Assembly: GCA_018333515.1 (NCBI GenBank)
Contig: JAGXSZ010000040.1
Span: 1 to 64,000, forward strand
Length of the DNA stretch: 64,000 bases
From: Actinomycetota bacterium
Lineage (GTDB): Bacteria; Actinomycetota; Aquicultoria; Aquicultorales; Aquicultoraceae
Direction: 5' to 3'
Each line of letters begins with the position of its first letter. Positions within the stretch are counted from its first letter, which is position 1. Below, one piece after another: positions 1-64,000 of this stretch. The notes beneath the pieces are model-generated. The model saw nothing but the letters and a program-made list of their open reading frames with translations, made no database searches and was not told the DNA's origin. The position numbers and the translations under genes are program-made.

Positions 1-149
1 CCGAGCCGATTTTACGGCTCGTAAGAAATATAATCCCGCCGGTCATGATTGGAGGTGTCGGACTCGATTTAGCGCCCATAATCGCAATAATACTCCTGCA
101 AGTCGTTCAAGCTGTTGTAGTATCCGTACTGAGACTCGTCATTCCTTAA
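1..149 (+). CDS. YggT family membrane protein, C-terminal end (partial)
   Basis: An open frame enters from the left edge (first full codon at base 3) and stops with TAA at 147-149. The last 48 residues read EPILRLVRNIIPP, then a glycine-rich turn (GGVGLDLAP), then a hydrophobic helix ending LRLVIP. This is the typical second half of YggT proteins: a conserved IIPP...G.DLSP-like motif followed by the last membrane helix. YggT is a small integral membrane protein that in Gram-positives and actinobacteria lies in the division cluster next to divIVA and yggU, as here. The N-terminal half lies outside the window. Confidence 0.85.
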   Translation, partial: EPILRLVRNIIPPVMIGGVGLDLAPIIAIILLQVVQAVVVSVLRLVIP

Positions 150-167
150 TCAAAGGAGGATTCGCAG

Positions 168-950
168 ATGAAATTGACACCATTAGACATTCATCACAAG
201 GAATTTCACAGGGCAATACGCGGCTATAATGAAGAACAGGTAGACAAGTTTTTAGATGAAGTCGCGGAAGAGTTCGAAAGAGTGTTCAAGGAAAGTATCG
301 AGCTAAAAGAGCAGTTAGAGAAGGTAAAACAGGATCTGGATAACTATCAGGGTATGGAGAAGACCCTCCAAAACACTCTGGTGACGGCGCAAAAATCAGC
401 CGAGGACGTCACTGTTCACGCTAAGAAAGAGGCGGAACTAGTTCTGCGGGATTCAGAGCTAAAAGCCAAAGAGGTCATTCAAGAAGCCTACGATATGAAG
501 CGCAAATATGAGGCTACTTTGAATCATTTGAAGCAAGCCGAGGAAGATTTTCGTAATAAATTCAAATCGATGCTCGAATCATATATGAGAATCGCCGACA
601 GTACCGCCGCGCTGGCTGAAATCGGCACGGATATACCCGGTCTCAACGAGAGGTCGCGGGCATTTGAGGAAAGGCCGAGTTTCGTCGAGATGGAGAAACA
701 CGGCTTAGCCGAAGTGGAAAAACCCAGAATCACCCTTGCGAAAATCGAAGAAGAACGGAACGATATCATAGTCGAAGAGAGCGCCGATGATTTTTTACCG
801 GGTAGTTTCATCGCCGAGACATTTGTACCGGACGATTTCATGGCTACCTACGGTGACGTGAGAGACGCTTCAAAAAAAGAGATGCCGAATAAGAAGAACG
901 ACGATGATTTCGAAGACTTTGGCAAGCCGAGAGATTCTATGGCGTTCTAG
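168..950 (+). CDS. divIVA: DivIVA domain protein
   Basis: A 260-residue cytoplasmic coiled-coil protein. The N-terminus (MKLTPLDIHHKEFHRAIRGY, then NEEQVDKFLDEV) is the classical DivIVA lipid-binding head, which recognises curved membrane at poles and septa. A long coiled coil covers roughly residues 28-145. The tail after about 150 is acidic and low in complexity, and probably variable within the family. A strong AAAGGAGG lies 8 bases before ATG 168. The YggT end upstream and YggU downstream form the usual division-associated cluster. In actinobacteria the homologue (Wag31) steers polar growth; whether it does so here cannot be read from sequence. Confidence 0.93.
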   Translation: MKLTPLDIHHKEFHRAIRGYNEEQVDKFLDEVAEEFERVFKESIELKEQLEKVKQDLDNYQGMEKTLQNTLVTAQKSAEDVTVHAKKEAELVLRDSELKAKEVIQEAYDMKRKYEATLNHLKQAEEDFRNKFKSMLESYMRIADSTAALAEIGTDIPGLNERSRAFEERPSFVEMEKHGLAEVEKPRITLAKIEEERNDIIVEESADDFLPGSFIAETFVPDDFMATYGDVRDASKKEMPNKKNDDDFEDFGKPRDSMAF

Positions 951-962
951 GCTGATAATCGT

Positions 963-1259
963 ATGTATTTAAGCACGCACGGTGACGGCATTATTCTCAA
1001 CATATGGCTGCAACCGCGAGCGGCAAGGACGAAAATCGTCGGTATATATGGAGATAACATTAAGATCTCAGTAAAGGCGCCCCCGCTGGAGGGGCGCGCT
1101 AATGACGAATGCATCGAGTTTTTATCGGCGCTACTGGGTTTCCCGAAGAAGCTTTTTACGGTAAAATCAGGGGAGAAAAGTCGGCGCAAGAGAATCTATA
1201 TTAAGGATGCGACTCCTGGGATGGTCGAGGCTGCTTTGGAGAGAGCGGTTAGTTCTTAG
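963..1259 (+). CDS. YggU / DUF167 family protein
   Basis: A 98-residue protein with the DUF167 pattern: LQPRAARTKIVGIYGDNIKI, then VKAPPLEGRANDECIEFL, then KSGEKSRRKRIYI. The family is small, widespread and structurally characterised, but its biochemical role is unknown. It usually lies beside yggT, as here. It starts 13 bases after divIVA stops, so it is likely cotranscribed. Start ATG 963 has only a weak upstream AGG. Confidence 0.9.
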   Translation: MYLSTHGDGIILNIWLQPRAARTKIVGIYGDNIKISVKAPPLEGRANDECIEFLSALLGFPKKLFTVKSGEKSRRKRIYIKDATPGMVEAALERAVSS

Positions 1260-1295
1260 CGAAAAACGAATGGAGTCCATTGGTGGCAACAAGTA

Positions 1296-1634
1296 ATGAA
1301 TATCACAATTGATGAAAATCTGAAATTGTTTGTAGGCAGGTATGTCGATTCACTTGCCTCTTGGGCCATCATTGTCTTCTATCATCAGAATCCCGGCGTA
1401 AGAGATAGGATAACCGATTTGGCAACGCACTTAGGGCGGCGCGAATCGGACATAGAAATCGCGGTGACGGAGCTTACGGAAAAAGGTTTCTTGCTCAAAG
1501 AGGACGAAGGCGTCGAAGCGGTCTACATATACGACCCGGAATCGATATTGCATCAGCAGGTAGAAGAGTTTGTAAACGCGCTCGATGTTAGAGACGTGCG
1601 TCTGTGGGTACTCTCGGCAGTACTGGACAAATAG
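1296..1634 (+). CDS. small winged-helix-like protein, function unknown
   Basis: A 112-residue protein. Residues about 20-80 look like a winged helix: a hydrophobic helix (SWAIIVFYHQNPG), then RITDLATHLGRRESDIEIAV as a helix-turn-helix candidate, then TELTEKGFLLKED and a short strand. The tail (residues 85-112) is helical. I do not recognise a named family. It follows YggU by 36 bases and precedes a terminator-like hairpin, so it closes the divIVA cluster. A role in local regulation is only a guess from the fold. Confidence 0.7.
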   Translation: MNITIDENLKLFVGRYVDSLASWAIIVFYHQNPGVRDRITDLATHLGRRESDIEIAVTELTEKGFLLKEDEGVEAVYIYDPESILHQQVEEFVNALDVRDVRLWVLSAVLDK

Positions 1635-1653
1635 ACATAATCGAAGAAAATCA

Positions 1654-1706
1654 CCTCCGAGCTCGCGAGTCCTCCTCGTCCTTGTTGAGCGAGTGAGGGC
1701 TTTTTT
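1654..1706 (+). terminator. probable rho-independent terminator after the divIVA cluster
   Basis: Arms 1654-1666 and 1689-1698 pair imperfectly (CCTC/GAGG and CTCGC/GCGAG with an internal loop). Six Ts follow at 1701-1706. No T-box consensus was found between here and ileS. Confidence 0.5.
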
Positions 1707-1801
1707 ATATACGAGGGCGCTGACGAATGATAACTGACGACCATGTCTAAGCGTCAGACCGCCGGCAGTTGGGAACTATTACACAGAGGTGATAAGGCGT
1801 A

Positions 1802-4612
1802 ATGAACGAGCAGGCGAAACAGGACTATAAGACAACGTTGAATTTGCCGCGAACGGAATTTCCAATGAAGGCCGATTTACCTCAACGCGAGCCCGAAATG
1901 CTCAAGTTCTGGGCGGATATCGATTTGTATAAGGCGATTCGTTCAGTTTCGAAAGGCAAGCCGAAATTCATACTCCACGACGGCCCGCCGTACGCCAACG
2001 GCGACATCCATGCCGGAACGGCGATGAACAAAATTCTCAAGGACATAATAGTCAAATATAAGACGATGGCGGGTTTCGACAGCCCTTATGTCCCAGGTTG
2101 GGACTGCCACGGGCAGCCGATCGAACATAATGTCGAAAAACAACTCGGCGAGCGAGCGAAAACGATTTCGCAGGTCGAATTCCGCAAGCTCTGCCGGGAT
2201 TATGCTATGAGGTACGTCGATATCCAGCGCGAACAATTCATGCGGCTCGGTGTGAGCGGCGACTGGTTCGACCCCTATCTCACACTGAAGCACGAATACG
2301 AAGCGACCAATGTAAAGACCTTTGGTGAACTCTACAAGCGCGGCCTCGTCTACAAGCGCCGCAAGCCTATCCACTGGTGCGTCAAGGACCAGACGGCGCT
2401 TGCGGAGGCGGAGATAGAGTACAGAGACGAGGTCTCGCCATCTATCTATGTGAAATTCCCCCTAAAGAGTGAGTTCGAGCCGGTCAAGACTTTTAAAGAG
2501 CCGAAGTTTATCGTCATCTGGACCACGACGCCCTGGACCCTTCCGGCTAATGTCGCGGTCGCCGTCCACCCGGAAGCCGACTACGTCGCTATAAGGGCGG
2601 CGGGAGAAATCCTAATATTCGCGGCGGCGAGGCTCGAAGTCGTGGCGACGGAGACGGGAATCGCCGATTATGAGGTTGTCGCCAAATTTAAAGGCGCCGA
2701 CATGGAGTTTCTCAAGTGTGAGCACCCGCTCTTTTCCGAGAAGGAATCGGTCGTCGTCCTCGCCGAGTATGTCGGCTTGGATACCGGCACCGGCGCGGTC
2801 CATACCGCACCCGGTCACGGCCAGGAGGATTACCTGACCGGGCTGAAATACGATTTGCCGGCGCCGATGCCGGTCGACGCCGCCGGCCACTTTACCAAAG
2901 AGGCGGGTCGGTTTGCCGGCATGTATATCATAAAAGCCAACAAAGCGATTATCGAGTATTTGAAAGAGAAAAATCTGTTGCCGTACGATACCGAGATCAC
3001 CCACTCGTATCCCTGCTGCTGGCGGTGTAAGAACCCCGTCGTTTTTCGCGCTACCGAGCAGTGGTTTATTTCGATGGACATCGACGACTTGAGAAAAGAA
3101 GCGCTCAAATCAATCGGCGAGGTTCGCTGGATACCGGAATGGAGCATTCGCCGCATAAACAGTATGGTGGAGGGGCGTCCGGACTGGTGTATCTCGAGGC
3201 AGCGTTCCTGGGGCGTTCCGATACCGGTGTTTTACTGCGGCGATTGCCGGGAAGACGTGGTCACAGAGGAGACGATTAAGTCGGTATTCGATCTTTTCAT
3301 GAAAGATGGGGCCGACGCGTGGTTCGACAAGAGCGCGGAAGAGATTCTGCCGCAAGGTTATGCCTGCCCGAAGTGCTCGGGTAAGAAATTGGTCAAAGAG
3401 ACCGATATCCTCGATGTCTGGTTCGAGTCGGGCGTCAGCCATGAGGGCGTTTTAAAGACCCGCGAAGAACTCAAATGGCCCGCGGATATATATGTAGAGG
3501 GGAGCGACCAGCACAGGGGCTGGTTCCAGTCGTCATTGATGACCTCGGTCGGTGTCTACCATCGCGCGCCTTACGATGCGGTCTTGACGCACGGCTTTGT
3601 CGTCGATAAAGACGGCAGAAAGATGTCGAAGTCTTTGGGAAACGTCGTTAACCCGCTCGATGTTATAGGGAAATCCGGCGCGGATATTCTGCGCCTATGG
3701 GTCGCTTCGAGCGATTATACGGTCGACGTCGCCATATCGCCGGATATCTTGAAACATGTCGGCGACGCGTACCGCAGGATAAGAAATACTTTCAGGTTTA
3801 TGATAGGAAATCTCTTTGATTATAATCCGCGGACGGACGCGGTCGCATATGAAGAGCTGGAGGAGTTGGATAAATGGGCGCTCCACCAGATGACGCAGCT
3901 ACTAAAGACGGTGACGGCTTCTTATGAGAGCTATCGGTTCCACGGCATGTATCATGCGGTATATAATTTTTTCACGAACGAGTTGAGCTCGCTCTACCTC
4001 GATATTCTTAAAGACAGGTTGTACGCGTCGGCGGCGGGCTCCAGAGAGCGCCGCGCGGCACAGACGGTTCTTTTTGAGATGTTGCGGGTGTATACGGGAA
4101 TGCTCGCTCCGGTACTCGCATTCACTTGCGAAGAGGTTTGGTCGTACTTACCGGAAGCGGTTCGCAAGACCGGAAGTGTCCACTTAAGCGGATGGCCCGC
4201 GCTCAACGACGACTATCTAGACGCCGAACTTGTGGCTCGTTGGGACAAGATACTTAAGATTCGCGCCGAGGCATCCAAAGCTCTCGAGGAGGCGCGCAAT
4301 GCAAAACTAATCGGCAACTCCCTAGAGGCCGGAGTGGAGCTGTATGTCGACGGCGCGACCAAGGAGCTGTTGGGGCAGTACGAGTCTCAACTCGCGCAGC
4401 TGTTCATAGTATCGAGCGTCGAGGTCGATAGATTTGAAGCGGCGCCCTCGGAGGTCTTTAAGAGCGACGCAATCGAGGCTTTGGCTATCAGGGTTCAGCC
4501 GGCGAAGGGCTCGAAATGTGAGCGTTGCTGGCGATACGAGGATACCGTCGGCGAGAATGACGAGCACAGAGGGCTTTGCGCTCGATGCGCCGGGGTCCTA
4601 ACAGGAGCCTAG
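1802..4612 (+). CDS. ileS: isoleucyl-tRNA synthetase
   Basis: A 936-residue class I synthetase that charges tRNA-Ile. The HIGH-type motif is in [18 protein letters not shown] (near residue 60), and KMSKSLGN is near 600. The connective editing domain between them has the [10 protein letters not shown] motif. The C-terminus has a zinc-type pair, CERCW...CARC, as in bacterial-type (type 1) IleRS. Length is normal. The start is ATG 1802 after GAGGTGATAAGGC. It stands alone after a terminator and is followed by the DksA-like gene and lspA, a common order in Gram-positive genomes. Confidence 0.98.
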
Positions 4613-4706
4613 CCGATCTCGATACTTCTTAAGCGGCAAAGGGTACAATTTATGTAAAAGCAACTATTTGTCGCCGCTAAGGAGTATGATTAAGGGAGGA
4701 AGTCCC

Positions 4707-5075
4707 ATGGAAGACCGAGAGTTGGCCGGATTCAAGGAGCGGCTTCTGAAGGAAAGAGACCGGCTGGTCGACGAAATCGCGTATGTGGAAAGCACCATGG
4801 AGCAGACGCAAAGCGAGTGGAGCGGTGAGAACGAATTCGAAAGTCACATGGCCGATTCGGCGACATCGACATTTGCCAGGGAAAGCGATTTATCGCTCTC
4901 TATTAACTCACGAGATATGCTTTCCAGGGTCGATGGGGCTTTATCGCGAATCGAGGACGGCTCCTTCGGGATTTGCTTGGTTTGTGGACGGCCTATCGAA
5001 ATGGAGAGGCTTGAGGCCTTACCATACGCGGATTTATGCATGGAAGACAAGATAAAGGAAGAGAAGAGCGGGTAA
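4707..5075 (+). CDS. DksA/TraR-type zinc-finger protein with an incomplete cysteine set
   Basis: A 122-residue protein: a helical N-terminal hairpin (ELAGFKERLLKERDRLVDEI...), a central acidic stretch, then a DksA-like finger (CLVCGRPIEMERLEALPYAD, then LC). The family finger normally carries CxxC plus a second CxxC. Here the last cysteine is replaced (LCMED), leaving three. The ATG at 4707 is preferred over the upstream ATG at 4668 because GGGAGG lies just before it. Such proteins sit upstream of lspA in many Gram-positives. A transcription role is known for DksA but unproven for this subfamily. Confidence 0.85.
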   Translation: MEDRELAGFKERLLKERDRLVDEIAYVESTMEQTQSEWSGENEFESHMADSATSTFARESDLSLSINSRDMLSRVDGALSRIEDGSFGICLVCGRPIEMERLEALPYADLCMEDKIKEEKSG

Positions 5076-5578
5076 AAGAGCTTGTTGCAAAGAATATTCA
5101 CGCTTGCTGGGGTAGTGGCTTGTTTTATATAGTCGCAATGTCGATAGTCGTAATCGATCAAATTACAAAAGCTATCGTTCGTAGTGCCGTGCCAATCGGC
5201 GAATCGCTACCTTTGATTCCCGGTTTCGTCTACTTGACGCATATCGCAAACTCAGGGGCGGCGTTCGGGATTCTCCAAAACCACCGGGTGCTCTTTTTTG
5301 TCGCGGCCGCGGTGGTAATCAGTCTTATAATTTATTTCAAGCGAACGCTCGCTAAAAACAATCGCGCCATCAATCTCTTTCTTGGGCTGGTCATGGGCGG
5401 CGCTATCGGTAATCTAATCGACAGAATAGCCGTCGGCGCAGTCACGGACTTTGTCGATTTTCGTTTTTGGCCGGTTTTTAACGTCGCGGATTCCGCGATT
5501 GTCGTAGGCGCCGTCTTTCTGGGGGTTATCGTTTTGGGTCTGGCCAAAGAAGAGCGAGCCGACACGAGCCGACCCTAG
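5036..5578 (+). CDS. lspA: lipoprotein signal peptidase II
   Basis: An aspartyl protease of the inner membrane that removes the signal peptide from diacylglyceryl-modified prolipoproteins. Four membrane segments are visible. The conserved blocks are VIDQITKAIV, NSGAAFGIL, GNLIDR...VTDFVDF and FNVADSAI; the Asp of VTDF and of NVADS are the catalytic pair. The frame opens at ATG 5036, overlapping the preceding gene by 40 bases. An ATG at 5138 would remove half of the first helix. A TTG at 5120 is a possible alternative. lgt follows, so both lipoprotein-processing steps are adjacent. Confidence 0.93.
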   Translation: MHGRQDKGREERVKELVAKNIHACWGSGLFYIVAMSIVVIDQITKAIVRSAVPIGESLPLIPGFVYLTHIANSGAAFGILQNHRVLFFVAAAVVISLIIYFKRTLAKNNRAINLFLGLVMGGAIGNLIDRIAVGAVTDFVDFRFWPVFNVADSAIVVGAVFLGVIVLGLAKEERADTSRP

Positions 5579-5684
5579 CCTTGAGCGCCCAATCGTAGTA
5601 GGATGATAATTAAGAATATATGCGGTTCAGAAGCCGGCGTGATTTAGCGTCAAAGAACGCGAAGCAGGCGCTGACCGTCAAAGG

Positions 5685-6476
5685 ATGATCACTCAGTTGT
5701 TACCGGTACTCTTTCAGATAGGCCCTATTACGGTCTACACTTATGGCGTCGCAATCGCGCTCGCTTTCTTAATAAGTCTCTTCATCATCATACGCGAATC
5801 CAAACGCAAGGGTTTCAATCCCGACTTCGCTTTCGACATCGTCTTATTTGCGATGGTCGGCGGAATCGGCGGCGCCAGGTTGGTCTATATTATCGACAAC
5901 TGGCATGATTTTGGGGCAAACCCGGCTCAAATATTTGCCATTTGGCAGGGAGGCCTTGTCTTTTACGGAGGGCTTATCGGAGGAACCTTAGCCGTTCTCG
6001 GCTTGGTCCAGTTGAAAAAGATGCCCGTTGGGAAAGTCGCCGATATCGTAGCGCCATGTCTTGCCATTGGGTCGGCGGTCGGGCGTTTGGGATGTTTTGC
6101 GAATGGCTGTTGCTATGGACAGGCGACAAACTTTCCGTGGGCGGTTACCTTTAGTAACCCGTTATCGGCCGCGCAGCCGCTCGGCGTACCGCTTCATCCG
6201 ACGCAGCTCTACGAGTTCGGCTATAACATTTTGATTCTGGGGGTTTTGTGGTTTAGCCGCAAAAAAGTAAAGAGCGACGGTTTGCTGTTTTGGCTCTACA
6301 TAACACTTTACGGATTGTTCCGTTTCATCGTCGAATTCTTCAGGGCCAACCCCGATGTCATCCTCGGCTTAAGTGCCTCACAGCTCTTTAGCGCGTTCAT
6401 GTTGGCGGCAGGGCTTACGGTGATATTCCTCTACTATCTCAGGCCGGCGAATCTCGCGGCCAGGCGGGAAGGCTAG
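5685..6476 (+). CDS. lgt: prolipoprotein diacylglyceryl transferase
   Basis: A 263-residue polytopic membrane enzyme that transfers diacylglycerol from phosphatidylglycerol to the lipobox cysteine. The family signature around GRLGCFANGCCYG is intact (residues about 130-145), as is GGLVFYGGLIGG. About seven hydrophobic segments are visible. It lies between lspA and an RluD-type gene and stops 4 bases before the latter's ATG, so translation is probably coupled. Start ATG 5685 follows AAAGGATG. Confidence 0.95.
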   Translation: MITQLLPVLFQIGPITVYTYGVAIALAFLISLFIIIRESKRKGFNPDFAFDIVLFAMVGGIGGARLVYIIDNWHDFGANPAQIFAIWQGGLVFYGGLIGGTLAVLGLVQLKKMPVGKVADIVAPCLAIGSAVGRLGCFANGCCYGQATNFPWAVTFSNPLSAAQPLGVPLHPTQLYEFGYNILILGVLWFSRKKVKSDGLLFWLYITLYGLFRFIVEFFRANPDVILGLSASQLFSAFMLAAGLTVIFLYYLRPANLAARREG

Positions 6477-6480
6477 CGCG

Positions 6481-7452
6481 ATGTTTATCGAAGAGAGCGG
6501 AGTTATTGAGTTCTCCATGGTAGTCGGGAGCGAGGATGCCGGTGTGAGAATCGACGCGTATCTCACGAAACACAAAGATATTCCCTCGCGGAGTTTTGCC
6601 CAGAATCTTATCGAAAATGACCGGGTGCGAGTCGATGGCGAAGAGGTGGGCAAGGACTACCGGTTAAGGGCGACACAAACCGTTGACGTGGAGATTCCGC
6701 CCCCTACACCTTCCGAGGTCATACCCGAAGCGATACCTCTGTCTATAAAATTTGAAGACGGTGATTTGATAATCCTGTCGAAATCAGCCGGGATGGTCGT
6801 TCACCCGGCGCATGGTCATGCCGGTGGGACGCTGGTTAATGCGCTGCTCGCGCACGCCACCGGCCTGTCGGGAATAGGCGGAGTGGTAAGGCCCGGAATC
6901 GTACACCGCCTGGACAAAGAGACCTCCGGCCTCATGATAGTCGCCAAAAACGATATTTCTCACCAGGCGTTAAGTAATGAGCTTAAAAGACGCAAAATAA
7001 AACGCACCTATCTGACTTTGGTTCACGGCGTCTTCAAAGAGACCGAGGGCACTGTCGACGCGCCGATAGGACGGAGCCCGAAGTTCAGGCAAAAGATGTC
7101 CGTAGCCGGTGTGGCGAGCCGCGACGCCGTCAGTCACTATAGGGTCTTAGAGTCTTTCGGTAATGACTACAGCTTGGTCGAAGTAGAACTCGAGACCGGT
7201 CGCACGCATCAAATCCGCGTCCATATGAAGCACATCAACCACCCGGTAGTCGGCGACCCGCTCTACGGGTCGGGTCGCGCAAAAAGGGATTTGGGGCTTA
7301 TGAGGCAGTTTCTCCATGCGTACAAGCTCGAACTGGCGCACCCCAGGACGGAGGAGCCTCTATATTTCGAGGATGCTATCCCGCCCGAGCTACAGCTCAT
7401 CCTAGACAACCTGCGCCGCGCCTATTTTAATTTTAAGCAGACGACGTGCTAG
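6481..7452 (+). CDS. rluD: 23S rRNA pseudouridine synthase, RluD/RluA family
   Basis: A 323-residue enzyme. An N-terminal S4 RNA-binding domain (residues about 20-80, RIDAYLTKHKDIPSRSFAQN) precedes the catalytic domain. The catalytic aspartate is in GIVHRLDKETSGLMIVAKND, and the ETGRTHQIRVHMKHI block is intact. RluD modifies helix 69 of 23S rRNA; the exact target here is inferred from the usual place of this paralogue after lspA/lgt. The start could instead be the in-frame ATG at 6517. Confidence 0.93.
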   Translation: MFIEESGVIEFSMVVGSEDAGVRIDAYLTKHKDIPSRSFAQNLIENDRVRVDGEEVGKDYRLRATQTVDVEIPPPTPSEVIPEAIPLSIKFEDGDLIILSKSAGMVVHPAHGHAGGTLVNALLAHATGLSGIGGVVRPGIVHRLDKETSGLMIVAKNDISHQALSNELKRRKIKRTYLTLVHGVFKETEGTVDAPIGRSPKFRQKMSVAGVASRDAVSHYRVLESFGNDYSLVEVELETGRTHQIRVHMKHINHPVVGDPLYGSGRAKRDLGLMRQFLHAYKLELAHPRTEEPLYFEDAIPPELQLILDNLRRAYFNFKQTTC

Positions 7453-7774
7453 TCTAGCCACGCCTGGTTCTTCCGTCTCATAACCAGCCTAAAATCAGAT
7501 TGTCGACTTGGTCGCCGAAATCACAAAAAAATTATTGAGTATTGGGCATTTTAGCGTTATTATAATCTGGTTGACTTTCAATAGTTAAGATGATCTATCG
7601 TAGCTTATGGGGAGGTCTGTTGGAAAAACCGGCTCTGTTTAAAATCCTATCCAGCCTTTGGATTGGCATAAAGCGAACAGTATGGACCAGCCAGACCGTG
7701 TAATAGAGAGGCTTTCGCTAAAAGCCGTAATCTCGTTCAATCAATGGAAGTTCTCGATGTTGCGAGGAGATGAG
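7453..7774 (+). other. intergenic region with a promoter, no recognised gene
   Basis: This stretch between rluD and a doubtful small ORF carries a good promoter at 7535-7563. Beyond it I see no tRNA, tmRNA, RNase P or riboswitch consensus. About 480 bases separate the promoter from the speD start. Confidence 0.4.
7535..7563 (+). promoter_or_regulatory. sigma-70 type promoter
   Basis: TTGAGT (7535-7540), 17-base spacer, TATTAT (7558-7563). It would drive the unexplained stretch ahead of speD, and possibly speD itself. Confidence 0.55.
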
Positions 7775-7987
7775 ATGAGAGCGGAGCATACCGGCATGGC
7801 TGGTGTTGTCGTTTCCGGAAATAACAACGAAGTGCGGCGCAGTGTTTATTCCAATCCGAAATGGGGTGGTCTAAGCGGTTGCTTGTATTATAAGGCGCGG
7901 AATGGCTGTGACGCGGTCGAATACGCGTATTATGCAGCCGCATATAGACTTCGCATCGGATTGCAACGTAGTTTGACCACGTGTTAG
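7775..7987 (+). CDS. possible small protein, function unknown
   Basis: A 70-residue reading frame (MRAEHTGMAGVVVSGNNNEV...) whose ATG 7775 is preceded by GAGGAG at good spacing. It lies in the long gap before speD, downstream of a promoter. The sequence is tyrosine- and arginine-rich near its end and resembles no family I know. It could be chance; the alternative is a structured leader or non-coding RNA. Confidence 0.25.
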   Translation: MRAEHTGMAGVVVSGNNNEVRRSVYSNPKWGGLSGCLYYKARNGCDAVEYAYYAAAYRLRIGLQRSLTTC

Positions 7988-8058
7988 CAGTCCAATAAGG
8001 ATTTCTGGGTATTTGGAAACTTTAGTTGGGTTGAAATAGACCAAGAGAGGATTGAGAA

Positions 8059-8409
8059 ATGAACAAAGGTAACCATTTGATTGTGGACATCCACAACCAG
8101 GCGTTTGACGTTTTGGTTGACGACAAGAAACTTCTGGAGACAATCGTTAACGCGGCGAATGAGGTCGGCGCAAATATTATTAATCAGTCGAGGTATCATT
8201 TTGGCCATAATTCTTCGCCCGGATGCACCGCGTTTGTGATGCTCGATGAGAGCCATGTCTCGGTTCACACTTATGCCGATGACGGCAAGATGGCCCTCGA
8301 TGTGTTTACATGCGGAGCTACCAGCTGCGAGAGGATTCTCCGGTCGATATGCAGGCAGCTCAATATAGAAGAAAAGGACGTCGTGGCGAGGCACGTTCCA
8401 CGCTTCTAA
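8059..8409 (+). CDS. speD: S-adenosylmethionine decarboxylase proenzyme
   Basis: A 116-residue pyruvoyl enzyme (prokaryotic class 1B) that makes decarboxylated AdoMet, the aminopropyl donor for spermidine. The self-cleavage site is the Ser of LDESHVSVHTY; the conserved His follows in that motif, and the catalytic Cys is in DVFTCGA. Length is typical. GAGAGGATT lies before ATG 8059. A strong terminator follows, so speB downstream is a separate or read-through unit. Confidence 0.96.
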   Translation: MNKGNHLIVDIHNQAFDVLVDDKKLLETIVNAANEVGANIINQSRYHFGHNSSPGCTAFVMLDESHVSVHTYADDGKMALDVFTCGATSCERILRSICRQLNIEEKDVVARHVPRF

Positions 8410-8452
8410 TAAGTCCAACCCGAGACAAGGGGACTCTATGTTACTCGAATAA

Positions 8453-8485
8453 TCTCTCCGCCTTTGTGGGGCGGGGAGACTTTTT
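8453..8485 (+). terminator. strong rho-independent terminator after speD
   Basis: A 10-bp stem (TCTCTCCGCC / GGCGGGGAGA, one G-T pair), 7-base loop, then a T run at 8481-8485. Confidence 0.9.
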
Positions 8486-8582
8486 ATTGGTGCGCATGGC
8501 GTTAGGGGTAGAAGGGCTTGCGAACAGAGGTATAATGGTTATAAGGTTTAGTGGCTGGGCGGATTGAGCCGGCGGCGCGGAG

Positions 8583-9467
8583 GTGCGGATGTATACATTG
8601 ATACCCTTTAATTTCTTAGGAATTTCCGAGCGCGGCTCCTTTGAGGAGTCCAAGGTCGTCGTTCTACCGTTTCCTTACGATTCGACGACCTCTTTCAGGG
8701 GCGGCACCCGCGAGGCTCCGCTGGCGATAATCAATGCTTCTCGTCAAGTGGAACTCTACGACGACGAGCTTGAGACCGAGATTTGCGACAAAATCGGAAT
8801 CCATACCTTCGGTGAAATTATGCCGAATATGGCGGGTCCCAAGTATCAGACCGAGGTCGTCAAGAGCGTATTCGGCGACGTGCTTGGCGCGGGTAAATTT
8901 CCGGTCATGGTCGGCGGTGAGCACTCGCTCTCGCTCGGAGCCGTACAAGCCGTCAAAGATTATCACCCGGATGTCAGTGTGCTCCAGCTCGACGCCCACG
9001 CCGATTTGCGCGAGGAATACGAGGGGACGCATTATTCGCATGCTTGCGTTATGAGGCGCATCCACGACGAGGGGATAAAAATCGCCCAGGTCGGGGTGAG
9101 AAACACCAGCAAAGAAGAGGCCAAGTTCATAAAGAGCAATGATATTTTCTCGGTGACCGCGAGACAGCACCGTCTCGGCTATTATTCCATCGAGGACATC
9201 GTCGGCGCGTTAACCGATACGGTATACATAACCATCGATATGGATGTCTTCGACCCGTCCGAGGTCCCGGCGGTCGGCACGCCCGAGCCCGGCGGCTTGC
9301 GTTGGTATGAGGTCTTGGACATACTCCGCGAAGTAACTCTCCATAAGAAGGTCGTCGGTTTCGATGTCGTCGAACTCTGCCCGATGCCCGGCAACCCGGC
9401 CCCCGATTTCCTGGCCGCAAAACTCATCTATAAACTTATCGGGTATTGCTTTAGGGGTGTGCTGTAA
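8583..9467 (+). CDS. speB: agmatinase/ureohydrolase family protein
   Basis: A 294-residue manganese hydrolase of the arginase/agmatinase family. The metal-binding motifs are all present: GGEHS (about residue 110), LDAHADLR (about 137) and TIDMDVFDPS (about 220). Classical SpeB converts agmatine to putrescine and urea. Next to speD with no spermidine synthase in view, it might instead hydrolyse N1-aminopropylagmatine, as known in some thermophiles; that is inference. A TATAAT-like box lies near 8532. Start ATG 8583 or the following in-frame ATG at 8589. Confidence 0.9.
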   Translation: MRMYTLIPFNFLGISERGSFEESKVVVLPFPYDSTTSFRGGTREAPLAIINASRQVELYDDELETEICDKIGIHTFGEIMPNMAGPKYQTEVVKSVFGDVLGAGKFPVMVGGEHSLSLGAVQAVKDYHPDVSVLQLDAHADLREEYEGTHYSHACVMRRIHDEGIKIAQVGVRNTSKEEAKFIKSNDIFSVTARQHRLGYYSIEDIVGALTDTVYITIDMDVFDPSEVPAVGTPEPGGLRWYEVLDILREVTLHKKVVGFDVVELCPMPGNPAPDFLAAKLIYKLIGYCFRGVL

Positions 9468-9519
9468 AAGGGATTAACAATCTAAGGCTAAAGGTGACAT
9501 CGAGTGATTGGCTGTTGCC

Positions 9520-10764
9520 TTATTCCGCGGCCAACTCATCCTTTCTATATAGAACATAGCTTACCTCTTCGACCTCTTTGGCGGCGCCGATTAGTTTGCG
9601 TAGCTCATCCTGGGAGGCGGGGTCGTCGAGTAGCTCTTTTAGGAGGCGGCTGTTGACGTCGATGACGTTATCCCAGAGACCGCGCGGCTCGAGAAGCGCG
9701 CGTAGTTTATCGACGTTGTAGTGGACGGTGCGCCGAGCGCGGCGGCCGAGGCCGCCGCGCTCTCCCTTTATCGACGTCACGCCGTTCGTTTCGCAGTAAT
9801 TATGAATGACCTGTTGCAGCTCGGCGAGTCTCGCGCGACCGGTGTCGATCTGCTCGACCAGCTCGAAATAGTCGTCGACGACCTTTTCGATCTCCGTCGC
9901 GCCCTTCTTGAGCGCTTCCGTCGCGCTCACACTTTTCGATGCCTCCCGCTCAGGTGTTTTGGTGGTAGCGGTCACAGCGGTTTTGTTCCCCGAAATCTTG
10001 CCGTTCTTGGCCGCTTTTGCCAGGATGACGGGGTCGTTAGCGTGGAGCGGGCAAATCTCGATGAAATCGCACCATGCGCAGAGCGGGTTTTTGAATGGCG
10101 CGAATTTTTCGTCACGGATGTTTTCGGCAACCGTGTGTATCGTAGCCTGGGCTTTTGTAATATCGGTCTTCGTCTTTCTCGTGCTGACCTTTTCGTTCGG
10201 CACTAAAAAATAGAGGGTGAGTTTCTTGGGGGCCACCCCGTAGAGCGCCTCTGCCGCCATGTGATAGATGGGGAGCTGCAGGTCGGAATGGAGCTTCGTC
10301 TTCGGCGGCAGCTTGGCGTTTGTCTTGTAATCGATTATCTCGATGTCGCCATTGGAGAGGCGGTCGACGCGGTCGATGACGCCGCTAAGCTTGACACCGT
10401 CGAAGTCGAGATAAAATCGCTCTTCAATCGCGAGCGGCACCGCAAAAGAGGGGAGGTTGTCGCTGTAAAATCGCGAGAGAATCATCCGGCCTTTGTCTTT
10501 GTATTCCTGCTCCAGAGCCGCACTTTCGTACCCCTCCGTCAGCCACACCCGGTCGAGTTTACCGAGCAATTCTTCGAGGCTGTAGGGCTCGGGCTTATCT
10601 TTATCTACCCGGTAAAAAAACTCGAGCGCCGAGTGAATGCTGTTGCCGAAACTCAAGTAGTGCGAGGGTTTGGTCGGGAGCCTATCGACGTATAGATATT
10701 TATAGGAGAGCGGGCATTTCTGATATGTTGAAATCGCTGAATAACTTAGTTTTTTGAGTTTCAC
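9520..10764 (-). CDS. RecB-like PD-(D/E)XK nuclease with Fe-S cysteine set
   Basis: A 414-residue protein. The N-terminus (LSYSAISTYQKCPLSYKYLY) and the later CAWCDFIEICP supply four cysteines, as in the iron-sulfur clusters of AddB- and Cas4-type exonucleases. Between them lie a GNSIHSALE motif (the His) and a catalytic core GVIDRVDRL...IEIIDYKT (D then DYK). After about residue 250 comes a lysine/threonine-rich linker, then a helical tail. No helicase domain or partner gene is adjacent, so it is a stand-alone nuclease, probably in DNA repair. It is transcribed toward speB. Confidence 0.88.
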   Translation of the reverse strand: MKLKKLSYSAISTYQKCPLSYKYLYVDRLPTKPSHYLSFGNSIHSALEFFYRVDKDKPEPYSLEELLGKLDRVWLTEGYESAALEQEYKDKGRMILSRFYSDNLPSFAVPLAIEERFYLDFDGVKLSGVIDRVDRLSNGDIEIIDYKTNAKLPPKTKLHSDLQLPIYHMAAEALYGVAPKKLTLYFLVPNEKVSTRKTKTDITKAQATIHTVAENIRDEKFAPFKNPLCAWCDFIEICPLHANDPVILAKAAKNGKISGNKTAVTATTKTPEREASKSVSATEALKKGATEIEKVVDDYFELVEQIDTGRARLAELQQVIHNYCETNGVTSIKGERGGLGRRARRTVHYNVDKLRALLEPRGLWDNVIDVNSRLLKELLDDPASQDELRKLIGAAKEVEEVSYVLYRKDELAAE

Positions 10765-10841
10765 ACCCGCTCCCGTGCCGCTGCTATTGGCGCCTTTTCC
10801 TGATTAAGTGTACCGAAGGGTACGGAGAGGGTCAAGAAGCA

Positions 10842-11040
10842 GGGGACGTTGTTACGGCTACTACGGCTACTACGGTTGCGCGAGCGTCTCGGTTGCGCAA
10901 CCGGGCGCGGCATGGAGAAACGCCGGAGCGTCTCTCATAGGTGCGCAGTCGAGCGTCCCGCGCAGGCACGCGGTATAGAACACCCTTAGCGAAGAGTCGG
11001 CTAAGCCTGCGACGCGTCCCGCGCGGGCACGCGGCATAGA
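10842..11040. repeat. GC-rich degenerate intergenic repeat cluster
   Basis: Two 27-base copies (10953-10979 and 11014-11040, two mismatches) lie 61 bases apart; a decayed third copy is near 10882-10917, including the palindrome GGTTGCGCAACC. At 10842-10866 a 25-base sequence of GACGTTGTTACGG type recurs at 35677-35701 with two mismatches. The cluster lies between two divergent genes and has no coding potential. Confidence 0.65.
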
Positions 11041-11076
11041 GACAAGGGTCGATGAACCTGATACCCTTAGATTATC

Positions 11077-11979
11077 ATGGAAAAATATATTTCAAAGATC
11101 ATAATCATGGCCTCGATTATCTGCGCGCTATCGATCGGTGTGGCGGTCGCGATCGAAGCCGAGCCCGATTGGAAGACACACGAGACCGAGCACTTCACTA
11201 TTTACGCCTCCGAGAGGGCGGACGTCGAGGAAATCGGCCGCATCGCCGAGGCCGCATATAACGGCATGTCGGTCAGGTACAGAGATTCGAACCGGCAAAA
11301 GATTAATCTCTATATATTTACGAGCCGCTCAGCGTTTCTAAAAGGTAGCCCATCGACCGAGGCGGCGGGCTATGCGTCACCCGCCCGCAGCCTTATAGCG
11401 ATTCTTCAGGGGGCGGGGAACTCGACCATAACGCTAACCCATGAGATAAACCACATCGTCTTCATGCGAAATGTCGCCAGGATAGAGACGGTGCCGCAGT
11501 GGTTCATCGAGGGGTTGGCCCTCTACGAGTCTCAACCCGGAGCTGAAGCCGCGGAGCTGGAGAAATACGCGCTCGCCCGTGATATCCCCGACTTTATAGA
11601 GCGGGGGGCGGGCGTAGACGACGGCCCGGCGACCAGGCGCGAGTATGCCGACGGCTATCTAAAGGTAAATTTCATGGTCGACAAATTCGGCAGAGATAAG
11701 CTCTACGAAGCGGTAGGCAGGCTTCAGACGGGCGCGAGCTTCAACGACGCGCTGCTCGAATCGCTCGGCGTAAGCGAGGATGGGCTCAACGCCGCCTGGA
11801 CCGATTACGCCCGGGGGCAACGCGTAAGCATCTGGGTAATGCAGCTCCGCGATATCGGCTGGTACGTTATGGCGGCGCTCCTCGTAATCGTAATCTTCGT
11901 CTTCCCGATACAGCGATATCGCCGCCTGCGCGCCATGGACGACGACGATGATGAGGGTGAGGATTATGTCGTTGGATAG
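11077..11979 (+). CDS. membrane-anchored gluzincin-type metallopeptidase (peptidase MA-like)
   Basis: A 300-residue protein. An N-terminal hydrophobic segment (residues about 8-27, IIIMASIICALSIGVAVAI) is a signal or anchor. The zinc motif HEINH is near residue 122, and FIEGLALYES about 20 residues later supplies the third ligand glutamate, the gluzincin (MA clan) pattern. A second hydrophobic helix (about residues 263-283) is followed by a basic then very acidic tail (DDDDDEGED). The catalytic part is therefore probably outside the membrane. The substrate is unknown. It precedes the pyr promoter on the same strand without sharing its transcript start. Confidence 0.82.
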   Translation: MEKYISKIIIMASIICALSIGVAVAIEAEPDWKTHETEHFTIYASERADVEEIGRIAEAAYNGMSVRYRDSNRQKINLYIFTSRSAFLKGSPSTEAAGYASPARSLIAILQGAGNSTITLTHEINHIVFMRNVARIETVPQWFIEGLALYESQPGAEAAELEKYALARDIPDFIERGAGVDDGPATRREYADGYLKVNFMVDKFGRDKLYEAVGRLQTGASFNDALLESLGVSEDGLNAAWTDYARGQRVSIWVMQLRDIGWYVMAALLVIVIFVFPIQRYRRLRAMDDDDDEGEDYVVG

Positions 11980-12031
11980 GACGCAAACTTCAATTCAAAT
12001 AAAGATCTTTCGTGTCGATTAAAAAAACCGG

Positions 12032-12060
12032 TTGCACAGCGTCTGACTTTTTGCTATCAT
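12032..12060 (+). promoter_or_regulatory. promoter of the pyrimidine operon
   Basis: TTGCAC (12032-12037), 17-base spacer, TATCAT (12055-12060), just upstream of the PyrR-binding leader. Confidence 0.8.
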
Positions 12061-12079
12061 GGTTAAGGCCTTTAAATCT

Positions 12080-12183
12080 AGTCCTGTGAGGCTGGCAAGG
12101 ATGGTAATAGAATACAAGTCTGTTTCGGTCGACTAAACCCGAGTTTGCCTACCTTCCTGCAGCCACGCAGTGAGGGTATTTTT
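12080..12183 (+). promoter_or_regulatory. PyrR-binding attenuator leader
   Basis: The segment 12080-12101 (AGTCCTGTGAGGCTGGCAAG) matches the conserved PyrR-binding RNA loop (the AGAGAGGCU...CAAGG type). A terminator follows at 12150-12178: an 11-bp stem with one bulged T, loop AGCCAC, then TTTTT at 12179-12183. Known mechanism: PyrR with UMP binds the loop, favouring the terminator; without it an antiterminator forms. pyrR starts 33 bases later, so the operon is autoregulated. Confidence 0.88.
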
Positions 12184-12216
12184 ATGTCGGGACTTATGTC
12201 TAAACGGGAGCGATAG

Positions 12217-12765
12217 ATGGCATTTAAGGCAAAAGCATTGGTGTTGGATAGCGACGGTATGTGCCGCGCCATCACCCGAATAGCCCATGAGATTTTGGAG
12301 CACAACCGCGGCGCGGAGAACCTGGCATTGGTGGGGATCCGCAATCGTGGTATTTTTTTTGCCCGCCGGCTCGCGGATAAAATCAGGGAGATAGAAAACG
12401 TCGAGTTGCCGGTCGGCGAACTAGACGTCACCTTCTACCGTGACGACGTCGCGGTCTATTCGAGCCCGGAGACCTACAAGACCGAAATTCCGTTTGACGT
12501 AAACGGCATGGCCATCGTCCTCGTCGACGACGTGCTCTTTACCGGGCGAACAACGCGCGCCTCGATGGACGCGCTAATGGATTACGGACGGCCCGCATCG
12601 ATACAGCTCGCGGTGATGATAGACCGCGGCCATCGCGAATTGCCGATCCGCGCCGATTACGTGGGAAAGAACCTGCCGACCGCCCTCAAGGAGAGGGTGC
12701 ATGTCAATGTGGTCGAAGTCGACGACGTTGACTCGGTAATCATCGGAGAAGAAGAAGAGAAATAA
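12217..12765 (+). CDS. pyrR: PyrR: pyr operon RNA-binding attenuator / uracil phosphoribosyltransferase
   Basis: A 182-residue protein with the PRPP-binding loop [15 protein letters not shown] (about residues 105-120) and the [14 protein letters not shown] motif. PyrR senses UMP/UTP and binds the leader just upstream; most homologues also convert uracil and PRPP to UMP. The start is ATG 12217 after a GGGAGCG. Gap to pyrB is 14 bases. The acidic C-terminus (EEEEK) is a mild oddity. Confidence 0.97.
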
Positions 12766-12779
12766 GGCGGGAGCGACGT

Positions 12780-13772
12780 ATGGAGCCGGCACCCAGGTAC
12801 GAAGAGAGCGAAGCGCGCTACGAAGACCGGGAGAAAAAGAAGCGGGGCTTAGGCCGGAAGGATTTGGTCGGCATCGACCAATTGTCGAGCGACGACATCA
12901 TCCTCATCCTCGACATGGCCGAGTCGTTTAAGAAGATTTCAGAGCGGCCCATCAAGAAGGTTCCCACACTCAGGGGCCGCACGGTGATCACGCTCTTTCT
13001 CGAGCCCAGCACCCGCACGCGGACATCGTTCGAGCTGGCCGCAAAGCGCTTAAGCGCGGATACGGTCAATATCTCGAAGAGCACGAGCGCGGTGGTAAAA
13101 GGCGAAAGCCTCAAAGACACGGCGCTGACGCTCGAAGCGATGGCGGCGGATATCGTCATCATCAGGCATCCGGCGTCGGGTTCGGCGGCTCTGTTGGCGA
13201 AGTATATGGGATGCGGCGTCATCAATGCGGGCGACGGCCGGCACGAGCACCCGACCCAGGCGCTTCTCGACCTCTTTACTATAAGACAGGAGTTCGGGAC
13301 GGTGCGCGGCCTCAAGGTCGCCATCGTCGGGGACATTCTCCACAGCAGGGTGGCGCGCTCCAATATCCTGGCGCTTAAGAAGATGGGCTCCGAGGTGATA
13401 GTGGTCGGCCCGCCGACGCTCATCCCGAAGGAAATAGAGTCGCTCGGGGTTCGATACTCATACGATATCGACTCGGTCCTACCCGAGATAGATGTCTTGT
13501 ACGTTTTGAGGATTCAAATGGAGAGGCAGGGCGAGTCGCTCTTCCCGTCACTTCGCGAGTACGCGAAGCTCTACGGCATAAACAAGAAACGCTTGCGGAT
13601 GACCAAACCCGACCTCGTTCTGATGCATCCGGGGCCGATAAACCGGGGCGTCGAAATCGCGCCCGAGGTCGCGGATGTGTCGCAGTCGCTCATTACCGAA
13701 CAGGTCAAAAATGGGGTAGCGGTGCGCATGGCGGTTCTCTACATGTTGTTAGGCGGTGCTGAGGTTGAGTAA
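12780..13772 (+). CDS. pyrB: aspartate carbamoyltransferase catalytic subunit
   Basis: A 330-residue enzyme making carbamoyl-aspartate. Hallmarks: the carbamoyl-phosphate loop [22 protein letters not shown], and [12 protein letters not shown]. It begins with a charged extension of about 25 residues ([16 protein letters not shown]) ahead of the usual LVGIDQLS start, so a later start may be used, but no other ATG with an SD lies there. No pyrI regulatory chain is seen, as expected for a PyrR-controlled operon. It overlaps pyrC by 17 bases. Confidence 0.96.
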
Positions 13773-15066
13773 TTATTTGATTGCCGGCGGGCGGGTCATC
13801 GACCCCGCGAATAATATAGATGAGATAGCGGACGTTTTGATTGAGCGCGGCAAGATAGCGGCGGTCGGAAGCGATTTGAGCGGCAGCGCGCCGGACGGTG
13901 TCGAGAGAATCGACGCTACGGGCAAGGTCGTGGCGCCGGGACTCGTCGATATCCACGTTCACCTGCGCGAGCCCGGTCGGGCCGACGAGGAGACGGTCGA
14001 AAGCGGCCTGCGGGCGGCGGTCCGCGGCGGCTTTACGAGCGTGGCTTGCATGCCCAACACCGACCCGGTCTGCGATTCGGCGGCGGTCGTCGAGTACGTA
14101 TTGCAGCGGGTCGAGGAGGTCGGTTTCGGTAACGCGTTTCCAATCGCCGCCATCACGCAAGGCCTCAAAGGCGAGAAGCTCTCCGAGATGGGGGAGCTTG
14201 TGGGCGCCGGAGCGGTCGCGTTTTCGGACGACGGCAAATGTGTGACCAACGGCCAACTGATGAGGCGGGCACTCGAATATACGAAGACTTGGGATAAGGC
14301 GATAATATCCCACGCCGAGGACGGTTTTCTCGCCCACGGCGGGCAGATGCACGAGGGTTACTGGTCGACGGTTTTAGGCTTGAAGGGGATACCCGCCGCC
14401 GCCGAAGAGGTAGTCGTGGCGCGCGATATCATCCTCGCCGAGTTCACGGGGGGCAGGTTGCACATCGCGCATCTCAGCACCGCCGGGAGCCTTGAGCTGG
14501 TGAGGCTGGCGAAGGAGCGGGGGATACGGGTGACCTGCGAGGTCACGCCGCACCACCTGGTTCTCACCGACGAAAACGTGCGGGACTACGATACTAATTT
14601 TAAGGTCAACCCGCCGCTTCGCCCGCAAGAGCACCTCGAGGCGGTGCGCCAAGGCTTAAGAGACGGTGTTATCGACGCAATCGCCAGCGACCACGCGCCA
14701 CACGCGCGCCACGAGAAGGAGATGGAGTTTGACTACGCGCCGTTCGGGCTCATCGGGCTCGAGACGACGCTCGCACTTATATTGACGGAGATTGTGGGGA
14801 AGGGCGTTATCAGCCTGCCGGAGGCCATAGCGCTTATGAGTATAAACCCGGCCCGCATTCTCGGTATCGACAGAGGAACGCTCTCTGTCGGAGCGTCCGC
14901 CGATGTAATTATATTAGACACTAACGCTCAGCATGAGGTAGATTCTTTAAGGTTCGAATCTAAGAGCAACAACACACCCTATGCAGGATGGTCGCTAAAA
15001 GGCGTGGTAGAAGATGTGTTTTGCGCGGGCAAAACGGTGATACGTAACAATGTATTTGTGGTTTAG
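13756..15066 (+). CDS. pyrC: dihydroorotase (class I)
   Basis: A 436-residue zinc amidohydrolase closing carbamoyl-aspartate to dihydroorotate. The metal motif is [10 protein letters not shown] (about residue 57); later blocks are [10 protein letters not shown], the His-containing HIAHLST, and the catalytic-Asp region IASDHAPHA. The frame opens with GTG 13756 inside the end of pyrB; TTG 13765 is an alternative with GAGG ahead of it. The overlap indicates translational coupling. Confidence 0.96.
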
Positions 15067-15120
15067 GGTTGTTATTTGGCGGCAATTCAAAGTTTGCGAC
15101 TGGAAAGATAAAGGAGTACG

Positions 15121-16284
15121 ATGGGTATCTTAAAGAAGAAAAAGGCGATTTTAGCGCTCGAAGACGGCAGAGTCTTCCATGGCTACGGTTTCGGGGCGTC
15201 CGGCGAGAAGACCGGCGAGGTCGTCTTCAATACCAGCATGACGGGCTATCAGGAGATATTGACCGACCCCTCATACGCCGGGCAAATCGTCACCATGACC
15301 TATCCGCTTATCGGCAACTACGGTGTCAACGACGAGGACAACGAATCGCGCAGGCCGTTTGTCGAGGGATTTGTCGTGCGCGAAGCGTCGAGCATGTATA
15401 GCAATTGGCGGGCTGAGACCTCGCTCCGGGATTTTCTCACGGAGTACGGCGTCGTCGGGATAGAAGGAGTCGACACCAGGGCGCTGACGAAGCACATCAG
15501 GAGCGCAGGCGTCATGCGCGGGGTTATCTCGGTCGGTGATAAGAATGTCGCGGAGGTTGTAGAGAGGGCGAAAAACGCGCCTTCGATGGTCGGAGCCGAC
15601 CTGGTAAAGGAGGTTACCGTCGATGAACCCTACTCCTGGGGCGATGGCGGCGGATTATATAAGATAGTCGCTTTCGACTATGGGATGAAGACCAATATAC
15701 TTCGGCAGCTCGCCGAGGCGGGCTGCGATATACGCGTGGTGCCGGCAGGCACATCCGCCGGCGAGGTGCTGGCGATGAACCCGGACGGGATATTTTTGTC
15801 CAACGGCCCGGGAGACCCGGCGGCGGTGACCTATGCGATAGACGCGATTCGAGAACTTATCGGCAAAAAGCCGCTCTTCGGTATCTGCCTCGGCCACCAG
15901 TTGCTTGTCCTCGCTTTGGGCGGCAAGACCTACAAACTAAAGTTCGGCCATCGCGGCGGCAACCAACCGGTCAAGAACCTGCTCAATGGTCGTGTCGAGA
16001 TAACGAGCCAGAATCACGGTTTCGCGGTCGACCCGGCGTCGCTCAGTATCGAGGAGAAAGCTTGGCGGGTAGGGCGGACGATACCCGAGGGCGGTTGGCC
16101 CGGTAAGAGCGATTTCGGGCCGGTCGAAGTAACCCATATCAACTTGAGCGACGGCACGGTCGAGGGCCTGCGCTGCCTCGATGTACCGGCTTACTCGGTC
16201 CAATATCACCCGGAGGCGGCTCCGGGGCCGCACGATGCCGAGTATCTGTTCGACCGGTTTATAGAGATGATGGCCGCGAAGTAG
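15121..16284 (+). CDS. carA: carbamoyl-phosphate synthase small (glutaminase) subunit
   Basis: A 387-residue protein that hydrolyses glutamine and passes ammonia to CarB. The N-terminal CarA domain has [11 protein letters not shown]; the class I amidotransferase half has the catalytic Cys in FGICLGHQ and the partner His/Glu in [10 protein letters not shown]. It starts at ATG 15121 after AAAGGAG. Placement inside the pyr operon means carbamoyl phosphate supply follows UMP control; no arginine genes are adjacent. Confidence 0.97.
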
Positions 16285-16357
16285 CCCGCGACATCTTTTA
16301 TGCAAGGTCTTTTACTTAAGGGATAGTTGTGTCTAGAACGACCAGGAAGAAGAGGTT

Positions 16358-19300
16358 ATGCCAAGAAGAGACGACATCAAGAAAATCTTAATAATCGGTT
16401 CGGGGCCGATAATTATCGGCCAGGCCTGCGAGTTCGATTACTCGGGAACCCAGGCCTGCAAGGTGCTGGAGGAAGACGGATATGAGGTGGTTTTGGTCAA
16501 CAGCAACCCGGCCACCATCATGACCGACCCTGAATTCGCCACACGGACCTATATCGAGCCTATTACGCCCGAGATAGTCGAGCGCATTATCGCGAAGGAG
16601 AGGCCGCAGGCGCTTTTGCCGACACTCGGCGGGCAGACCGGCTTGAATGTCGCCGTCGCTCTGGCCGAAAGCGGAGTCCTCGAGAAGTATGACGTCGAGT
16701 TAATCGGCGCTAAATTGCCCGCTATTAGGATGGCGGAGGATAGGAGCGCGTTTAAGGCCGCGATGGTTAAGCTCGGCTTCGAGGTGCCCAAAAGCGGGTT
16801 CGCTTACAACCTCAACGACGCGCTCGAACTGGCCGAAGAACTCGGATTTCCGCTGGTCGTCAGGCCAAGCTTCACGCTGGGCGGCACCGGCGGCGGCATA
16901 GCATTCAACCAGGAAGAATATATTAATATCGTCTCTAACGGCCTCATGCTCAGCCCGGTCACCGAGCTGCTCATCGAAGAATCGGTCATAGGCTGGAAAG
17001 AATACGAACTCGAGGTCATGCGCGACCTCAACGATAACGTAGTCATAATCTGCACCATCGAAAACCTCGACCCGATGGGTGTCCATACCGGCGACAGCAT
17101 TACGGTGGCGCCGGCGCAGACGCTCACCGATGTCGAGTATCAAAAACTGCGCGATGCTTCGATAGAGATCATTCGCGAGATAGGCGTGGAGACCGGCGGC
17201 TCCAACATCCAATTTGCCGTAGAGCCCGAGACCGGGCGTATCGTAATCGTCGAGATGAACCCGAGGGTCAGCCGCAGCTCGGCGCTGGCTTCGAAGGCGA
17301 CCGGTTTTCCTATCGCCAAGATAGCGGCGGCGCTCGCCGTCGGGTACACGCTCGACGAGATAGCCAACGACATCACCAAGAAAACCCCGGCGTCGTTCGA
17401 GCCGACCATCGACTATGTGGTAACGAAGATACCGCGCTGGGCGTTTGAGAAGTTTCCCGAGACCGACCAGGCGCTGACGACGAAGATGAAATCGGTCGGC
17501 GAGGCTATGGCTATCGGGCGAACCTTCAAGGAGTCGCTGCAGAAAGCTATCCGTTCGCTCGAAATAGACCGCTACGGCCTGGGCGGCGACGGCAAAGACG
17601 AGATATCGCCGGATGATTTGAATACAAAGCTCGCCGTGCCCAATCAAGACCGCCTTTTCTATATAAAATACGCCCTGGAGACAGGGATGAGTATCGAAAA
17701 AATACACGACCTCACAAAGATCGACCCGTGGTTCATCGACCAGATTCGCCAGATAGCCGAGGCCGAGGACGAAATCGCCGGCTACAAACTCGAGGATATC
17801 CCCGACGAGCTGCTCTATGAGGCGAAGCGCTACGGCTTCTCCGACCGTCAGCTCGCATATCTTACCGGCTCCACCGAGTTAGAGGTGCGCGAGCATCGCA
17901 AAAAAGCCGGGGTTGTCGCGACCTTCAAGACCGTCGACACCTGCGGCGCCGAGTTCGAGGCTTACACGCCGTATTATTACTCTACTTATGAGACCGAGTG
18001 TGAGGTTCGCGAATCGGACAGACCTAAGATAATGATTTTGGGAAGCGGCCCCAACCGAATCGGGCAGGGCATCGAGTTCGACTACTGTTGCGTCCATGCC
18101 GCCTTCGCGCTCAAAGAAGAAGGTTTCGAGACCATCATGGTCAACTGTAACCCCGAGACCGTCTCCACCGACTACGATACGTCGGACCGGCTCTACTTCG
18201 AGCCGCTCACCTACGAGGATGTTATGAATATCGTGGAAAAAGAGAAACCGCAAGGTGTTATTGTCCAGTTCGGCGGGCAGACGCCCCTAAAGCTGGCGAA
18301 GGCGCTCGGAGCGGCGGGCGTCCCAATTATCGGGACATCGCCCGATAATATCGACCTCGCCGAGGACCGCAAGCGCTTCGACGTACTTTTACGAAGGCTC
18401 AATATCAACCAGCCGCCAAACGGGACGGCTACCTCTTACTTGGAAGCGCTCGACGTGGCGCGGCAAATCGGCTTTCCGGTGCTGGTGCGGCCGTCTTACG
18501 TGCTGGGCGGACGCGCGATGGAAATCGTCTACTCCGAGGATAGTCTCGAGGCATATGTCGCCAAAGCGGTCAAAGCCTCTCCCGACCACCCTATCTTGAT
18601 CGATAAGTTCCTGGAGGGCGCCATCGAGGTCGACGTCGATGCCCTCTGCGACGGTGAAGAGGTCTTAGTCGGCGGCATCATGGAGCACATCGAGGAAGCG
18701 GGGGTACATTCAGGCGACAGTGCTTGCGTTATCCCGCCTTATACTCTGGGCGAGGAGATCATAGGCCAAATAAAGGAATACACCGTGCTGTTGGCGAAAG
18801 AACTACGGGTGCGGGGACTTCTCAATATACAGTATGCGGTACAGGGCGAGACCGTCTACGTCCTGGAGGTAAACCCGCGTGCTTCGCGAACAGTGCCCTT
18901 TGTCAGCAAATCTATCGGAGTGCCCCTGGCCAAGATCGCCGCGAAAGTCATGGCGGGCAAAACCCTGCGTGAGCTGGGCTATCTGGAGATTCCGCCAATA
19001 GGGCATGTTTCGATAAAAGAGGCGGTCTTACCGTTCGGGAGATTCCCTGAGGTCGACACGGTTCTCGGCCCGGAGATGAAGTCGACCGGCGAGGTAATGG
19101 GCATCGATAAATCATTCGGGATAGCGTTTGCCAAAGCGCAGCTGAGCGCCGGTTTGAGCCTGCCGAAGGCGGGAAGCGTCTTCATCAGCGTGCGAAACAG
19201 CGACAAGCGTTCGATTATATTTTTGGCTAAAAAGCTCCACGATATGGGCTTTAAGATATACGCGACCAAGGGGACCGCGACCATGTTGCGCCGAAACGGC

Positions 19301-19576
19301 ATTAGCGCCGAGGCGGCGAAGAAAGTTCAAGAGGGACGGCCTAATGTCGTCGACCTTATCAAGAACCGCACGGTCGATTTGGTCATCAACACACCTTGGG
19401 GCAAGGGCACGCGCAAGGACGGATACGAGATAAGGACCAACGCGGCGGTATACGGGATTCCATCCATAACGACCCTGGCGGCGGCTTCGGCGGTCGTGCA
19501 AGGCATCGAGGCTCTCAACAGCGGTGAGCTGGACGTCAAGGCTATCCAGGACTACCATAAGGAGTTACTTCCTTAA
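16358..19576 (+). CDS. carB: carbamoyl-phosphate synthase large subunit
   Basis: A 1072-residue enzyme with two homologous ATP-grasp halves. The first starts [20 protein letters not shown] and the second [20 protein letters not shown]. Each has the [11 protein letters not shown] or [11 protein letters not shown] glycine loop. The final roughly 140 residues form the MGS-like allosteric domain where UMP or ornithine bind in other species. Length is standard. The gap from carA is 73 bases, and pyrK follows by 27. Confidence 0.98.
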
Positions 19577-19603
19577 ATTATTATCGAGGTCAGAGAATAA
19601 AAA

Positions 19604-20452
19604 ATGTTTCAAATCAAATCGGACATCATCGGAAAAGAAGAGGTAATGCCGGGTGTATTTAACCTTATAATCGTCTCGCCCGAGATTTCAAGGAATGCTC
19701 GGCCGGGACAGTTCGTGCACGTTCTTTGCCCGACCGACGATGGTTTTATGCTTCGCAGGCCTTTCAGTATCCATCGCGTAGTTCCGGGTCGCGCATTCGA
19801 AATCCTCTTCCGGGTCGTCGGCAGGGGAACCGAAGCGCTTTCAAGGGTCAAGATACACGACACGCTCGATATCATCGGCCCGCTAGGAAAAGGTTTCAAA
19901 TATTCCGAGGATATTCGGTCCGCGTTGCTTATAGCCGGCGGCCTTGGCACCGCTCCGTTGCTCTTTCTGGCCGAAGAACTCGTTGAGAGGCAAGTGCTCT
20001 TCTATCCTATGCTCGGATATATGACCAAGACGCAAATGTTGCGCTATATTGATTTTAAACGGCTGGGCAAGAAGACCTATGCGGCCACGGAAGACGGGAG
20101 TTTCGGTCACAAGGGAACCGTCGTCGACCTGCTCAACCGCACGGTACACAATATTCGGCCTGAAATTATCTATGCGTGCGGACCTGTCGGTATGCTAAAA
20201 AAAATATCGGAGACCGCGGATGAATTCGGTATCGAGTGCCAGGTGTCGCTCGAGACGAAGATGGCATGTGGTATCGGCGTCTGCTTGGGGTGCGCTTGCG
20301 TCACCAAACAGGGATATAAGATGGCCTGCCAAGACGGCCCGGTTTTCAATGCCCGCGACATCCTTTGGGGCGCGGAAGACTATGAAAAAGGACTCGCTAA
20401 CGGGTGCGGTTGCGATAACGCGGCGCTCTCGGAGACGGATTCAGCGGGTTAA
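19604..20452 (+). CDS. pyrK: dihydroorotate dehydrogenase electron-transfer subunit
   Basis: A 282-residue ferredoxin-reductase-type flavoprotein. It has an FAD motif (RRPFSIHRV), an NAD-binding glycine motif (LLIAGGLGTAPLLFLAEEL), and a [2Fe-2S] cysteine cluster (CGIGVCLGCACV...MACQDG). PyrK pairs with PyrD to form the class 1B enzyme, which uses NAD+ as electron acceptor. This fits an anaerobic or facultative lifestyle. It directly precedes pyrD. Confidence 0.96.
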   Translation: MFQIKSDIIGKEEVMPGVFNLIIVSPEISRNARPGQFVHVLCPTDDGFMLRRPFSIHRVVPGRAFEILFRVVGRGTEALSRVKIHDTLDIIGPLGKGFKYSEDIRSALLIAGGLGTAPLLFLAEELVERQVLFYPMLGYMTKTQMLRYIDFKRLGKKTYAATEDGSFGHKGTVVDLLNRTVHNIRPEIIYACGPVGMLKKISETADEFGIECQVSLETKMACGIGVCLGCACVTKQGYKMACQDGPVFNARDILWGAEDYEKGLANGCGCDNAALSETDSAG

Positions 20453-20504
20453 AGCAGGCAATACAGGTCGAGTAAGGGCGGTTTCTTCGCGATGGAGACA
20501 ATGT

Positions 20505-21419
20505 ATGAGTGTAAACTTAAGCGTTAATCTTTCAGGAATTAAAATGAAAAACCCGGTCATGCCGGCTTCCGGTACGTTTGGGGCGGGGCGCGAGTATAGC
20601 GAACTCATAGATATCAGCCGGCTCGGTGCGATAGTCGCCAAGACCGTTACATTAAAGCCGAGGGACGGGAATATCCCGCCGCGGCTCTGTGAGGTCTCAT
20701 CGGGCATGCTGAACTCGATCGGCCTCCAAAACGAGGGAATAGACCACTTCCTTAAGTACGATCTTCCCTTCATGAAAGAGTTTGACATTCCCATTATCGT
20801 CAATATCGCCGGAAACAGCCTGGAGGAGTACGCGCAGCTTTGCAGGGAAATCGACCGCGTCGAGGGCGTAAGCGGTATCGAACTCAATATCTCTTGTCCT
20901 AATATAAGGGCGGGCGGGATCGCGTTCGGTGCTTCATCGAAGTTGGCCGAGCAAGTGACCGCGGCAGCCAGATATAACACACAACTCCCCCTAATCGTCA
21001 AGTTGACACCGAACGTTTATAACATATCGAAGATAGCGCGGGCCGTTACCAGCGCCGGAGCCGATGTCATCTCATTGATAAACACAATGGTCGGCATGTC
21101 CATCGATACCAATACCTTCAAGCCCAATCTAGGCAATATTACCGGCGGACTGAGCGGGCCGGCGATAAAGCCGATTGCGGTTCGCATGGTCTGGGAGGTA
21201 GCACAGAGTGTCAAAATACCGATTATCGGTATCGGAGGCATCTCGAACGCGCTCGACGCCGTAGAATTTTTCCTGGCGGGAGCGTCGGCGGTAGGCGTTG
21301 GTACGGCGAACTTTATAAACCCTCATGCCATGACCGATATCATCAGCGGGCTAGAGGCTTATCTCGTCGAAAAAGGCTTTACCGATATCAGCCGGATAAT
21401 CGGAAAAGTCAAAACATAA
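20505..21419 (+). CDS. pyrD: dihydroorotate dehydrogenase, class 1B catalytic subunit
   Basis: A 304-residue FMN TIM-barrel enzyme oxidising dihydroorotate to orotate. The catalytic cysteine is in ELNISCPNIRAGG, typical of class 1B, and pyrK sits immediately upstream. Other motifs are NPVMPASGTFG at the N-terminus and IIGIGGISNALDA late on. The start is set at ATG 20505 (MSVNLSVNLSG) because it has GGAGA upstream and matches family starts; the open frame runs further up, overlapping pyrK out of phase. Confidence 0.96.
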   Translation: MSVNLSVNLSGIKMKNPVMPASGTFGAGREYSELIDISRLGAIVAKTVTLKPRDGNIPPRLCEVSSGMLNSIGLQNEGIDHFLKYDLPFMKEFDIPIIVNIAGNSLEEYAQLCREIDRVEGVSGIELNISCPNIRAGGIAFGASSKLAEQVTAAARYNTQLPLIVKLTPNVYNISKIARAVTSAGADVISLINTMVGMSIDTNTFKPNLGNITGGLSGPAIKPIAVRMVWEVAQSVKIPIIGIGGISNALDAVEFFLAGASAVGVGTANFINPHAMTDIISGLEAYLVEKGFTDISRIIGKVKT

Positions 21420-21549
21420 GGGCAAGCATAGCGTCCGCCGCAACGGTATCAATCGGCATTGGCGGCGGTAAATCTTTGATTTTGCGGCCGGCTATAAGAG
21501 CACGACGCCGAAGAGTTACCCACAAACGGCCAAGGAGAGTTCGCGATAT

Positions 21550-22284
21550 ATGTATAAGCCGGAAGAGCGTCTGATAGTCGCACTCGACGTGCCGACCCGA
21601 AAGGACGTCGAGCAAGCCTGTGCGGCGATTGGAGATAGCGCGGTTTTTTATAAAGTAGGCTTGCAACTCTTTCTTCCTGAAGGAGCAGGTGTTTTAAGGT
21701 ATTTGAAAGGCCGGGGCCTAAAGGTCTTTCTCGACCTGAAACTCCATGATATTCCGCACCAGGTCGCCGGCGCGTGCCGCGAAATCGCCCGGATGGGCGC
21801 GGATATGACCACGGTACATACGATGGGCGGTGTCGAGATGATGCGCGCGGCGGCAAGAGCCGTGAGGGAATCCGCGCTTGAACTCGGGGTCAAACCGCCG
21901 ATCCTTTTAGGTGTGACCGTCCTGACCAGTTTAAATCAATCTCAAGCTGGGGAAATAGGAATCGCCGCGAAGATTTCGCAACATGTCGTCCGGTTGGCGA
22001 CTCTGGCGAAAGAGAGCGGCCTCGACGGCGTTGTGGCATCGCCGTTGGAGGTCGAGGCGATAAGGGCGGCCGTGGGAGAGGACTTTGTAATCGTGACACC
22101 GGGCATCAGGTCGTCGGCGGATGTCGTGGGCGACCAGAAACGAGTTATGAGTGCGGCGGACGCAATCGGGGCGGGGTCGACATATCTCGTGGTGGGAAGG
22201 CCCATAATGGAATCGGACGACCCCGGGAAGGCCGCCGCGGCGGTTGCCGCCGAAATAGTGCGAGCGCTGAACGCAAGAACGTAA
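21550..22284 (+). CDS. pyrF: orotidine 5'-phosphate decarboxylase
   Basis: A 244-residue TIM-barrel enzyme making UMP. The catalytic Lys-Asp set is in FLDLKLHDIPHQV (residues about 58-70); VTPGIRSS and VVGRPI bind the phosphate. The start ATG 21550 is weakly supported, being preceded by GAGAG at distance. It is the last recognisable gene of the operon; pyrE, which supplies its substrate, is absent here. Confidence 0.97.
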   Translation: MYKPEERLIVALDVPTRKDVEQACAAIGDSAVFYKVGLQLFLPEGAGVLRYLKGRGLKVFLDLKLHDIPHQVAGACREIARMGADMTTVHTMGGVEMMRAAARAVRESALELGVKPPILLGVTVLTSLNQSQAGEIGIAAKISQHVVRLATLAKESGLDGVVASPLEVEAIRAAVGEDFVIVTPGIRSSADVVGDQKRVMSAADAIGAGSTYLVVGRPIMESDDPGKAAAAVAAEIVRALNART

Positions 22285-22871
22285 TATGGATATTGAGTTT
22301 GCGGCACAGTTGTTTGACAACCGAGGCTAAAAGTACCATACTCACACGTAACGCTTGGTATCGTACCGCTTCCTGACCGGTACGGCCTTGAATGCGGCTC
22401 AATAAATCGCCTGAATTAAAAATTAAGACTTGCTTAAGACACGGGCTTATTGATAGCATGGTTTCCGTTAGGCCTTTAACGAGCGAGAGTTTTTGTTTTT
22501 GCTGGTAAAAAAGAAGGAAAAATATAATTTCGTAGAGAATTACCTAAAAGTCCAGGTCAGGGGAGCCTGTTCATAGCGACACATCGCCGGCCTGTAGGCT
22601 TCGGCCGAAAATTCAACATGTTTGGAAGGGAGGGAGGTACAGTCGTTAGTTGCTAGCTTGATTGACAAGGGGTATCTAGAGTAATTTACGAACCACTTCA
22701 ATCTACATGGCAACAATCGAAGCTCAATTCAGTCGTGTGACAACGCACTGTGCCGGATGGTCCCAGTAATAGCCTACGTGATGCAACACGGGAGCGGGTG
22801 TTGAGCGTCAACCAGCTAGCCACAGATTTATTCAAAGTAAACAATTTAACTACCTAGCATAAGGAGGAGTT
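22285..22871. other. 587-base gap between pyrF and mihF with no recognised gene
   Basis: No frame of good quality lies here and no known RNA family is apparent. A promoter sits at 22314-22342, a second TTGACA near 22663, and GGGAGGGAGG near 22630. It is the place where pyrE might have been expected. Confidence 0.5.
22314..22342 (+). promoter_or_regulatory. sigma-70 type promoter downstream of pyrF
   Basis: TTGACA (22314-22319), 17-base spacer, CATACT (22337-22342). It may start a long-leader transcript of the mihF-gmk-rpoZ operon, or an unrecognised small RNA. Confidence 0.6.
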
Positions 22872-23183
22872 ATGCCGTTACCGAAATTAACCGAGGAGCA
22901 AAGGCAAGACGCTCTCAAGAAAGCCGCGGAAGCCAGACAAAAAAGGGCTGAACTCAGGAAGCAGCTGAAAAACGGAGATGTCAATGTCAAGGAGATCATC
23001 TCTAAGACGGATGACCCGATTGTCTCGAGGATGAAGGTCAGCAGCTTGCTTGAGTCATTGCCGGGCATCGGCAAGGCCAGGGCTCAAAAGATTATGCAGG
23101 AGGCTGGAATCAGCCCGACCAGAAGAATCCAGGGTCTCGGCAGCAAGCAAAGAGAGATTCTTATCAGTTCGGTCGGTAAATAG
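22872..23183 (+). CDS. mihF: actinobacterial-type integration host factor (mIHF)
   Basis: A 103-residue basic nucleoid protein. An N-terminal charged helix (KLTEEQRQDALKKAAEARQK) is followed by a helix-two-turn-helix DNA-binding module with LLESLPGIGKARAQKIMQEA, then GISPTRRIQGLGSKQRE. This family is characteristic of actinobacteria and unrelated to enterobacterial IHF. It is the best taxonomic marker in the window. AAGGAGG lies just before ATG 22872. gmk follows within 5 bases, the standard actinobacterial order. Confidence 0.95.
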   Translation: MPLPKLTEEQRQDALKKAAEARQKRAELRKQLKNGDVNVKEIISKTDDPIVSRMKVSSLLESLPGIGKARAQKIMQEAGISPTRRIQGLGSKQREILISSVGK

Positions 23184-23187
23184 ACGG

Positions 23188-23766
23188 ATGCATATGGTGG
23201 ATGCGGAACGAAAGGTTTTCGTAATCTCTGGTCCATCAGGAGTCGGAAAGGGGACCTTGACCCAAGAACTTCTTAGGCGGGTCCCCTCAATCACTCGTTC
23301 GATCTCAGCGACGACGAGAAAGCCGCGACCGGGAGAGGAGAACGGACGAGATTATTTTTTTCTCACTGAAGATGAGTTCAAGAAACATATCGAGAGCGGG
23401 TCTTTCGTCGAGTGGGCGTTAGTCCACGAAAACTATTACGGGACTCTCAAGTCGGTAGTCGAGCGGATGCTCGCGGGTGGACAAGGCGTAATACTCGAAA
23501 TCGATGTGCAGGGCGCCTTGCGGGTAAGAGACGCGATGCCCGAAGCGGTTCTCATTTTCGTACAGCCGCCCTCCATGGACGAGCTTGTCGGCCGTCTCGA
23601 ACTTAGAAACACGGAGACTGAAGAGGAACTAAATAGGCGACTGAAGAACGCCGAAGGCGAGATGGTTCTTGCCGGTAAATACGATTATGTGGTAATAAAT
23701 GATGAGATAGATAGAGCCGTCACAGAGCTGGAAGAGATTGTGCGGGAAGCGGAGCACAAAAGTTAG
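23188..23766 (+). CDS. gmk: guanylate kinase
   Basis: A 192-residue enzyme that phosphorylates GMP with ATP. The P-loop is SGPSGVGKGT (near residue 14); the GMP-binding block is SISATTRKPRPGEENGRDYF, followed by ILEIDVQGALRV. Start is ATG 23188, or 23194 two codons later, right after the mihF stop; upstream in-frame codons overlap mihF. rpoZ follows 7 bases after its stop. Confidence 0.97.
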   Translation: MHMVDAERKVFVISGPSGVGKGTLTQELLRRVPSITRSISATTRKPRPGEENGRDYFFLTEDEFKKHIESGSFVEWALVHENYYGTLKSVVERMLAGGQGVILEIDVQGALRVRDAMPEAVLIFVQPPSMDELVGRLELRNTETEEELNRRLKNAEGEMVLAGKYDYVVINDEIDRAVTELEEIVREAEHKS

Positions 23767-23773
23767 GAGATAT

Positions 23774-24019
23774 ATGGTAAGCAGAGTTCCGATAGACAAG
23801 CTGTTAGGAAAAGTAGATAGCAGGTTTACTCTCGTTATCGAGGCAGCCAAGAGAGCCAGGCAAATAAACGATTATTTTAATGCAGTCAAGCGCCACGATA
23901 TGGTGCGCGTGCGGCCGCCGCGGATAGGTGATATGTCGAGCAAGCCGTTGACCATCGCGTTTCAGGAGATTGCCGACGACAGAGTAGTTTATGAGCGGAC
24001 TGTCGAAGGCATCAAATAA
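23774..24019 (+). CDS. rpoZ: RNA polymerase omega subunit
   Basis: An 81-residue subunit (VDSRFTLVIEAAKRARQINDY) that helps assemble beta-prime into core polymerase. ATG 23774 is preferred over the frame's upstream ATG because TAGGAGATAT lies directly before it and the result matches family length. Its 3' end overlaps a convergent gene by 8 bases. Confidence 0.93.
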   Translation: MVSRVPIDKLLGKVDSRFTLVIEAAKRARQINDYFNAVKRHDMVRVRPPRIGDMSSKPLTIAFQEIADDRVVYERTVEGIK

Positions 24020-24734
24020 TATCTAGTCCGCCAATCCGTAGCTCCTCCACGAGAACTAGCGACCAGCCGATGAGGCCCGGGTCGACGCGGTCGAGTCCGG
24101 TAGCGACATGATTGCCGAGATGGATGAGGGCGGTTTCACCGGCCGTCCAGTTTTGAGAGATATCCAACCACACTTCGATGATATCCTCGGGGAAGACCGT
24201 TTTTTTAGAGGTGAGTACATCGAGCTTGTCTATGAGGTGGAAGAGTTCGTTGCCGAGTTCGAGCAAGCTGTACGTCCAGCGAACAGCGACTAGTCTCGGA
24301 ACATAATTCGAGATCGCTCGCTCGATGAAACAGTACCTGTCCTTGAACCATTGGTCGGTGTGAATCCTATTTTCAGGTGTCATAACCTCGTAGTTGTCGA
24401 CGGCTTCTTCGCCGTCTAGCAGGACGCTGTTTATCTCCCTAGCCTGGTGCCCAAAGATATCCGCGTGGAATTTCAGGCTTTGCGCGAGTTCCCAAATCGT
24501 AATGGCGCGCTGTGCCACATTAGGCATTTTATCTGTAATGTTGAATTGCTCGATTTGCTTGAGTAGCGAGAGCGTGAGGTCGTGCATGGATGCCAAATGC
24601 ACCGCGGCCCGCACGGCAAATACCCTATTGATATTCGCCGACTCGAGCTTTTCCACGATTACCGTGCTCAGGCTCCCATGGTAGTCGTAATTATTAGAGC
24701 GGTCGATGATTGAATATACTGTACTCATACACAT
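24012..24734 (-). CDS. hypothetical protein, convergent with rpoZ
   Basis: A 240-residue soluble, mostly helical protein with no family I recognise. Visible traits: an early VEKLESANINRVFAVRAAVHL helix, a conserved-looking FHADIFGHQAREINSVLLDGE region, and several tryptophans. It has normal amino-acid composition and no competing frame on the other strand, so it is probably real. It breaks the otherwise standard rpoZ-coaBC junction and its stop overlaps rpoZ. The start may be ATG 24734 or 24728; no strong SD is seen. Confidence 0.7.
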   Translation of the reverse strand: MCMSTVYSIIDRSNNYDYHGSLSTVIVEKLESANINRVFAVRAAVHLASMHDLTLSLLKQIEQFNITDKMPNVAQRAITIWELAQSLKFHADIFGHQAREINSVLLDGEEAVDNYEVMTPENRIHTDQWFKDRYCFIERAISNYVPRLVAVRWTYSLLELGNELFHLIDKLDVLTSKKTVFPEDIIEVWLDISQNWTAGETALIHLGNHVATGLDRVDPGLIGWSLVLVEELRIGGLDII

Positions 24735-24793
24735 GCTATCGGCAACACACCCATAATGCTTAGGCCCTTAGTGCGCTAAATCGTCTTAAGCAT

Positions 24794-24882
24794 TTAGAAA
24801 TAGGCAGCTAAAGATGGTATAATAAGGTTATTAGGGTAGCGAGCGAATAACTACATCATATGCGTAGTTCGCATATCGCTCG
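24794..24882 (+). promoter_or_regulatory. promoter plus long inverted repeat ahead of coaBC
   Basis: TTAGAA (24794-24799), 18-base spacer, TATAAT (24818-24823). Downstream an interrupted hairpin forms: outer arms CGAGCGA (24840-24846) / TCGCTCG (24876-24882), inner arms AACTAC (24849-24854) / GTAGTT (24864-24869). It lies in the transcript leader, 42 bases before the coaBC start, without a T run. Confidence 0.55.
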
Positions 24883-24924
24883 AAATATTATGCGCGCTGT
24901 GGACGACTGTCGACCCGGAGTGAG

Positions 24925-26148
24925 ATGACGGAGACGACCTTGAAAGATAAGAGCATACTCCTTGGCGTGACGGGAGGGATAGCCGCCTATAAGGCGGCCG
25001 ATTTGGCCGGCAAACTGACGCAGGCCGGTGCCGTCGTCAAGACGATAATGAGCGAGAACGCCACGCGTTTCGTGGGCCCGTTAACATTTCAAGCGCTGAC
25101 GGGGCAGCCGGTCGTTACCGACCTATTCGCCCCCGGCTCGGACGGTTCTATTCAGCATGTCTCGCTCGCGGACGAGGCCGACCTGGTAGTCGTGGCGCCC
25201 GCGACCGCGAACATTCTGGCCAAAGCCGCGCATGGAATCGCCGACGACGTTCTCTCCACAACACTGCTGGCCGCACGGGGGCCGATTGTGATGGTCCCGG
25301 CGATGAACAACCATATGTGGGATAATCCGGCCACGCAAGCCAATCTGCTGACCCTTCAGGAGCGCGGCGTAAATATACTGGCGCCGGAGGTGGGGAGGCT
25401 GGCTTGCGGGAGCGAGCAGGCAATTGGGCGATTCCCAAAAACCGAGACGATACTCGGATATCTTAAAGACCTTTTAATGACGGCCGACATTCTCTCCGGT
25501 AAGACAATAATAGTAACGGCGGGCGGTACGCATGAGCCGATTGACGCGGTACGTTTTATCGGCAACCGCTCATCCGGCAAGATGGGATATGCCTTAGCCG
25601 AGCGGGCAAAAGCCCGCGGCGCTGAGGTTATTTTAATCAGCGGACCGACCGGCCTCCGCGCGCCGGCGGGAGTGCGGCTCATCGAGGTCGAGACGGCGCT
25701 TGAGATGCGCCAGGCGGTCATCGACAATCTTCCGGGTTCGGCTGCGCTAATCATGGCCGCCGCCGTAGCCGACTTCAGGGCGGCCGGCAGGGCCGACGGG
25801 AAGATAAAGAAAGAGCGGATGGGTGATAGTATCACCTTAGAGTTAAACCCCGATATTCTCCACGAAGCGGCGGGGCATAAAGATCGCGGCGTTATCATCG
25901 GTTTCGCCGCCGAGTCCGAGAACATCATCGCTAACGCGACTTTGAAGCTGGAGAAGAAGAAGCTGGACCTGGTCGTCGCCAACGACATCGGGCGCTCGGA
26001 CGCCGGCTTCGGAAGCGATTTCAACCTGGCGGTCCTCATCGACCACGATGGGCCGCGGGGCGAGTTCGCGATGTACCGCAAGTCCGATTTGGCTTCGGAA
26101 ATAATCGATTGGCTCGCGCGCGCCCTCGGCGGCGACGTTGATTCTTGA
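24925..26148 (+). CDS. coaBC: bifunctional phosphopantothenoylcysteine decarboxylase / synthetase
   Basis: A 407-residue fusion for coenzyme A synthesis. The CoaC half (residues about 7-180) is a flavin decarboxylase with GVTGGIAAYKAADL, the PXMNxxMW motif (PAMNNHMWDNPA) and the lid cysteine in RLACGSEQAIGR. The CoaB half begins at TIIVTAGGTHEPIDAVRFIG and has NRSSGKMG and AAAVADF. It ligates cysteine to phosphopantothenate using CTP. ATG 24925 follows GGAGTGAG. Confidence 0.97.
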   Translation: MTETTLKDKSILLGVTGGIAAYKAADLAGKLTQAGAVVKTIMSENATRFVGPLTFQALTGQPVVTDLFAPGSDGSIQHVSLADEADLVVVAPATANILAKAAHGIADDVLSTTLLAARGPIVMVPAMNNHMWDNPATQANLLTLQERGVNILAPEVGRLACGSEQAIGRFPKTETILGYLKDLLMTADILSGKTIIVTAGGTHEPIDAVRFIGNRSSGKMGYALAERAKARGAEVILISGPTGLRAPAGVRLIEVETALEMRQAVIDNLPGSAALIMAAAVADFRAAGRADGKIKKERMGDSITLELNPDILHEAAGHKDRGVIIGFAAESENIIANATLKLEKKKLDLVVANDIGRSDAGFGSDFNLAVLIDHDGPRGEFAMYRKSDLASEIIDWLARALGGDVDS

Positions 26149-26174
26149 CTTTTTCACGCATTCTCTGGTAATCT
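26145..26174 (+). promoter_or_regulatory. promoter of the metK riboswitch transcript
   Basis: TTGACT (26145-26150, overlapping the coaBC stop), 18-base spacer, TAATCT (26169-26174). Confidence 0.7.
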
Positions 26175-26234
26175 GCTGCTATAGGACTGAATGATTCGAA
26201 CCTTAAAAAGCCGCTTGGGCGGCGACATAGTGAA

Positions 26235-26433
26235 CTCTTATCCAGAGAGGTGGAGGGACTGGCCCTTTGAAGCCTCGGCAACCTGGAAACAAGCGGGTAT
26301 ACCCAATCGTTTCTAAGGTGCCAATTCCGGCGGAATCTAAAGGTAGTATCTTTTGATTAAAAGGTTACTGAAAGATGAGAGAAGGTTTAACAAGACTATA
26401 AACCCTCGCGCTTTCAGGCCGAGGGTATTTTTA
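26235..26433 (+). promoter_or_regulatory. SAM-I (S-box) riboswitch with terminator, upstream of metK
   Basis: The aptamer runs 26235-26382. Its P1 arms CTCTTATC (26235-26242) and GATGAGAG (26374-26381) pair fully. The conserved core AGAGGTGGAGGGACTGGCCC and GAAGCCTCGGCAACC are intact. A terminator follows: ACCCTCG (26402-26408) with CGAGGGT (26420-26426), then a T run. Known action: bound SAM favours the terminator and shuts off SAM synthesis. Confidence 0.95.
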
Positions 26434-26553
26434 TTGCGTAAGAAAGTCTTTAAATGCTCACAGAGCAAGGGTAGGCGAATAGTGGCTGGAGTGCGGTCGA
26501 GTCGAGAGAGACCGTCAAGACCACTAGGCGTTTGAGTAAAGGGAGGTAACAAA

Positions 26554-27786
26554 GTGTCAAAGAAACGGTATTTAATCACGTCGGAGTCGGTGACCGAGGG
26601 TCATCCCGATAAAATCGCCGACCAGATCTCCGACGCGATTCTCGACGCTATCTACACCGATGACCCGATGGCGCGAGTCGCGGTGGAAACACTGGTCACG
26701 ACCGGTCTCGTCATCGTCGCGGGAGAGGTAACGACGTGCACCTATGTCGATATCCCGAGTATTGTCAGGCGGACGATAAAGGGAGTGGGCTATACGAGGG
26801 CGAAGTTCGGGTTCGACTGCGATACCTGCGGTATCATAACGAGCATCGACCCCCAGTCGCCCGATATTGCCCAGGGTGTGGATTGCGCATACGAGAACCG
26901 GGCGCTCGGCGTCGACGAGGAACTCGACCAGCAGGGAGCCGGCGACCAGGGGATGATGTTCGGCTACGCTTGTGACGAGACGCCGGAGTTTATGCCGCTG
27001 CCGATACTCCTGGCCCATAAACTGGCCGCGCGGTTGGCTGAGGTAAGAAAAGACGCGACGTTGCCGTTTTTGCGCCCCGATGGCAAGACACAGGTCACGG
27101 TCGCCTATGAAGACGGGAAGCCGGTCGCGGTCGATACGATTGTCATATCGACGCAACACGCGCCGGGCATCGATATCGAAAGCGACCTGCGTCCGGCGCT
27201 CATCGAGAAGGTGATAAGACCGATCGTCCCCGCGAGTTTCATCGATTATGATAAGGTGAAAATACTTGTCAACCCGACCGGTAAGTTTGAGATAGGCGGC
27301 CCGCAGGGCGATACCGGTTTGACGGGGCGCAAGATAATCGTCGACACCTACGGCGGCCTTGGCCGTCATGGCGGCGGAGCGTTTTCAGGGAAAGACCCGA
27401 CCAAGGTCGACCGTTCAGCGGCGTACGCGGCGCGTTATGTGGCAAAGAACATCGTAGCCGCGGGCCTTGCCGAGCGCTGTGAAGTGCAGTTGGCCTATGC
27501 CATCGGAGTGTCGCGCCCGGTATCGATCATGGTGGAGACCTTCGGGACCGAAAAGATACCGGTCGAGAAAGTAGAGGAACTCGTCGAGAAGCACTTCGAC
27601 TTGCGCCCGGCCGCTATCATTCACGACCTCGACTTGCGCAGACCGATATATAAGAAAACCGCCGCATACGGCCATTTCGGTCGAGATGATGCCGATTTTA
27701 CCTGGGAGAAGACGGACAAGGCAGCGGCGTTGCGCGCCGCCGCCGGTTTGGCGGCTCTCAAACCCGATGCGGTGACTTTGAGTTAG
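26554..27786 (+). CDS. metK: S-adenosylmethionine synthetase
   Basis: A 410-residue enzyme making SAM from ATP and methionine. Signature blocks are [20 protein letters not shown] at the N-terminus, [12 protein letters not shown], and [22 protein letters not shown] start at 26554 after GGGAGG. It is controlled by the SAM-I riboswitch upstream, and priA follows 27 bases later. Confidence 0.98.
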
Positions 27787-27813
27787 GACAACCGACCCAA
27801 AGGAGCATTACTC

Positions 27814-30255
<2,442 letters not shown>

Positions 30256-30310
30256 AATTCAATAATCTAAAGTCAGGATTGGGAAATCTTGAACGCAGGA
30301 GGAGCGAGCA

Positions 30311-30817
30311 GTGGCCATTTTGCCGATAAGGGTCTATCCCGACCCGGTCTTGAAGGAGAAGACGCACGTAGTCGACTCTATCGATGATGACTTGAGGAAG
30401 CTGATCAAAAATATGATAGATACGATGCGCGCGGCTCCGGGCATCGGGTTGGCGGCAAACCAAATCGGTGTTTTGAAACGGGTCGTCGTCGTCGATGTCG
30501 ATGACGATGAAGACGCGATGGTTTTAATAAATCCCGAAATCACCTGGTACAGTGAGGAGCAGGAAGAGAACGAAGAAGGTTGCCTCAGCGTCTACCCGGA
30601 CAAGATATCCGTCAACGTCTCCCGGTCCTTAAGGGTTAGAGTAAAAGCCGTCAATGAACATGGTGAGGACGTCGAGTTCGAGGCCGAAGGGCTCCTTGCG
30701 CGCGCCCTCCAGCACGAGATGGACCACATAAACGGCAAAGTGATCATAGATAGAGCGAGCGACGAAGAGCGAAAAAGCGCCCTGAGAGCGCTTACCGAAG
30801 AGATGGGGATGGGATAA
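30311..30817 (+). CDS. def: peptide deformylase
   Basis: A 168-residue Fe/Zn hydrolase removing the N-formyl group from nascent proteins. All three motifs are seen: GIGLAANQIGV, EEGCLSVYP (metal Cys) and LQHEMDHINGKV (HExxH). It starts with GTG 30311 after AGGAGGAGC and abuts fmt with no spacer. It acts with Fmt, which adds the formyl group. Confidence 0.97.
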   Translation: MAILPIRVYPDPVLKEKTHVVDSIDDDLRKLIKNMIDTMRAAPGIGLAANQIGVLKRVVVVDVDDDEDAMVLINPEITWYSEEQEENEEGCLSVYPDKISVNVSRSLRVRVKAVNEHGEDVEFEAEGLLARALQHEMDHINGKVIIDRASDEERKSALRALTEEMGMG

Positions 30818-31750
30818 GTGCGACTGTTTTTCATGGGCACACCCGAACTCGCGGTGCCGGTACTCAAGAGAATAACGGAGTCTTCGCACGAGATAACTCT
30901 CGTCGTCACCCAGCCCGACAAACCATCCGGGCGTAATCGCCGCCTAACGCCTCCGCCGGTCAAAGTCGTCGCCCAAACGGAAAACATACCGGTCGCGCAA
31001 CCGCCGACCTTAAAGGATGAAGACTTCAGAGAGACCATCATCGGCCTCGATGCCGATGTCGGCGTAGTCTTCGCCTACGGGAAACTTATCCCGCAGTGGC
31101 TGCTCGATGCCCCGAAGTACGGCGTCATCAATGTCCACCCCTCGTTACTGCCGAGGTGGCGCGGGGCCGCGCCGATACAGCGGCCGATAATGGAGGGCGA
31201 TAAAATCACCGGCGTGACTATCATGCGGATGGCTATGGAGTTGGACGCGGGCGATATCCTACTCCAGCGGCAGGTGCCGATAGCGCCTGACGATACGACG
31301 GGTACCCTCTCGCACCGATTGGCCGATATCGCGGCAGAGCTTGTCGTCGAGACCCTCGACAAAATAGAGGACGGCACCGTCGTTCGGGTGACCCAGGATG
31401 AATCCGGCGTGACTTACGCCCGGAAAATCACCGACGAGGATGCGGCAATAGTCTGGCGGCGCCCGGCACAGAGCATTTCAGACCAGGTGAGGGGGCTCAA
31501 CCCGAAACCCGGAGCGCGCACGATAGCCCGGGACAAGCTGCTCAAGGTGTGGCGGGTCTCGGCCGCGCCGGAGATAGCAAACGGGGAACCCGGCGCTATA
31601 GTCCATATCGACCCCAACAAAGGACCCTTCGTGGCGACAGAGAGCACGCCGCTCTTGCTCGACGAGGTACAACCGGCTAATAAGAAGAGGATGAGCGGGG
31701 CGGAATTCGTCCGCGGTTATCGCTTAAGAGTCGGCGACAAGTTGGGCTAG
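30818..31750 (+). CDS. fmt: methionyl-tRNA formyltransferase
   Basis: A 310-residue enzyme formylating initiator Met-tRNA with 10-formyl-THF. The signature NVHPSLLPRWRGAAPI carries the catalytic Asn/His; the N-terminal FMGTPELAVPVL and C-terminal OB domain are both present. GTG start at 30818 directly after the def stop. Confidence 0.97.
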   Translation: MRLFFMGTPELAVPVLKRITESSHEITLVVTQPDKPSGRNRRLTPPPVKVVAQTENIPVAQPPTLKDEDFRETIIGLDADVGVVFAYGKLIPQWLLDAPKYGVINVHPSLLPRWRGAAPIQRPIMEGDKITGVTIMRMAMELDAGDILLQRQVPIAPDDTTGTLSHRLADIAAELVVETLDKIEDGTVVRVTQDESGVTYARKITDEDAAIVWRRPAQSISDQVRGLNPKPGARTIARDKLLKVWRVSAAPEIANGEPGAIVHIDPNKGPFVATESTPLLLDEVQPANKKRMSGAEFVRGYRLRVGDKLG

Positions 31751-31797
31751 ACTAGGTCGGTTGCGGGCTAAGGGCGGCACGCGACGGAAGGGTTATT

Positions 31798-33141
31798 ATG
31801 TCAAAAGCACCGCGAGAAATCGCGCTCGAAGTAATCAATCGCGTCCATAAAACCGGCAGCTACGCCAACTTGCTACTACCTAAGAGACTTCAAGAGAGCG
31901 ACCTCGACGTAAGGGACCGAGCTTTCGTCACCGAGCTTACATACGGCACGCTCAGGGCTAAAGGGACGCTCGATTGGGTCATCAAGAAGTTCTCCTCACA
32001 GAAGATCGAGAAGATTCCCGACCTGGTCCTCGACCTGTTGCGGATGTCGATTTACCAAATAATATATATGGATGTGCCGGACCGTGCCGCCGTAAACGAA
32101 GCGGTCGATATCGCTAAGAAGAACTTCCATCCCGGTATTTCCAAGTTCGTAAACGGGCTTCTGCGCTCGGTCTCCCGGGAAAAAGAAAATCTTCCCTGGC
32201 CCGACCGCAATGCCGACCCGGTAAAATATATCGCGCTCAAGTACTTCCACCCGATGTGGATGGTTAAGTCGTGGATAGAAGAATTCGGCGTTGCGGAGAC
32301 AGAGGCTCTCTGCGCCGCCAACAACCGCGCTCCCAAGATGACGATACGCGTCAACACCTTAAAGACAGACCCGGAGGCTTTAGCGCAGGCTTTGAGGGAC
32401 GCCGGTTGGACGGTCGAGGCCGGCTCTTACCTGCGCGAGGCGCTCTCCGTGCGCGGAGGGGGCGACATAACGCGGCTTAGCCGGTTCAAAGAGGGCCGGT
32501 TCTATGTCCAGGATGAAAGTTCCATGATAATCGCGCGCGTAGTCGACCCGCAACCGGGTGAGACCGTGCTGGATGCGGCCGCGGCGCCCGGAGGCAAGAC
32601 GACGCATATGGCGGAGCTGATGAAGAACAAAGGCCAAATCATCTCGGTAGACTCAAACGCAAACCGGGTCAATCTTATGAAGCGGAACTTCAGCCGGATG
32701 GGAGCGTCGATTGCGCTGCCGATACAGGCCGATGCCAAGAGAATAAACGCGGTCATCAAGAAGCCGGTCGACCGCGCTTTGCTCGACGCGCCTTGCTCCG
32801 GATTGGGCGTCCTCGCGCGCAGACCGGATTCGCGGTGGAACAAGACACCGGAGCAGATAACCGAGCTGATGTCCCTCCAGACCGACATGCTCGACGCTGT
32901 AGCGGGCGCGGTCAAGCCGGGCGGGGTACTTGTCTATTCGGTTTGCACGTTGACCAGGCAAGAGACCAGACTCGTCGTAGAGCGGTTTCTGCGAATCCGC
33001 GAGGACTTCTATGTCGACAAAATCGCCGCATATTTGCCGGAGCGCCTGCGGGCCGACGTCAAAGACGATATGATTCAATTACTACCACACAAACACGGCG
33101 TCGACGGCTTATTTATAGCGCGGTTTCGTCGAAGCGAGTAG
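31798..33141 (+). CDS. rsmB: 16S rRNA m5C967 methyltransferase RsmB (NusB-domain fusion)
   Basis: A 447-residue protein. A NusB-like RNA-binding domain (residues about 1-130) is followed by a Rossmann methyltransferase domain with SAM motif VLDAAAAPGGKTTHMAELM and the two cysteines of m5C enzymes, in DAPCSGLG and SVCTLT. The order fmt-rsmB-rpe is common. Start ATG 31798. Confidence 0.95.
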   Translation: MSKAPREIALEVINRVHKTGSYANLLLPKRLQESDLDVRDRAFVTELTYGTLRAKGTLDWVIKKFSSQKIEKIPDLVLDLLRMSIYQIIYMDVPDRAAVNEAVDIAKKNFHPGISKFVNGLLRSVSREKENLPWPDRNADPVKYIALKYFHPMWMVKSWIEEFGVAETEALCAANNRAPKMTIRVNTLKTDPEALAQALRDAGWTVEAGSYLREALSVRGGGDITRLSRFKEGRFYVQDESSMIIARVVDPQPGETVLDAAAAPGGKTTHMAELMKNKGQIISVDSNANRVNLMKRNFSRMGASIALPIQADAKRINAVIKKPVDRALLDAPCSGLGVLARRPDSRWNKTPEQITELMSLQTDMLDAVAGAVKPGGVLVYSVCTLTRQETRLVVERFLRIREDFYVDKIAAYLPERLRADVKDDMIQLLPHKHGVDGLFIARFRRSE

Positions 33142-33191
33142 GGGAGCGGGCGAGCAGGCGAGCGGGTGTAACCCCAAAAATTGTAACCAGA

Positions 33192-33327
33192 CTAGTACTC
33201 CATCACACGTTTTATGAGTTGTCATTCTGAGTGAAACGAAGAATCTCTAAAGCTTGAGACTGTTCGGTCGTTTTCAACTCCCCCAGAATGACGGATACTA
33301 GTCGATGTATGTGTGATGGAGTACTAG
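33192..33327. mobile_element. MITE-like element flanked by CTAG
   Basis: A 136-base non-coding element with perfect 17-base terminal inverted repeats (33192-33208 and 33311-33327; arm CTAGTACTCCATCACAC). The outermost CTAG at each end may be a target duplication. Inside, GTCATTCTG and CAGAATGAC form a second inverted pair. It lies in the gap between rsmB and rpe, which otherwise holds nothing recognisable. Confidence 0.7.
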
Positions 33328-33460
33328 CCACAGAGCCGATAATATACTAATATAAGCAGGTGCGCGCGAATAACCGGTCGTATTTCCGGAGAACAGACTC
33401 GAATGCCGGGTATCAGACGCGGCGTTTTTGCAAAAATCGGATATTGACTCGAGGTAGGGA

Positions 33461-34129
33461 ATGGATAAAAAGGTACTCATAGCCCCGTCGATTCTTTCGG
33501 CTGATTTCTCGAGGCTCGGCGAGCAGGTCGCGCTTGTCGCGCAGGGTGGAGCCGACCTTATCCATGTCGACGTGATGGACGGGCATTTCGTGCCGAACAT
33601 AACCATCGGGCCGTTGGTCGTGGAAGCACTGAGAAAGACGACCGACCTGCCGCTCGATGTACATTTGATGATCGAAAACCCCGAGCGCTACATCGACCGT
33701 TTTATCGAGGCGGGCGCGTCGTGGCTCTCGTTCCACGCTGAGGCAACGGACCATTCACACCGCGTGATCCAGCTGATAAAGGAGTACGGGTATGTAAAGG
33801 CGGGCATCTCCATAAACCCCGCGACGCCGGTTACCTATCTCCAGCACATCCTCGAGGACCTCGATTTCGTCCTCGTGATGTCGGTAAACCCCGGGTTCGG
33901 CGGCCAAAAGTTTATTCCGAGCGCGCTAGAGAAGATAGAGGTCATCCGCCATATGATAGATTCCCGAGGACTCGATGTTAAGATTCAGGTCGATGGCGGG
34001 ATATCGGCGGCCAACGCGGACAAAGTCGTTCTCAAAGGCGCGGAAATTTTGGTAGCGGGCTCCGCGGTCTTCGATTCTGAAGATATACCAGAGGCGGTAC
34101 GGGGTATACGCAAGGCCGCAATGCTCTAG
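33461..34129 (+). CDS. rpe: ribulose-phosphate 3-epimerase
   Basis: A 222-residue TIM-barrel enzyme of the pentose phosphate pathway. Motifs include APSILSADFSRL, HVDVMDGHFVPNITIGP, MSVNPGFGGQKFI and VDGGI, covering metal ligands and the catalytic aspartates. It makes the ribulose 5-phosphate/xylulose 5-phosphate balance and could feed the RibBA step downstream. Start ATG 33461. Confidence 0.97.
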   Translation: MDKKVLIAPSILSADFSRLGEQVALVAQGGADLIHVDVMDGHFVPNITIGPLVVEALRKTTDLPLDVHLMIENPERYIDRFIEAGASWLSFHAEATDHSHRVIQLIKEYGYVKAGISINPATPVTYLQHILEDLDFVLVMSVNPGFGGQKFIPSALEKIEVIRHMIDSRGLDVKIQVDGGISAANADKVVLKGAEILVAGSAVFDSEDIPEAVRGIRKAAML

Positions 34130-34130
34130 C

Positions 34131-34160
34131 TTGCAATATCCGTTGACCATTTGATACAAT
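34131..34160 (+). promoter_or_regulatory. promoter of the riboflavin operon
   Basis: TTGCAA (34131-34136), 18-base spacer, TACAAT (34155-34160), placed to start transcription just before the FMN aptamer. Confidence 0.65.
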
Positions 34161-34177
34161 CATTAAAATTACATAGT

Positions 34178-34390
34178 ACCTTCGGGGCAGGGTGAAATTC
34201 CCGATCGGCGGTTAGAGCCCGCGAGCTGCTTGTGTTTAACGGCGAGTCATTCGTAAAATATCACAAAAAGCTGAGCCGGTGAGATTCCGGAGCCGACAGT
34301 TACAGTCTGGATGGGAGAAGGTTAAGAGTCAAGTATACGTATAGCGTATACTTGGATAATGCGCCCCGCTTTCTCCCGGGTGCATTTTTA
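34178..34390 (+). promoter_or_regulatory. FMN riboswitch (RFN) with terminator
   Basis: The aptamer covers 34178-34322 with P1 arms ACCTTC and GAAGGT. Conserved blocks GGGGCAGGGTGAAATTCCCG, CCGGTGAGATTCCGGAGCCG and GACAGTTACAGTCTGGATGG are intact. A hairpin follows at 34331-34353, then a terminator 34358-34386 (AATGCGCCC / GGGTGCATT) with Ts. CTTTCTCCC in its loop region can pair with GGGAGAAG of the aptamer 3' end, a likely antiterminator. FMN binding would stop ribD-ribE-ribBA-ribH. Confidence 0.94.
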
Positions 34391-34502
34391 TTTGTCCGCA
34401 CAACAGCGACTAGCTGCTATTACCAGCGGATATGTTTGCGGGGTCGGAAGTTGACAGAGGGTCGATATGTGGTTGATGGTTTATCGTAGCGGATTAAACT
34501 AA

Positions 34503-34531
34503 GGGATTTTGCAACTCATATTTTATCTCCC
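34503..34531. repeat. solo end of a dispersed palindromic repeat
   Basis: Bases 34505-34531 match exactly, in inverted orientation, 27 bases at 45574-45600 in the palindromic element of the tRNA-Gln island. It lies 49 bases before ribD. Confidence 0.65.
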
Positions 34532-34579
34532 TATTAACCGTAACAGAGTAGGTACGTTTGTGAGCCGGAAATCGAGGTT

Positions 34580-35677
34580 ATGAAAAGCATAGAAATATCG
34601 GGCTATGAGAGCTATATGGATAGGGCGATAACGCTGGCTGAGAAGGGTCGGGGGGCGACCAGTCCCAACCCGATGGTGGGAGCGCTTATCGTAAAAGACG
34701 ACCGCGTGATAGCGGAGGGTTATCACGAGCGGGTGGGCGAGCCCCATGCCGAGATTAACGCCCTAAAGAACGCCGTCGAAGATGTGACCGGGGCGACAAT
34801 GGTCGTCTCACTGGAGCCGTGCAATCACTTCGGCAGGACGCCGCCGTGTACCGAGGCGATTATAGGGGCGGGGCTAAGCAGGGTTATCGTGGGCATGGTA
34901 GACCCGAATCCGAAGTGCGCGGGCGGCGGCATCAAACGCTTGCGCGATGCCGGAATCGAGGTAGAGTACGGGCTGCTGGCGGATAAGATAGCCAGGCAAA
35001 ACGAGGTGTTCATCAAATATGTTACGACGGGCAGACCCTTTGTGGTGCTAAAAGCAGCCATCACCCTTGACGGGAAGATTGCCGAAGCGCGCGGGAAGAC
35101 CACGGCGATTACCGGCCCCGACGCAAAACAGAAGGTGCACGAGGTAAGAAATGAGCACGATGCCGTCATGGTCGGGATAGGGACGGTAATAACCGACGAC
35201 CCGATGCTGACTACACGCTTGGATGGCGTGAAGGCCAAGAACCCGATTCGCGTAATCGTCGACTCGAAAGCCAGGACGCCGCTGAAGAGCAGAATCGTAA
35301 AGAGCGCGCGCGAGGTGCGCACTGTCGTCGCCGTCGGCTCGCGCGCCGCACCCGCGAACATCGAGGACCTCGAAGCGCGCGGCATCGAAGCGCTCAAGCT
35401 CGGCCGTTGGGACGGCGCCGTCGACGTAGAGCTTCTCCTGGAAGAACTGGGGCGCCTTGAGATATCGAGTGTGCTCGTCGAGGGCGGAGGCAGCTTAATC
35501 GCATCCTTCGTAAAGGCGGGCATGGTCGACAAGTATATGGTCTTTGTCGCACCGAAGCTGCTCGGTGAGGGCGGTGTCGATTTCGTCGGCGGAGAACTCG
35601 ACTCGGCCCGCATACTAAATATCACGGCTATTGAGCGTTTGGGAGACGATATTTTAATAGAGGCGTACCCCGCGTAG
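34580..35677 (+). CDS. ribD: bifunctional riboflavin deaminase/reductase
   Basis: A 365-residue fusion. The deaminase half (residues about 10-150) has zinc ligands in PHAEINAL and LEPCNHFGRTPPC; the reductase half begins around RPFVVLKAAITLDGKIA and has the IVEGGG-like motif LVEGGGSLIASF. It carries out the second and third steps from GTP to riboflavin. Start ATG 34580. It opens the FMN-riboswitch operon. Confidence 0.97.
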   Translation: MKSIEISGYESYMDRAITLAEKGRGATSPNPMVGALIVKDDRVIAEGYHERVGEPHAEINALKNAVEDVTGATMVVSLEPCNHFGRTPPCTEAIIGAGLSRVIVGMVDPNPKCAGGGIKRLRDAGIEVEYGLLADKIARQNEVFIKYVTTGRPFVVLKAAITLDGKIAEARGKTTAITGPDAKQKVHEVRNEHDAVMVGIGTVITDDPMLTTRLDGVKAKNPIRVIVDSKARTPLKSRIVKSAREVRTVVAVGSRAAPANIEDLEARGIEALKLGRWDGAVDVELLLEELGRLEISSVLVEGGGSLIASFVKAGMVDKYMVFVAPKLLGEGGVDFVGGELDSARILNITAIERLGDDILIEAYPA

Positions 35678-35701
35678 GGGACGTTGCTACGGTTACTACG
35701 G
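35677..35701. repeat. copy of the dispersed 25-base intergenic repeat
   Basis: It matches 10842-10866 with two mismatches and starts at the last base of ribD. A GACGTTGCTACGG core followed by TTACTACGG units is visible. Confidence 0.55.
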
Positions 35702-35750
35702 TTACGGGCTTACCCGACGGGAGAGCCGGAGAGGAAGCAGGGCTGAAAGT

Positions 35751-36395
35751 ATGTTTACCGGCATAATCGAGGAGCTAGGTAAGATTCAATCGATAAGGCG
35801 CGGAGCCGATCAATTCGTGCTCGATATCAAAGCGCCGCAACTCGCAACGGGGGTCGAGATAGGCGATTCGGTCGCCGTAAACGGAATCTGCTTAACGGTT
35901 GTGACGAAGACGCGGGACGGTTTTGCGGTCGATGTCATGCCCGAAACCGTCACGAAGACCAACCTCGATATCATCGGGTCGGGTGAGACCGTCAACCTCG
36001 AGCGGGCGATGACGATGTCGAGCCGCCTCGGCGGCCATATGGTATCGGGCCACGTCGATGGGGTGGGCGCTATCAAGTCGAAGTCGAAAGAGAAGAACGC
36101 GCTCCTTATCAGGATTTCGGCGCCGGAGGCGGTGACGCGCTACCTTATCGGCCGCGGCTCGATTGCCGTCGACGGCATAAGTTTGACCGTCATGGATTAC
36201 GGCGATGAATACGTCGTAGTCTCGATAATCCCGCATACGGCTTCGGTAACGACTTTGGGGCTTAAGGGACCGGGCGATATCGTCAATCTCGAAGCCGACC
36301 TCATCGGTAAATATATTGAAAAATTCATAAACGGCCAACAAAAAAAGACGCCGGGCCTGACGCTCGACACACTCCGCGAGCACGGGTTCGCGTAG
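35751..36395 (+). CDS. ribE: riboflavin synthase alpha subunit
   Basis: A 214-residue enzyme that dismutates two lumazines into riboflavin. It has the duplicated barrel: MFTGIIEELGKI with NGICLTV in repeat 1, and GHVDGVG with VDGISLTV in repeat 2. The C-terminal trimerisation helix is visible. Start ATG 35751. Behind it lie two short GC-rich palindromes (GCCGGC-type, 36430-36482) before ribBA. Confidence 0.97.
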   Translation: MFTGIIEELGKIQSIRRGADQFVLDIKAPQLATGVEIGDSVAVNGICLTVVTKTRDGFAVDVMPETVTKTNLDIIGSGETVNLERAMTMSSRLGGHMVSGHVDGVGAIKSKSKEKNALLIRISAPEAVTRYLIGRGSIAVDGISLTVMDYGDEYVVVSIIPHTASVTTLGLKGPGDIVNLEADLIGKYIEKFINGQQKKTPGLTLDTLREHGFA

Positions 36396-36495
36396 CGAAG
36401 GACAGGCGGGCGCACCGGGGGAGACTATGGCCGGCGAAGCCGCCGGTACTAATAAACGATGAGGCCGGCGAAGGCCGGCACCTCAATAAAGAAAG

Positions 36496-37719
36496 GTGAG
36501 CAAGGTGTTGAACACAATCGACGAAGCGTTAGACGATATGCGAGAGGGGAAAATCATCATAGTCGTCGATGATGAGGATAGAGAAAACGAAGGCGACTTC
36601 ATAATGGCCGCAGAGCGGGTCACACCGGAGACCATCAATTTTATGGCGACGAATGGGCGCGGCCTCATATGCATGCCCTGCACGCCCGAGCGCCTCGACG
36701 AACTGGGGATTCCGGCTATGGTATTTAATAACACATCCGAACAGGGAACCGCGTTTACCGTATCCATCGGCGCTAAGGGCAAGATAAGCACCGGCATATC
36801 CGCCCGCGACCGCGCCGTTACTATCCAAACGGTCGTCGACGCGGACAGCAAACCCGGGGACATATCGATGCCCGGACATATCTTTCCACTAAGAGCCAGA
36901 CGCGGTGGCGTTTTGGCGCGCGCGGGCCACACCGAGGCGGCGGTCGACCTCGCGCGCCTCGCGGGCCTGTATCCCGCCGGAGTAATCTGCGAGATAATGA
37001 ACGAGGACGGCACGATGGCGAGGCTGCCCCAACTCCAAGAGGTCGCCGAGAAGTTCGGCCTCAAAATCATCAGCGTGGCCGACCTTATCAAATACCGGCG
37101 CCGGACGGAGAAGCTCGTCGAGCGTATCGCCGAGGTCACGCTCCCGACCAGTTTCGGCTCGTTCAAGGCGGTCGGCTACCGCTGTAAGCTCGACGGCAAG
37201 GAATACTTCGCGCTCGTTAAGGGTGAGGTGGAGGGTAAGGATAACGTGTTGGTCAGGGTTCACTCCGAATGCCTCACCGGCGATATCTTCCACTCGCTCC
37301 GCTGCGATTGCGGGGACCAGCTCGAGGCGGCGCTCGGCATGATAGAGCGAGAGGGCCGGGGTGTCCTTCTCTACATCTTGGGACACGAGGGCAGGGGAAT
37401 AGGTCTTTTAAACAAGCTTCGCGCTTATGAGTTGCAGGAAGCCGGGCGCGACACCGTCCAGGCCAACAATGACCTGGGCTTCGCGGCGGACTTACGGGAC
37501 TACGGTATGGGCGCGCAAATTCTCGCCGACCTCGGTTTGACCTCAATCCGCCTGATGACGAATAACCCGAAGAAGATAGTGGGTCTTGAAGGATACGGCC
37601 TGAAAATCGTCGAACGCGTACCCATACAGGTCGGCACGACCGAATATAATGTTCACTATCTGGAGGCAAAAAAGGAAAAGATGGACCACATGTTCGACTG
37701 GCATAAAGCCGATAATTAA
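36496..37719 (+). CDS. ribBA: bifunctional DHBP synthase / GTP cyclohydrolase II
   Basis: A 407-residue fusion. The RibB half (residues about 5-200) has [18 protein letters not shown] and GHTEAAVDL; the RibA half has zinc ligands in [18 protein letters not shown] and GHEGRGIGL. The two ends produce the C4 unit and the pyrimidine precursor of riboflavin. The frame starts at GTG 36496. GTG 36505 gives better spacing from AAAGGTG and a more usual start (VLNTIDEAL). Confidence 0.97.
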
Positions 37720-37778
37720 AGATAAACCCGGTTGGACGGCTGCGAAAATCACGAATTGCGAAGTTTTGATATCCGACA

Positions 37779-37818
37779 GCGAAGAAGCGAAGAAGCGAAG
37801 AAGCGAAGAAGCGAAGAT
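37779..37818. repeat. 8-base tandem repeat
   Basis: About five units of GCGAAGAA between ribBA and ribH. The overlying short frame is low-complexity and judged non-coding. Confidence 0.8.
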
Positions 37819-37966
37819 TGAATGTTTAACGGCTAGGCATAGCAGGAATGGCTGACAGCTTATGTAGTCAAGCTCAAGGAGGTGTCGGTCTGCCTGCGCC
37901 CTTTAGATAAATCAGCAATTTGTTATTTAAGTGTAACAAGAAATTAAGATACGAGGAGGTTGTTTA

Positions 37967-38428
37967 ATGCAGGTATATGAAGGTAATCTTATTGGAGAGG
38001 GACTAAGGGTTGCCATCGTGGTAGGCCGCTTTAACGATTTTATCGGGTCGAAGTTGCTCGACGGCGCCCTGGACGCGCTCAAGAGGCACGGCCTCGATGA
38101 AGGCGATGTTCATGTCGCTTGGACGCCGGGCGCTTTCGAAGTGCCGCTCATAGCGAAAAAGTTGGCCGAGAGCGGTCGCTATGATGCTATAATCTGTTTG
38201 GGAGCGGTAATCAGGGGCTCGACACCGCATTTTGATTATGTGGCAGGCGAGGTTGCCAAAGGAATCGCGAGGATTAACCTCGACAGCGGCGTGCCGGTCA
38301 TATTCGGTGTCGTCACGACAGACAGTATCGAGCAGGCCATCGAGCGCGCGGGAACCAAACACGGCAACAAGGGATGGCAAGCCGCCGTCTCCGCTATCGA
38401 GATGGCAAATCTAATGAAAACGCTCTAA
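37967..38428 (+). CDS. ribH: 6,7-dimethyl-8-ribityllumazine synthase
   Basis: A 153-residue subunit of the icosahedral lumazine synthase, condensing DHBP with the ribityl-pyrimidine. Motifs include [33 protein letters not shown] (catalytic His) and FGVVTTD. AGGAGG lies before ATG 37967. The 247-base gap after ribBA holds the tandem repeat and may contain a promoter. Confidence 0.97.
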
Positions 38429-38504
38429 GTTTTAAGCTATAATGAGATAGTGCAAATCTTGCAACTATTAAATGTACATGGTTAGATGTGGTTGGTGATA
38501 AGAG

Positions 38505-38849
38505 ATGAAAGTAGAAAAACCCTGGGGATTTTATAAACAATACGCGTATAATAAGACTTGTTCGGTCAAGCTTTTGACGCTCAACGCGAACGAAGAGACC
38601 AGCCTACACTGGCACAACCTGCGAAGCGATGCATGGGTAGTCCTCGACGAAGGCGTTCGGGTGCAAATAGGCGAGGAGTTCCACGACGCGAAAGTGGGAG
38701 AGGAATTCTTTATCCCGTCAGGAACGGTACACAGGTTGATGTCGGTCAGCGAAGGCCGGGCACGAGTGCTCGAAATAGCGTTCGGCTATAACAACGAAGA
38801 CGACAACCACAGGATAGCCGATGATTACGGCCGTGAACTAGAGATATAG
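38505..38849 (+). CDS. cupin protein, mannose-6-phosphate isomerase type II C-terminal-like
   Basis: A 114-residue single-cupin protein. It begins KPWGFYKQYAYN and carries TSLHWHNLRSDAWVVLDEGV and IPSGTVHRL, the metal-binding cupin motifs of the ManC C-terminal domain. Stand-alone copies of this domain are common and may isomerise or bind a sugar phosphate; its substrate is unknown. No nucleotidyltransferase half is adjacent. Confidence 0.85.
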   Translation: MKVEKPWGFYKQYAYNKTCSVKLLTLNANEETSLHWHNLRSDAWVVLDEGVRVQIGEEFHDAKVGEEFFIPSGTVHRLMSVSEGRARVLEIAFGYNNEDDNHRIADDYGRELEI

Positions 38850-38977
38850 GATTTAGTCGTATATAAAATATTGTTGAAAGTAAGTAACGGTTTTAGTGTT
38901 TTTTTGCGCTTGCTACGGATTGTTGACAAGAAATTGCCCCGGGAAAGTAGTCTGTTTGTAAAGGTGAAAGGGACAAG

Positions 38978-39394
38978 ATGAGAATGTCAACGAAAGGGCG
39001 CTATGGCGCCCGAGCGATGCTGGACATAGCGATGCATGACGACAAAGGCCCCGTTTCTTTGCGGGACTTAGCCCAAAGGCAAGAGCTTTCCGTAAAATAC
39101 CTCGAACAGTTGATTAAACCGCTAAAAGCAGCGGGCTTGATCAAGAGCGTTCGTGGAGCCGGAGGAGGCTATGTTCTTGCAAAAGAGCCGTTCGATATAA
39201 ATCTGCTACAGATAATTGAGGCACTCGAGAAACTTGCGACATCGGATTGTCTCGATAATCCGCGGATATGCGGGCGCGTTGCCATATGCGCGACGCATGA
39301 TGTCTGGAAGGAGATACAGAACTCCACCACCCATATTCTGGCCTCGCTGACCCTGCAAGACATGGTAGAAAAGCAACGGCGGAAGCTCGCCTAG
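38978..39394 (+). CDS. Rrf2 family transcriptional regulator with Fe-S type cysteines
   Basis: A 138-residue protein. The winged helix is MSTKGRYGARAMLDIAMHD through SVKYLEQLIKPLKAAGLIKS and RGAGGGYVL. Three cysteines, CLDNPRICGRVAIC, match the cluster-binding loop of IscR/NsrR-like regulators (spacing C-x6-C-x5-C). It may sense iron-sulfur or redox state. No isc/suf operon is adjacent. A TTGACA near 38923 may belong to its promoter. Confidence 0.92.
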   Translation: MRMSTKGRYGARAMLDIAMHDDKGPVSLRDLAQRQELSVKYLEQLIKPLKAAGLIKSVRGAGGGYVLAKEPFDINLLQIIEALEKLATSDCLDNPRICGRVAICATHDVWKEIQNSTTHILASLTLQDMVEKQRRKLA

Positions 39395-39577
39395 CGCCCG
39401 CGGATTCCAAACATTCCGGCAACCGGGAGAATCAAGAGTGAGCCAATCCGGGTTAAAGCCGTCCTCTATTCGACGCGCCAACCTGGAGCCTTTGTGTCAA
39501 AACATATCGACGACCAATATTTATATGTCTATAGCGACAAACATTCTTATTGTTATTAAGCATGGCCTGGAGGTCTT

Positions 39578-40999
39578 ATGGAAAGCGATGTAAGGGTACG
39601 ATTCGCGCCGAGCCCGACCGGATATCTGCATATCGGCGGGGCAAGAACGGCTCTCTTTAACTGGCTCTACGCGCGCCGTCACGGCGGCGCCTTTGTTTTG
39701 AGAATCGAGGACACCGACCGCGAGCGCTCAACCGATGAGGCGATAGACGCCATTATCAATAGTATGACCTGGCTTGGGCTTACCTGGGATGAGGGGCCGC
39801 ACCTGCAGACGGATCGCCTCGACCGCTACGGTGAAGAGGCCCAACGCCTGTTGGCGGAAGGCAAAGCGTACAAGTGCTACTGCGCGTCCGAGGAGCTTGA
39901 AGCGATGAGAAAGGCGGCGCTCGACAGAAAAGAGGCTCCCAAGTACGACCGCCGCTGCTTCGCGCGCAGCGAGAGCGAGCAAGCGGCATGCGAGGCGCGA
40001 GGCCTAAGACCGGTCATCCGGTTCCGCTGTCCCGACGAGGGAGCAACGATCATCAGCGACCGAGTCAAAGGCGAGGTCGTCTTTGAGAACCAAAACCTCG
40101 ATGACTTCATCATGGTGCGCGCCGACGGTATTCCGACCTATAACTTCGCGGTCGTCGTCGACGATTACGACATGAGCATCACTCATGTGATAAGGGGAGA
40201 CGACCACCTCTCGAACACCCCCCGCCAGGTTGTGCTGGGCGAGGCGCTCGGCTATAGAATTCCCGAGTTCGCGCATCTTCCGATGATTTTGGGGTCGGAT
40301 AAGACGCGCCTCAGCAAGCGCCACGGTGCGACCGCGGTCGAGGCCTATCGCGATGAGGGCTATCTTCCGCAAGCGTTAATCAACTATCTCGCGCTTCTCG
40401 GCTGGGGATTTGAGGATCAGACCGTTTTTGCGCCGGAAGAACTCATAGCCAAGTTCGGGCTCGAAGCGGTCGGCAAATCGCCCGCCGTCTTCGACCCGGC
40501 AAAACTCGAATGGATGAACGGCGTCTACATCCGCGAGCTGACATTACCCGAGCTTGCCGGGTATCAGAAGAGCTTTATGCGAGCGGCCGGTCTTCCTATC
40601 GAGATGTACGAAGATGCCTGGTACCTGCGTCTGGCCGAAATCACACAAGAGCGGCTGACGAAGCTCGCGGATATCGTGGGCCTTAGTGATTTCTTCTTCA
40701 GCCGGGTTCCGTTCGACCCGGTTGCCGTTGAGAAAGTCCTAAAGAAAGAGGGGACAAAAGACGTGCTGGAGCAGGCGATAGAGGTGCTCTCGGGCTCGTT
40801 TGCTTTCGAGGCGCACGAAATAGAGACGCGCCTTCGCGCGCTCGCCGAGACGACGGGCGTCAAAGCGAAGTTCGTCTTCCAGCCGTTGCGTGTTGCCGTA
40901 AGCGGGCGCATCGTCAGCCCGCCGCTCTTCGAGACCATGGAGCTTCTCGGCAGGGACACCACCATCGAGCGTCTCGGCGAGGCCGTAAAAATGCTTTAA
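39578..40999 (+). CDS. gltX: glutamyl-tRNA synthetase
   Basis: A 473-residue class I synthetase. The HIGH-type motif is in FAPSPTGYLHIGGARTALFN; KLSKR replaces KMSKS in RLSKRHGATAV. In organisms lacking GlnRS this enzyme also charges tRNA-Gln with glutamate for later amidation; whether so here is unknown, though a tRNA-Gln gene follows at once. Start ATG 39578 after CTGGAGG. Confidence 0.97.
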   Translation: MESDVRVRFAPSPTGYLHIGGARTALFNWLYARRHGGAFVLRIEDTDRERSTDEAIDAIINSMTWLGLTWDEGPHLQTDRLDRYGEEAQRLLAEGKAYKCYCASEELEAMRKAALDRKEAPKYDRRCFARSESEQAACEARGLRPVIRFRCPDEGATIISDRVKGEVVFENQNLDDFIMVRADGIPTYNFAVVVDDYDMSITHVIRGDDHLSNTPRQVVLGEALGYRIPEFAHLPMILGSDKTRLSKRHGATAVEAYRDEGYLPQALINYLALLGWGFEDQTVFAPEELIAKFGLEAVGKSPAVFDPAKLEWMNGVYIRELTLPELAGYQKSFMRAAGLPIEMYEDAWYLRLAEITQERLTKLADIVGLSDFFFSRVPFDPVAVEKVLKKEGTKDVLEQAIEVLSGSFAFEAHEIETRLRALAETTGVKAKFVFQPLRVAVSGRIVSPPLFETMELLGRDTTIERLGEAVKML

Positions 41000-41063
41000 C
41001 ACCAGGATGAGCAGGTCTTTTTCGAAGCGATTCGGTGGGCCAGGCGAGGCGCGTTGCCTCACG

Positions 41064-41094
41064 CGAAAGTCTACTCGAAAGTCTACTCGAAAGT
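41064..41094. repeat. 12-base tandem repeat upstream of tRNA-Gln
   Basis: CGAAAGTCTACT occurs about 2.6 times in a row, ending at the -35 box of the tRNA promoter. Confidence 0.7.
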
Positions 41095-41122
41095 TGAACA
41101 CCACGTCAATTCGTGGTACTAT
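41094..41122 (+). promoter_or_regulatory. tRNA-Gln promoter with palindromic spacer
   Basis: TTGAAC (41094-41099), 17-base spacer, TACTAT (41117-41122). The spacer contains ACCACG and CGTGGT as inverted arms around TCAATT. Confidence 0.75.
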
Positions 41123-41162
41123 TTCGATGTCGATTCTTCGGAATCAATTGAAAAGAGAAGAG

Positions 41163-41233
41163 TGGGGGATCGTCTAACGGTAGGACAACGGACTCTGGCT
41201 CCGTATGTGAGGGTTCGAATCCTTCTCCCCCAG
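41163..41233 (+). tRNA. tRNA-Gln (anticodon CTG)
   Basis: A full cloverleaf: acceptor TGGGGGA / TCCCCCA, D arm GTCT / GGAC, anticodon stem ACGGA / TCCGT with loop CTCTGGC (anticodon 41195-41197), T arm GAGGG / CCTTC with loop TTCGAAT. CCA is not encoded. It reads codon CAG. The 3' half doubles as the boundary of the adjacent mobile island. Confidence 0.95.
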
Positions 41234-41950
41234 CAAGTTTTCAAATTCCTCTAAATTAGATCCTGAAGCGAGTATGCTGAAGGGTTCTTTTACCTGGTAG
41301 CTGGCTATAAGACCGTTCTTCAAAAGCAGGTTCGAAGATGTTAAACTAAGAACCCTCTGCTTTTCTTCAATTGACCCATCACTGTATACCTGAACTGCTG
41401 AATTAGCGAATTTAAAGAAACCTTCCATCTGTTCGAAGATTCTTTCATCGTTTGCATTAGAGGGGCTTAATTGCCGTTGTAAAGAAGCTCGCTCATCCAG
41501 AAGCTCACTTCTTTTCTTCTCATAAAAATCAATCATGGTTTCATCGGTTTCCTTGATGCAAGCATCGATTAGGTTTTCGAGCTTCTTGCCGTTTTCGAGG
41601 AGCCGCCTGTTGATGCTCTGAATAATTGTTTTGTTGTCGCCTCGCTCTGCGTCCTTTTGCTCTCTTGTAGCCCGAAGTAGCAGCCCTAGTTCGGCATCGT
41701 CTATGCTGAAACCTTTGAGCACGCCGACAACTTGTTCATCGAGCCTATCTTCGCGCGCATACGGTTTTCTGCTCTCGCACTTCGGTTTTGCGCAATGGTA
41801 ATACGTATGACCCTTTTGAATCTCAGCGGTTACAGCATGCCCGCAAACCGCACAGGTTAAGAAGCCACGCAAATGAAACGAGTGCTTTTGTTCTTTGGGC
41901 TTCGACTTCTTGTTTAAGATCTCTTGAGCCTTATCGAAGACCTTCAAGAC
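41174..41950 (-). pseudogene. large serine recombinase, C-terminal remnant ending inside tRNA-Gln
   Basis: About 255 residues of a large serine recombinase remain: the end of the recombinase domain (VFDKAQEILNKKSK), the zinc ribbon (LTCAVCGHAVTAE, then YYHCAKPKC), and the long coiled coil. The N-terminal resolvase catalytic domain is gone; upstream sequence is instead an HUH Rep gene. The last residues (EKDSNPHIRSQSPLSYR) are encoded antisense to the tRNA, so the stop codon comes from the host gene. This is what an integrase next to its attachment site would look like after integration at the tRNA 3' end. It cannot act as a recombinase. Confidence 0.85.
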
Positions 41951-42392
41951 CGGGGAAGAAGATGTGAACATGAGGGTAGTTGTTGTTACCCCGATGAGGC
42001 TCAACGATCCAGAAGTAATCAAGGGAACCCTTATGACCCCGTCTTTTCTTCCACATCTTTACGTTGTTTAAGAATTTGCGGATCTCATTTCCGATATTTA
42101 CCCAGCAGCTCAGCAAGTCAACGCCGGTCTGCGCAAAGGTGAGCGTTATAAAGACGCCTTTTCGGACGTTTTTTCTACCGAGCGCCTTTTTAAGTTTTCT
42201 ACTTATCGCTTTTCTGCCGCCCTCTGAGTATCTGCCTAGTTCATAGTAGGGGATAAAGATGTACTTTTGCTCTTCGTCCCGCCACAGAATAATCCCGTGT
42301 TCTTTGCAGCCCGAAATATAGTCGTGATAGTCCTCATGCACCTGTCTGTTGACATTATTGTTAACAGATTCAAGATAAGAAGGAGAGCTCAT
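41931..42392 (-). pseudogene. rolling-circle (HUH) replication protein, C-terminally truncated
   Basis: A 153-residue N-terminal portion of a plasmid-type Rep. ITLTFAQTGVDLLSCWVNIG (first Rep motif region) and NNNYPHVHIFFPG (the HUH metal motif) are visible. It stops right after the HUH motif, so the catalytic Tyr region is missing. The break coincides with the start of the recombinase remnant, pointing to a deletion joining the two. Start ATG 42392 overlaps the preceding gene's stop by an ATGA, indicating former translational coupling. Confidence 0.78.
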
Positions 42393-42703
42393 AGCGAGCC
42401 CTCTTTTCGAGAAGAGGAAGTGCAATTTCCGAGCTTTTGCGCCATAGCGCAAGCCCTGCTTCGGTCCCCCTCTCCCGACTCTACCACAGCATCCGCTGTG
42501 GTCTTTGAGTAGGGAACGGGGGACTCTCCGCAGGGCAGTTGTTCAGTGGAGCAATATTTGGGGAACAGATGGTCGTAGGCGAGCGAGCCGAATTCTGCAA
42601 ACTGCTCTAAATACGCGACAGCCTTCTCATCGCTGAGCGCGAGCCCGTACTTTTTCTTGAAGTGTTCTTTTGTGTCTTGAACTAATTGAGTTGAAAACGC
42701 CAT
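42389..42703 (-). CDS. small hypothetical protein of the integrated element
   Basis: A 104-residue protein. The N-terminal half (TQLVQDTKEHFKKKYGLALS, then KAVAYLEQFAEFG) resembles small helical proteins often seen in integrated plasmids; no function is known to me. The C-terminal half lies over a large hairpin and may be low-constraint. Its stop overlaps the Rep start. Its start is next to a hairpin that contains the SD. Confidence 0.6.
   Translation of the reverse strand: MAFSTQLVQDTKEHFKKKYGLALSDEKAVAYLEQFAEFGSLAYDHLFPKYCSTEQLPCGESPVPYSKTTADAVVESGEGDRSRACAMAQKLGNCTSSSRKEGSL
42464..42524. repeat. long interrupted palindrome upstream of rep
   Basis: Nested arms: GTCCCCC/GGGGGAC, CCC/GGG, ACTC/GAGT and CCACAGC/GCTGTGG around loop ATCC. 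It precedes the Rep start by 72 bases, a plausible place for a rolling-circle double-strand origin hairpin, though it lies inside the neighbouring frame. Confidence 0.55.
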
Positions 42704-42708
42704 CTTAT

Positions 42709-42734
42709 CCTTCCAAGTGGTAGTTCTTGGAAGG
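42709..42734 (-). promoter_or_regulatory. hairpin masking a ribosome-binding site
   Basis: Perfect 9-bp stem CCTTCCAAG / CTTGGAAGG with an 8-base loop. On the minus strand the 3' arm holds GGAAGG, the SD for the ATG at 42703. Translation of the small protein and Rep could thus be restrained. Confidence 0.5.
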
Positions 42735-42810
42735 ACCGTAACAAATCTAGAATTCCGAAAAGGGACAGTTTGACTAGGGGTTTATGTCAACGATGGAGAG
42801 AACGTACTGC

Positions 42811-43638
42811 TTAAAGCGCGTGCATGCTCTTTTTGTTTTTTTCGCGCATCTTTTCAGATTCATCTAATATTTCGTCAGAATCCTCATCGTAATCGGCAAA
42901 TACGCCTTCTGACGTGCTTGCACTGACTAGGAGTTCCGCTAGATCGTAATAAGTTGCGTTGCGGTCCTCTTCCTTTAGATAGCAGTAGGTTAGGAAGAGC
43001 CAGGCGTCTCGCGGTAATTCTTTTCTATAGAGCTTTTTATCGTTTGGCTTTTCAATCCAGATGTTTTTTTCTGGCACGTCCTCGCAGTGCATTCTGAAGA
43101 AGTCAAAGAGCTCAGGCTCGATTCTGACATATCGACTACTCGCGGTTCTATTGAACTGCGCATAAAAGTACCTTGGTAGCGGCCAAATCTGAACATTTAT
43201 AGCCCAGTGGAAGATCATATTGGTCAGTGCTGTTTCTGGCATTACGAAAGACTTTATCGGGCGACCTTTTCTTCTTTTTATCCGCAGATTCTTAGGATTC
43301 TTGGATATTGTTTGAACCATGCTATCAAGCTCACCCAGGTATCTCTTTACGTCTTCTGTGTCGAGAAGACATGCTCGAATATCGTTCATTATGCTCATTT
43401 TAAGCTCAGGGTTAAGCCGACTGCTGACTAGCGTGCTTCCAGGCATCTCATTGGCCTCGGTTGATTGGATTTCCAGACCTTCAAAGTCGACGTGCTTGCT
43501 TACGTCGTTTGCAATGTTCATGTAATCAGGTACGAGCAGATGCACCGTCGATGCGATAATCCCCATGGGGTCCTTTGCCTGTTCTCGGTGATATTTGCGG
43601 CGTTCTTCTCTTGTCATCCAGCGGTGGCTTAGTTCCAT
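42811..43638 (-). CDS. hypothetical protein of the tRNA-Gln island
   Basis: A 275-residue protein, charged and mostly helical, without a family I recognise. It opens WMTREERRKYHREQAKDPMG; the middle has a basic stretch LRIKRRKGRPIKSF, and the end is acidic then basic (DYDEDSDEILDESEKMREKN). It lies upstream of the Rep gene on the same strand in AT-richer DNA. A role in the element's replication or control is only suggested by position. Confidence 0.6.
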   Translation of the reverse strand: MELSHRWMTREERRKYHREQAKDPMGIIASTVHLLVPDYMNIANDVSKHVDFEGLEIQSTEANEMPGSTLVSSRLNPELKMSIMNDIRACLLDTEDVKRYLGELDSMVQTISKNPKNLRIKRRKGRPIKSFVMPETALTNMIFHWAINVQIWPLPRYFYAQFNRTASSRYVRIEPELFDFFRMHCEDVPEKNIWIEKPNDKKLYRKELPRDAWLFLTYCYLKEEDRNATYYDLAELLVSASTSEGVFADYDEDSDEILDESEKMREKNKKSMHAL

Positions 43639-43975
43639 AATGGCTTAAATATATCATATGCTTAGCGGTTTACACTTATGCGGCTAAACTGCAATAGCCA
43701 TGCTAGTAATGGCAAGACTATTTATTTGTATAAAACCAAGTATTCAATTCTTCAATCTATCAGGACAAGCTCGATTTCCAGTGATAGTATAGTAAAAGCA
43801 CTTACAATTTAGTTGTGATTAATGAGGGAACCCATGTTGCGCTTTTACGAGCTAATGTAGGCAAGTAGAAGAAGCGATTTATTTACAAAAGAGCGGGTGC
43901 CAAATATTAATAATTCATGAAAATGATTTCAGCGATTCGATTAGATATCTAGATAGGCTGTGGGCAGGGCTTCAC
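43639..43975. other. AT-rich divergent intergenic region of the island
   Basis: It separates the minus-strand element genes from the plus-strand nuclease pair. From 43856 the GIY-YIG frame is open for 40 codons but without ATG, GTG or TTG; an ATG at 43833 in another frame gives only eight codons. Small imperfect repeats surround 43664-43690. No RNA gene is seen. Confidence 0.45.
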
Positions 43976-44482
43976 ATGAAAATTGATTTTAGCGATATGA
44001 GCGAAATTAAGAGAATAGGATTTGTTGGCTTCAAGACTATGTCCGAATTGTTCGCTGACAGCTCGGTAATTCCTAAAATAAAAGGCATATATGTTGTTCT
44101 CTGTGTTGATGGAAAAAAGCCAGAATTCCTTAAAGTGGGAACTGGTGGTCATTATAGAGGCAAAAACCCTAACATATCCATTCTTGGTCTCGAAAATGAA
44201 TGGGTTGAAGGCGCTTATGCCGTTTACATTGGTAAGGCTGGTGGTGGAACAAGCGACTCAACTCTTAATTCACGACTAAACCAATATTTTAGTTTTGGTC
44301 AAGGTAAAAATGTTCCGCATTGGGGTGGACGACTAATTTGGCAACTGAAAAACTCAAGAGACCTGTTTGTGTGCTGGAAACCTTTGCCTTATGATGAGCC
44401 AAGAGAAATTGAGAGGGATCTTATTCGTGATTTTAAAGTGCAATACAATGAGAAAAGACCTTTTGCAAATCTTAGGGACTGA
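43976..44482 (+). CDS. GIY-YIG-like nuclease domain protein
   Basis: A 168-residue protein. GIYVVL near residue 38 and VYIGKAG near 83 are spaced like the GIY and YIG strands; LNSRLNQYFSFGQG follows with the arginine helix, then HWGGRLIWQL and a glutamate in REIERDLIRDF, the usual metal ligand region. The insertion between the two strands is longer than in classical GIY-YIG domains. Its TGA overlaps the next gene's ATG by one base, so the two are coupled. Start ATG 43976 lacks a clear SD; the frame is open 40 codons upstream, so an N-terminal loss is possible. Confidence 0.75.
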   Translation: MKIDFSDMSEIKRIGFVGFKTMSELFADSSVIPKIKGIYVVLCVDGKKPEFLKVGTGGHYRGKNPNISILGLENEWVEGAYAVYIGKAGGGTSDSTLNSRLNQYFSFGQGKNVPHWGGRLIWQLKNSRDLFVCWKPLPYDEPREIERDLIRDFKVQYNEKRPFANLRD

Positions 44483-45156
44483 TGAATTCACAACAATATG
44501 AAACCCTGGTAGCTGAATATTTCCGTGAGAAAGGATATGACGTTCAGCAAACGCCATACTCTAATGACTATGGCGTTGATTGCTTTGCATCAAAAGGCAA
44601 AGAGAGAATTGCTGTTCAGGCGAAAATGTTCGGTAATTCGACAAGAAAAATCAACAGGCGTATGGTAATGGAGCTGCATGGAGCAAAAGACTATTTTGAT
44701 TGCACTAAGGCTTCATTGGTAACTGATGGCGTTTTACTGGACGATGCGGTTGAAGTTGCAGCAAAGCTAAGAATTGAAGTTATTTATCTTTCCGCTAAAC
44801 ATTTAGACTTGAAACCCCAAAAACCAGCCGGTGAGACATTTGCGGTTATTTGGGAGAAATATATTTTGCCTCTTCAAGGGATAACACTAACAAGGGCGAA
44901 TGGTAAGACAAACAAAATCATAACAGCTGACTGGAGTGGGATTGAACGACTGACCTCAAATGGTAAACAAGGTAAAATTAATATTGAAATCTTTGAGTTT
45001 GCAGTTAATAAGCTATTGAAATCAGGACTCATAACAAGAGATGAAATAAACCAAAATTGTTCGGAGCGAGTTTCATCGGGCGTTGTGCTAATTCTGTCGC
45101 AAGTCCCTTTCTTTCAGCAAACTGCGAAACCAACTGGTTTAACATACAGAACATGA
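44482..45156 (+). CDS. Mrr-like restriction endonuclease
   Basis: A 224-residue protein. Residues about 5-110 form an Mrr-type catalytic fold: YETLVAEYFREKGYDVQQTP, then the PD-(D/E)xK variant DYGVDCF...IAVQAKMFG (D and QAK). LVTDGVLLDDAVEVA completes the domain. The remainder (INIEIFEFAVNKLLKSGLIT onward) is a second helical, winged-helix-like part. Mrr proteins cut modified foreign DNA. Coupled to the GIY-YIG-like gene, it suggests a two-nuclease restriction module on a mobile island; the partnership is inference. Confidence 0.82.
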   Translation: MNSQQYETLVAEYFREKGYDVQQTPYSNDYGVDCFASKGKERIAVQAKMFGNSTRKINRRMVMELHGAKDYFDCTKASLVTDGVLLDDAVEVAAKLRIEVIYLSAKHLDLKPQKPAGETFAVIWEKYILPLQGITLTRANGKTNKIITADWSGIERLTSNGKQGKINIEIFEFAVNKLLKSGLITRDEINQNCSERVSSGVVLILSQVPFFQQTAKPTGLTYRT

Positions 45157-45454
45157 AAGAGCATAGCATTATAGGTAACAAATATTGCCAATACCACAGC
45201 TTTTTATCAAGTTGCGATGGGGTCGATCACATGCAAAGAAAAGAAAGTTCGTACATCATCCAGCATGCCCAGCGAATTTAGGACCCTCAAAAATGCCTTT
45301 GACAAGGCATTTTGCTAATGCCAAAAGCTTGTACCCTGGAAGGATTCTAACCCTTTCTATCTAGTTTTCTTAAATGTTGGCACTTTTTACCATGAAGATA
45401 TGGTCAACTTCCACTGAAAATTTGCCTCGCTATGTGATAAAATGCTAGACACAG

Positions 45455-45604
45455 GGATTTTGCAACTCAAAATAGCAACCTTGCAACCAGGGATTTTAAT
45501 TGACGTAGCTCAGCCCTTTAGGGCTGATAACGGCCATGCATATGCGATTATCAGGGCTAAAGCCCTGAGCTACGGGAGATAAAATATGAGTTGCAAAATC
45601 TCTG
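45455..45604. mobile_element. nested palindromic element (MITE-like)
   Basis: Outer inverted arms: GGGATTTTGCAACTCA near 45457 and its near-complement ending near 45602. Inner arms of about 26 bases surround 45511-45563 (GTAGCTCAGCCCTTTAGGGC type with two compensating exchanges). The right end matches 34505-34531 exactly over 27 bases, inverted. It is non-coding and ends 45 bases before the DUF433 gene. Confidence 0.7.
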
Positions 45605-45618
45605 AGACATATAGTAAT

Positions 45619-45637
45619 GATATATTTTCAATATATC
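45619..45637. promoter_or_regulatory. palindromic operator candidate of the DUF433/DUF5615 pair
   Basis: GATATAT and ATATATC around TTTCA form a 7-bp inverted repeat directly before the SD (GAGGTGG) of the antitoxin, where autorepression is usual. Confidence 0.45.
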
Positions 45638-45648
45638 TGAGGTGGAAT

Positions 45649-45873
45649 ATGGAGATTGGACCAAGGATAAGCGTTGATAAGGACGTAAGGTTTGGCAAGC
45701 CGGTTATTACCGGAACTAGAGTTCCGGTCGATCTTGTGCTCGGCAAATTAGCTAGTGGTATGCAGTATGAGGAAGTTATGGCCGAGTACGACATTGAGCG
45801 CGAAGACATTCTAGCCGTTCTTGCCTATGCAGCTAAAACATTATCGGACGAAGAAATCAGAGCCGTAGGCTAA
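45649..45873 (+). CDS. DUF433 antitoxin
   Basis: A 74-residue protein: RISVDKDVRFGKPVITGTRV, then PVDLVLGKLASGMQYEEVMA and a final helix. DUF433 proteins have a short N-terminal strand region and an HTH-like domain and act as antitoxins to the adjacent DUF5615 nuclease. ATG 45649 is chosen because GAGGTGG lies before it; the longer frame would start inside the palindromic element. The partner starts two bases after its stop. Confidence 0.9.
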   Translation: MEIGPRISVDKDVRFGKPVITGTRVPVDLVLGKLASGMQYEEVMAEYDIEREDILAVLAYAAKTLSDEEIRAVG

Positions 45874-45874
45874 T

Positions 45875-46237
45875 ATGCCAAAATTTGTAATTGATGAAGA
45901 TATGCCGCGATCGACGGCCAAGCATCTTGACGAGTTGGGCTATGATGCAACGGACGTTAGGGATGTTGGGCTCCGCGGAGCAAAAGACGATGCAGTTTTT
46001 TCCTTTACGCAAAGTAATGAGGCGGTATTAATTACGGGGGATTTAGGATTTGGCAATATTCTGCGATTTCCTATCGGAAGCCATTACGGAATTGTCATTG
46101 CTCATTTTCCAAATGAAGTTAGTACACATGAAATCAACCGTGAACTAGAGATTAGATTGTCTGAGATAGCGGAAAGCAGCTTTAAGGGCTCTCTAATTAT
46201 TATAGAGCCAGGCAAAGTGCGCATTAGAAAAAAATGA
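45875..46237 (+). CDS. DUF5615 PIN-like toxin
   Basis: A 120-residue protein of the PIN-like DUF5615 family. Acidic residues lie in FVIDEDMPRSTAKHLDELG, DDAVFSF and ITGDLGFGNILRFP, the metal-binding pattern of PIN ribonucleases. Such proteins are paired with DUF433 antitoxins. ATG follows the antitoxin stop at once, so the two are cotranslated. The target RNA is unknown. Confidence 0.88.
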   Translation: MPKFVIDEDMPRSTAKHLDELGYDATDVRDVGLRGAKDDAVFSFTQSNEAVLITGDLGFGNILRFPIGSHYGIVIAHFPNEVSTHEINRELEIRLSEIAESSFKGSLIIIEPGKVRIRKK

Positions 46238-46408
46238 TCTAAAGACCCAGCTTACCCACCCATTCAACCAGCTTCTCCAGCAATTCAAAGTTTGAGAGCT
46301 TTTAGTTATAGCTCATGCCTCAAGGGTTTTTCTTTGAGCGGTTGCCTCAAGTTTACCAAAATCTTTAAGAAAACCACTGGTGGGTTTTAGTCCGTATGGG
46401 AAACTCAT

Positions 46409-46697
46409 TTAAGCGCTTACTTTCTTTAGTAAGGCGAGGATATCTGCTTCAGTTGCGGTTATTCCTAGCTCGATTTCTTTTTTACCTTCTTCCAACTGTT
46501 TTCTTATATCAGGATTTGCTTCTTCAGCCAATACCTCAACTAAATCAAGATATTCGTCAGGACTTAAAATAACAGCAGCTATTTTGCCTCTCCTTTTTAT
46601 AAAAAAAGTGTGGTCCTTGCTAACTTCATCCAAAACTTGTCCAAAGTGCGTTCTGGCTTCGTTAGCATTAATAATTTTGTTTTCCCCCCTTTTTCAT
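46409..46697 (-). pseudogene. Phd/YefM-type antitoxin, frameshifted at a G6 tract
   Basis: The main frame gives FGQVLDEVSKDHTFFIKRRGK and AAVILSPDEYLDLVE, a clear Phd/YefM antitoxin. A proper start with GGGAGGTGTTAAG exists at ATG 46697, but that frame ends after nine codons. Removing one G from the run 46684-46689 joins MKKGENKIINANEARTHFGQ to the rest. So a one-base insertion in a homopolymer breaks the gene, or it is a phase-variable or mis-sequenced site. Without it translation could only begin at ATG 46633. No toxin gene follows. Confidence 0.75.
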
Positions 46698-46721
46698 CTT
46701 AACACCTCCCGTTAAACGGCT

Positions 46722-46827
46722 ATGGGTTTTATATTTGCCTTCTTAATTTGAAAGTTTCCGCGCTCGTAAAAGGAGCGCCGCTACTGTGAGGATGGGTTTT
46801 ATATTTGCCTCCTTAATTTGAAAGTTT
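46722..46827. repeat. 36-base direct repeat pair
   Basis: ATGGGTTTTATATTTGCCT and the following TTAATTTGAAAGTTT occur at 46722-46757 and 46792-46827 with one mismatch, 70 bases apart, with a small hairpin (CGCTC/GAGCG) between. They lie upstream of the Phd-like gene. Confidence 0.7.
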
Positions 46828-47121
46828 AGCATATTGATTTGGAAAAGATAAGCGACCGACTATCACAGTGCTTCCTTATCCTACCAATTCAATCAAACCT
46901 CCAGTGACATCCTCCGCTCTTATTGATAATAATGACTGCAAGGGAAGCTATAAATCGGTGGCTGTGTTTGGCAAGTTATTTAAATAAGTAGCCGCGTAAT
47001 TAACCCAAGAAAGTTGATTGTGTTTATTAGCGAAAGAGCCACATTATCACAGCTCAGAGATATATTTAACTAGCTTCTCCAGCAATTCGAGATTTGAATA
47101 GCGTCCACTCAGGGCAGCACC
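46828..47121. other. non-coding, decayed region of the island
   Basis: No credible gene. AGCTTCTCCAGCAATTC (47072-47088) also occurs at 46270-46286; read on the minus strand both spell SN(F/L)ELLEKLV, so they may be ends of one decayed protein family. Confidence 0.5.
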
Positions 47122-47161
47122 AATAAAGCCTTGTCGAATTACGGTACGACAAGGCTTTATT
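47122..47161. terminator. perfect 15-bp inverted repeat, bidirectional terminator-like
   Basis: Arms AATAAAGCCTTGTCG (47122-47136) and CGACAAGGCTTTATT (47147-47161) with a 10-base loop and AT-rich flanks. From here to 47514 no gene is seen; at 47185-47199 a decayed inverted copy of the tRNA-Gln 3' end occurs. Confidence 0.6.
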
Positions 47162-47514
47162 TAATTGTGGGGAAGTTGAGGGGAGGGGGAGGATTCGAAA
47201 GTAAAGATTAAAGACCTGACCCCGGACTTGACGCACCTGACTACTGAGCCTATTTCTCGCACGAGCAGTGATTTTAGGGTATTATACGCATCAGTATAAT
47301 CATGTTTCGGCGGAACGGAACATGAACGAAGATCAAATACCGGACAACTGTAGTACTAAGAGCTGTACGTGGATGGCGAGAGCGATTACAGCGCCTCTGC
47401 CTGCATTAAACTGAGATGAAGAGCTTGCCGAACAAGACGCTCCAACGGATGGCAATTCCGCCGTGCTCCATCGTTGTCGGCAAGCTTGGACGTCATGCGT
47501 TTTAAGGAAATACG

Positions 47515-48504
47515 GTGTCAAGAGAACAACTGGAAGAAAATCAGATCCGGCTATATGTTGTTGCCTTGACTATCGGTGCGGGGCTGGGGTTGTGGCGCCC
47601 GACTTTAGGCGCGAGCCTGGAGTTTATGGTCTCTCCGGTGCTTGCGGTTTTGCTTTACGGAATGTTTGTCCAGATTCCATTCCTTAAGCTCCGCGAAGCG
47701 TTTGCTAACCGCCGGTTTACCGCGGCGCTGCTTATGGTCAATTTTATCGTCGTTCCTGTGTTGGTCTGGTTGTTGTCACGTTTTTTGCCCGAACATCCGC
47801 CGCTGTTACTCGGGGTATATCTTGTTTTGCTCACCCCTTGCATCGACTACGTCATCGTCTTTACGCACCTCGGTCGCGGAAATGCACGGCTCGTTCTTGC
47901 CTCCACGCCTTTGCTGCTTCTCGCACAGATACTCCTTCTCCCCGTGTATCTGTGGCTTTTCATGGGCGAGCAGGCCGCACAGGTCATGAGTGCCGGCCCG
48001 TTCTTGGAAGCGTTTCTCGTACTCATCGTTTTGCCGCTGGGGTTCGCCCTGATGAGCGAGTTCTGGGCTAAGCGCCAACGTATAGGCGCAGTATGGCTTG
48101 AGAGAACCGCTTGGCTACCGGTGCCGTTCATGGCGCTCACTCTGTTTCTCGTTGTTGTGTCCCAAATCGCCGGAATCGAAGAATATCTCCCGCTGGTGAG
48201 CCAAGCCGTACCGATCTATGTTGCCTTCATGGTCATAATGCCGTTTCTCGCGCGCCTGACGGCGCGTCTATTTCGCTTGAATACGCGGGCTGGAAGGGCG
48301 CTGATCTTCAGCGCGGGGACACGCAATTCGCTGGTGGTGCTTCCGCTAGCGCTGGCCTTGCCGGACGCTTGGATTTTGGCGTCTGCCGTAATTGTCACCC
48401 AAACGCTGGTCGAACTGGTCGGCGAGTTGGTATATATACGCTTGGTGCCTTCGGTTATCTTCCGTGAGTCGACGGAGTGCGGCCCGTCTTCGACGGATGA
48501 CTGA
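47515..48504 (+). CDS. ACR3/BASS-family transporter (arsenic-resistance-like)
   Basis: A 329-residue membrane protein with about ten hydrophobic helices. LLTPCIDYVIVFTHLGRGN matches the TPCTDW...F block of ACR3 arsenite permeases, including the cysteine; a later FSAGTRNSLVVLPLALALP resembles the second half motif of bile acid:sodium symporter-like proteins. Arsenite or another solute export is inferred; no arsR or arsC is adjacent. GTG start 47515 follows AAGGAAATACG. Confidence 0.82.
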   Translation: MSREQLEENQIRLYVVALTIGAGLGLWRPTLGASLEFMVSPVLAVLLYGMFVQIPFLKLREAFANRRFTAALLMVNFIVVPVLVWLLSRFLPEHPPLLLGVYLVLLTPCIDYVIVFTHLGRGNARLVLASTPLLLLAQILLLPVYLWLFMGEQAAQVMSAGPFLEAFLVLIVLPLGFALMSEFWAKRQRIGAVWLERTAWLPVPFMALTLFLVVVSQIAGIEEYLPLVSQAVPIYVAFMVIMPFLARLTARLFRLNTRAGRALIFSAGTRNSLVVLPLALALPDAWILASAVIVTQTLVELVGELVYIRLVPSVIFRESTECGPSSTDD

Positions 48505-48539
48505 GCTACGCATAACAATCGTTTGCGCGATCGCAGTCG

Positions 48540-48821
48540 CTACGCAGGCTCCTGGTCGGTCTTATCTTCTATTTTAACTACATCGACCTTCTTGGGTTTT
48601 GGCGCGGTCGGGATGAAATATTGTTGCGGGCTTTCAGGGGATTTAAAGAATTCCTCTGGGCTGTAGGCGCGATATTTCTTGCCGTTTTGGTCGGCGATTC
48701 TCACGGTTACTCCTTCCTGTAGGGTATTTGCCTGTTTTCGGAGCGCTTCTGTCGTTTGCGATAGCCATACCGCAACGAGTGTCGACTCTCCGTAATAAAA
48801 AAGATATGACCACTCTTTCAC
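48540..48821 (-). CDS. hypothetical protein
   Basis: A 93-residue protein starting MKEWSYLFYYGESTLVAVWL, with a helix (TTEALRKQANTLQEG), a strand region (VTVRIADQNGKKYRAYSPEEF) and a proline/lysine-rich tail. I recognise no family. GTG start with a poor SD. It lies between the transporter and the cold-shock gene. Confidence 0.5.
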   Translation of the reverse strand: MKEWSYLFYYGESTLVAVWLSQTTEALRKQANTLQEGVTVRIADQNGKKYRAYSPEEFFKSPESPQQYFIPTAPKPKKVDVVKIEDKTDQEPA

Positions 48822-48998
48822 AGGAGCTTCATATCCTCATAATTAAACAACAAAGCAATCTCAATGAATTAATTATATCACACTAACGCCAAAATGCCGC
48901 ATTCAAGCAAAACACTCTTCGGCCATGAGCCAACCTCTATGACTACTCTCGGAACAAGACCGAATTGTTTGCTGTGCCCGGCGAGACAAACGGCAATA

Positions 48999-49030
48999 AA
49001 AAAGACCCGCTATACATAGCAGGTCTTTTT
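48999..49030 (-). terminator. terminator of the first cold-shock gene
   Basis: Stem AAAAAGACCCGCTA / TAGCAGGTCTTTTT with one mismatch and a 4-base loop, 15 bases after the csp stop. Confidence 0.85.
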
Positions 49031-49044
49031 AAGTTGAAACTAGA

Positions 49045-49251
49045 TTAGCCAACAACGGTTACGTTGCTTGCGCGAGCGCCTTTAGCCTCCATTTGAACCT
49101 CAAACTCGACTACCGCGCCCTCGGCGAGTGTCTTGAAACCGTCGCCGCCGATTGCTGAGTGATGTACAAAGACATCCGGTCCGCCGTCTTCCTGGCTGAT
49201 AAAACCAAAACCTTTGCCGTCATCGAACCACTTTACTGTACCTTTTGACAA
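49045..49251 (-). CDS. cold-shock protein (CspA family), copy 1
   Basis: A 68-residue single-strand nucleic-acid-binding OB protein. RNP1 is KGFGFI and RNP2 is VFVHHS. The frame extends to a GTG at 49260, but that codon overlaps AGGAGG; the TTG at 49251 (LSKGTVKWF) gives an 8-base spacing and is preferred. A near-identical gene lies 3 kb away with the same leader. CspA proteins act as RNA chaperones. Confidence 0.94.
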
Positions 49252-49297
49252 AATTGTCACCTCCTAGCGTCGCTAAACTTGAGCTTATGACGCTAGG
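49252..49297 (-). promoter_or_regulatory. SD-masking hairpin in the csp leader, copy 1
   Basis: CCTAGCGTC and GACGCTAGG pair over 9 bp (plus-strand arms 49263-49271 and 49289-49297) with a 17-base loop. The arm next to the gene overlaps three bases of the SD AGGAGG (49260-49265). The second csp gene has the same stem and loop length with a different loop. Confidence 0.7.
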
Positions 49298-49395
49298 TTA
49301 ATGAGGTACTTAAAAAGTTTACGACACCGACCATAAAAATAAGAACCCGTCTAACAACGAGTCCCCATTTACGAATTCACGTCTTAGCTTTCATT

Positions 49396-49424
49396 ATTAT
49401 CGGTCATATTGCGCGATTTGTAAA
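49396..49424 (-). promoter_or_regulatory. csp promoter, copy 1
   Basis: Read on the minus strand: TTTACA (49424-49419), 17-base spacer, GATAAT (49401-49396). The transcript leader is about 135 bases. Confidence 0.75.
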
Positions 49425-49509
49425 GGCTTTAGGATAAACATTATAACTTAGCAGGCATGATAGGCGAAACCCGCTAAGACATTCGACTAAATCCAGGTCT
49501 GACCCCGAT

Positions 49510-50019
49510 CTAAGGCCCGACTCCATATGTCCAGCTCGCTATTCCTCCATCGAGTTCATATACTTCGGAAAAGCCATTGTCGGTCAATAATTTAGCCGCG
49601 TCCTTGCTCCATTTTCCGGCATCGTCATAGAGCAGAACCGGTTTTGTTTTGTCGAGTTCTCCGAAGCGCGTCGCCAACTCGCCTTGCGGTAAAAGTTTTG
49701 CGCCTAGTATGTGTTTGTTCCCATACAGGTAAGAACTTCTCAAGTCTACGATTTGAACGGCGGGATTGCCACTGATAAGTGCCGACGCATCGGATGCGCT
49801 GATATTTTTCCAGGGAGGCGGCGCCGTTGGTTGAGTAGTTTGGACCGTCGGCGGAGTCTCCGGCGGAGCTTGTGGTGCCGCCGGTGCTTGTTCGTTTTTC
49901 GCTGCGGTAATACCCAAGTCTTCGTCGGTAACCTGGCCCGCGGAACACCCAAACGCCAGGGATACGGATGCGATGAGAAGGGCGATAGCTAAGTACTTTC
50001 TCAAATGGGGCAAGTTCAA
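49510..50019 (-). CDS. rhodanese-like lipoprotein with no catalytic cysteine
   Basis: A 169-residue exported protein. Residues 1-25 are a lipoprotein signal (LAIALLIASVSLAFGC, Cys near 25). A proline/threonine/alanine-rich linker follows (about 42-70), then a rhodanese domain (ISASDASALI, VQIVDLRSSYLYGNKHI, GGIASW). The active-site loop reads LLYDDAGKWS: the usual Cys is Asp, so sulfur transfer is unlikely and a binding role more plausible. It would be processed by the lgt/lspA pair. It lies 112 bases after typA on the same strand. Confidence 0.88.
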   Translation of the reverse strand: MNLPHLRKYLAIALLIASVSLAFGCSAGQVTDEDLGITAAKNEQAPAAPQAPPETPPTVQTTQPTAPPPWKNISASDASALISGNPAVQIVDLRSSYLYGNKHILGAKLLPQGELATRFGELDKTKPVLLYDDAGKWSKDAAKLLTDNGFSEVYELDGGIASWTYGVGP

Positions 50020-50131
50020 CCTCCTTAGAGTGGTCGCAGGCGATGAGGCGCTTGGCGCCGGCCGCTAGCGATGACTAAAATTCTATCGTATTATACCATG
50101 ACTTATTGTGGAGGCTCTACCCAAACCGGAA

Positions 50132-51955
50132 CTACTTCTTAGCTTTCTTGCGGGCGTTCTCATCGAGCAGCTTTTTTCTAATGCGGATTGCTTTCGGCGA
50201 GACCTCGACCAGCTCATCATCTTCGATGAATTCAAGAGCCTGCTCCAACGTCATCTCTTTATGCGGGGGCAGGCGCAGCGCATCGTCACTGCCCGAGGCC
50301 CGCATGTTGGTCAATTTCTTCTCTTTGACAGCGTTGACCGTAAGATCGACACCCTTATTATTTTCGCCGATAATCATACCCTCGTATACCTCGGTGTTGG
50401 GCGGTATGAAGAACCGCCCTCTATCCTGAAGCCCGCTCAAGGCATAGCGCACCGCCTTGCCTTGAGCGTGACAGACCAAGACGCCTTTCTCACGCTTGGG
50501 TATCTCGCCCTTGAAGAACTCGTATTCGTAGAAGTTGCTGTAGAGCGTCCCTGTTCCGCGTGTCATCGTCAGGAACTCGCTTCTGAAGCCGATGAGCGAG
50601 CGTGACGGTATGGTAAACTCCATCTGCACACTGCCCGAATCGGTTTCGACAAAGTTTTTCATCTCGGCTTTGCGTTTGCCCATCTCCTCGATGACATAGC
50701 CGTGATAATCTTTATCGACATCGATAACGAGCATCTCGATGGGCTCGAGAACCTTCCCGTCGATCTCCTTAAAGATGACCTTTGGTTTCGATACTTCGAG
50801 TTCATACCCTTCGCGGCGCATCGTCTCGACGAGGATTGAGAGGTGGAGTTCGCCTCGTCCCGATACTTTAATCATCTCTTCGCCTTCGACGTCCTCCACG
50901 CGCAAGCCCACATTGATTCTCGCCTCTCTGTGGAGGCGCTCGCGAATATGGCGGCTGGTAAGGAATTTACCGCCGTCCATTCCGACAAAGGGGCTGGTAT
51001 TCGGTCCAACCATAACCGATATCGTCGGTTCGTCGATATTGACGAAGGGAAGTGCTTTGGGCGACTCGAACGAGGCGATGGTCTCGCCGACGTTAATATT
51101 TTCCAAACCGGCGACACATGCGATATCTCCCGCACTCGCAAAATCGACGGCGACTCTTTTCATGCCTTGATACGCGAAGAGGCCGCTGACCTTGCCCGCC
51201 CGCCTGGTGCCGTCCCGGCGCATCAGATAGACTTGGTCGGAGACGCGTACTTCGCCGTGGACGATGCGCCCGAGACCGAGCCCTCCGATGTAGTTGTCGT
51301 AGTCGAGCATGGTGATTAGCATCTGCAACGGTCTCCCCACATCCGCGGCAGGGGGGAGAACGCGGTGTATGATGGTCTCGAAGAGCGGCTTTAGGCTATC
51401 GCTCTCTTCTTCCATCTCGTACCACGCGATACCGTCTTTTGCCGAGCAATAGACGACCGCGAAATCGAGCTGCTCATCGGAGGCATTGAGGTCGCAAAAG
51501 AGGTCGAAGGCCTCGTCGACGACGGCATGCGAGCGAGCATCCGGCCTGTCGACCTTGTTTATGACCAAAATCGGCTTCAGGTGAAGGTCGAGGGCCTTTC
51601 TTAAAACGAACTTTGTCTGAGGCATCGGCCCTTCGAATGCGTCGACCAGGAGGAGCACTCCATCGACCGTTTGCAGGATGCGCTCGACCTCGGAGCCGAA
51701 ATCGCTGTGCCCGGGCGTATCGACGATATTAATCTTGATGTCTTTATAGTTGATCGATGCGTTCTTGGAAAATATGGTGATGCCGCGTTCGCGCTCCAGG
51801 TCGTTGGAGTCCATAACGCGCTCGTTTACCTCTTCGTTTTGGCGAAAAACACCGGTTTGACGGAGCATGGCATCGACGAGCGTGGTTTTACCGTGGTCGA
51901 CATGTGCGATTATCGCGATATTTCTGATGTCTTTTCTTCTTGCCTGGTGTGACAT
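50132..51955 (-). CDS. typA: ribosome-associated GTPase TypA/BipA
   Basis: A 607-residue translational GTPase. G1 [16 protein letters not shown]3 [14 protein letters not shown] and G4 [10 protein letters not shown] are intact; EF-G-like domains and the TypA-specific C-terminal domain ([19 protein letters not shown]) follow. It helps ribosome assembly and stress or cold growth in other bacteria. ATG 51955 ([12 protein letters not shown]) is chosen because AAAGAGGTTGAAAG precedes it; the frame is open 16 codons further. Two csp genes flank it. Confidence 0.97.
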
Positions 51956-52070
51956 TCTTTCAACCTCTTTACCTGTTGTTACCGATTTCCACAACCTTGC
52001 CAATATACCACATATTTAAGGGCTTAGAAGCACTATCGGTGCGCCAATATTATCTTAAAGCCCCCACATA

Positions 52071-52103
52071 AAAAAGACCTGCCATCTCTAGCAGGTCTTT
52101 TTT
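52071..52103 (-). terminator. terminator of the second cold-shock gene
   Basis: Perfect 12-bp stem AAAAAGACCTGC / GCAGGTCTTTTT with an 8-base loop, bidirectional in appearance. Confidence 0.88.
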
Positions 52104-52116
52104 AAATTCTTGCTGA

Positions 52117-52323
52117 TTACTTTACAAGGGTGACGTTTGATGCGCGAGCGCCTTTGGGGTCCATCTCGACCTCAAACTCAACCGCCGCACCCTCGGCCAG
52201 AGTCTTAAATCCCTCCGCGACAATCGCCGAGTGATGTACAAAGACATCCGGGCCACCATTGTCCTGGCTGATGAAACCAAAACCTTTGCTATCATCAAAC
52301 CACTTAACAGTACCTGTTGACAA
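52117..52323 (-). CDS. cold-shock protein (CspA family), copy 2
   Basis: A 68-residue OB-fold RNA chaperone, nearly the same as copy 1 ([11 protein letters not shown] and VFVHHSA motifs). Start TTG 52323 (LSTGTVKWF) has AGGAGG 8 bases away; the frame's GTG at 52332 overlaps the SD. Promoter, leader and terminator all mirror copy 1, so the pair arose by duplication of the whole transcription unit. Confidence 0.94.
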
Positions 52324-52369
52324 GAATTTCACCTCCTAGCGTCTAAGGGGTTAAGCTTACGACGCTAGG
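52324..52369 (-). promoter_or_regulatory. SD-masking hairpin in the csp leader, copy 2
   Basis: Same 9-bp stem as copy 1 (52335-52343 with 52361-52369) and again a 17-base loop of different sequence; it overlaps the SD at 52332-52337. Confidence 0.7.
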
Positions 52370-52467
52370 TTAATACGACACCCTAAAAGAGCTTACGTCA
52401 TCGACCATAAAAATAGAGACCCGCCCAACAGCGACTCCCTACTTAAAATCACGTCTTAGCTTTATAT

Positions 52468-52496
52468 ATTATCGCTCATTTGCCGGTTTTTGTAAA
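52468..52496 (-). promoter_or_regulatory. csp promoter, copy 2
   Basis: Minus strand: TTTACA (52496-52491), 17-base spacer, GATAAT (52473-52468), identical boxes to copy 1 with a different spacer. Confidence 0.75.
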
Positions 52497-52538
52497 GCAT
52501 TTTTGGTTTAGCCTGTATTTTAGGCAATTTGTCGTCTG

Positions 52539-54188
52539 TTAAATGGCTAGGTCTTCACCGGTTAGCCGGTGGTCGAACCGGAATGCGTCCTCGTCCAGGT
52601 GCCGGTTGTTGAGGACCGCTATCAACGCGCCGATAACGACGGCGTCGAATTTGGTATCGCTTTCTTTGACCAGCTCAGCGATGGCGGAATCTTTCGAACT
52701 AGGCTTCCTGTAGGCGCGTGTGGCGGTCATCGCATCGTAGGCGTCCGCTACGGCGATGATCCGGGCGAACAGGGGTATGTCGTCACCGGTCAAGCCCTCG
52801 GGGTATCCCGACCCATCGAGGCGCTCATGATGGTAGAGTACCGCCGGGACGATACTTTCGAGGCTGGCTATGGGCGCTAAGAGCCTGGAGCCGGTAACCG
52901 GATGCTCTTTTACAATATCGAACTCTTCGTCCGTAAGCTGGCCGGGTTTGTTCAATATGTGGGGCGGCACGTTTACCTTACCTACATCATGGATGAGCGC
53001 CGCCTTATAGAGGAGGTCTATGTCGTCTTGGCCTAAGTCCATCTCGACCGCTATTCTTCGGGAGATCTCAGCGACGCGCTTAGAATGATTGTTGGAGTGG
53101 TGGTCGACGACGTTAACGAGTTCATTGAGGACAGCGATGCTGTTGAAGCATGCCTGCTCTAGCGTCGCGTACATCCGGCTGTTATCTATGGAAAGGCCTA
53201 ACAAGCTACATGCCGCACGTATCGATTCACTGATCTCGGGCGAGATGGGGACGGTCGACTTCCATCCGATATTGAGGACGCCCACAAGCTTGTCGTGCGA
53301 AGCTATCTTAATCGAAGCGAACGAGCGTACGCCGGTTCTATTAGCGATGTTGCGGCGCTCACCGTTAAACGCCTCAACGCTGGAGAGTAGGTGGCTGTCG
53401 CGGTCGGTTTTTGCGACAAATTCGTTGTTTACCACAACATTTTTTATGAGGTATCTGCTGTCCTCCGGAAGTCCGTAATCGGACGCCAAGACGAACGCGT
53501 CACCTTCTCGCAGGTAGAGTGCGGCAATTCTTATCTCTGGAATACAGGAGAGGCTTTCGATGAATTTTTGCGCCAGCCGCTTCGTCGATGGGTTGTCCCT
53601 TAGGGATAGAGCCAGATTCGAAAATAAGCCGAGAATCAACTTTCGGCGCGATTGACGCTGTTGTGAGATGTACTTTTCGTCCTCGCCCTTGAGCAGTCCA
53701 ATCATGCCTCGCGAGTATTCCAGGCCCACCCTACTTTCGGCTTCAGTCGAAGGCGTGATGTATAAATCGAAAGTGCAGGGTCGCACGGGCTGGTCCGGGC
53801 CGACAATGGTTACGATTTTGCTGTAGCCAAAAGAAAGGAAGCCAAGCCCGCCGACGAGGCCCTTCATCACCGAGCACAGTGCCTCGGATCGATATTGCTT
53901 AAAGGGACAGTTCTTTACCTTATACCGGATTTGGCTCTTGGTTATGGCGATTGGAATGATGACATAGTCGAAGCTCGAAGTAACCGATGCTATCGCGTTG
54001 ATAAACGACGCACCCGACAGCTCGTTCTTCGCCGCGCCCGCGGCCGATTTGACCCGCCAATTCAGTTGTGTCGCAAGCTTAAGTCCCAGACTGGAGATGG
54101 TGGTTTGGGGAATCAGGGTATCGTCTATGGTCTTTGCCAACTCGCCGGTGATGAGCGTCAATAGTTGCTTGCTGTCCAAATAGTCCAA
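52539..54188 (-). CDS. GAF/HD-GYP cyclic-di-GMP phosphodiesterase-like protein
   Basis: A 549-residue soluble protein. Residues about 1-160 form an N-terminal domain with KNCPFKQYRSEALCSVMKGL, reminiscent of V4R-type ligand or metal-binding domains but not firmly assigned. A GAF domain follows (about 190-345). The HD-GYP domain (about 360-530) has HSKRVAEISRRIA, LIHDVGKVNVP, HHERLDGSGYPEGL and VADAYDAMTATRAYR, all complete, so it probably hydrolyses c-di-GMP. The frame starts at TTG 54188; TTG 54179 has better SD spacing from GAGGGAG. Confidence 0.9.
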   Translation of the reverse strand: MDYLDSKQLLTLITGELAKTIDDTLIPQTTISSLGLKLATQLNWRVKSAAGAAKNELSGASFINAIASVTSSFDYVIIPIAITKSQIRYKVKNCPFKQYRSEALCSVMKGLVGGLGFLSFGYSKIVTIVGPDQPVRPCTFDLYITPSTEAESRVGLEYSRGMIGLLKGEDEKYISQQRQSRRKLILGLFSNLALSLRDNPSTKRLAQKFIESLSCIPEIRIAALYLREGDAFVLASDYGLPEDSRYLIKNVVVNNEFVAKTDRDSHLLSSVEAFNGERRNIANRTGVRSFASIKIASHDKLVGVLNIGWKSTVPISPEISESIRAACSLLGLSIDNSRMYATLEQACFNSIAVLNELVNVVDHHSNNHSKRVAEISRRIAVEMDLGQDDIDLLYKAALIHDVGKVNVPPHILNKPGQLTDEEFDIVKEHPVTGSRLLAPIASLESIVPAVLYHHERLDGSGYPEGLTGDDIPLFARIIAVADAYDAMTATRAYRKPSSKDSAIAELVKESDTKFDAVVIGALIAVLNNRHLDEDAFRFDHRLTGEDLAI

Positions 54189-54331
54189 CTCCCTCAGCCC
54201 TAAGGATGATATAGATATATGATTTAATCGACAAGCGGCACGAAGAGCCTAAGCATTAATGAGTAAAAAGCGAGAACAGACGCGGAATAACAAGTGCGCG
54301 ACTTTCGCGAGCGAGCGTCGGCGCTTACATC

Positions 54332-57178
54332 CTATTTCTTAGCGCCAAGAACCCCGACGACCATCTTGGCGGCCTCGGCTCGGGTGGCCGTGTTGCTTGG
54401 CCTAAAGGTGTTGTCGTTATAGCCGCCGACGATGTTGGCCTTAACGCATTTGGCTATATAATCATTAGCCCATGAGGTCGCGATATCGGATAGGGTGCTG
54501 GCGCCGGCGGGCAGGCCAAGAGTCTCGGACGCTATTTTGGCGATCTCAGCTCGGGTTATACTTTTACCGGGCTTAAAAGTGCCGTCTTCGTAGCCGGCGA
54601 TAACCTTCTTCGATTTGGCCGTCTCGATATATTTATACGCCCAATGGTCTTTCGGTACATCGGTAAAGGAAGCGCTCGAAGGGTTCTCTAAGGTCCAACC
54701 CATCGTGAGGCACATCATTTTGGCGAACTCACCGCGGGATACGTTGTGGTTCGGCCGGAAAGACCCGTCGACATAACCGGAGACGATTTTGTTTGTGGTC
54801 AGCTGTATAACGTGGTCTTTATACCAGGCCGTATCGGGCACATCGGCGAAGCCGGATTGATTCGCGGTTTTCTCTACGAAGACCTCGAATTCGCTCGACT
54901 TCGCGCTCTCTTTTGCGGTTTTGCCTACCCAAGTCACCGCATACACGTAAGTCTTGCCGATTTCAACGCTCTTATCTTGATACCGGGCTTCGAGTATCGT
55001 CGCCGTGTTTACTTTTGACAGCGCCGTTTCACCTTTTATTTTTCGATAGACGTTGTAGCCGGAGAGGCCGCTGTCGGCAACGGAGGTCCACGATATGTGA
55101 GCCAACCCCTTATTGCTCACTACTTTCAGGCCTTGCGGGGCGGTCGCGGTGGTAGTGTCGTTCTGCGTAGTGATATTAAACGAGTATGCGGCGGCAAGCG
55201 CATTGCCGGCGCTGTCTTTGACACCGCTCGCGGGTATGGTCACCGTATATTTCATACCTAACGCAAGGTCTTTCGCCGGGGTTAGCGTCAGTACTTTATC
55301 TTTGATATTCTTTGACAGAGAAATCGCCGTGCTGCTCGTATCTTTAACGGCTATCGTCTCGTAGGCGGTTCCGGCCAGTATGTTCTCGCTAAAGGTTATG
55401 GTTATCGTCTTTTCTTTCGCGACCTCGACCGCATTGTTCGCCGGGTCGGTAGAGCTTACCGTCGGGGGAGTGGTATCGTTTTGGGTCGTAAAGCTCAAGG
55501 CATATTGCGCGGCCAGGTTATTATTGGACATATCTTTGACCGCGTTGACCGGAATCGTAATCGTGTGGACGGTATTGCCGGCAAGGTCGCCTGCCGGGTC
55601 AAGGCTTAACGTCGCCCCTGAAACTGTTTTGGTTGCATCTACCGAAACGCCGGCGGCGGTCTTAAACGTAATGTTGTTATAGGCGCTGCCGGCCTGGATG
55701 TTCTCACTAAAGGTGATAACGACGGTTTTGTCTCTCGTAATGCTTAAGGCGCTATTGGCCGGGTCGGTAGAGCTTACCGTCGGGGGCGTCGTATCCGGCG
55801 CCGCCGCTACAGTGAAGCTGAGGGTGTGTTGCGCACCGAACGCGTTGTTCGCGGTATCTTTTACGGCGCCCGCCGGGATTATCGCCGTATAGGTTGTGCC
55901 GTAAGCGAGGTCGCCGGTCGGGTCGAGTGTGAGCACGCGCCCGTTAATAACCTTGGTCATCGTAACCTGGCTGCCGGCGGCATCCTTAAGGGTTATCAAG
56001 TCGTAAGCGGTGCTCGACTGCACGTTCTCATTGAAAGTGATTGCTATGGTCTTGTCTCTGGCTATCGCGGTCGCCCCGTTTGCGGGGTCGGCGGAGTTGA
56101 TTACCGGCGGAAGGCTGTCGGATGTCGTGGCGCTAAAAACGCCGCCGCCCCAGGTGCCTGCGAATATCGTATAGTCCGAGCCGTACGCCGGGGAAAACCT
56201 AACAGAGGGGATGCTGGTCGGTGCGAGGCCGGTGTTTATCTGCGTCCAGTTGGTGCCGCCATTGGTCGATATGTGCGCGCCGCCCCCATAGGTGCCGACA
56301 ACGGTGGTGCTGTCGTCGGCATAGTTGGGCGATGTGGCGAGCGAGAATATGTTGACGCCCAAAAGGCCGCTCTGCGTCCAGCTCGCGCCGCCGTTGATCG
56401 TTTTATATACGCCGCCGCCATCGCTCGCGCCCGCGAAGACGGTGCCGTCAACAGCGTAGTTGGGGGACACACCGAGTGAGCTTATGTTGATGTTGCCAAG
56501 ATCGTTGTTTACCCGAGCCCAACTCGCTCCGCCGTCCATAGACTTGTACACGCCGCCGCCATCGCTTGTGCCCGCGAAGACGGTGCCGTCGATAGTGTAG
56601 TTGGGGGATGTTTGAATCGCGCTAATATAATTGTGCGAAAACCTGGTGTTCATAGCGGTCCAGCTCGTCCCGGCATCCGTCGATTTATATACGCCGCCGT
56701 TTGTTCCGGCAAAGACCGTCCGGTCGGTCGCATAGTTATTGGATATAGCAAGAGCGCTGACACTTGTGCCTGCGAGCCCCACTTGAGTCCAACTCGTACC
56801 GCCATTGGTCGACTTGTAGATTCCCGCGTTGTTGGTGCCCGAAAACACCGTGCCGTCGGCGGCATAGCCGGGGGAGACGGCGAGCGATTGCGCGTGGTTG
56901 CCGGCCAATCCGCCCTGCGTCCAGCTCGTCCCGCCGTTGGTCGATTTGTATATGCCGTTATCCGTGCCGGCAAAGACCGTCTTAGATGTGGCGTAATCGG
57001 GCGATACGCCGAGAGAGTAGACGATAGCGCCGGAAGGCCCGTTCGTAACCCATTCGTTGACGCCCGCATATCCTGTTGCCGCGACGGCCGGCAATAACGC
57101 GGCTGCGATAAGCACAAGCGCGGCTATTCTATTTAGGGTGGGAATTTTACTCGTCCTGGTCGCCATGGTTGTTTGCAT
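54332..57178 (-). CDS. S-layer-homology surface protein with beta-propeller-like and Ig-like repeats
   Basis: A 948-residue exported protein. A signal peptide spans residues 1 to about 39. About eight YCF48/BNR-like repeats follow to residue about 355 (VFAGT..GGGVYKS..GGASW units). Then come three Ig-like (Big_5 type) domains near 358, 461 and 566 (DPANGATAIARDKTIAITF pattern), a fibronectin type III-like domain near 675, and three SLH motifs from about 773 (FADVPDTAWYKDHVIQL...). SLH motifs anchor proteins to cell-wall polymers, so this is a cell-surface protein, perhaps for adhesion or as S-layer component. Start ATG 57178 after GGAGAGAG. Confidence 0.92.
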   Translation of the reverse strand: MQTTMATRTSKIPTLNRIAALVLIAAALLPAVAATGYAGVNEWVTNGPSGAIVYSLGVSPDYATSKTVFAGTDNGIYKSTNGGTSWTQGGLAGNHAQSLAVSPGYAADGTVFSGTNNAGIYKSTNGGTSWTQVGLAGTSVSALAISNNYATDRTVFAGTNGGVYKSTDAGTSWTAMNTRFSHNYISAIQTSPNYTIDGTVFAGTSDGGGVYKSMDGGASWARVNNDLGNINISSLGVSPNYAVDGTVFAGASDGGGVYKTINGGASWTQSGLLGVNIFSLATSPNYADDSTTVVGTYGGGAHISTNGGTNWTQINTGLAPTSIPSVRFSPAYGSDYTIFAGTWGGGVFSATTSDSLPPVINSADPANGATAIARDKTIAITFNENVQSSTAYDLITLKDAAGSQVTMTKVINGRVLTLDPTGDLAYGTTYTAIIPAGAVKDTANNAFGAQHTLSFTVAAAPDTTPPTVSSTDPANSALSITRDKTVVITFSENIQAGSAYNNITFKTAAGVSVDATKTVSGATLSLDPAGDLAGNTVHTITIPVNAVKDMSNNNLAAQYALSFTTQNDTTPPTVSSTDPANNAVEVAKEKTITITFSENILAGTAYETIAVKDTSSTAISLSKNIKDKVLTLTPAKDLALGMKYTVTIPASGVKDSAGNALAAAYSFNITTQNDTTTATAPQGLKVVSNKGLAHISWTSVADSGLSGYNVYRKIKGETALSKVNTATILEARYQDKSVEIGKTYVYAVTWVGKTAKESAKSSEFEVFVEKTANQSGFADVPDTAWYKDHVIQLTTNKIVSGYVDGSFRPNHNVSRGEFAKMMCLTMGWTLENPSSASFTDVPKDHWAYKYIETAKSKKVIAGYEDGTFKPGKSITRAEIAKIASETLGLPAGASTLSDIATSWANDYIAKCVKANIVGGYNDNTFRPSNTATRAEAAKMVVGVLGAKK

Positions 57179-57523
57179 ACGCTCTCTCCACTTCGTACAA
57201 ATATTTCACGTTAATTCGATAAGCCCTCGCGGTCTCTCATGATATTTGAGTATATATATTAGGAGTTATCGGACGGCTTGGTTGTTGTTTGAACCTTTTA
57301 TAGACAGAAAGCCTGGTGGGCAAGGGATGAGCAAACCGGTATCGACAATAGCCTTTCCAATCACATCCATTTAAGTTAAAGATTCTCAAATATATTGTTT
57401 AGCGGTCGCTATAGCTATGCTAATATTGGGTCAAAGCTATAAAGAACCGAATATTTGTCCTTGCCCTTGCCCAAAAATTGCGTCATTCAAATTGTCGTCA
57501 CAGAAAGGGAGGCCGCCGTCTTG
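57179..57523. other. divergent intergenic region, surface protein / cyclase-PPR gene
   Basis: AT-rich in parts. A TTGTTT near 57394 with TAATAT about 20 bases on may serve the plus-strand gene. No RNA gene recognised. Confidence 0.4.
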
Positions 57524-60500
57524 ATGGAACCATTCAATCGACAACATCTCGTGTATTGCCTTTCCATCCAAATGTCAGAGCCCGCAACACCCGAAAGAGA
57601 AGCCGGCGAAGCGGTGCTGGCGAGACAAGATCGTCTCAATGTGATCCTCGCCGAGCATCTCAAACCCCACATTCACAACCTTCGACTTTCGGATATCTTT
57701 GTAAAATTCACCGGCAACGGTTTCATGCTCATGACCGACAGGTCCGAGCGCGTACGCGCGCTCAGTTGTCTAGGCGTGATTCTAGCCAATAATTTTAACG
57801 ATGAGGTGGCGCGGGCTTACGGGATCGCGCAAAATCGGCTCCCGGCGCTCCGTATCAGCCTCTTCTCCGGTCACGACCGTCGCATCGAAATGCCGGACGG
57901 TAAGCGGGAATGGGTCGGCCATAGTCTTCGCAAAGCAGCCGGCTTGGCGATGTTCCCACACACCGACAGAGTGCTCGTCGACGACTCGGTACTCAGCCTG
58001 GTTAGGGACGAATTCAAGATTGAAAGATTCGACGCCGCGCCGGTCATGGATGCGGGTTCAGATACCGAGGCCGCCGCACTATTGTCGATCCTGGGCGAAA
58101 TCGTCTTGGAGTCTGTCGTCGAGAGCGGCACTCCCGAGTGCTACATGTATACTCTTAACGCGCTCGGCAGGACGGAGGATGCCGGCTATGTCGCCCAGGC
58201 GGTCGCGAGCCGCCTCACTGGTGACGCCCGCGGCGGAGAAGCGGCGGTTGAAGCATCCGAACAAGGCTCGGCGCTGAAAGATGCTCAGGGTTGGGGTAGG
58301 TTGCTTTCGAGCCTGACGGATTATCCGACCGCCAACGCGTTTTTTCTCAAAGCAAAGGCCGCCGGCGTACAGCCGACGGCGGATATATATAACATACTTG
58401 TCGCGTTGGCGCCCGATTTCGGTACCGCCAAATCTCTCGTTGAGGAGATGGAGCGCGAGGGGATAGAGCCCGATGTTACCATTTACAATGCGCTCGTCGC
58501 TAAAGCACCGGACCATGAGACCGCCGTCGCGCTGCTCTCGTCGATGCGGGAAGCAGGGCTCGTACCGGGCGCCCCTATATATGATGCGATGATCGCCAAA
58601 TCCGATTACGCAAAGGCCAAATCTCTCGTTGAGGAGATGGAGCGCGAGGGGATAGAGCCGGATATTTCCACTTATGGGTTACTTATAGCGAAAGCACCCG
58701 ACTACGAGACGGCTAGGTATTGGCTGAGATCTCTCACTGAGGACGGGGGTCGGCTTAGCGCCCATATCTACGGAGCGCTCATCGCTAAGGCGCCCGATTT
58801 TGAGACGGGCAAGTTCTGGCTGGAGACGATGGAGCGAGACGGTTTGCAGCCGAATATCGCCGTCTTCAATAAACTAATACCCAAAGCTCCGGGCTATGAT
58901 ATTGTCCGCGCCCTGCTCGACTCGGTGCGGGCCGAGGGCATAAAGCTCAATATCGTCACATATAATATGCTGATATCTAAAGCCGTCGATTTCGATACCG
59001 CGAAATCTTGGCTCGACGCGATGGCGAGAGATAGCGTCAAACCGAATCTCGACACATATAACCGCCTGCTTAGTAAGAACATATCGTCTCAGCCTGCGGA
59101 GGAATTGCTGAAATGGTACTTATCGCAAGAGCATCACTCGGAGGAGCCTATCCAGACAGCGATGGCCACCTACCGGAAGTACGGGCGCGTCGACCGGTCG
59201 TTGCGCTTAGCTGTTGAATATCCGCATCTTCCGGTGGCCAAAAGGCTCATCCGGGAGATCATGGATGAGGTTTTCGCGTATCTTAACACGATCCGAGAGG
59301 AAGCCGTACCGCCTAGCGTTACCAGTTATAACACTATTATCTCGAAAGCACCGTATTTCGATACCGCAAAATCATGGCTGGATTCGATGCGCAAAAAGGG
59401 AATAAAACCCGATATCGACACGTATAATACCTTGATTAAGAAGGCCGCCGGTTTTGAAAGAGCGCAATCGCTTGTCGAGACGATGCGGGCTGACGGAGTC
59501 GAGCCGACTACCGATACATTCGGGACGCTCTTTGAAAAAGACCTCTCCACGGTTTCGGCCGATGAATTGATCCTATGGTACCGGGCGCAAGAGAGCCTTG
59601 CGGAAGAGCCGATAGAGACGGCTATCGTCTCTTTCAAACGGATTGGCCGTGTCGACCAAGCCTTGCGTCTGGCGCTGGATTACCCGCGTCTGGCGGCGGC
59701 TAAGAGACTTATCCGTGAGTATATGGCCGAGGTGCTTTCATATCTGGGGACGATTCGCCGTGAAGGCGTCAAACCCAACATCGTGACCTACACCTCGCTC
59801 ATCTCGAAAGCACCGTATTACGATATCGCGGTCGCGTGGTTGGAGACGATGCGCGCCAAGGGCGTCAAACCGAATGCCGTGACGTATAACACACTCATCT
59901 TCAAGGCGCCCGATTTTGAGACGGCCCAGGCCCTCCTCGACGAGATGCGTTCCGAGGCTATTGTCCCAAATGTTATAACATACAGTACGCTCATTTCGAA
60001 AACGGAAGAATACGAATCGGCCGCCGCCCTATTCGCGAGGATGGAGCAAGAAGAGGTTCAACCCAATACAATTACCTATAATGCGTTGATGCTCAAGTCT
60101 CCCGATTATGAAGTCGCTCGCTCTTGGCTCGAAAAGATGAAGACGGAGCATTCGAAGCCGGACGTGATTACCTTCAATACGCTGATATATAAGGCGCCCG
60201 ATTTTGAGACGGCTGAAACCAAGTTCAGGGAGATGGGAAAAGCGGGAATACAACCGAATATCGTCACGTATAACCGCTTATTCAGCAAGGACCTCTCGGC
60301 GAAACCGGCTGAAGAAATCATCGCTTGGTACTTGGAGCAACCGTACCACCCGGACGAACCATTGCAAGCGGCGATATCCGCTTATCGAAAGATGGGAAGA
60401 GTCGATCAGGCATTGCGCCTGACCCTCGACTATCCCCATCTTCAGGTCGCTCGCAAGTTGATGAGGGATCACGCCGTCGAAGCGACAGCCTATTTTGAAG

Positions 60501-60679
60501 ACCTGCTCGCACGGAACCCTGAGGACTCGAACGCCGCATATGCGCTGGGTCTGGTATTGATAGAGAGCGGCAACGCGCAAGCGGCGAAGCCGCATTTGTT
60601 GAGGGCCATCACTTGCGCCAAGTCCGACTCCCAAAGGAAAGCCATAGAATCGCTTGTCGGAGGACTTTCCCGGGGATAA
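57524..60679 (+). CDS. degenerate class III cyclase-like domain fused to a pentatricopeptide-type (PPR) repeat array
   Basis: A 1051-residue soluble protein. Residues about 1-190 resemble a class III nucleotide cyclase domain (HLVYCLSIQMSEP, FVKFTGNGFMLMTDR, ALRISLFSGHDRRIE, GHSLRKAAGLA, RVLVDDSVL), but both metal aspartates appear lost (Ser in YCLS; GNG for GDG). From about 255 a solenoid of roughly 18 repeats begins, of the form TYNTLIxKAPDFETAxxWLEEM plus R.xGVKPN. The period is 32 residues, three fewer than canonical PPR. Three 85-residue modules (near 510, 663, 913; SKDLS..PAEELIxWY...GRVDQALRLxLDYPHL) split the array. A TPR-like cap ends it. ATG 57524 follows GGGAGG. PPR proteins are rare in bacteria; RNA binding is inferred. 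Confidence 0.85.
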   Translation: MEPFNRQHLVYCLSIQMSEPATPEREAGEAVLARQDRLNVILAEHLKPHIHNLRLSDIFVKFTGNGFMLMTDRSERVRALSCLGVILANNFNDEVARAYGIAQNRLPALRISLFSGHDRRIEMPDGKREWVGHSLRKAAGLAMFPHTDRVLVDDSVLSLVRDEFKIERFDAAPVMDAGSDTEAAALLSILGEIVLESVVESGTPECYMYTLNALGRTEDAGYVAQAVASRLTGDARGGEAAVEASEQGSALKDAQGWGRLLSSLTDYPTANAFFLKAKAAGVQPTADIYNILVALAPDFGTAKSLVEEMEREGIEPDVTIYNALVAKAPDHETAVALLSSMREAGLVPGAPIYDAMIAKSDYAKAKSLVEEMEREGIEPDISTYGLLIAKAPDYETARYWLRSLTEDGGRLSAHIYGALIAKAPDFETGKFWLETMERDGLQPNIAVFNKLIPKAPGYDIVRALLDSVRAEGIKLNIVTYNMLISKAVDFDTAKSWLDAMARDSVKPNLDTYNRLLSKNISSQPAEELLKWYLSQEHHSEEPIQTAMATYRKYGRVDRSLRLAVEYPHLPVAKRLIREIMDEVFAYLNTIREEAVPPSVTSYNTIISKAPYFDTAKSWLDSMRKKGIKPDIDTYNTLIKKAAGFERAQSLVETMRADGVEPTTDTFGTLFEKDLSTVSADELILWYRAQESLAEEPIETAIVSFKRIGRVDQALRLALDYPRLAAAKRLIREYMAEVLSYLGTIRREGVKPNIVTYTSLISKAPYYDIAVAWLETMRAKGVKPNAVTYNTLIFKAPDFETAQALLDEMRSEAIVPNVITYSTLISKTEEYESAAALFARMEQEEVQPNTITYNALMLKSPDYEVARSWLEKMKTEHSKPDVITFNTLIYKAPDFETAETKFREMGKAGIQPNIVTYNRLFSKDLSAKPAEEIIAWYLEQPYHPDEPLQAAISAYRKMGRVDQALRLTLDYPHLQVARKLMRDHAVEATAYFEDLLARNPEDSNAAYALGLVLIESGNAQAAKPHLLRAITCAKSDSQRKAIESLVGGLSRG

Positions 60680-60710
60680 TATCGGCTGGATAAGAAAATT
60701 CCATATTCAG

Positions 60711-60738
60711 AAAAAGCCGGCGATCGAGCCGGCTTTTT
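60711..60738 (+). terminator. rho-independent terminator after the cyclase-PPR gene
   Basis: Perfect 10-bp stem AAAAAGCCGG / CCGGCTTTTT, 8-base loop. The downstream chemoreceptor therefore has its own transcript. Confidence 0.92.
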
Positions 60739-60929
60739 GGTTCGCGCACAAAATGTTCAGCTAATCTCCGACGACAAGAGTGTATAAGAAAAATGCTATG
60801 AAACGCTCATATATTCCGCCAACACGACGATACAATATCTCGAAAAGGTAAGTAAGAAGCTAAAAGAAGCTAAAGCAAGCGAGTACATGTGTAGTCTTAA
60901 AGCTAGTTAATTGAAAGGGGTTAAGAAAC

Positions 60930-62468
60930 GTGAAATCAAATCTAAGTATTTCTAAGAAACTGTATCTGGCTTTTGGGGCGATTATCGCGCTTATGGTTAT
61001 TATGAGTGTTGTCATCAATATAACCAACTCCAACCTGGTACGGGCAAATAAGGAGATTATAAAGGAAACTGAATTTGAAAGTCAGACGAAAACCTACCAG
61101 AAGCAACACGTTGATTGGATAAACGCTCTATCGAATCACATTCTGATTGGCGGTGAGTTTAAGAAAACACTCAATCCGCAGGAGTGCGATTTCGGCAAAT
61201 GGTATTACAGCTACATCGAATCAGCGGAGTTTAAGGCGGAATCGCCTGAAACACAGCGTATCCTGAAAGAACTCGAAGAACCGCACAGAAAACTTCATGA
61301 AGGAGGTGCCGGTGTTACCAGCGAGCTTCAGCAGGGCCGCAAAGCAAACGCTGTAAAGTACTACGAAGAAAACACATTGCCGACAATTACCCAACTTGAC
61401 GGTATTTACAATGAACTCGTTAAAACCTTATATGAAAAAGTCGAACAACACAAAGCGGACGCACAAAAAAGCGAACGCGCCGGCAACCTGCTTATTATCG
61501 TCTTGACCGTAATGGGAGCGCTCGTTGGAGTCGCGGTCGCTTATTTATTGACGCGTAGCACTCTTTCAATGGTCGGCAAGGTCGTTGAGGCATCGGAAAA
61601 CGTTGCTAACGCCTCCGACCAGATCTCAGCCGGCAACCAGGAACTCTCACAAAGGACACAAGAACAAGCATCGGCCCTGGAAGAAACGGCCGCAACCATT
61701 GAAGAGATGTCCGCGACGGTTAAGACCAACGCTGAAAGCGCTCGTCGTGCGAGCACGTTGGCGGTTGACGCGGCTGCGTTGGCGCAAAACGGCGGCGCTG
61801 TCGTCGAAGATACAATGGCATCCATGGGCGAGGTGACCGGGGCCAGCAAGAAGATCGCGGACATTATAAACGTGATAAATGAGATTGCGTTCCAGACCAA
61901 CCTCCTAGCCTTGAACGCGGCGGTCGAAGCGGCGCGCGCCGGCGAGCAAGGAAAGGGTTTTGCGGTTGTCGCAGGCGAGGTTAGGAATCTTGCTCAACGA
62001 AGCGCTGAAGCCGCAAAAGAGATACAGAATTTAATCCAGGATAGCGCTGAAAAGGTAGATAAAGGCAACAAGCTGGCAGAGAAATCCGGCGAGACCTTGC
62101 TGGAAATAATTTCTTCGATTAAAGAGGTCGCCGAAACCGTAACGGAAATCGCTTCGGCATCACAAGAACAGGCAACCGGCATCGACCAGGTAAATAAAGC
62201 CGTTTCCATGATGGATGACGTGGTTCAGAACAACAGCACGTTGGTCGAAGAGGCGGCCGCGGCATCTCAGTCGTTGGCGATGGAGGCCGAGGAACTTAAG
62301 AATCTCATGGCGTCGTTTAGCGGTACGAACGCGCTTGCGAAAGAGCACAAGAACAGGAGTCTTGCGACAGTCACACGCATTATCCCAAGGCAACCCGCAC
62401 GCCTTAAAGCGAAGGCCGCCGGCGCGGAGGAACTCAGCGCGGCATCCGATGATTTCGACGAGTTTTAA
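60930..62468 (+). CDS. methyl-accepting chemotaxis protein with CZB-like sensor domain
   Basis: A 512-residue membrane receptor. TM1 is near residues 10-30 ([18 protein letters not shown]); between it and TM2 (about 188-212) the sensor part has [16 protein letters not shown], then ECDFGKWYY and [10 protein letters not shown]. These His/Cys positions match the chemoreceptor zinc-binding (CZB) domain, here apparently outside the membrane rather than C-terminal. The signalling hairpin tip is [20 protein letters not shown], intact. No C-terminal CheR-binding pentapeptide. GTG start 60930 after AAAGGGG. Zn or redox-linked sensing is inferred. Confidence 0.9.
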
Positions 62469-62665
62469 GGGAGATGGTTGACATGAGCAGTATGATGCAT
62501 GTGTCCCGCCGAAACCGAATTACGTATCCCCGTCCGCAAAAACAATTAGTCCTGAAATAGCCATAAAGCCGTTTATCGTGCAGCCGATATATAATTCGAT
62601 ATTTATAGTATGGATTGATGCAGGCTTAAAACCTTGTCCAAAGATAAGGATAGGTAGTGTGCGAA

Positions 62666-64000
62666 ATGAGTGAGATTTGCTTTGTTGAAGAGCTGACAAC
62701 CACATTAAATGGAGATCACAAAGACGATAAAGACCCCCTCGGCGATTACATGAATCCGTTGGCTTTAATCGTAGAAGAGTACGAGGGAATGTTGGGCAAG
62801 TATAAAACGATTGTTTCTATGGCCGGCGGAAAGCTCGTCGAAGTGCAGGGCCTCACAGAGACGGCGTTTTTGAAGATCGGTGTAAGCCTACCCGACATCA
62901 ACGCGGCGCTTCGCACTACAGAGGGTGAGGCGAATGGGCTAAGTCGATATTTCAAAAGAGAGAGCGGTCTTCTCCCGCAAGAAGGTTCTGAAAAGAACAG
63001 CGATCTAAATAAATTGCGACACGCCGCGGATTACCTCATTAGGGTCGTAAGCGATCAGGGTGACGCGTTTCAAAAAATGAGTGAATTGATGACGCGTATA
63101 GATAATCTCAAATCGTCGATCGAGAGTATTCGCGATTTCGCGGCCGAGATAGAGATGCTCTCGCTCAATGCGGCGATTGTCGCTATTAAGGCGGGCGACG
63201 CGGGACGCACGCTAAATCCGATAACGAATGAGTTAAAGAAGATGGCTAATGCGGCTATCGCTCTTATCGATGATATTGTAAATACTTCGGAAGCGCTCGC
63301 CGAAAAATACAACTTGTTCCAGGAGATAAGCGAGAAACAGACCTCGCTCTGCAAGTCCGATGTTCGGCAAATAAGCGGCAATCTTAAACAAAAACATGAA
63401 GGGCTCCAAGAGAATATCGTAAAACTTGTCGTACGTCTCGATGGGATCAACGGAGCGGTAAACCGGTCCTTGCAAGCTATACGCGAGATCATGAACGAGT
63501 TGCAGGTGCAGGATATCCTTACACAATGCACGGACCATGTGCGCAGGTCTCTTGAGGAGGCAACCAACGGTGAGTTCGGACAGGTCGACGAAAACGCGGG
63601 CGCGGCGGGCGCCGAACATCTGCTCGATATAGTCTCGTTCCAGGAAAGCGTGCCGCTGCTCTGCATTCAGCTGCTGGACGACATCGATATGCGACTCGAC
63701 GCTACGGTGCGAGAGCTGGAGGACAAGTTCAAAATAATACAAAAGCTGTTGCTCGACGCGGAAGTCGTGAATCAAACCGGCGATGGCGACTCAAAGGATA
63801 AATACTTAAGCGATGTCGATGAATCGTTCCAGGGTGTCGAGGATGCCGTTATATGTACGGCATCCATGATGCAAAATGCGGCAAACAGTTGGGAGCAATT
63901 GTGGTTCACGGCTGTGGGTCTTTCCGAAATGCTCGAAATTCTTGAGAGACAGTTTAGGCGCTTAAAGAGGGCCACCAATTTTCATCTAATAAACATTCCT
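62666..64000 (+). CDS. soluble chemoreceptor-like signalling protein (partial)
   Basis: An open frame from ATG 62666 runs to the window edge (445 codons). It has no membrane segment. The middle (FAAEIEMLSLNAAIVAIKAG, then DAGRTLNPITNELKKMANAA) resembles the tip of an MCP signalling hairpin, but with KAGDAGRTL in place of RAGEQGKGF. Long flanking helices suggest a coiled-coil dimer. A later stretch (REIMNELQVQDILTQCTDHV) is reminiscent of chemotaxis-associated DUF regions. It may be a cytosolic receptor or adaptor working with the preceding MCP. The SD is weak (GTAGTGTGCGAA). Confidence 0.75.
   Translation, partial: MSEICFVEELTTTLNGDHKDDKDPLGDYMNPLALIVEEYEGMLGKYKTIVSMAGGKLVEVQGLTETAFLKIGVSLPDINAALRTTEGEANGLSRYFKRESGLLPQEGSEKNSDLNKLRHAADYLIRVVSDQGDAFQKMSELMTRIDNLKSSIESIRDFAAEIEMLSLNAAIVAIKAGDAGRTLNPITNELKKMANAAIALIDDIVNTSEALAEKYNLFQEISEKQTSLCKSDVRQISGNLKQKHEGLQENIVKLVVRLDGINGAVNRSLQAIREIMNELQVQDILTQCTDHVRRSLEEATNGEFGQVDENAGAAGAEHLLDIVSFQESVPLLCIQLLDDIDMRLDATVRELEDKFKIIQKLLLDAEVVNQTGDGDSKDKYLSDVDESFQGVEDAVICTASMMQNAANSWEQLWFTAVGLSEMLEILERQFRRLKRATNFHLINIP

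Follow-up and report, generated by a model that had tools for sequence, protein, structure and literature searches.

Each repeat of a pentatricopeptide repeat (PPR) protein recognises a single base by means of residues 5 and 35, Val2 and Lys13 make further contacts, and a Lys13-to-Ala change abolished RNA binding (PMC4837458). The PPR motif has been called exclusively eukaryotic (PMC4029402), and the PPR proteins counted in bacteria in 2010 numbered 12 plus 2, from Legionella, Ralstonia and Rhodobacter, host-associated or phototrophic species (PMC2824747). In the protist PPR-TGM proteins a PPR tract is combined with a bacterial-type domain (PMC4029402), and adenylate cyclase activity has been ascribed to a PPR protein of Arabidopsis, AtPPR-AC (At1g62590) (PMC6022867). 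We found no earlier report of a PPR-cyclase fusion, or of a prokaryotic PPR code, in the open-access literature. As its cyclase centre, AtPPR-AC reportedly has a short motif within the plant PPR protein that was identified by a pattern search and, to our knowledge, it has no class III domain.

Here we describe a gene of a groundwater bacterium whose nearest named genomes are those of Candidatus Aquicultor (Actinomycetota). It lies in a stretch of 64,000 nucleotides (positions 1 to 64,000 of contig JAGXSZ010000040.1, GenBank assembly GCA_018333515.1), referred to below as the window, and its product, the window protein, joins PPR arrays to an N-terminal domain modelled with a class III cyclase fold.

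The gene, its setting and its distribution

The gene and the features around it are as follows.

54332-57178, - strand: divergent neighbour, surface-type protein of 948 aa with three Big_5 domains, three SLH domains and sortilin/BNR-like repeats
57404..57432, + strand: promoter-like block with TATGCTAATATT (extended -10-like), conserved in part across five Aquicultoraceae genomes
57504..57512, + strand: Shine-Dalgarno-like AAAGGGAGG, 11 nt upstream of the ATG; site purine-rich in 5 of 5 aligned genomes
57524..60679, + strand: coding sequence of the PPR/pseudo-cyclase protein of 1051 aa; single ORF, start fixed by genome comparison

The open reading frame proposed in the initial annotation was borne out. 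We take ATG 57524 to be the true start because a TAG codon directly precedes the ATG in sister genomes, the start itself (GATGGAA) is kept in five of five aligned genomes, and the Shine-Dalgarno-like sequence lies upstream; the stop codon ahead of the ATG in the sister genomes also rules out TTG 57455. The promoter-like block occurs once in the window, the genomes that conserve it span at least two genera, and it may function as a promoter. An Rfam search gave no credible match for a riboswitch upstream of the PPR gene. Elsewhere in the window there are an FMN riboswitch (34174-34326), a SAM riboswitch (26235-26381) and a tRNA-Gln(CTG) (41163-41234). The PPR gene, which is the sole locus with PPR matches in its genome, is flanked by the divergent S-layer-type protein gene and a CZB chemoreceptor gene.

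Homologues of the window protein showed 45-88% identity, and the fusion is present in 8 of the 11 genomes of the window's family, the Aquicultoraceae, its own genome included. A search of Actinomycetota genomes gave matches in 7 of 297 (a wide sample), all seven of them Aquicultoraceae, and the protein family was found to extend beyond the actinobacteria. Matches were present in 9 of 251 genomes of the Armatimonadota (the phylum of a Fimbriimonadaceae member), in 2 of 393 of the Dehalococcoidia/Chloroflexi (the class of a Dehalococcoidia member) and in 3 of 295 in the archaeal phylum of Candidatus Argoarchaeum, and two Bacteroidota genomes have the same architecture. The Argoarchaeum copy is on a 219-kb contig, and a second archaeal pair of loci has shared synteny. 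Several matches sit in MAGs and on short contigs, so that individual assignments may be mistaken. So scattered a distribution suggests that a stand-alone gene was passed on horizontally.

This distribution bears on the possibility that the gene is a recent eukaryotic acquisition or an assembly contamination. The literature treats PPR proteins as mainly eukaryotic (PMC4029402, PMC2824747), and a plant-type PPR does occur on a plasmid record elsewhere: Rahnella aquatilis plasmid pMEM40-2 (CP036489.1; L097, 2047-4257) has an ORF with plant-type 35-residue PPRs that is probably plant contamination. However, of 10 further genomes of the family, 7 had a homologue of the window protein, in several cases on a contig where the neighbouring genes are ordinary bacterial ones, and both an upstream region and a Shine-Dalgarno-like site are conserved. 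The repeat period is 32, unlike the plant-type 35, and the same architecture occurs in archaea and in other phyla. Together, these observations effectively refute a eukaryotic origin or contamination.

Other origins and roles were also considered. A mobile-element or phage origin was rejected, as no relative was found among viral contigs and phages and the lone plasmid match is the plant-type PPR described above. Comparison of the neighbours all-against-all at 22 loci identified no gene family consistently common to distant members, and an operon partner or effector was rejected on this basis. A role as a defence gene was set aside, since PADLOC gave no match to the window protein and its lone match to a relative (L030) falls within the repeats of that protein. 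Defence-type genes come after the PPR gene in two Aquicultoraceae genomes (L027, 8517-10244; L028, 2941-5919): one has DarT-DarG, the other a gene for a type III restriction-like protein.

The PPR arrays and their predicted base-reading positions

Pfam matched the window protein with PPR_3 (4e-73) and PPR_2 (1e-70), the curated PPR profiles scored 241.9 bits for PF13812 (cut-off 25) and 233.7 bits for PF13041 (cut-off 30), and designed PPR proteins were its top PDB matches (E 2.5e-79). In the AF2 model of the full-length protein (pLDDT 84.4), helices A and B of about 10 and 13 residues alternate with a period of 32, the alpha-alpha repeats form a PPR superhelix, and Foldseek searches with the model ranked the PPR10, dPPR and cPPR structures first. 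Based on profiles and model, it is close to certain that the window protein contains a PPR solenoid. The initial annotation had favoured PPR over a plain TPR/SEL1 solenoid, and the PPR models and Foldseek agreed with it; the TPR/SEL1 candidate was rejected, as TPR models match the C-terminal end only. The regions downstream of the N-terminal domain are listed below.

58133..58282, + strand: helical linker, aa 204-253; low confidence at 236-252 (AF2)
58283..59047, + strand: PPR array 1, aa 254-508; 8 repeats of 32 residues (one of 31), from profile and model
59048..59221, + strand: capping module 1, aa 509-566; three copies in the window protein
59222..59509, + strand: PPR array 2, aa 567-662; first repeat degenerate, from the repeat profile
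59510..59683, + strand: capping module 2, aa 663-720; same basis as capping module 1
59684..60259, + strand: PPR array 3, aa 721-912; repeats 753-912 with all four RNA-contact positions
60260..60517, + strand: capping module 3, aa 913-998; same basis as capping module 1
60518..60676, + strand: TPR-like C-terminal end, aa 999-1051; weak Pfam TPR matches (1004-1067 in the translation of the longer ORF, whose numbering is 23 above that of the ATG-start protein) and helices in the model

About 18 tandem repeats had been counted initially. The array and its 32-residue period stood, and the count was revised to 20, degenerate repeats included, in three blocks with capping modules: by a family-derived profile there are 19 ungapped 32-residue repeats and one 31-residue repeat between them. 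Well-formed repeats scored about 55-80 bits and degenerate ones 25-50, compared to a maximum of 13 in 200 shuffles. In alignments with 35-residue PPRs, three residues are absent after TYNTLI, in helix A, and the period of 32 is thus explained by a helix A that is three residues short.

Each of the three PPR blocks ends in a module of the form SKxLS..AEE...WY....EEPIQ.A...YRK.GR.D.ALRL...YPHL..A.KLIRE. Relatives in other phyla have a single such module, closing a single array, so the window protein, with three, looks like a threefold expansion. The sister genome G001 has two repeats fewer, in frame, possibly through assembly collapse of near-identical repeats.

In the 32-residue numbering the code positions are 5 and 32, Val2 corresponds to position 2, and Lys13 corresponds to Lys10. 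Base-code residues (N/S/T with N/D) are present, most clearly in array 3 and in the arrays of relatives. Four arrays of near-identical repeats (L068, L030, L029 and L069) were used to compute mean rates of difference at each of the 32 positions; positions 32 and 5 ranked highest, and the letters at positions 5 and 32 were limited to N/S/T and N/D. The chance of two named positions both ranking top among 32 is 1 in 496. One of the four arrays, L069, belongs to a different PPR protein that has no cyclase fusion, and positions 32 and 5 lead without it too. The array of L068 has ten near-identical repeats with the codes SD ND NN SN NN ND SD SN NN SD. When orthologous repeats from five Aquicultoraceae genomes were compared, position 5 came 2nd and position 32 came 4th of the 32 for repeat-specific conservation; position 10 was uniformly conserved, being Lys in about 85% of comparisons. 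Lys10, the phosphate-contact equivalent, is present in 16 of the 20 window repeats.

Position 2 is V or I in every repeat at about 753-912, and in arrays 1 and 2 it is mostly not hydrophobic, so that these two arrays may not read RNA. The codes of repeats 753-912 in array 3 are TN NN SN ND NN in the window protein and TN/SN, NN/NT/NS, SN/GN, ND and NN among orthologues, the changes being mostly synonymous. By the published code, the bases predicted for these repeats are A, C/U, A, U and C/U (PMC4837458). Predicted target motifs are too short or degenerate for genome-wide significance, and that of L068 had no exact match within L068's own 3.3-kb contig. For L068 (877-3153, genome G1310), the code predicts YGUYAYUGAYG. 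With NN read as C this becomes CGUCACUGACG, whose two arms (CGUCA / C / UGACG) form an inverted repeat that possibly arose by chance.

The arrays of the window protein might instead act as protein-binding scaffolds similar to TPR arrays, in which case the likeness to RNA-binding PPRs would be one of fold only. The lack of a hydrophobic position 2 in most repeats of arrays 1 and 2 and the TPR-like C-terminal end are in keeping with such a scaffold. However, changes gather at the code positions and involve code letters only, positions 5 and 32 are conserved repeat-specifically and Lys10 uniformly, and passing both of these code-position tests is not expected of a protein-binding scaffold, an explanation that we regard as improbable. 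For RNA binding there is also a point on the other side, as the repeat is three residues below the canonical PPR and has no RNA-binding precedent in solved structures. We consider it probable that the window protein binds single-stranded RNA via a PPR-like code. RNA reading, as first proposed, is thus backed by positions 5 and 32 and Lys10, evidence that derives partly from the arrays of relatives.

Short repeats were also observed in two further Bacteroidota proteins. In L069 (535-2619, genome G1398), an N-terminal region that contains a P-loop precedes 32-residue PPRs of a different deletion type (TLIHLCKDYNLA), with the codes TN SN TD TD ND ND. L070 (1435-2262, genome G1377), of about 276 aa, is a PPR protein that stands alone; it matches PPR_2/PPR_3 and has repeats of seemingly 32 residues. 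Short PPRs may be widespread among prokaryotes and linked to domains of several kinds.

The N-terminal domain in the window protein and its relatives

57524..58123, + strand: class III cyclase-homology domain, aa 1-200; metal positions Q and N; from AF2, Foldseek and the residue table

The AF2 model of residues 1-205 had a pLDDT of 84.5 and a pTM of 0.84, and its top 50 Foldseek matches were all class III cyclases (E from 2.6e-8), in agreement with the cyclase-like N-terminus of the initial annotation. Pfam Guanylate_cyc (PF00211) matched 0 of 19 family members, and the N-terminus of the window protein had no Pfam match of any kind. The family profile gave a weak match, in register, to rhodopsin guanylyl cyclase (VKTIGDAYL with KFTGDGWL; E 0.002). 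Based on this register and on knowledge of Rv1625c and RhGC, we assigned the columns that we take to be the purine-pocket and transition-state positions.

In the window protein the two metal aspartates are replaced by Q and N, the transition-state Asn by R and the transition-state Arg by G, and in all likelihood its N-domain is not an active cyclase. Loss of the metal aspartates, as suspected initially, holds for the window protein; it does not hold as a family trait, being limited to the Aquicultoraceae. At least one of the two is lost in 6 of 6 Aquicultoraceae sequences, in differing combinations (S/D, S/D, D/N and Q/N in L013, L014, L016 and the window protein). Both metal Asp, the adenine-type pocket Lys/Asp and the transition-state Arg are intact in all 13 aligned members outside the family, and the diverged Bacteroidota member L068, read by eye, also keeps these residues, so that both metal Asp are present in 14 of 14. 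The Aquicultoraceae form one clade with support of 99/95 and, given the 14 intact members, the dead cyclase is most simply a derived state in this unrooted tree. Such varied losses within one family suggest relaxed selection on catalysis after the array expansion.

Outside the Aquicultoraceae, every member has Arg in place of the transition-state Asn, and cyclase activity of the relatives is consequently not to be taken for granted; we judge that they are active to be slightly less probable than that they are not. A reading that overlaps the one we prefer, with the enzyme rather than RNA handling at its centre, is that the family consists of RNA sensors: the array would recognise a specific RNA, own or foreign, and switch the class III cyclase, the window copy having decayed or been repurposed. 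The residues intact in the 13 aligned members favour it, three intact relatives are from genomes with several other cyclases and five, among those checked, are from genomes with cNMP-binding domains. It is weakened by the Arg throughout the relatives, by the lack of a detected cNMP-binding domain in the Argoarchaeum genome, by the absence of a shared neighbour as possible effector at the 22 loci and by the lack of a PADLOC match for the window protein. No Pfam-detectable cyclase was found in the window's genome, G010, G101 or the Argoarchaeum genome, and missing cyclases or cNMP domains are weak evidence since most such genomes are incomplete. We consider the RNA-sensor reading less likely than not.

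The pocket Lys is invariant even in the Aquicultoraceae, and D or E occupies the second pocket position. These residues, and a cyclase fold retained at good model confidence, would suit a ligand-switched RNA binder, in which the pseudo-cyclase pocket binds a nucleotide and opens or closes the RNA-binding array. However, the full-length model (pTM 0.53, with residues 236-252 below a pLDDT of 50) does not fix the placement of the domains, and we think such a switch unlikely.

Proposed role and comparison with known systems

The explanation that we prefer, and consider reasonably probable, is that the window protein is a sequence-specific single-stranded RNA binder with a pseudo-cyclase module, from a family of possibly RNA-gated cyclases. 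It would be a cytosolic protein whose 32-residue repeats, chiefly those of array 3 (753-912, predicted A-Y-A-U-Y), each contact one base of a specific single-stranded RNA via residues 5 and 32, while the conserved Lys at position 10 would contact the RNA backbone. Class III cyclases dimerise, and the catalytically dead N-domain would most likely serve for dimerisation or as a nucleotide pocket, regulating or assembling the RNA-binding arm. The family from which it would descend retains the metal and purine-pocket residues of a nucleotide cyclase in this domain, and RNA held by the array would probably control cyclase activity or dimerisation in that family. In the window lineage catalysis would have been lost and the pocket Lys is kept, which fits a structural or ligand-sensing role.

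Sequence or modelling shows the PPR solenoid, the cyclase fold, the lost residues, the pattern at the code positions and the distribution. We infer RNA binding, the RNA target, catalysis in the relatives and regulatory coupling, and for a coupling between the cyclase and PPR halves the case seems evenly balanced. More speculatively, there may be a prokaryotic family of RNA-programmed cyclases, in which a 32-residue array switches a fused class III cyclase. The window protein would represent a derived branch of it in which the RNA reader was possibly retained and the enzyme became a structural or sensing module.

These proteins point to a native PPR family of prokaryotes, both bacterial and archaeal, that has a distinct repeat length and near-identical repeats varying mainly at the base-reading residues, in contrast to the treatment of PPR proteins as essentially eukaryotic organelle factors (PMC4029402). 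The prokaryotic history of modular RNA recognition becomes a testable question, and the 32-residue array is a compact scaffold for RNA-binder design. Relatives with intact catalytic residues are candidates for direct RNA-to-cyclic-nucleotide signalling, and RNA-controlled nucleotide cyclases may have evolved in cells.

Of the proteins described in the introduction, the bacterial PPRs of the 2010 count are set apart from the window protein by description only, no cyclase fusion being described for them (PMC2824747). The PPR-TGM proteins are eukaryotic with a C-terminal tRNA methyltransferase, whereas the window protein is prokaryotic with an N-terminal cyclase fold. In the S motif of PLS-type PPRs, which has 31-32 residues, the gap is at the C-terminal end of the repeat. 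The residues missing from the window repeat are in helix A.

With class III cyclases (RhGC, Ma1120 and CyaB), residues 1-205 of the window protein have the fold and the VKTIGDAYL / KFTGDGWL motif register in common. Unlike them, it has no metal Asp pair, no transition-state Arg and no PF00211 match, its C-terminal partner is a PPR array, and Asn is replaced by Arg across the family outside the Aquicultoraceae. With P-type PPRs (maize PPR10 and dPPR/cPPR) it shares the Pfam models, two-helix repeats, code residues, phosphate-contact Lys and superhelix. By contrast to their 35-residue repeat, its repeat has 32 residues with a shortened helix A, and it is prokaryotic, with three capped blocks and an N-terminal cyclase fold. 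The window protein is thus a short-repeat variant of the PPR superfamily with a cyclase-homology domain, neither a canonical P-type PPR protein nor a class III cyclase.
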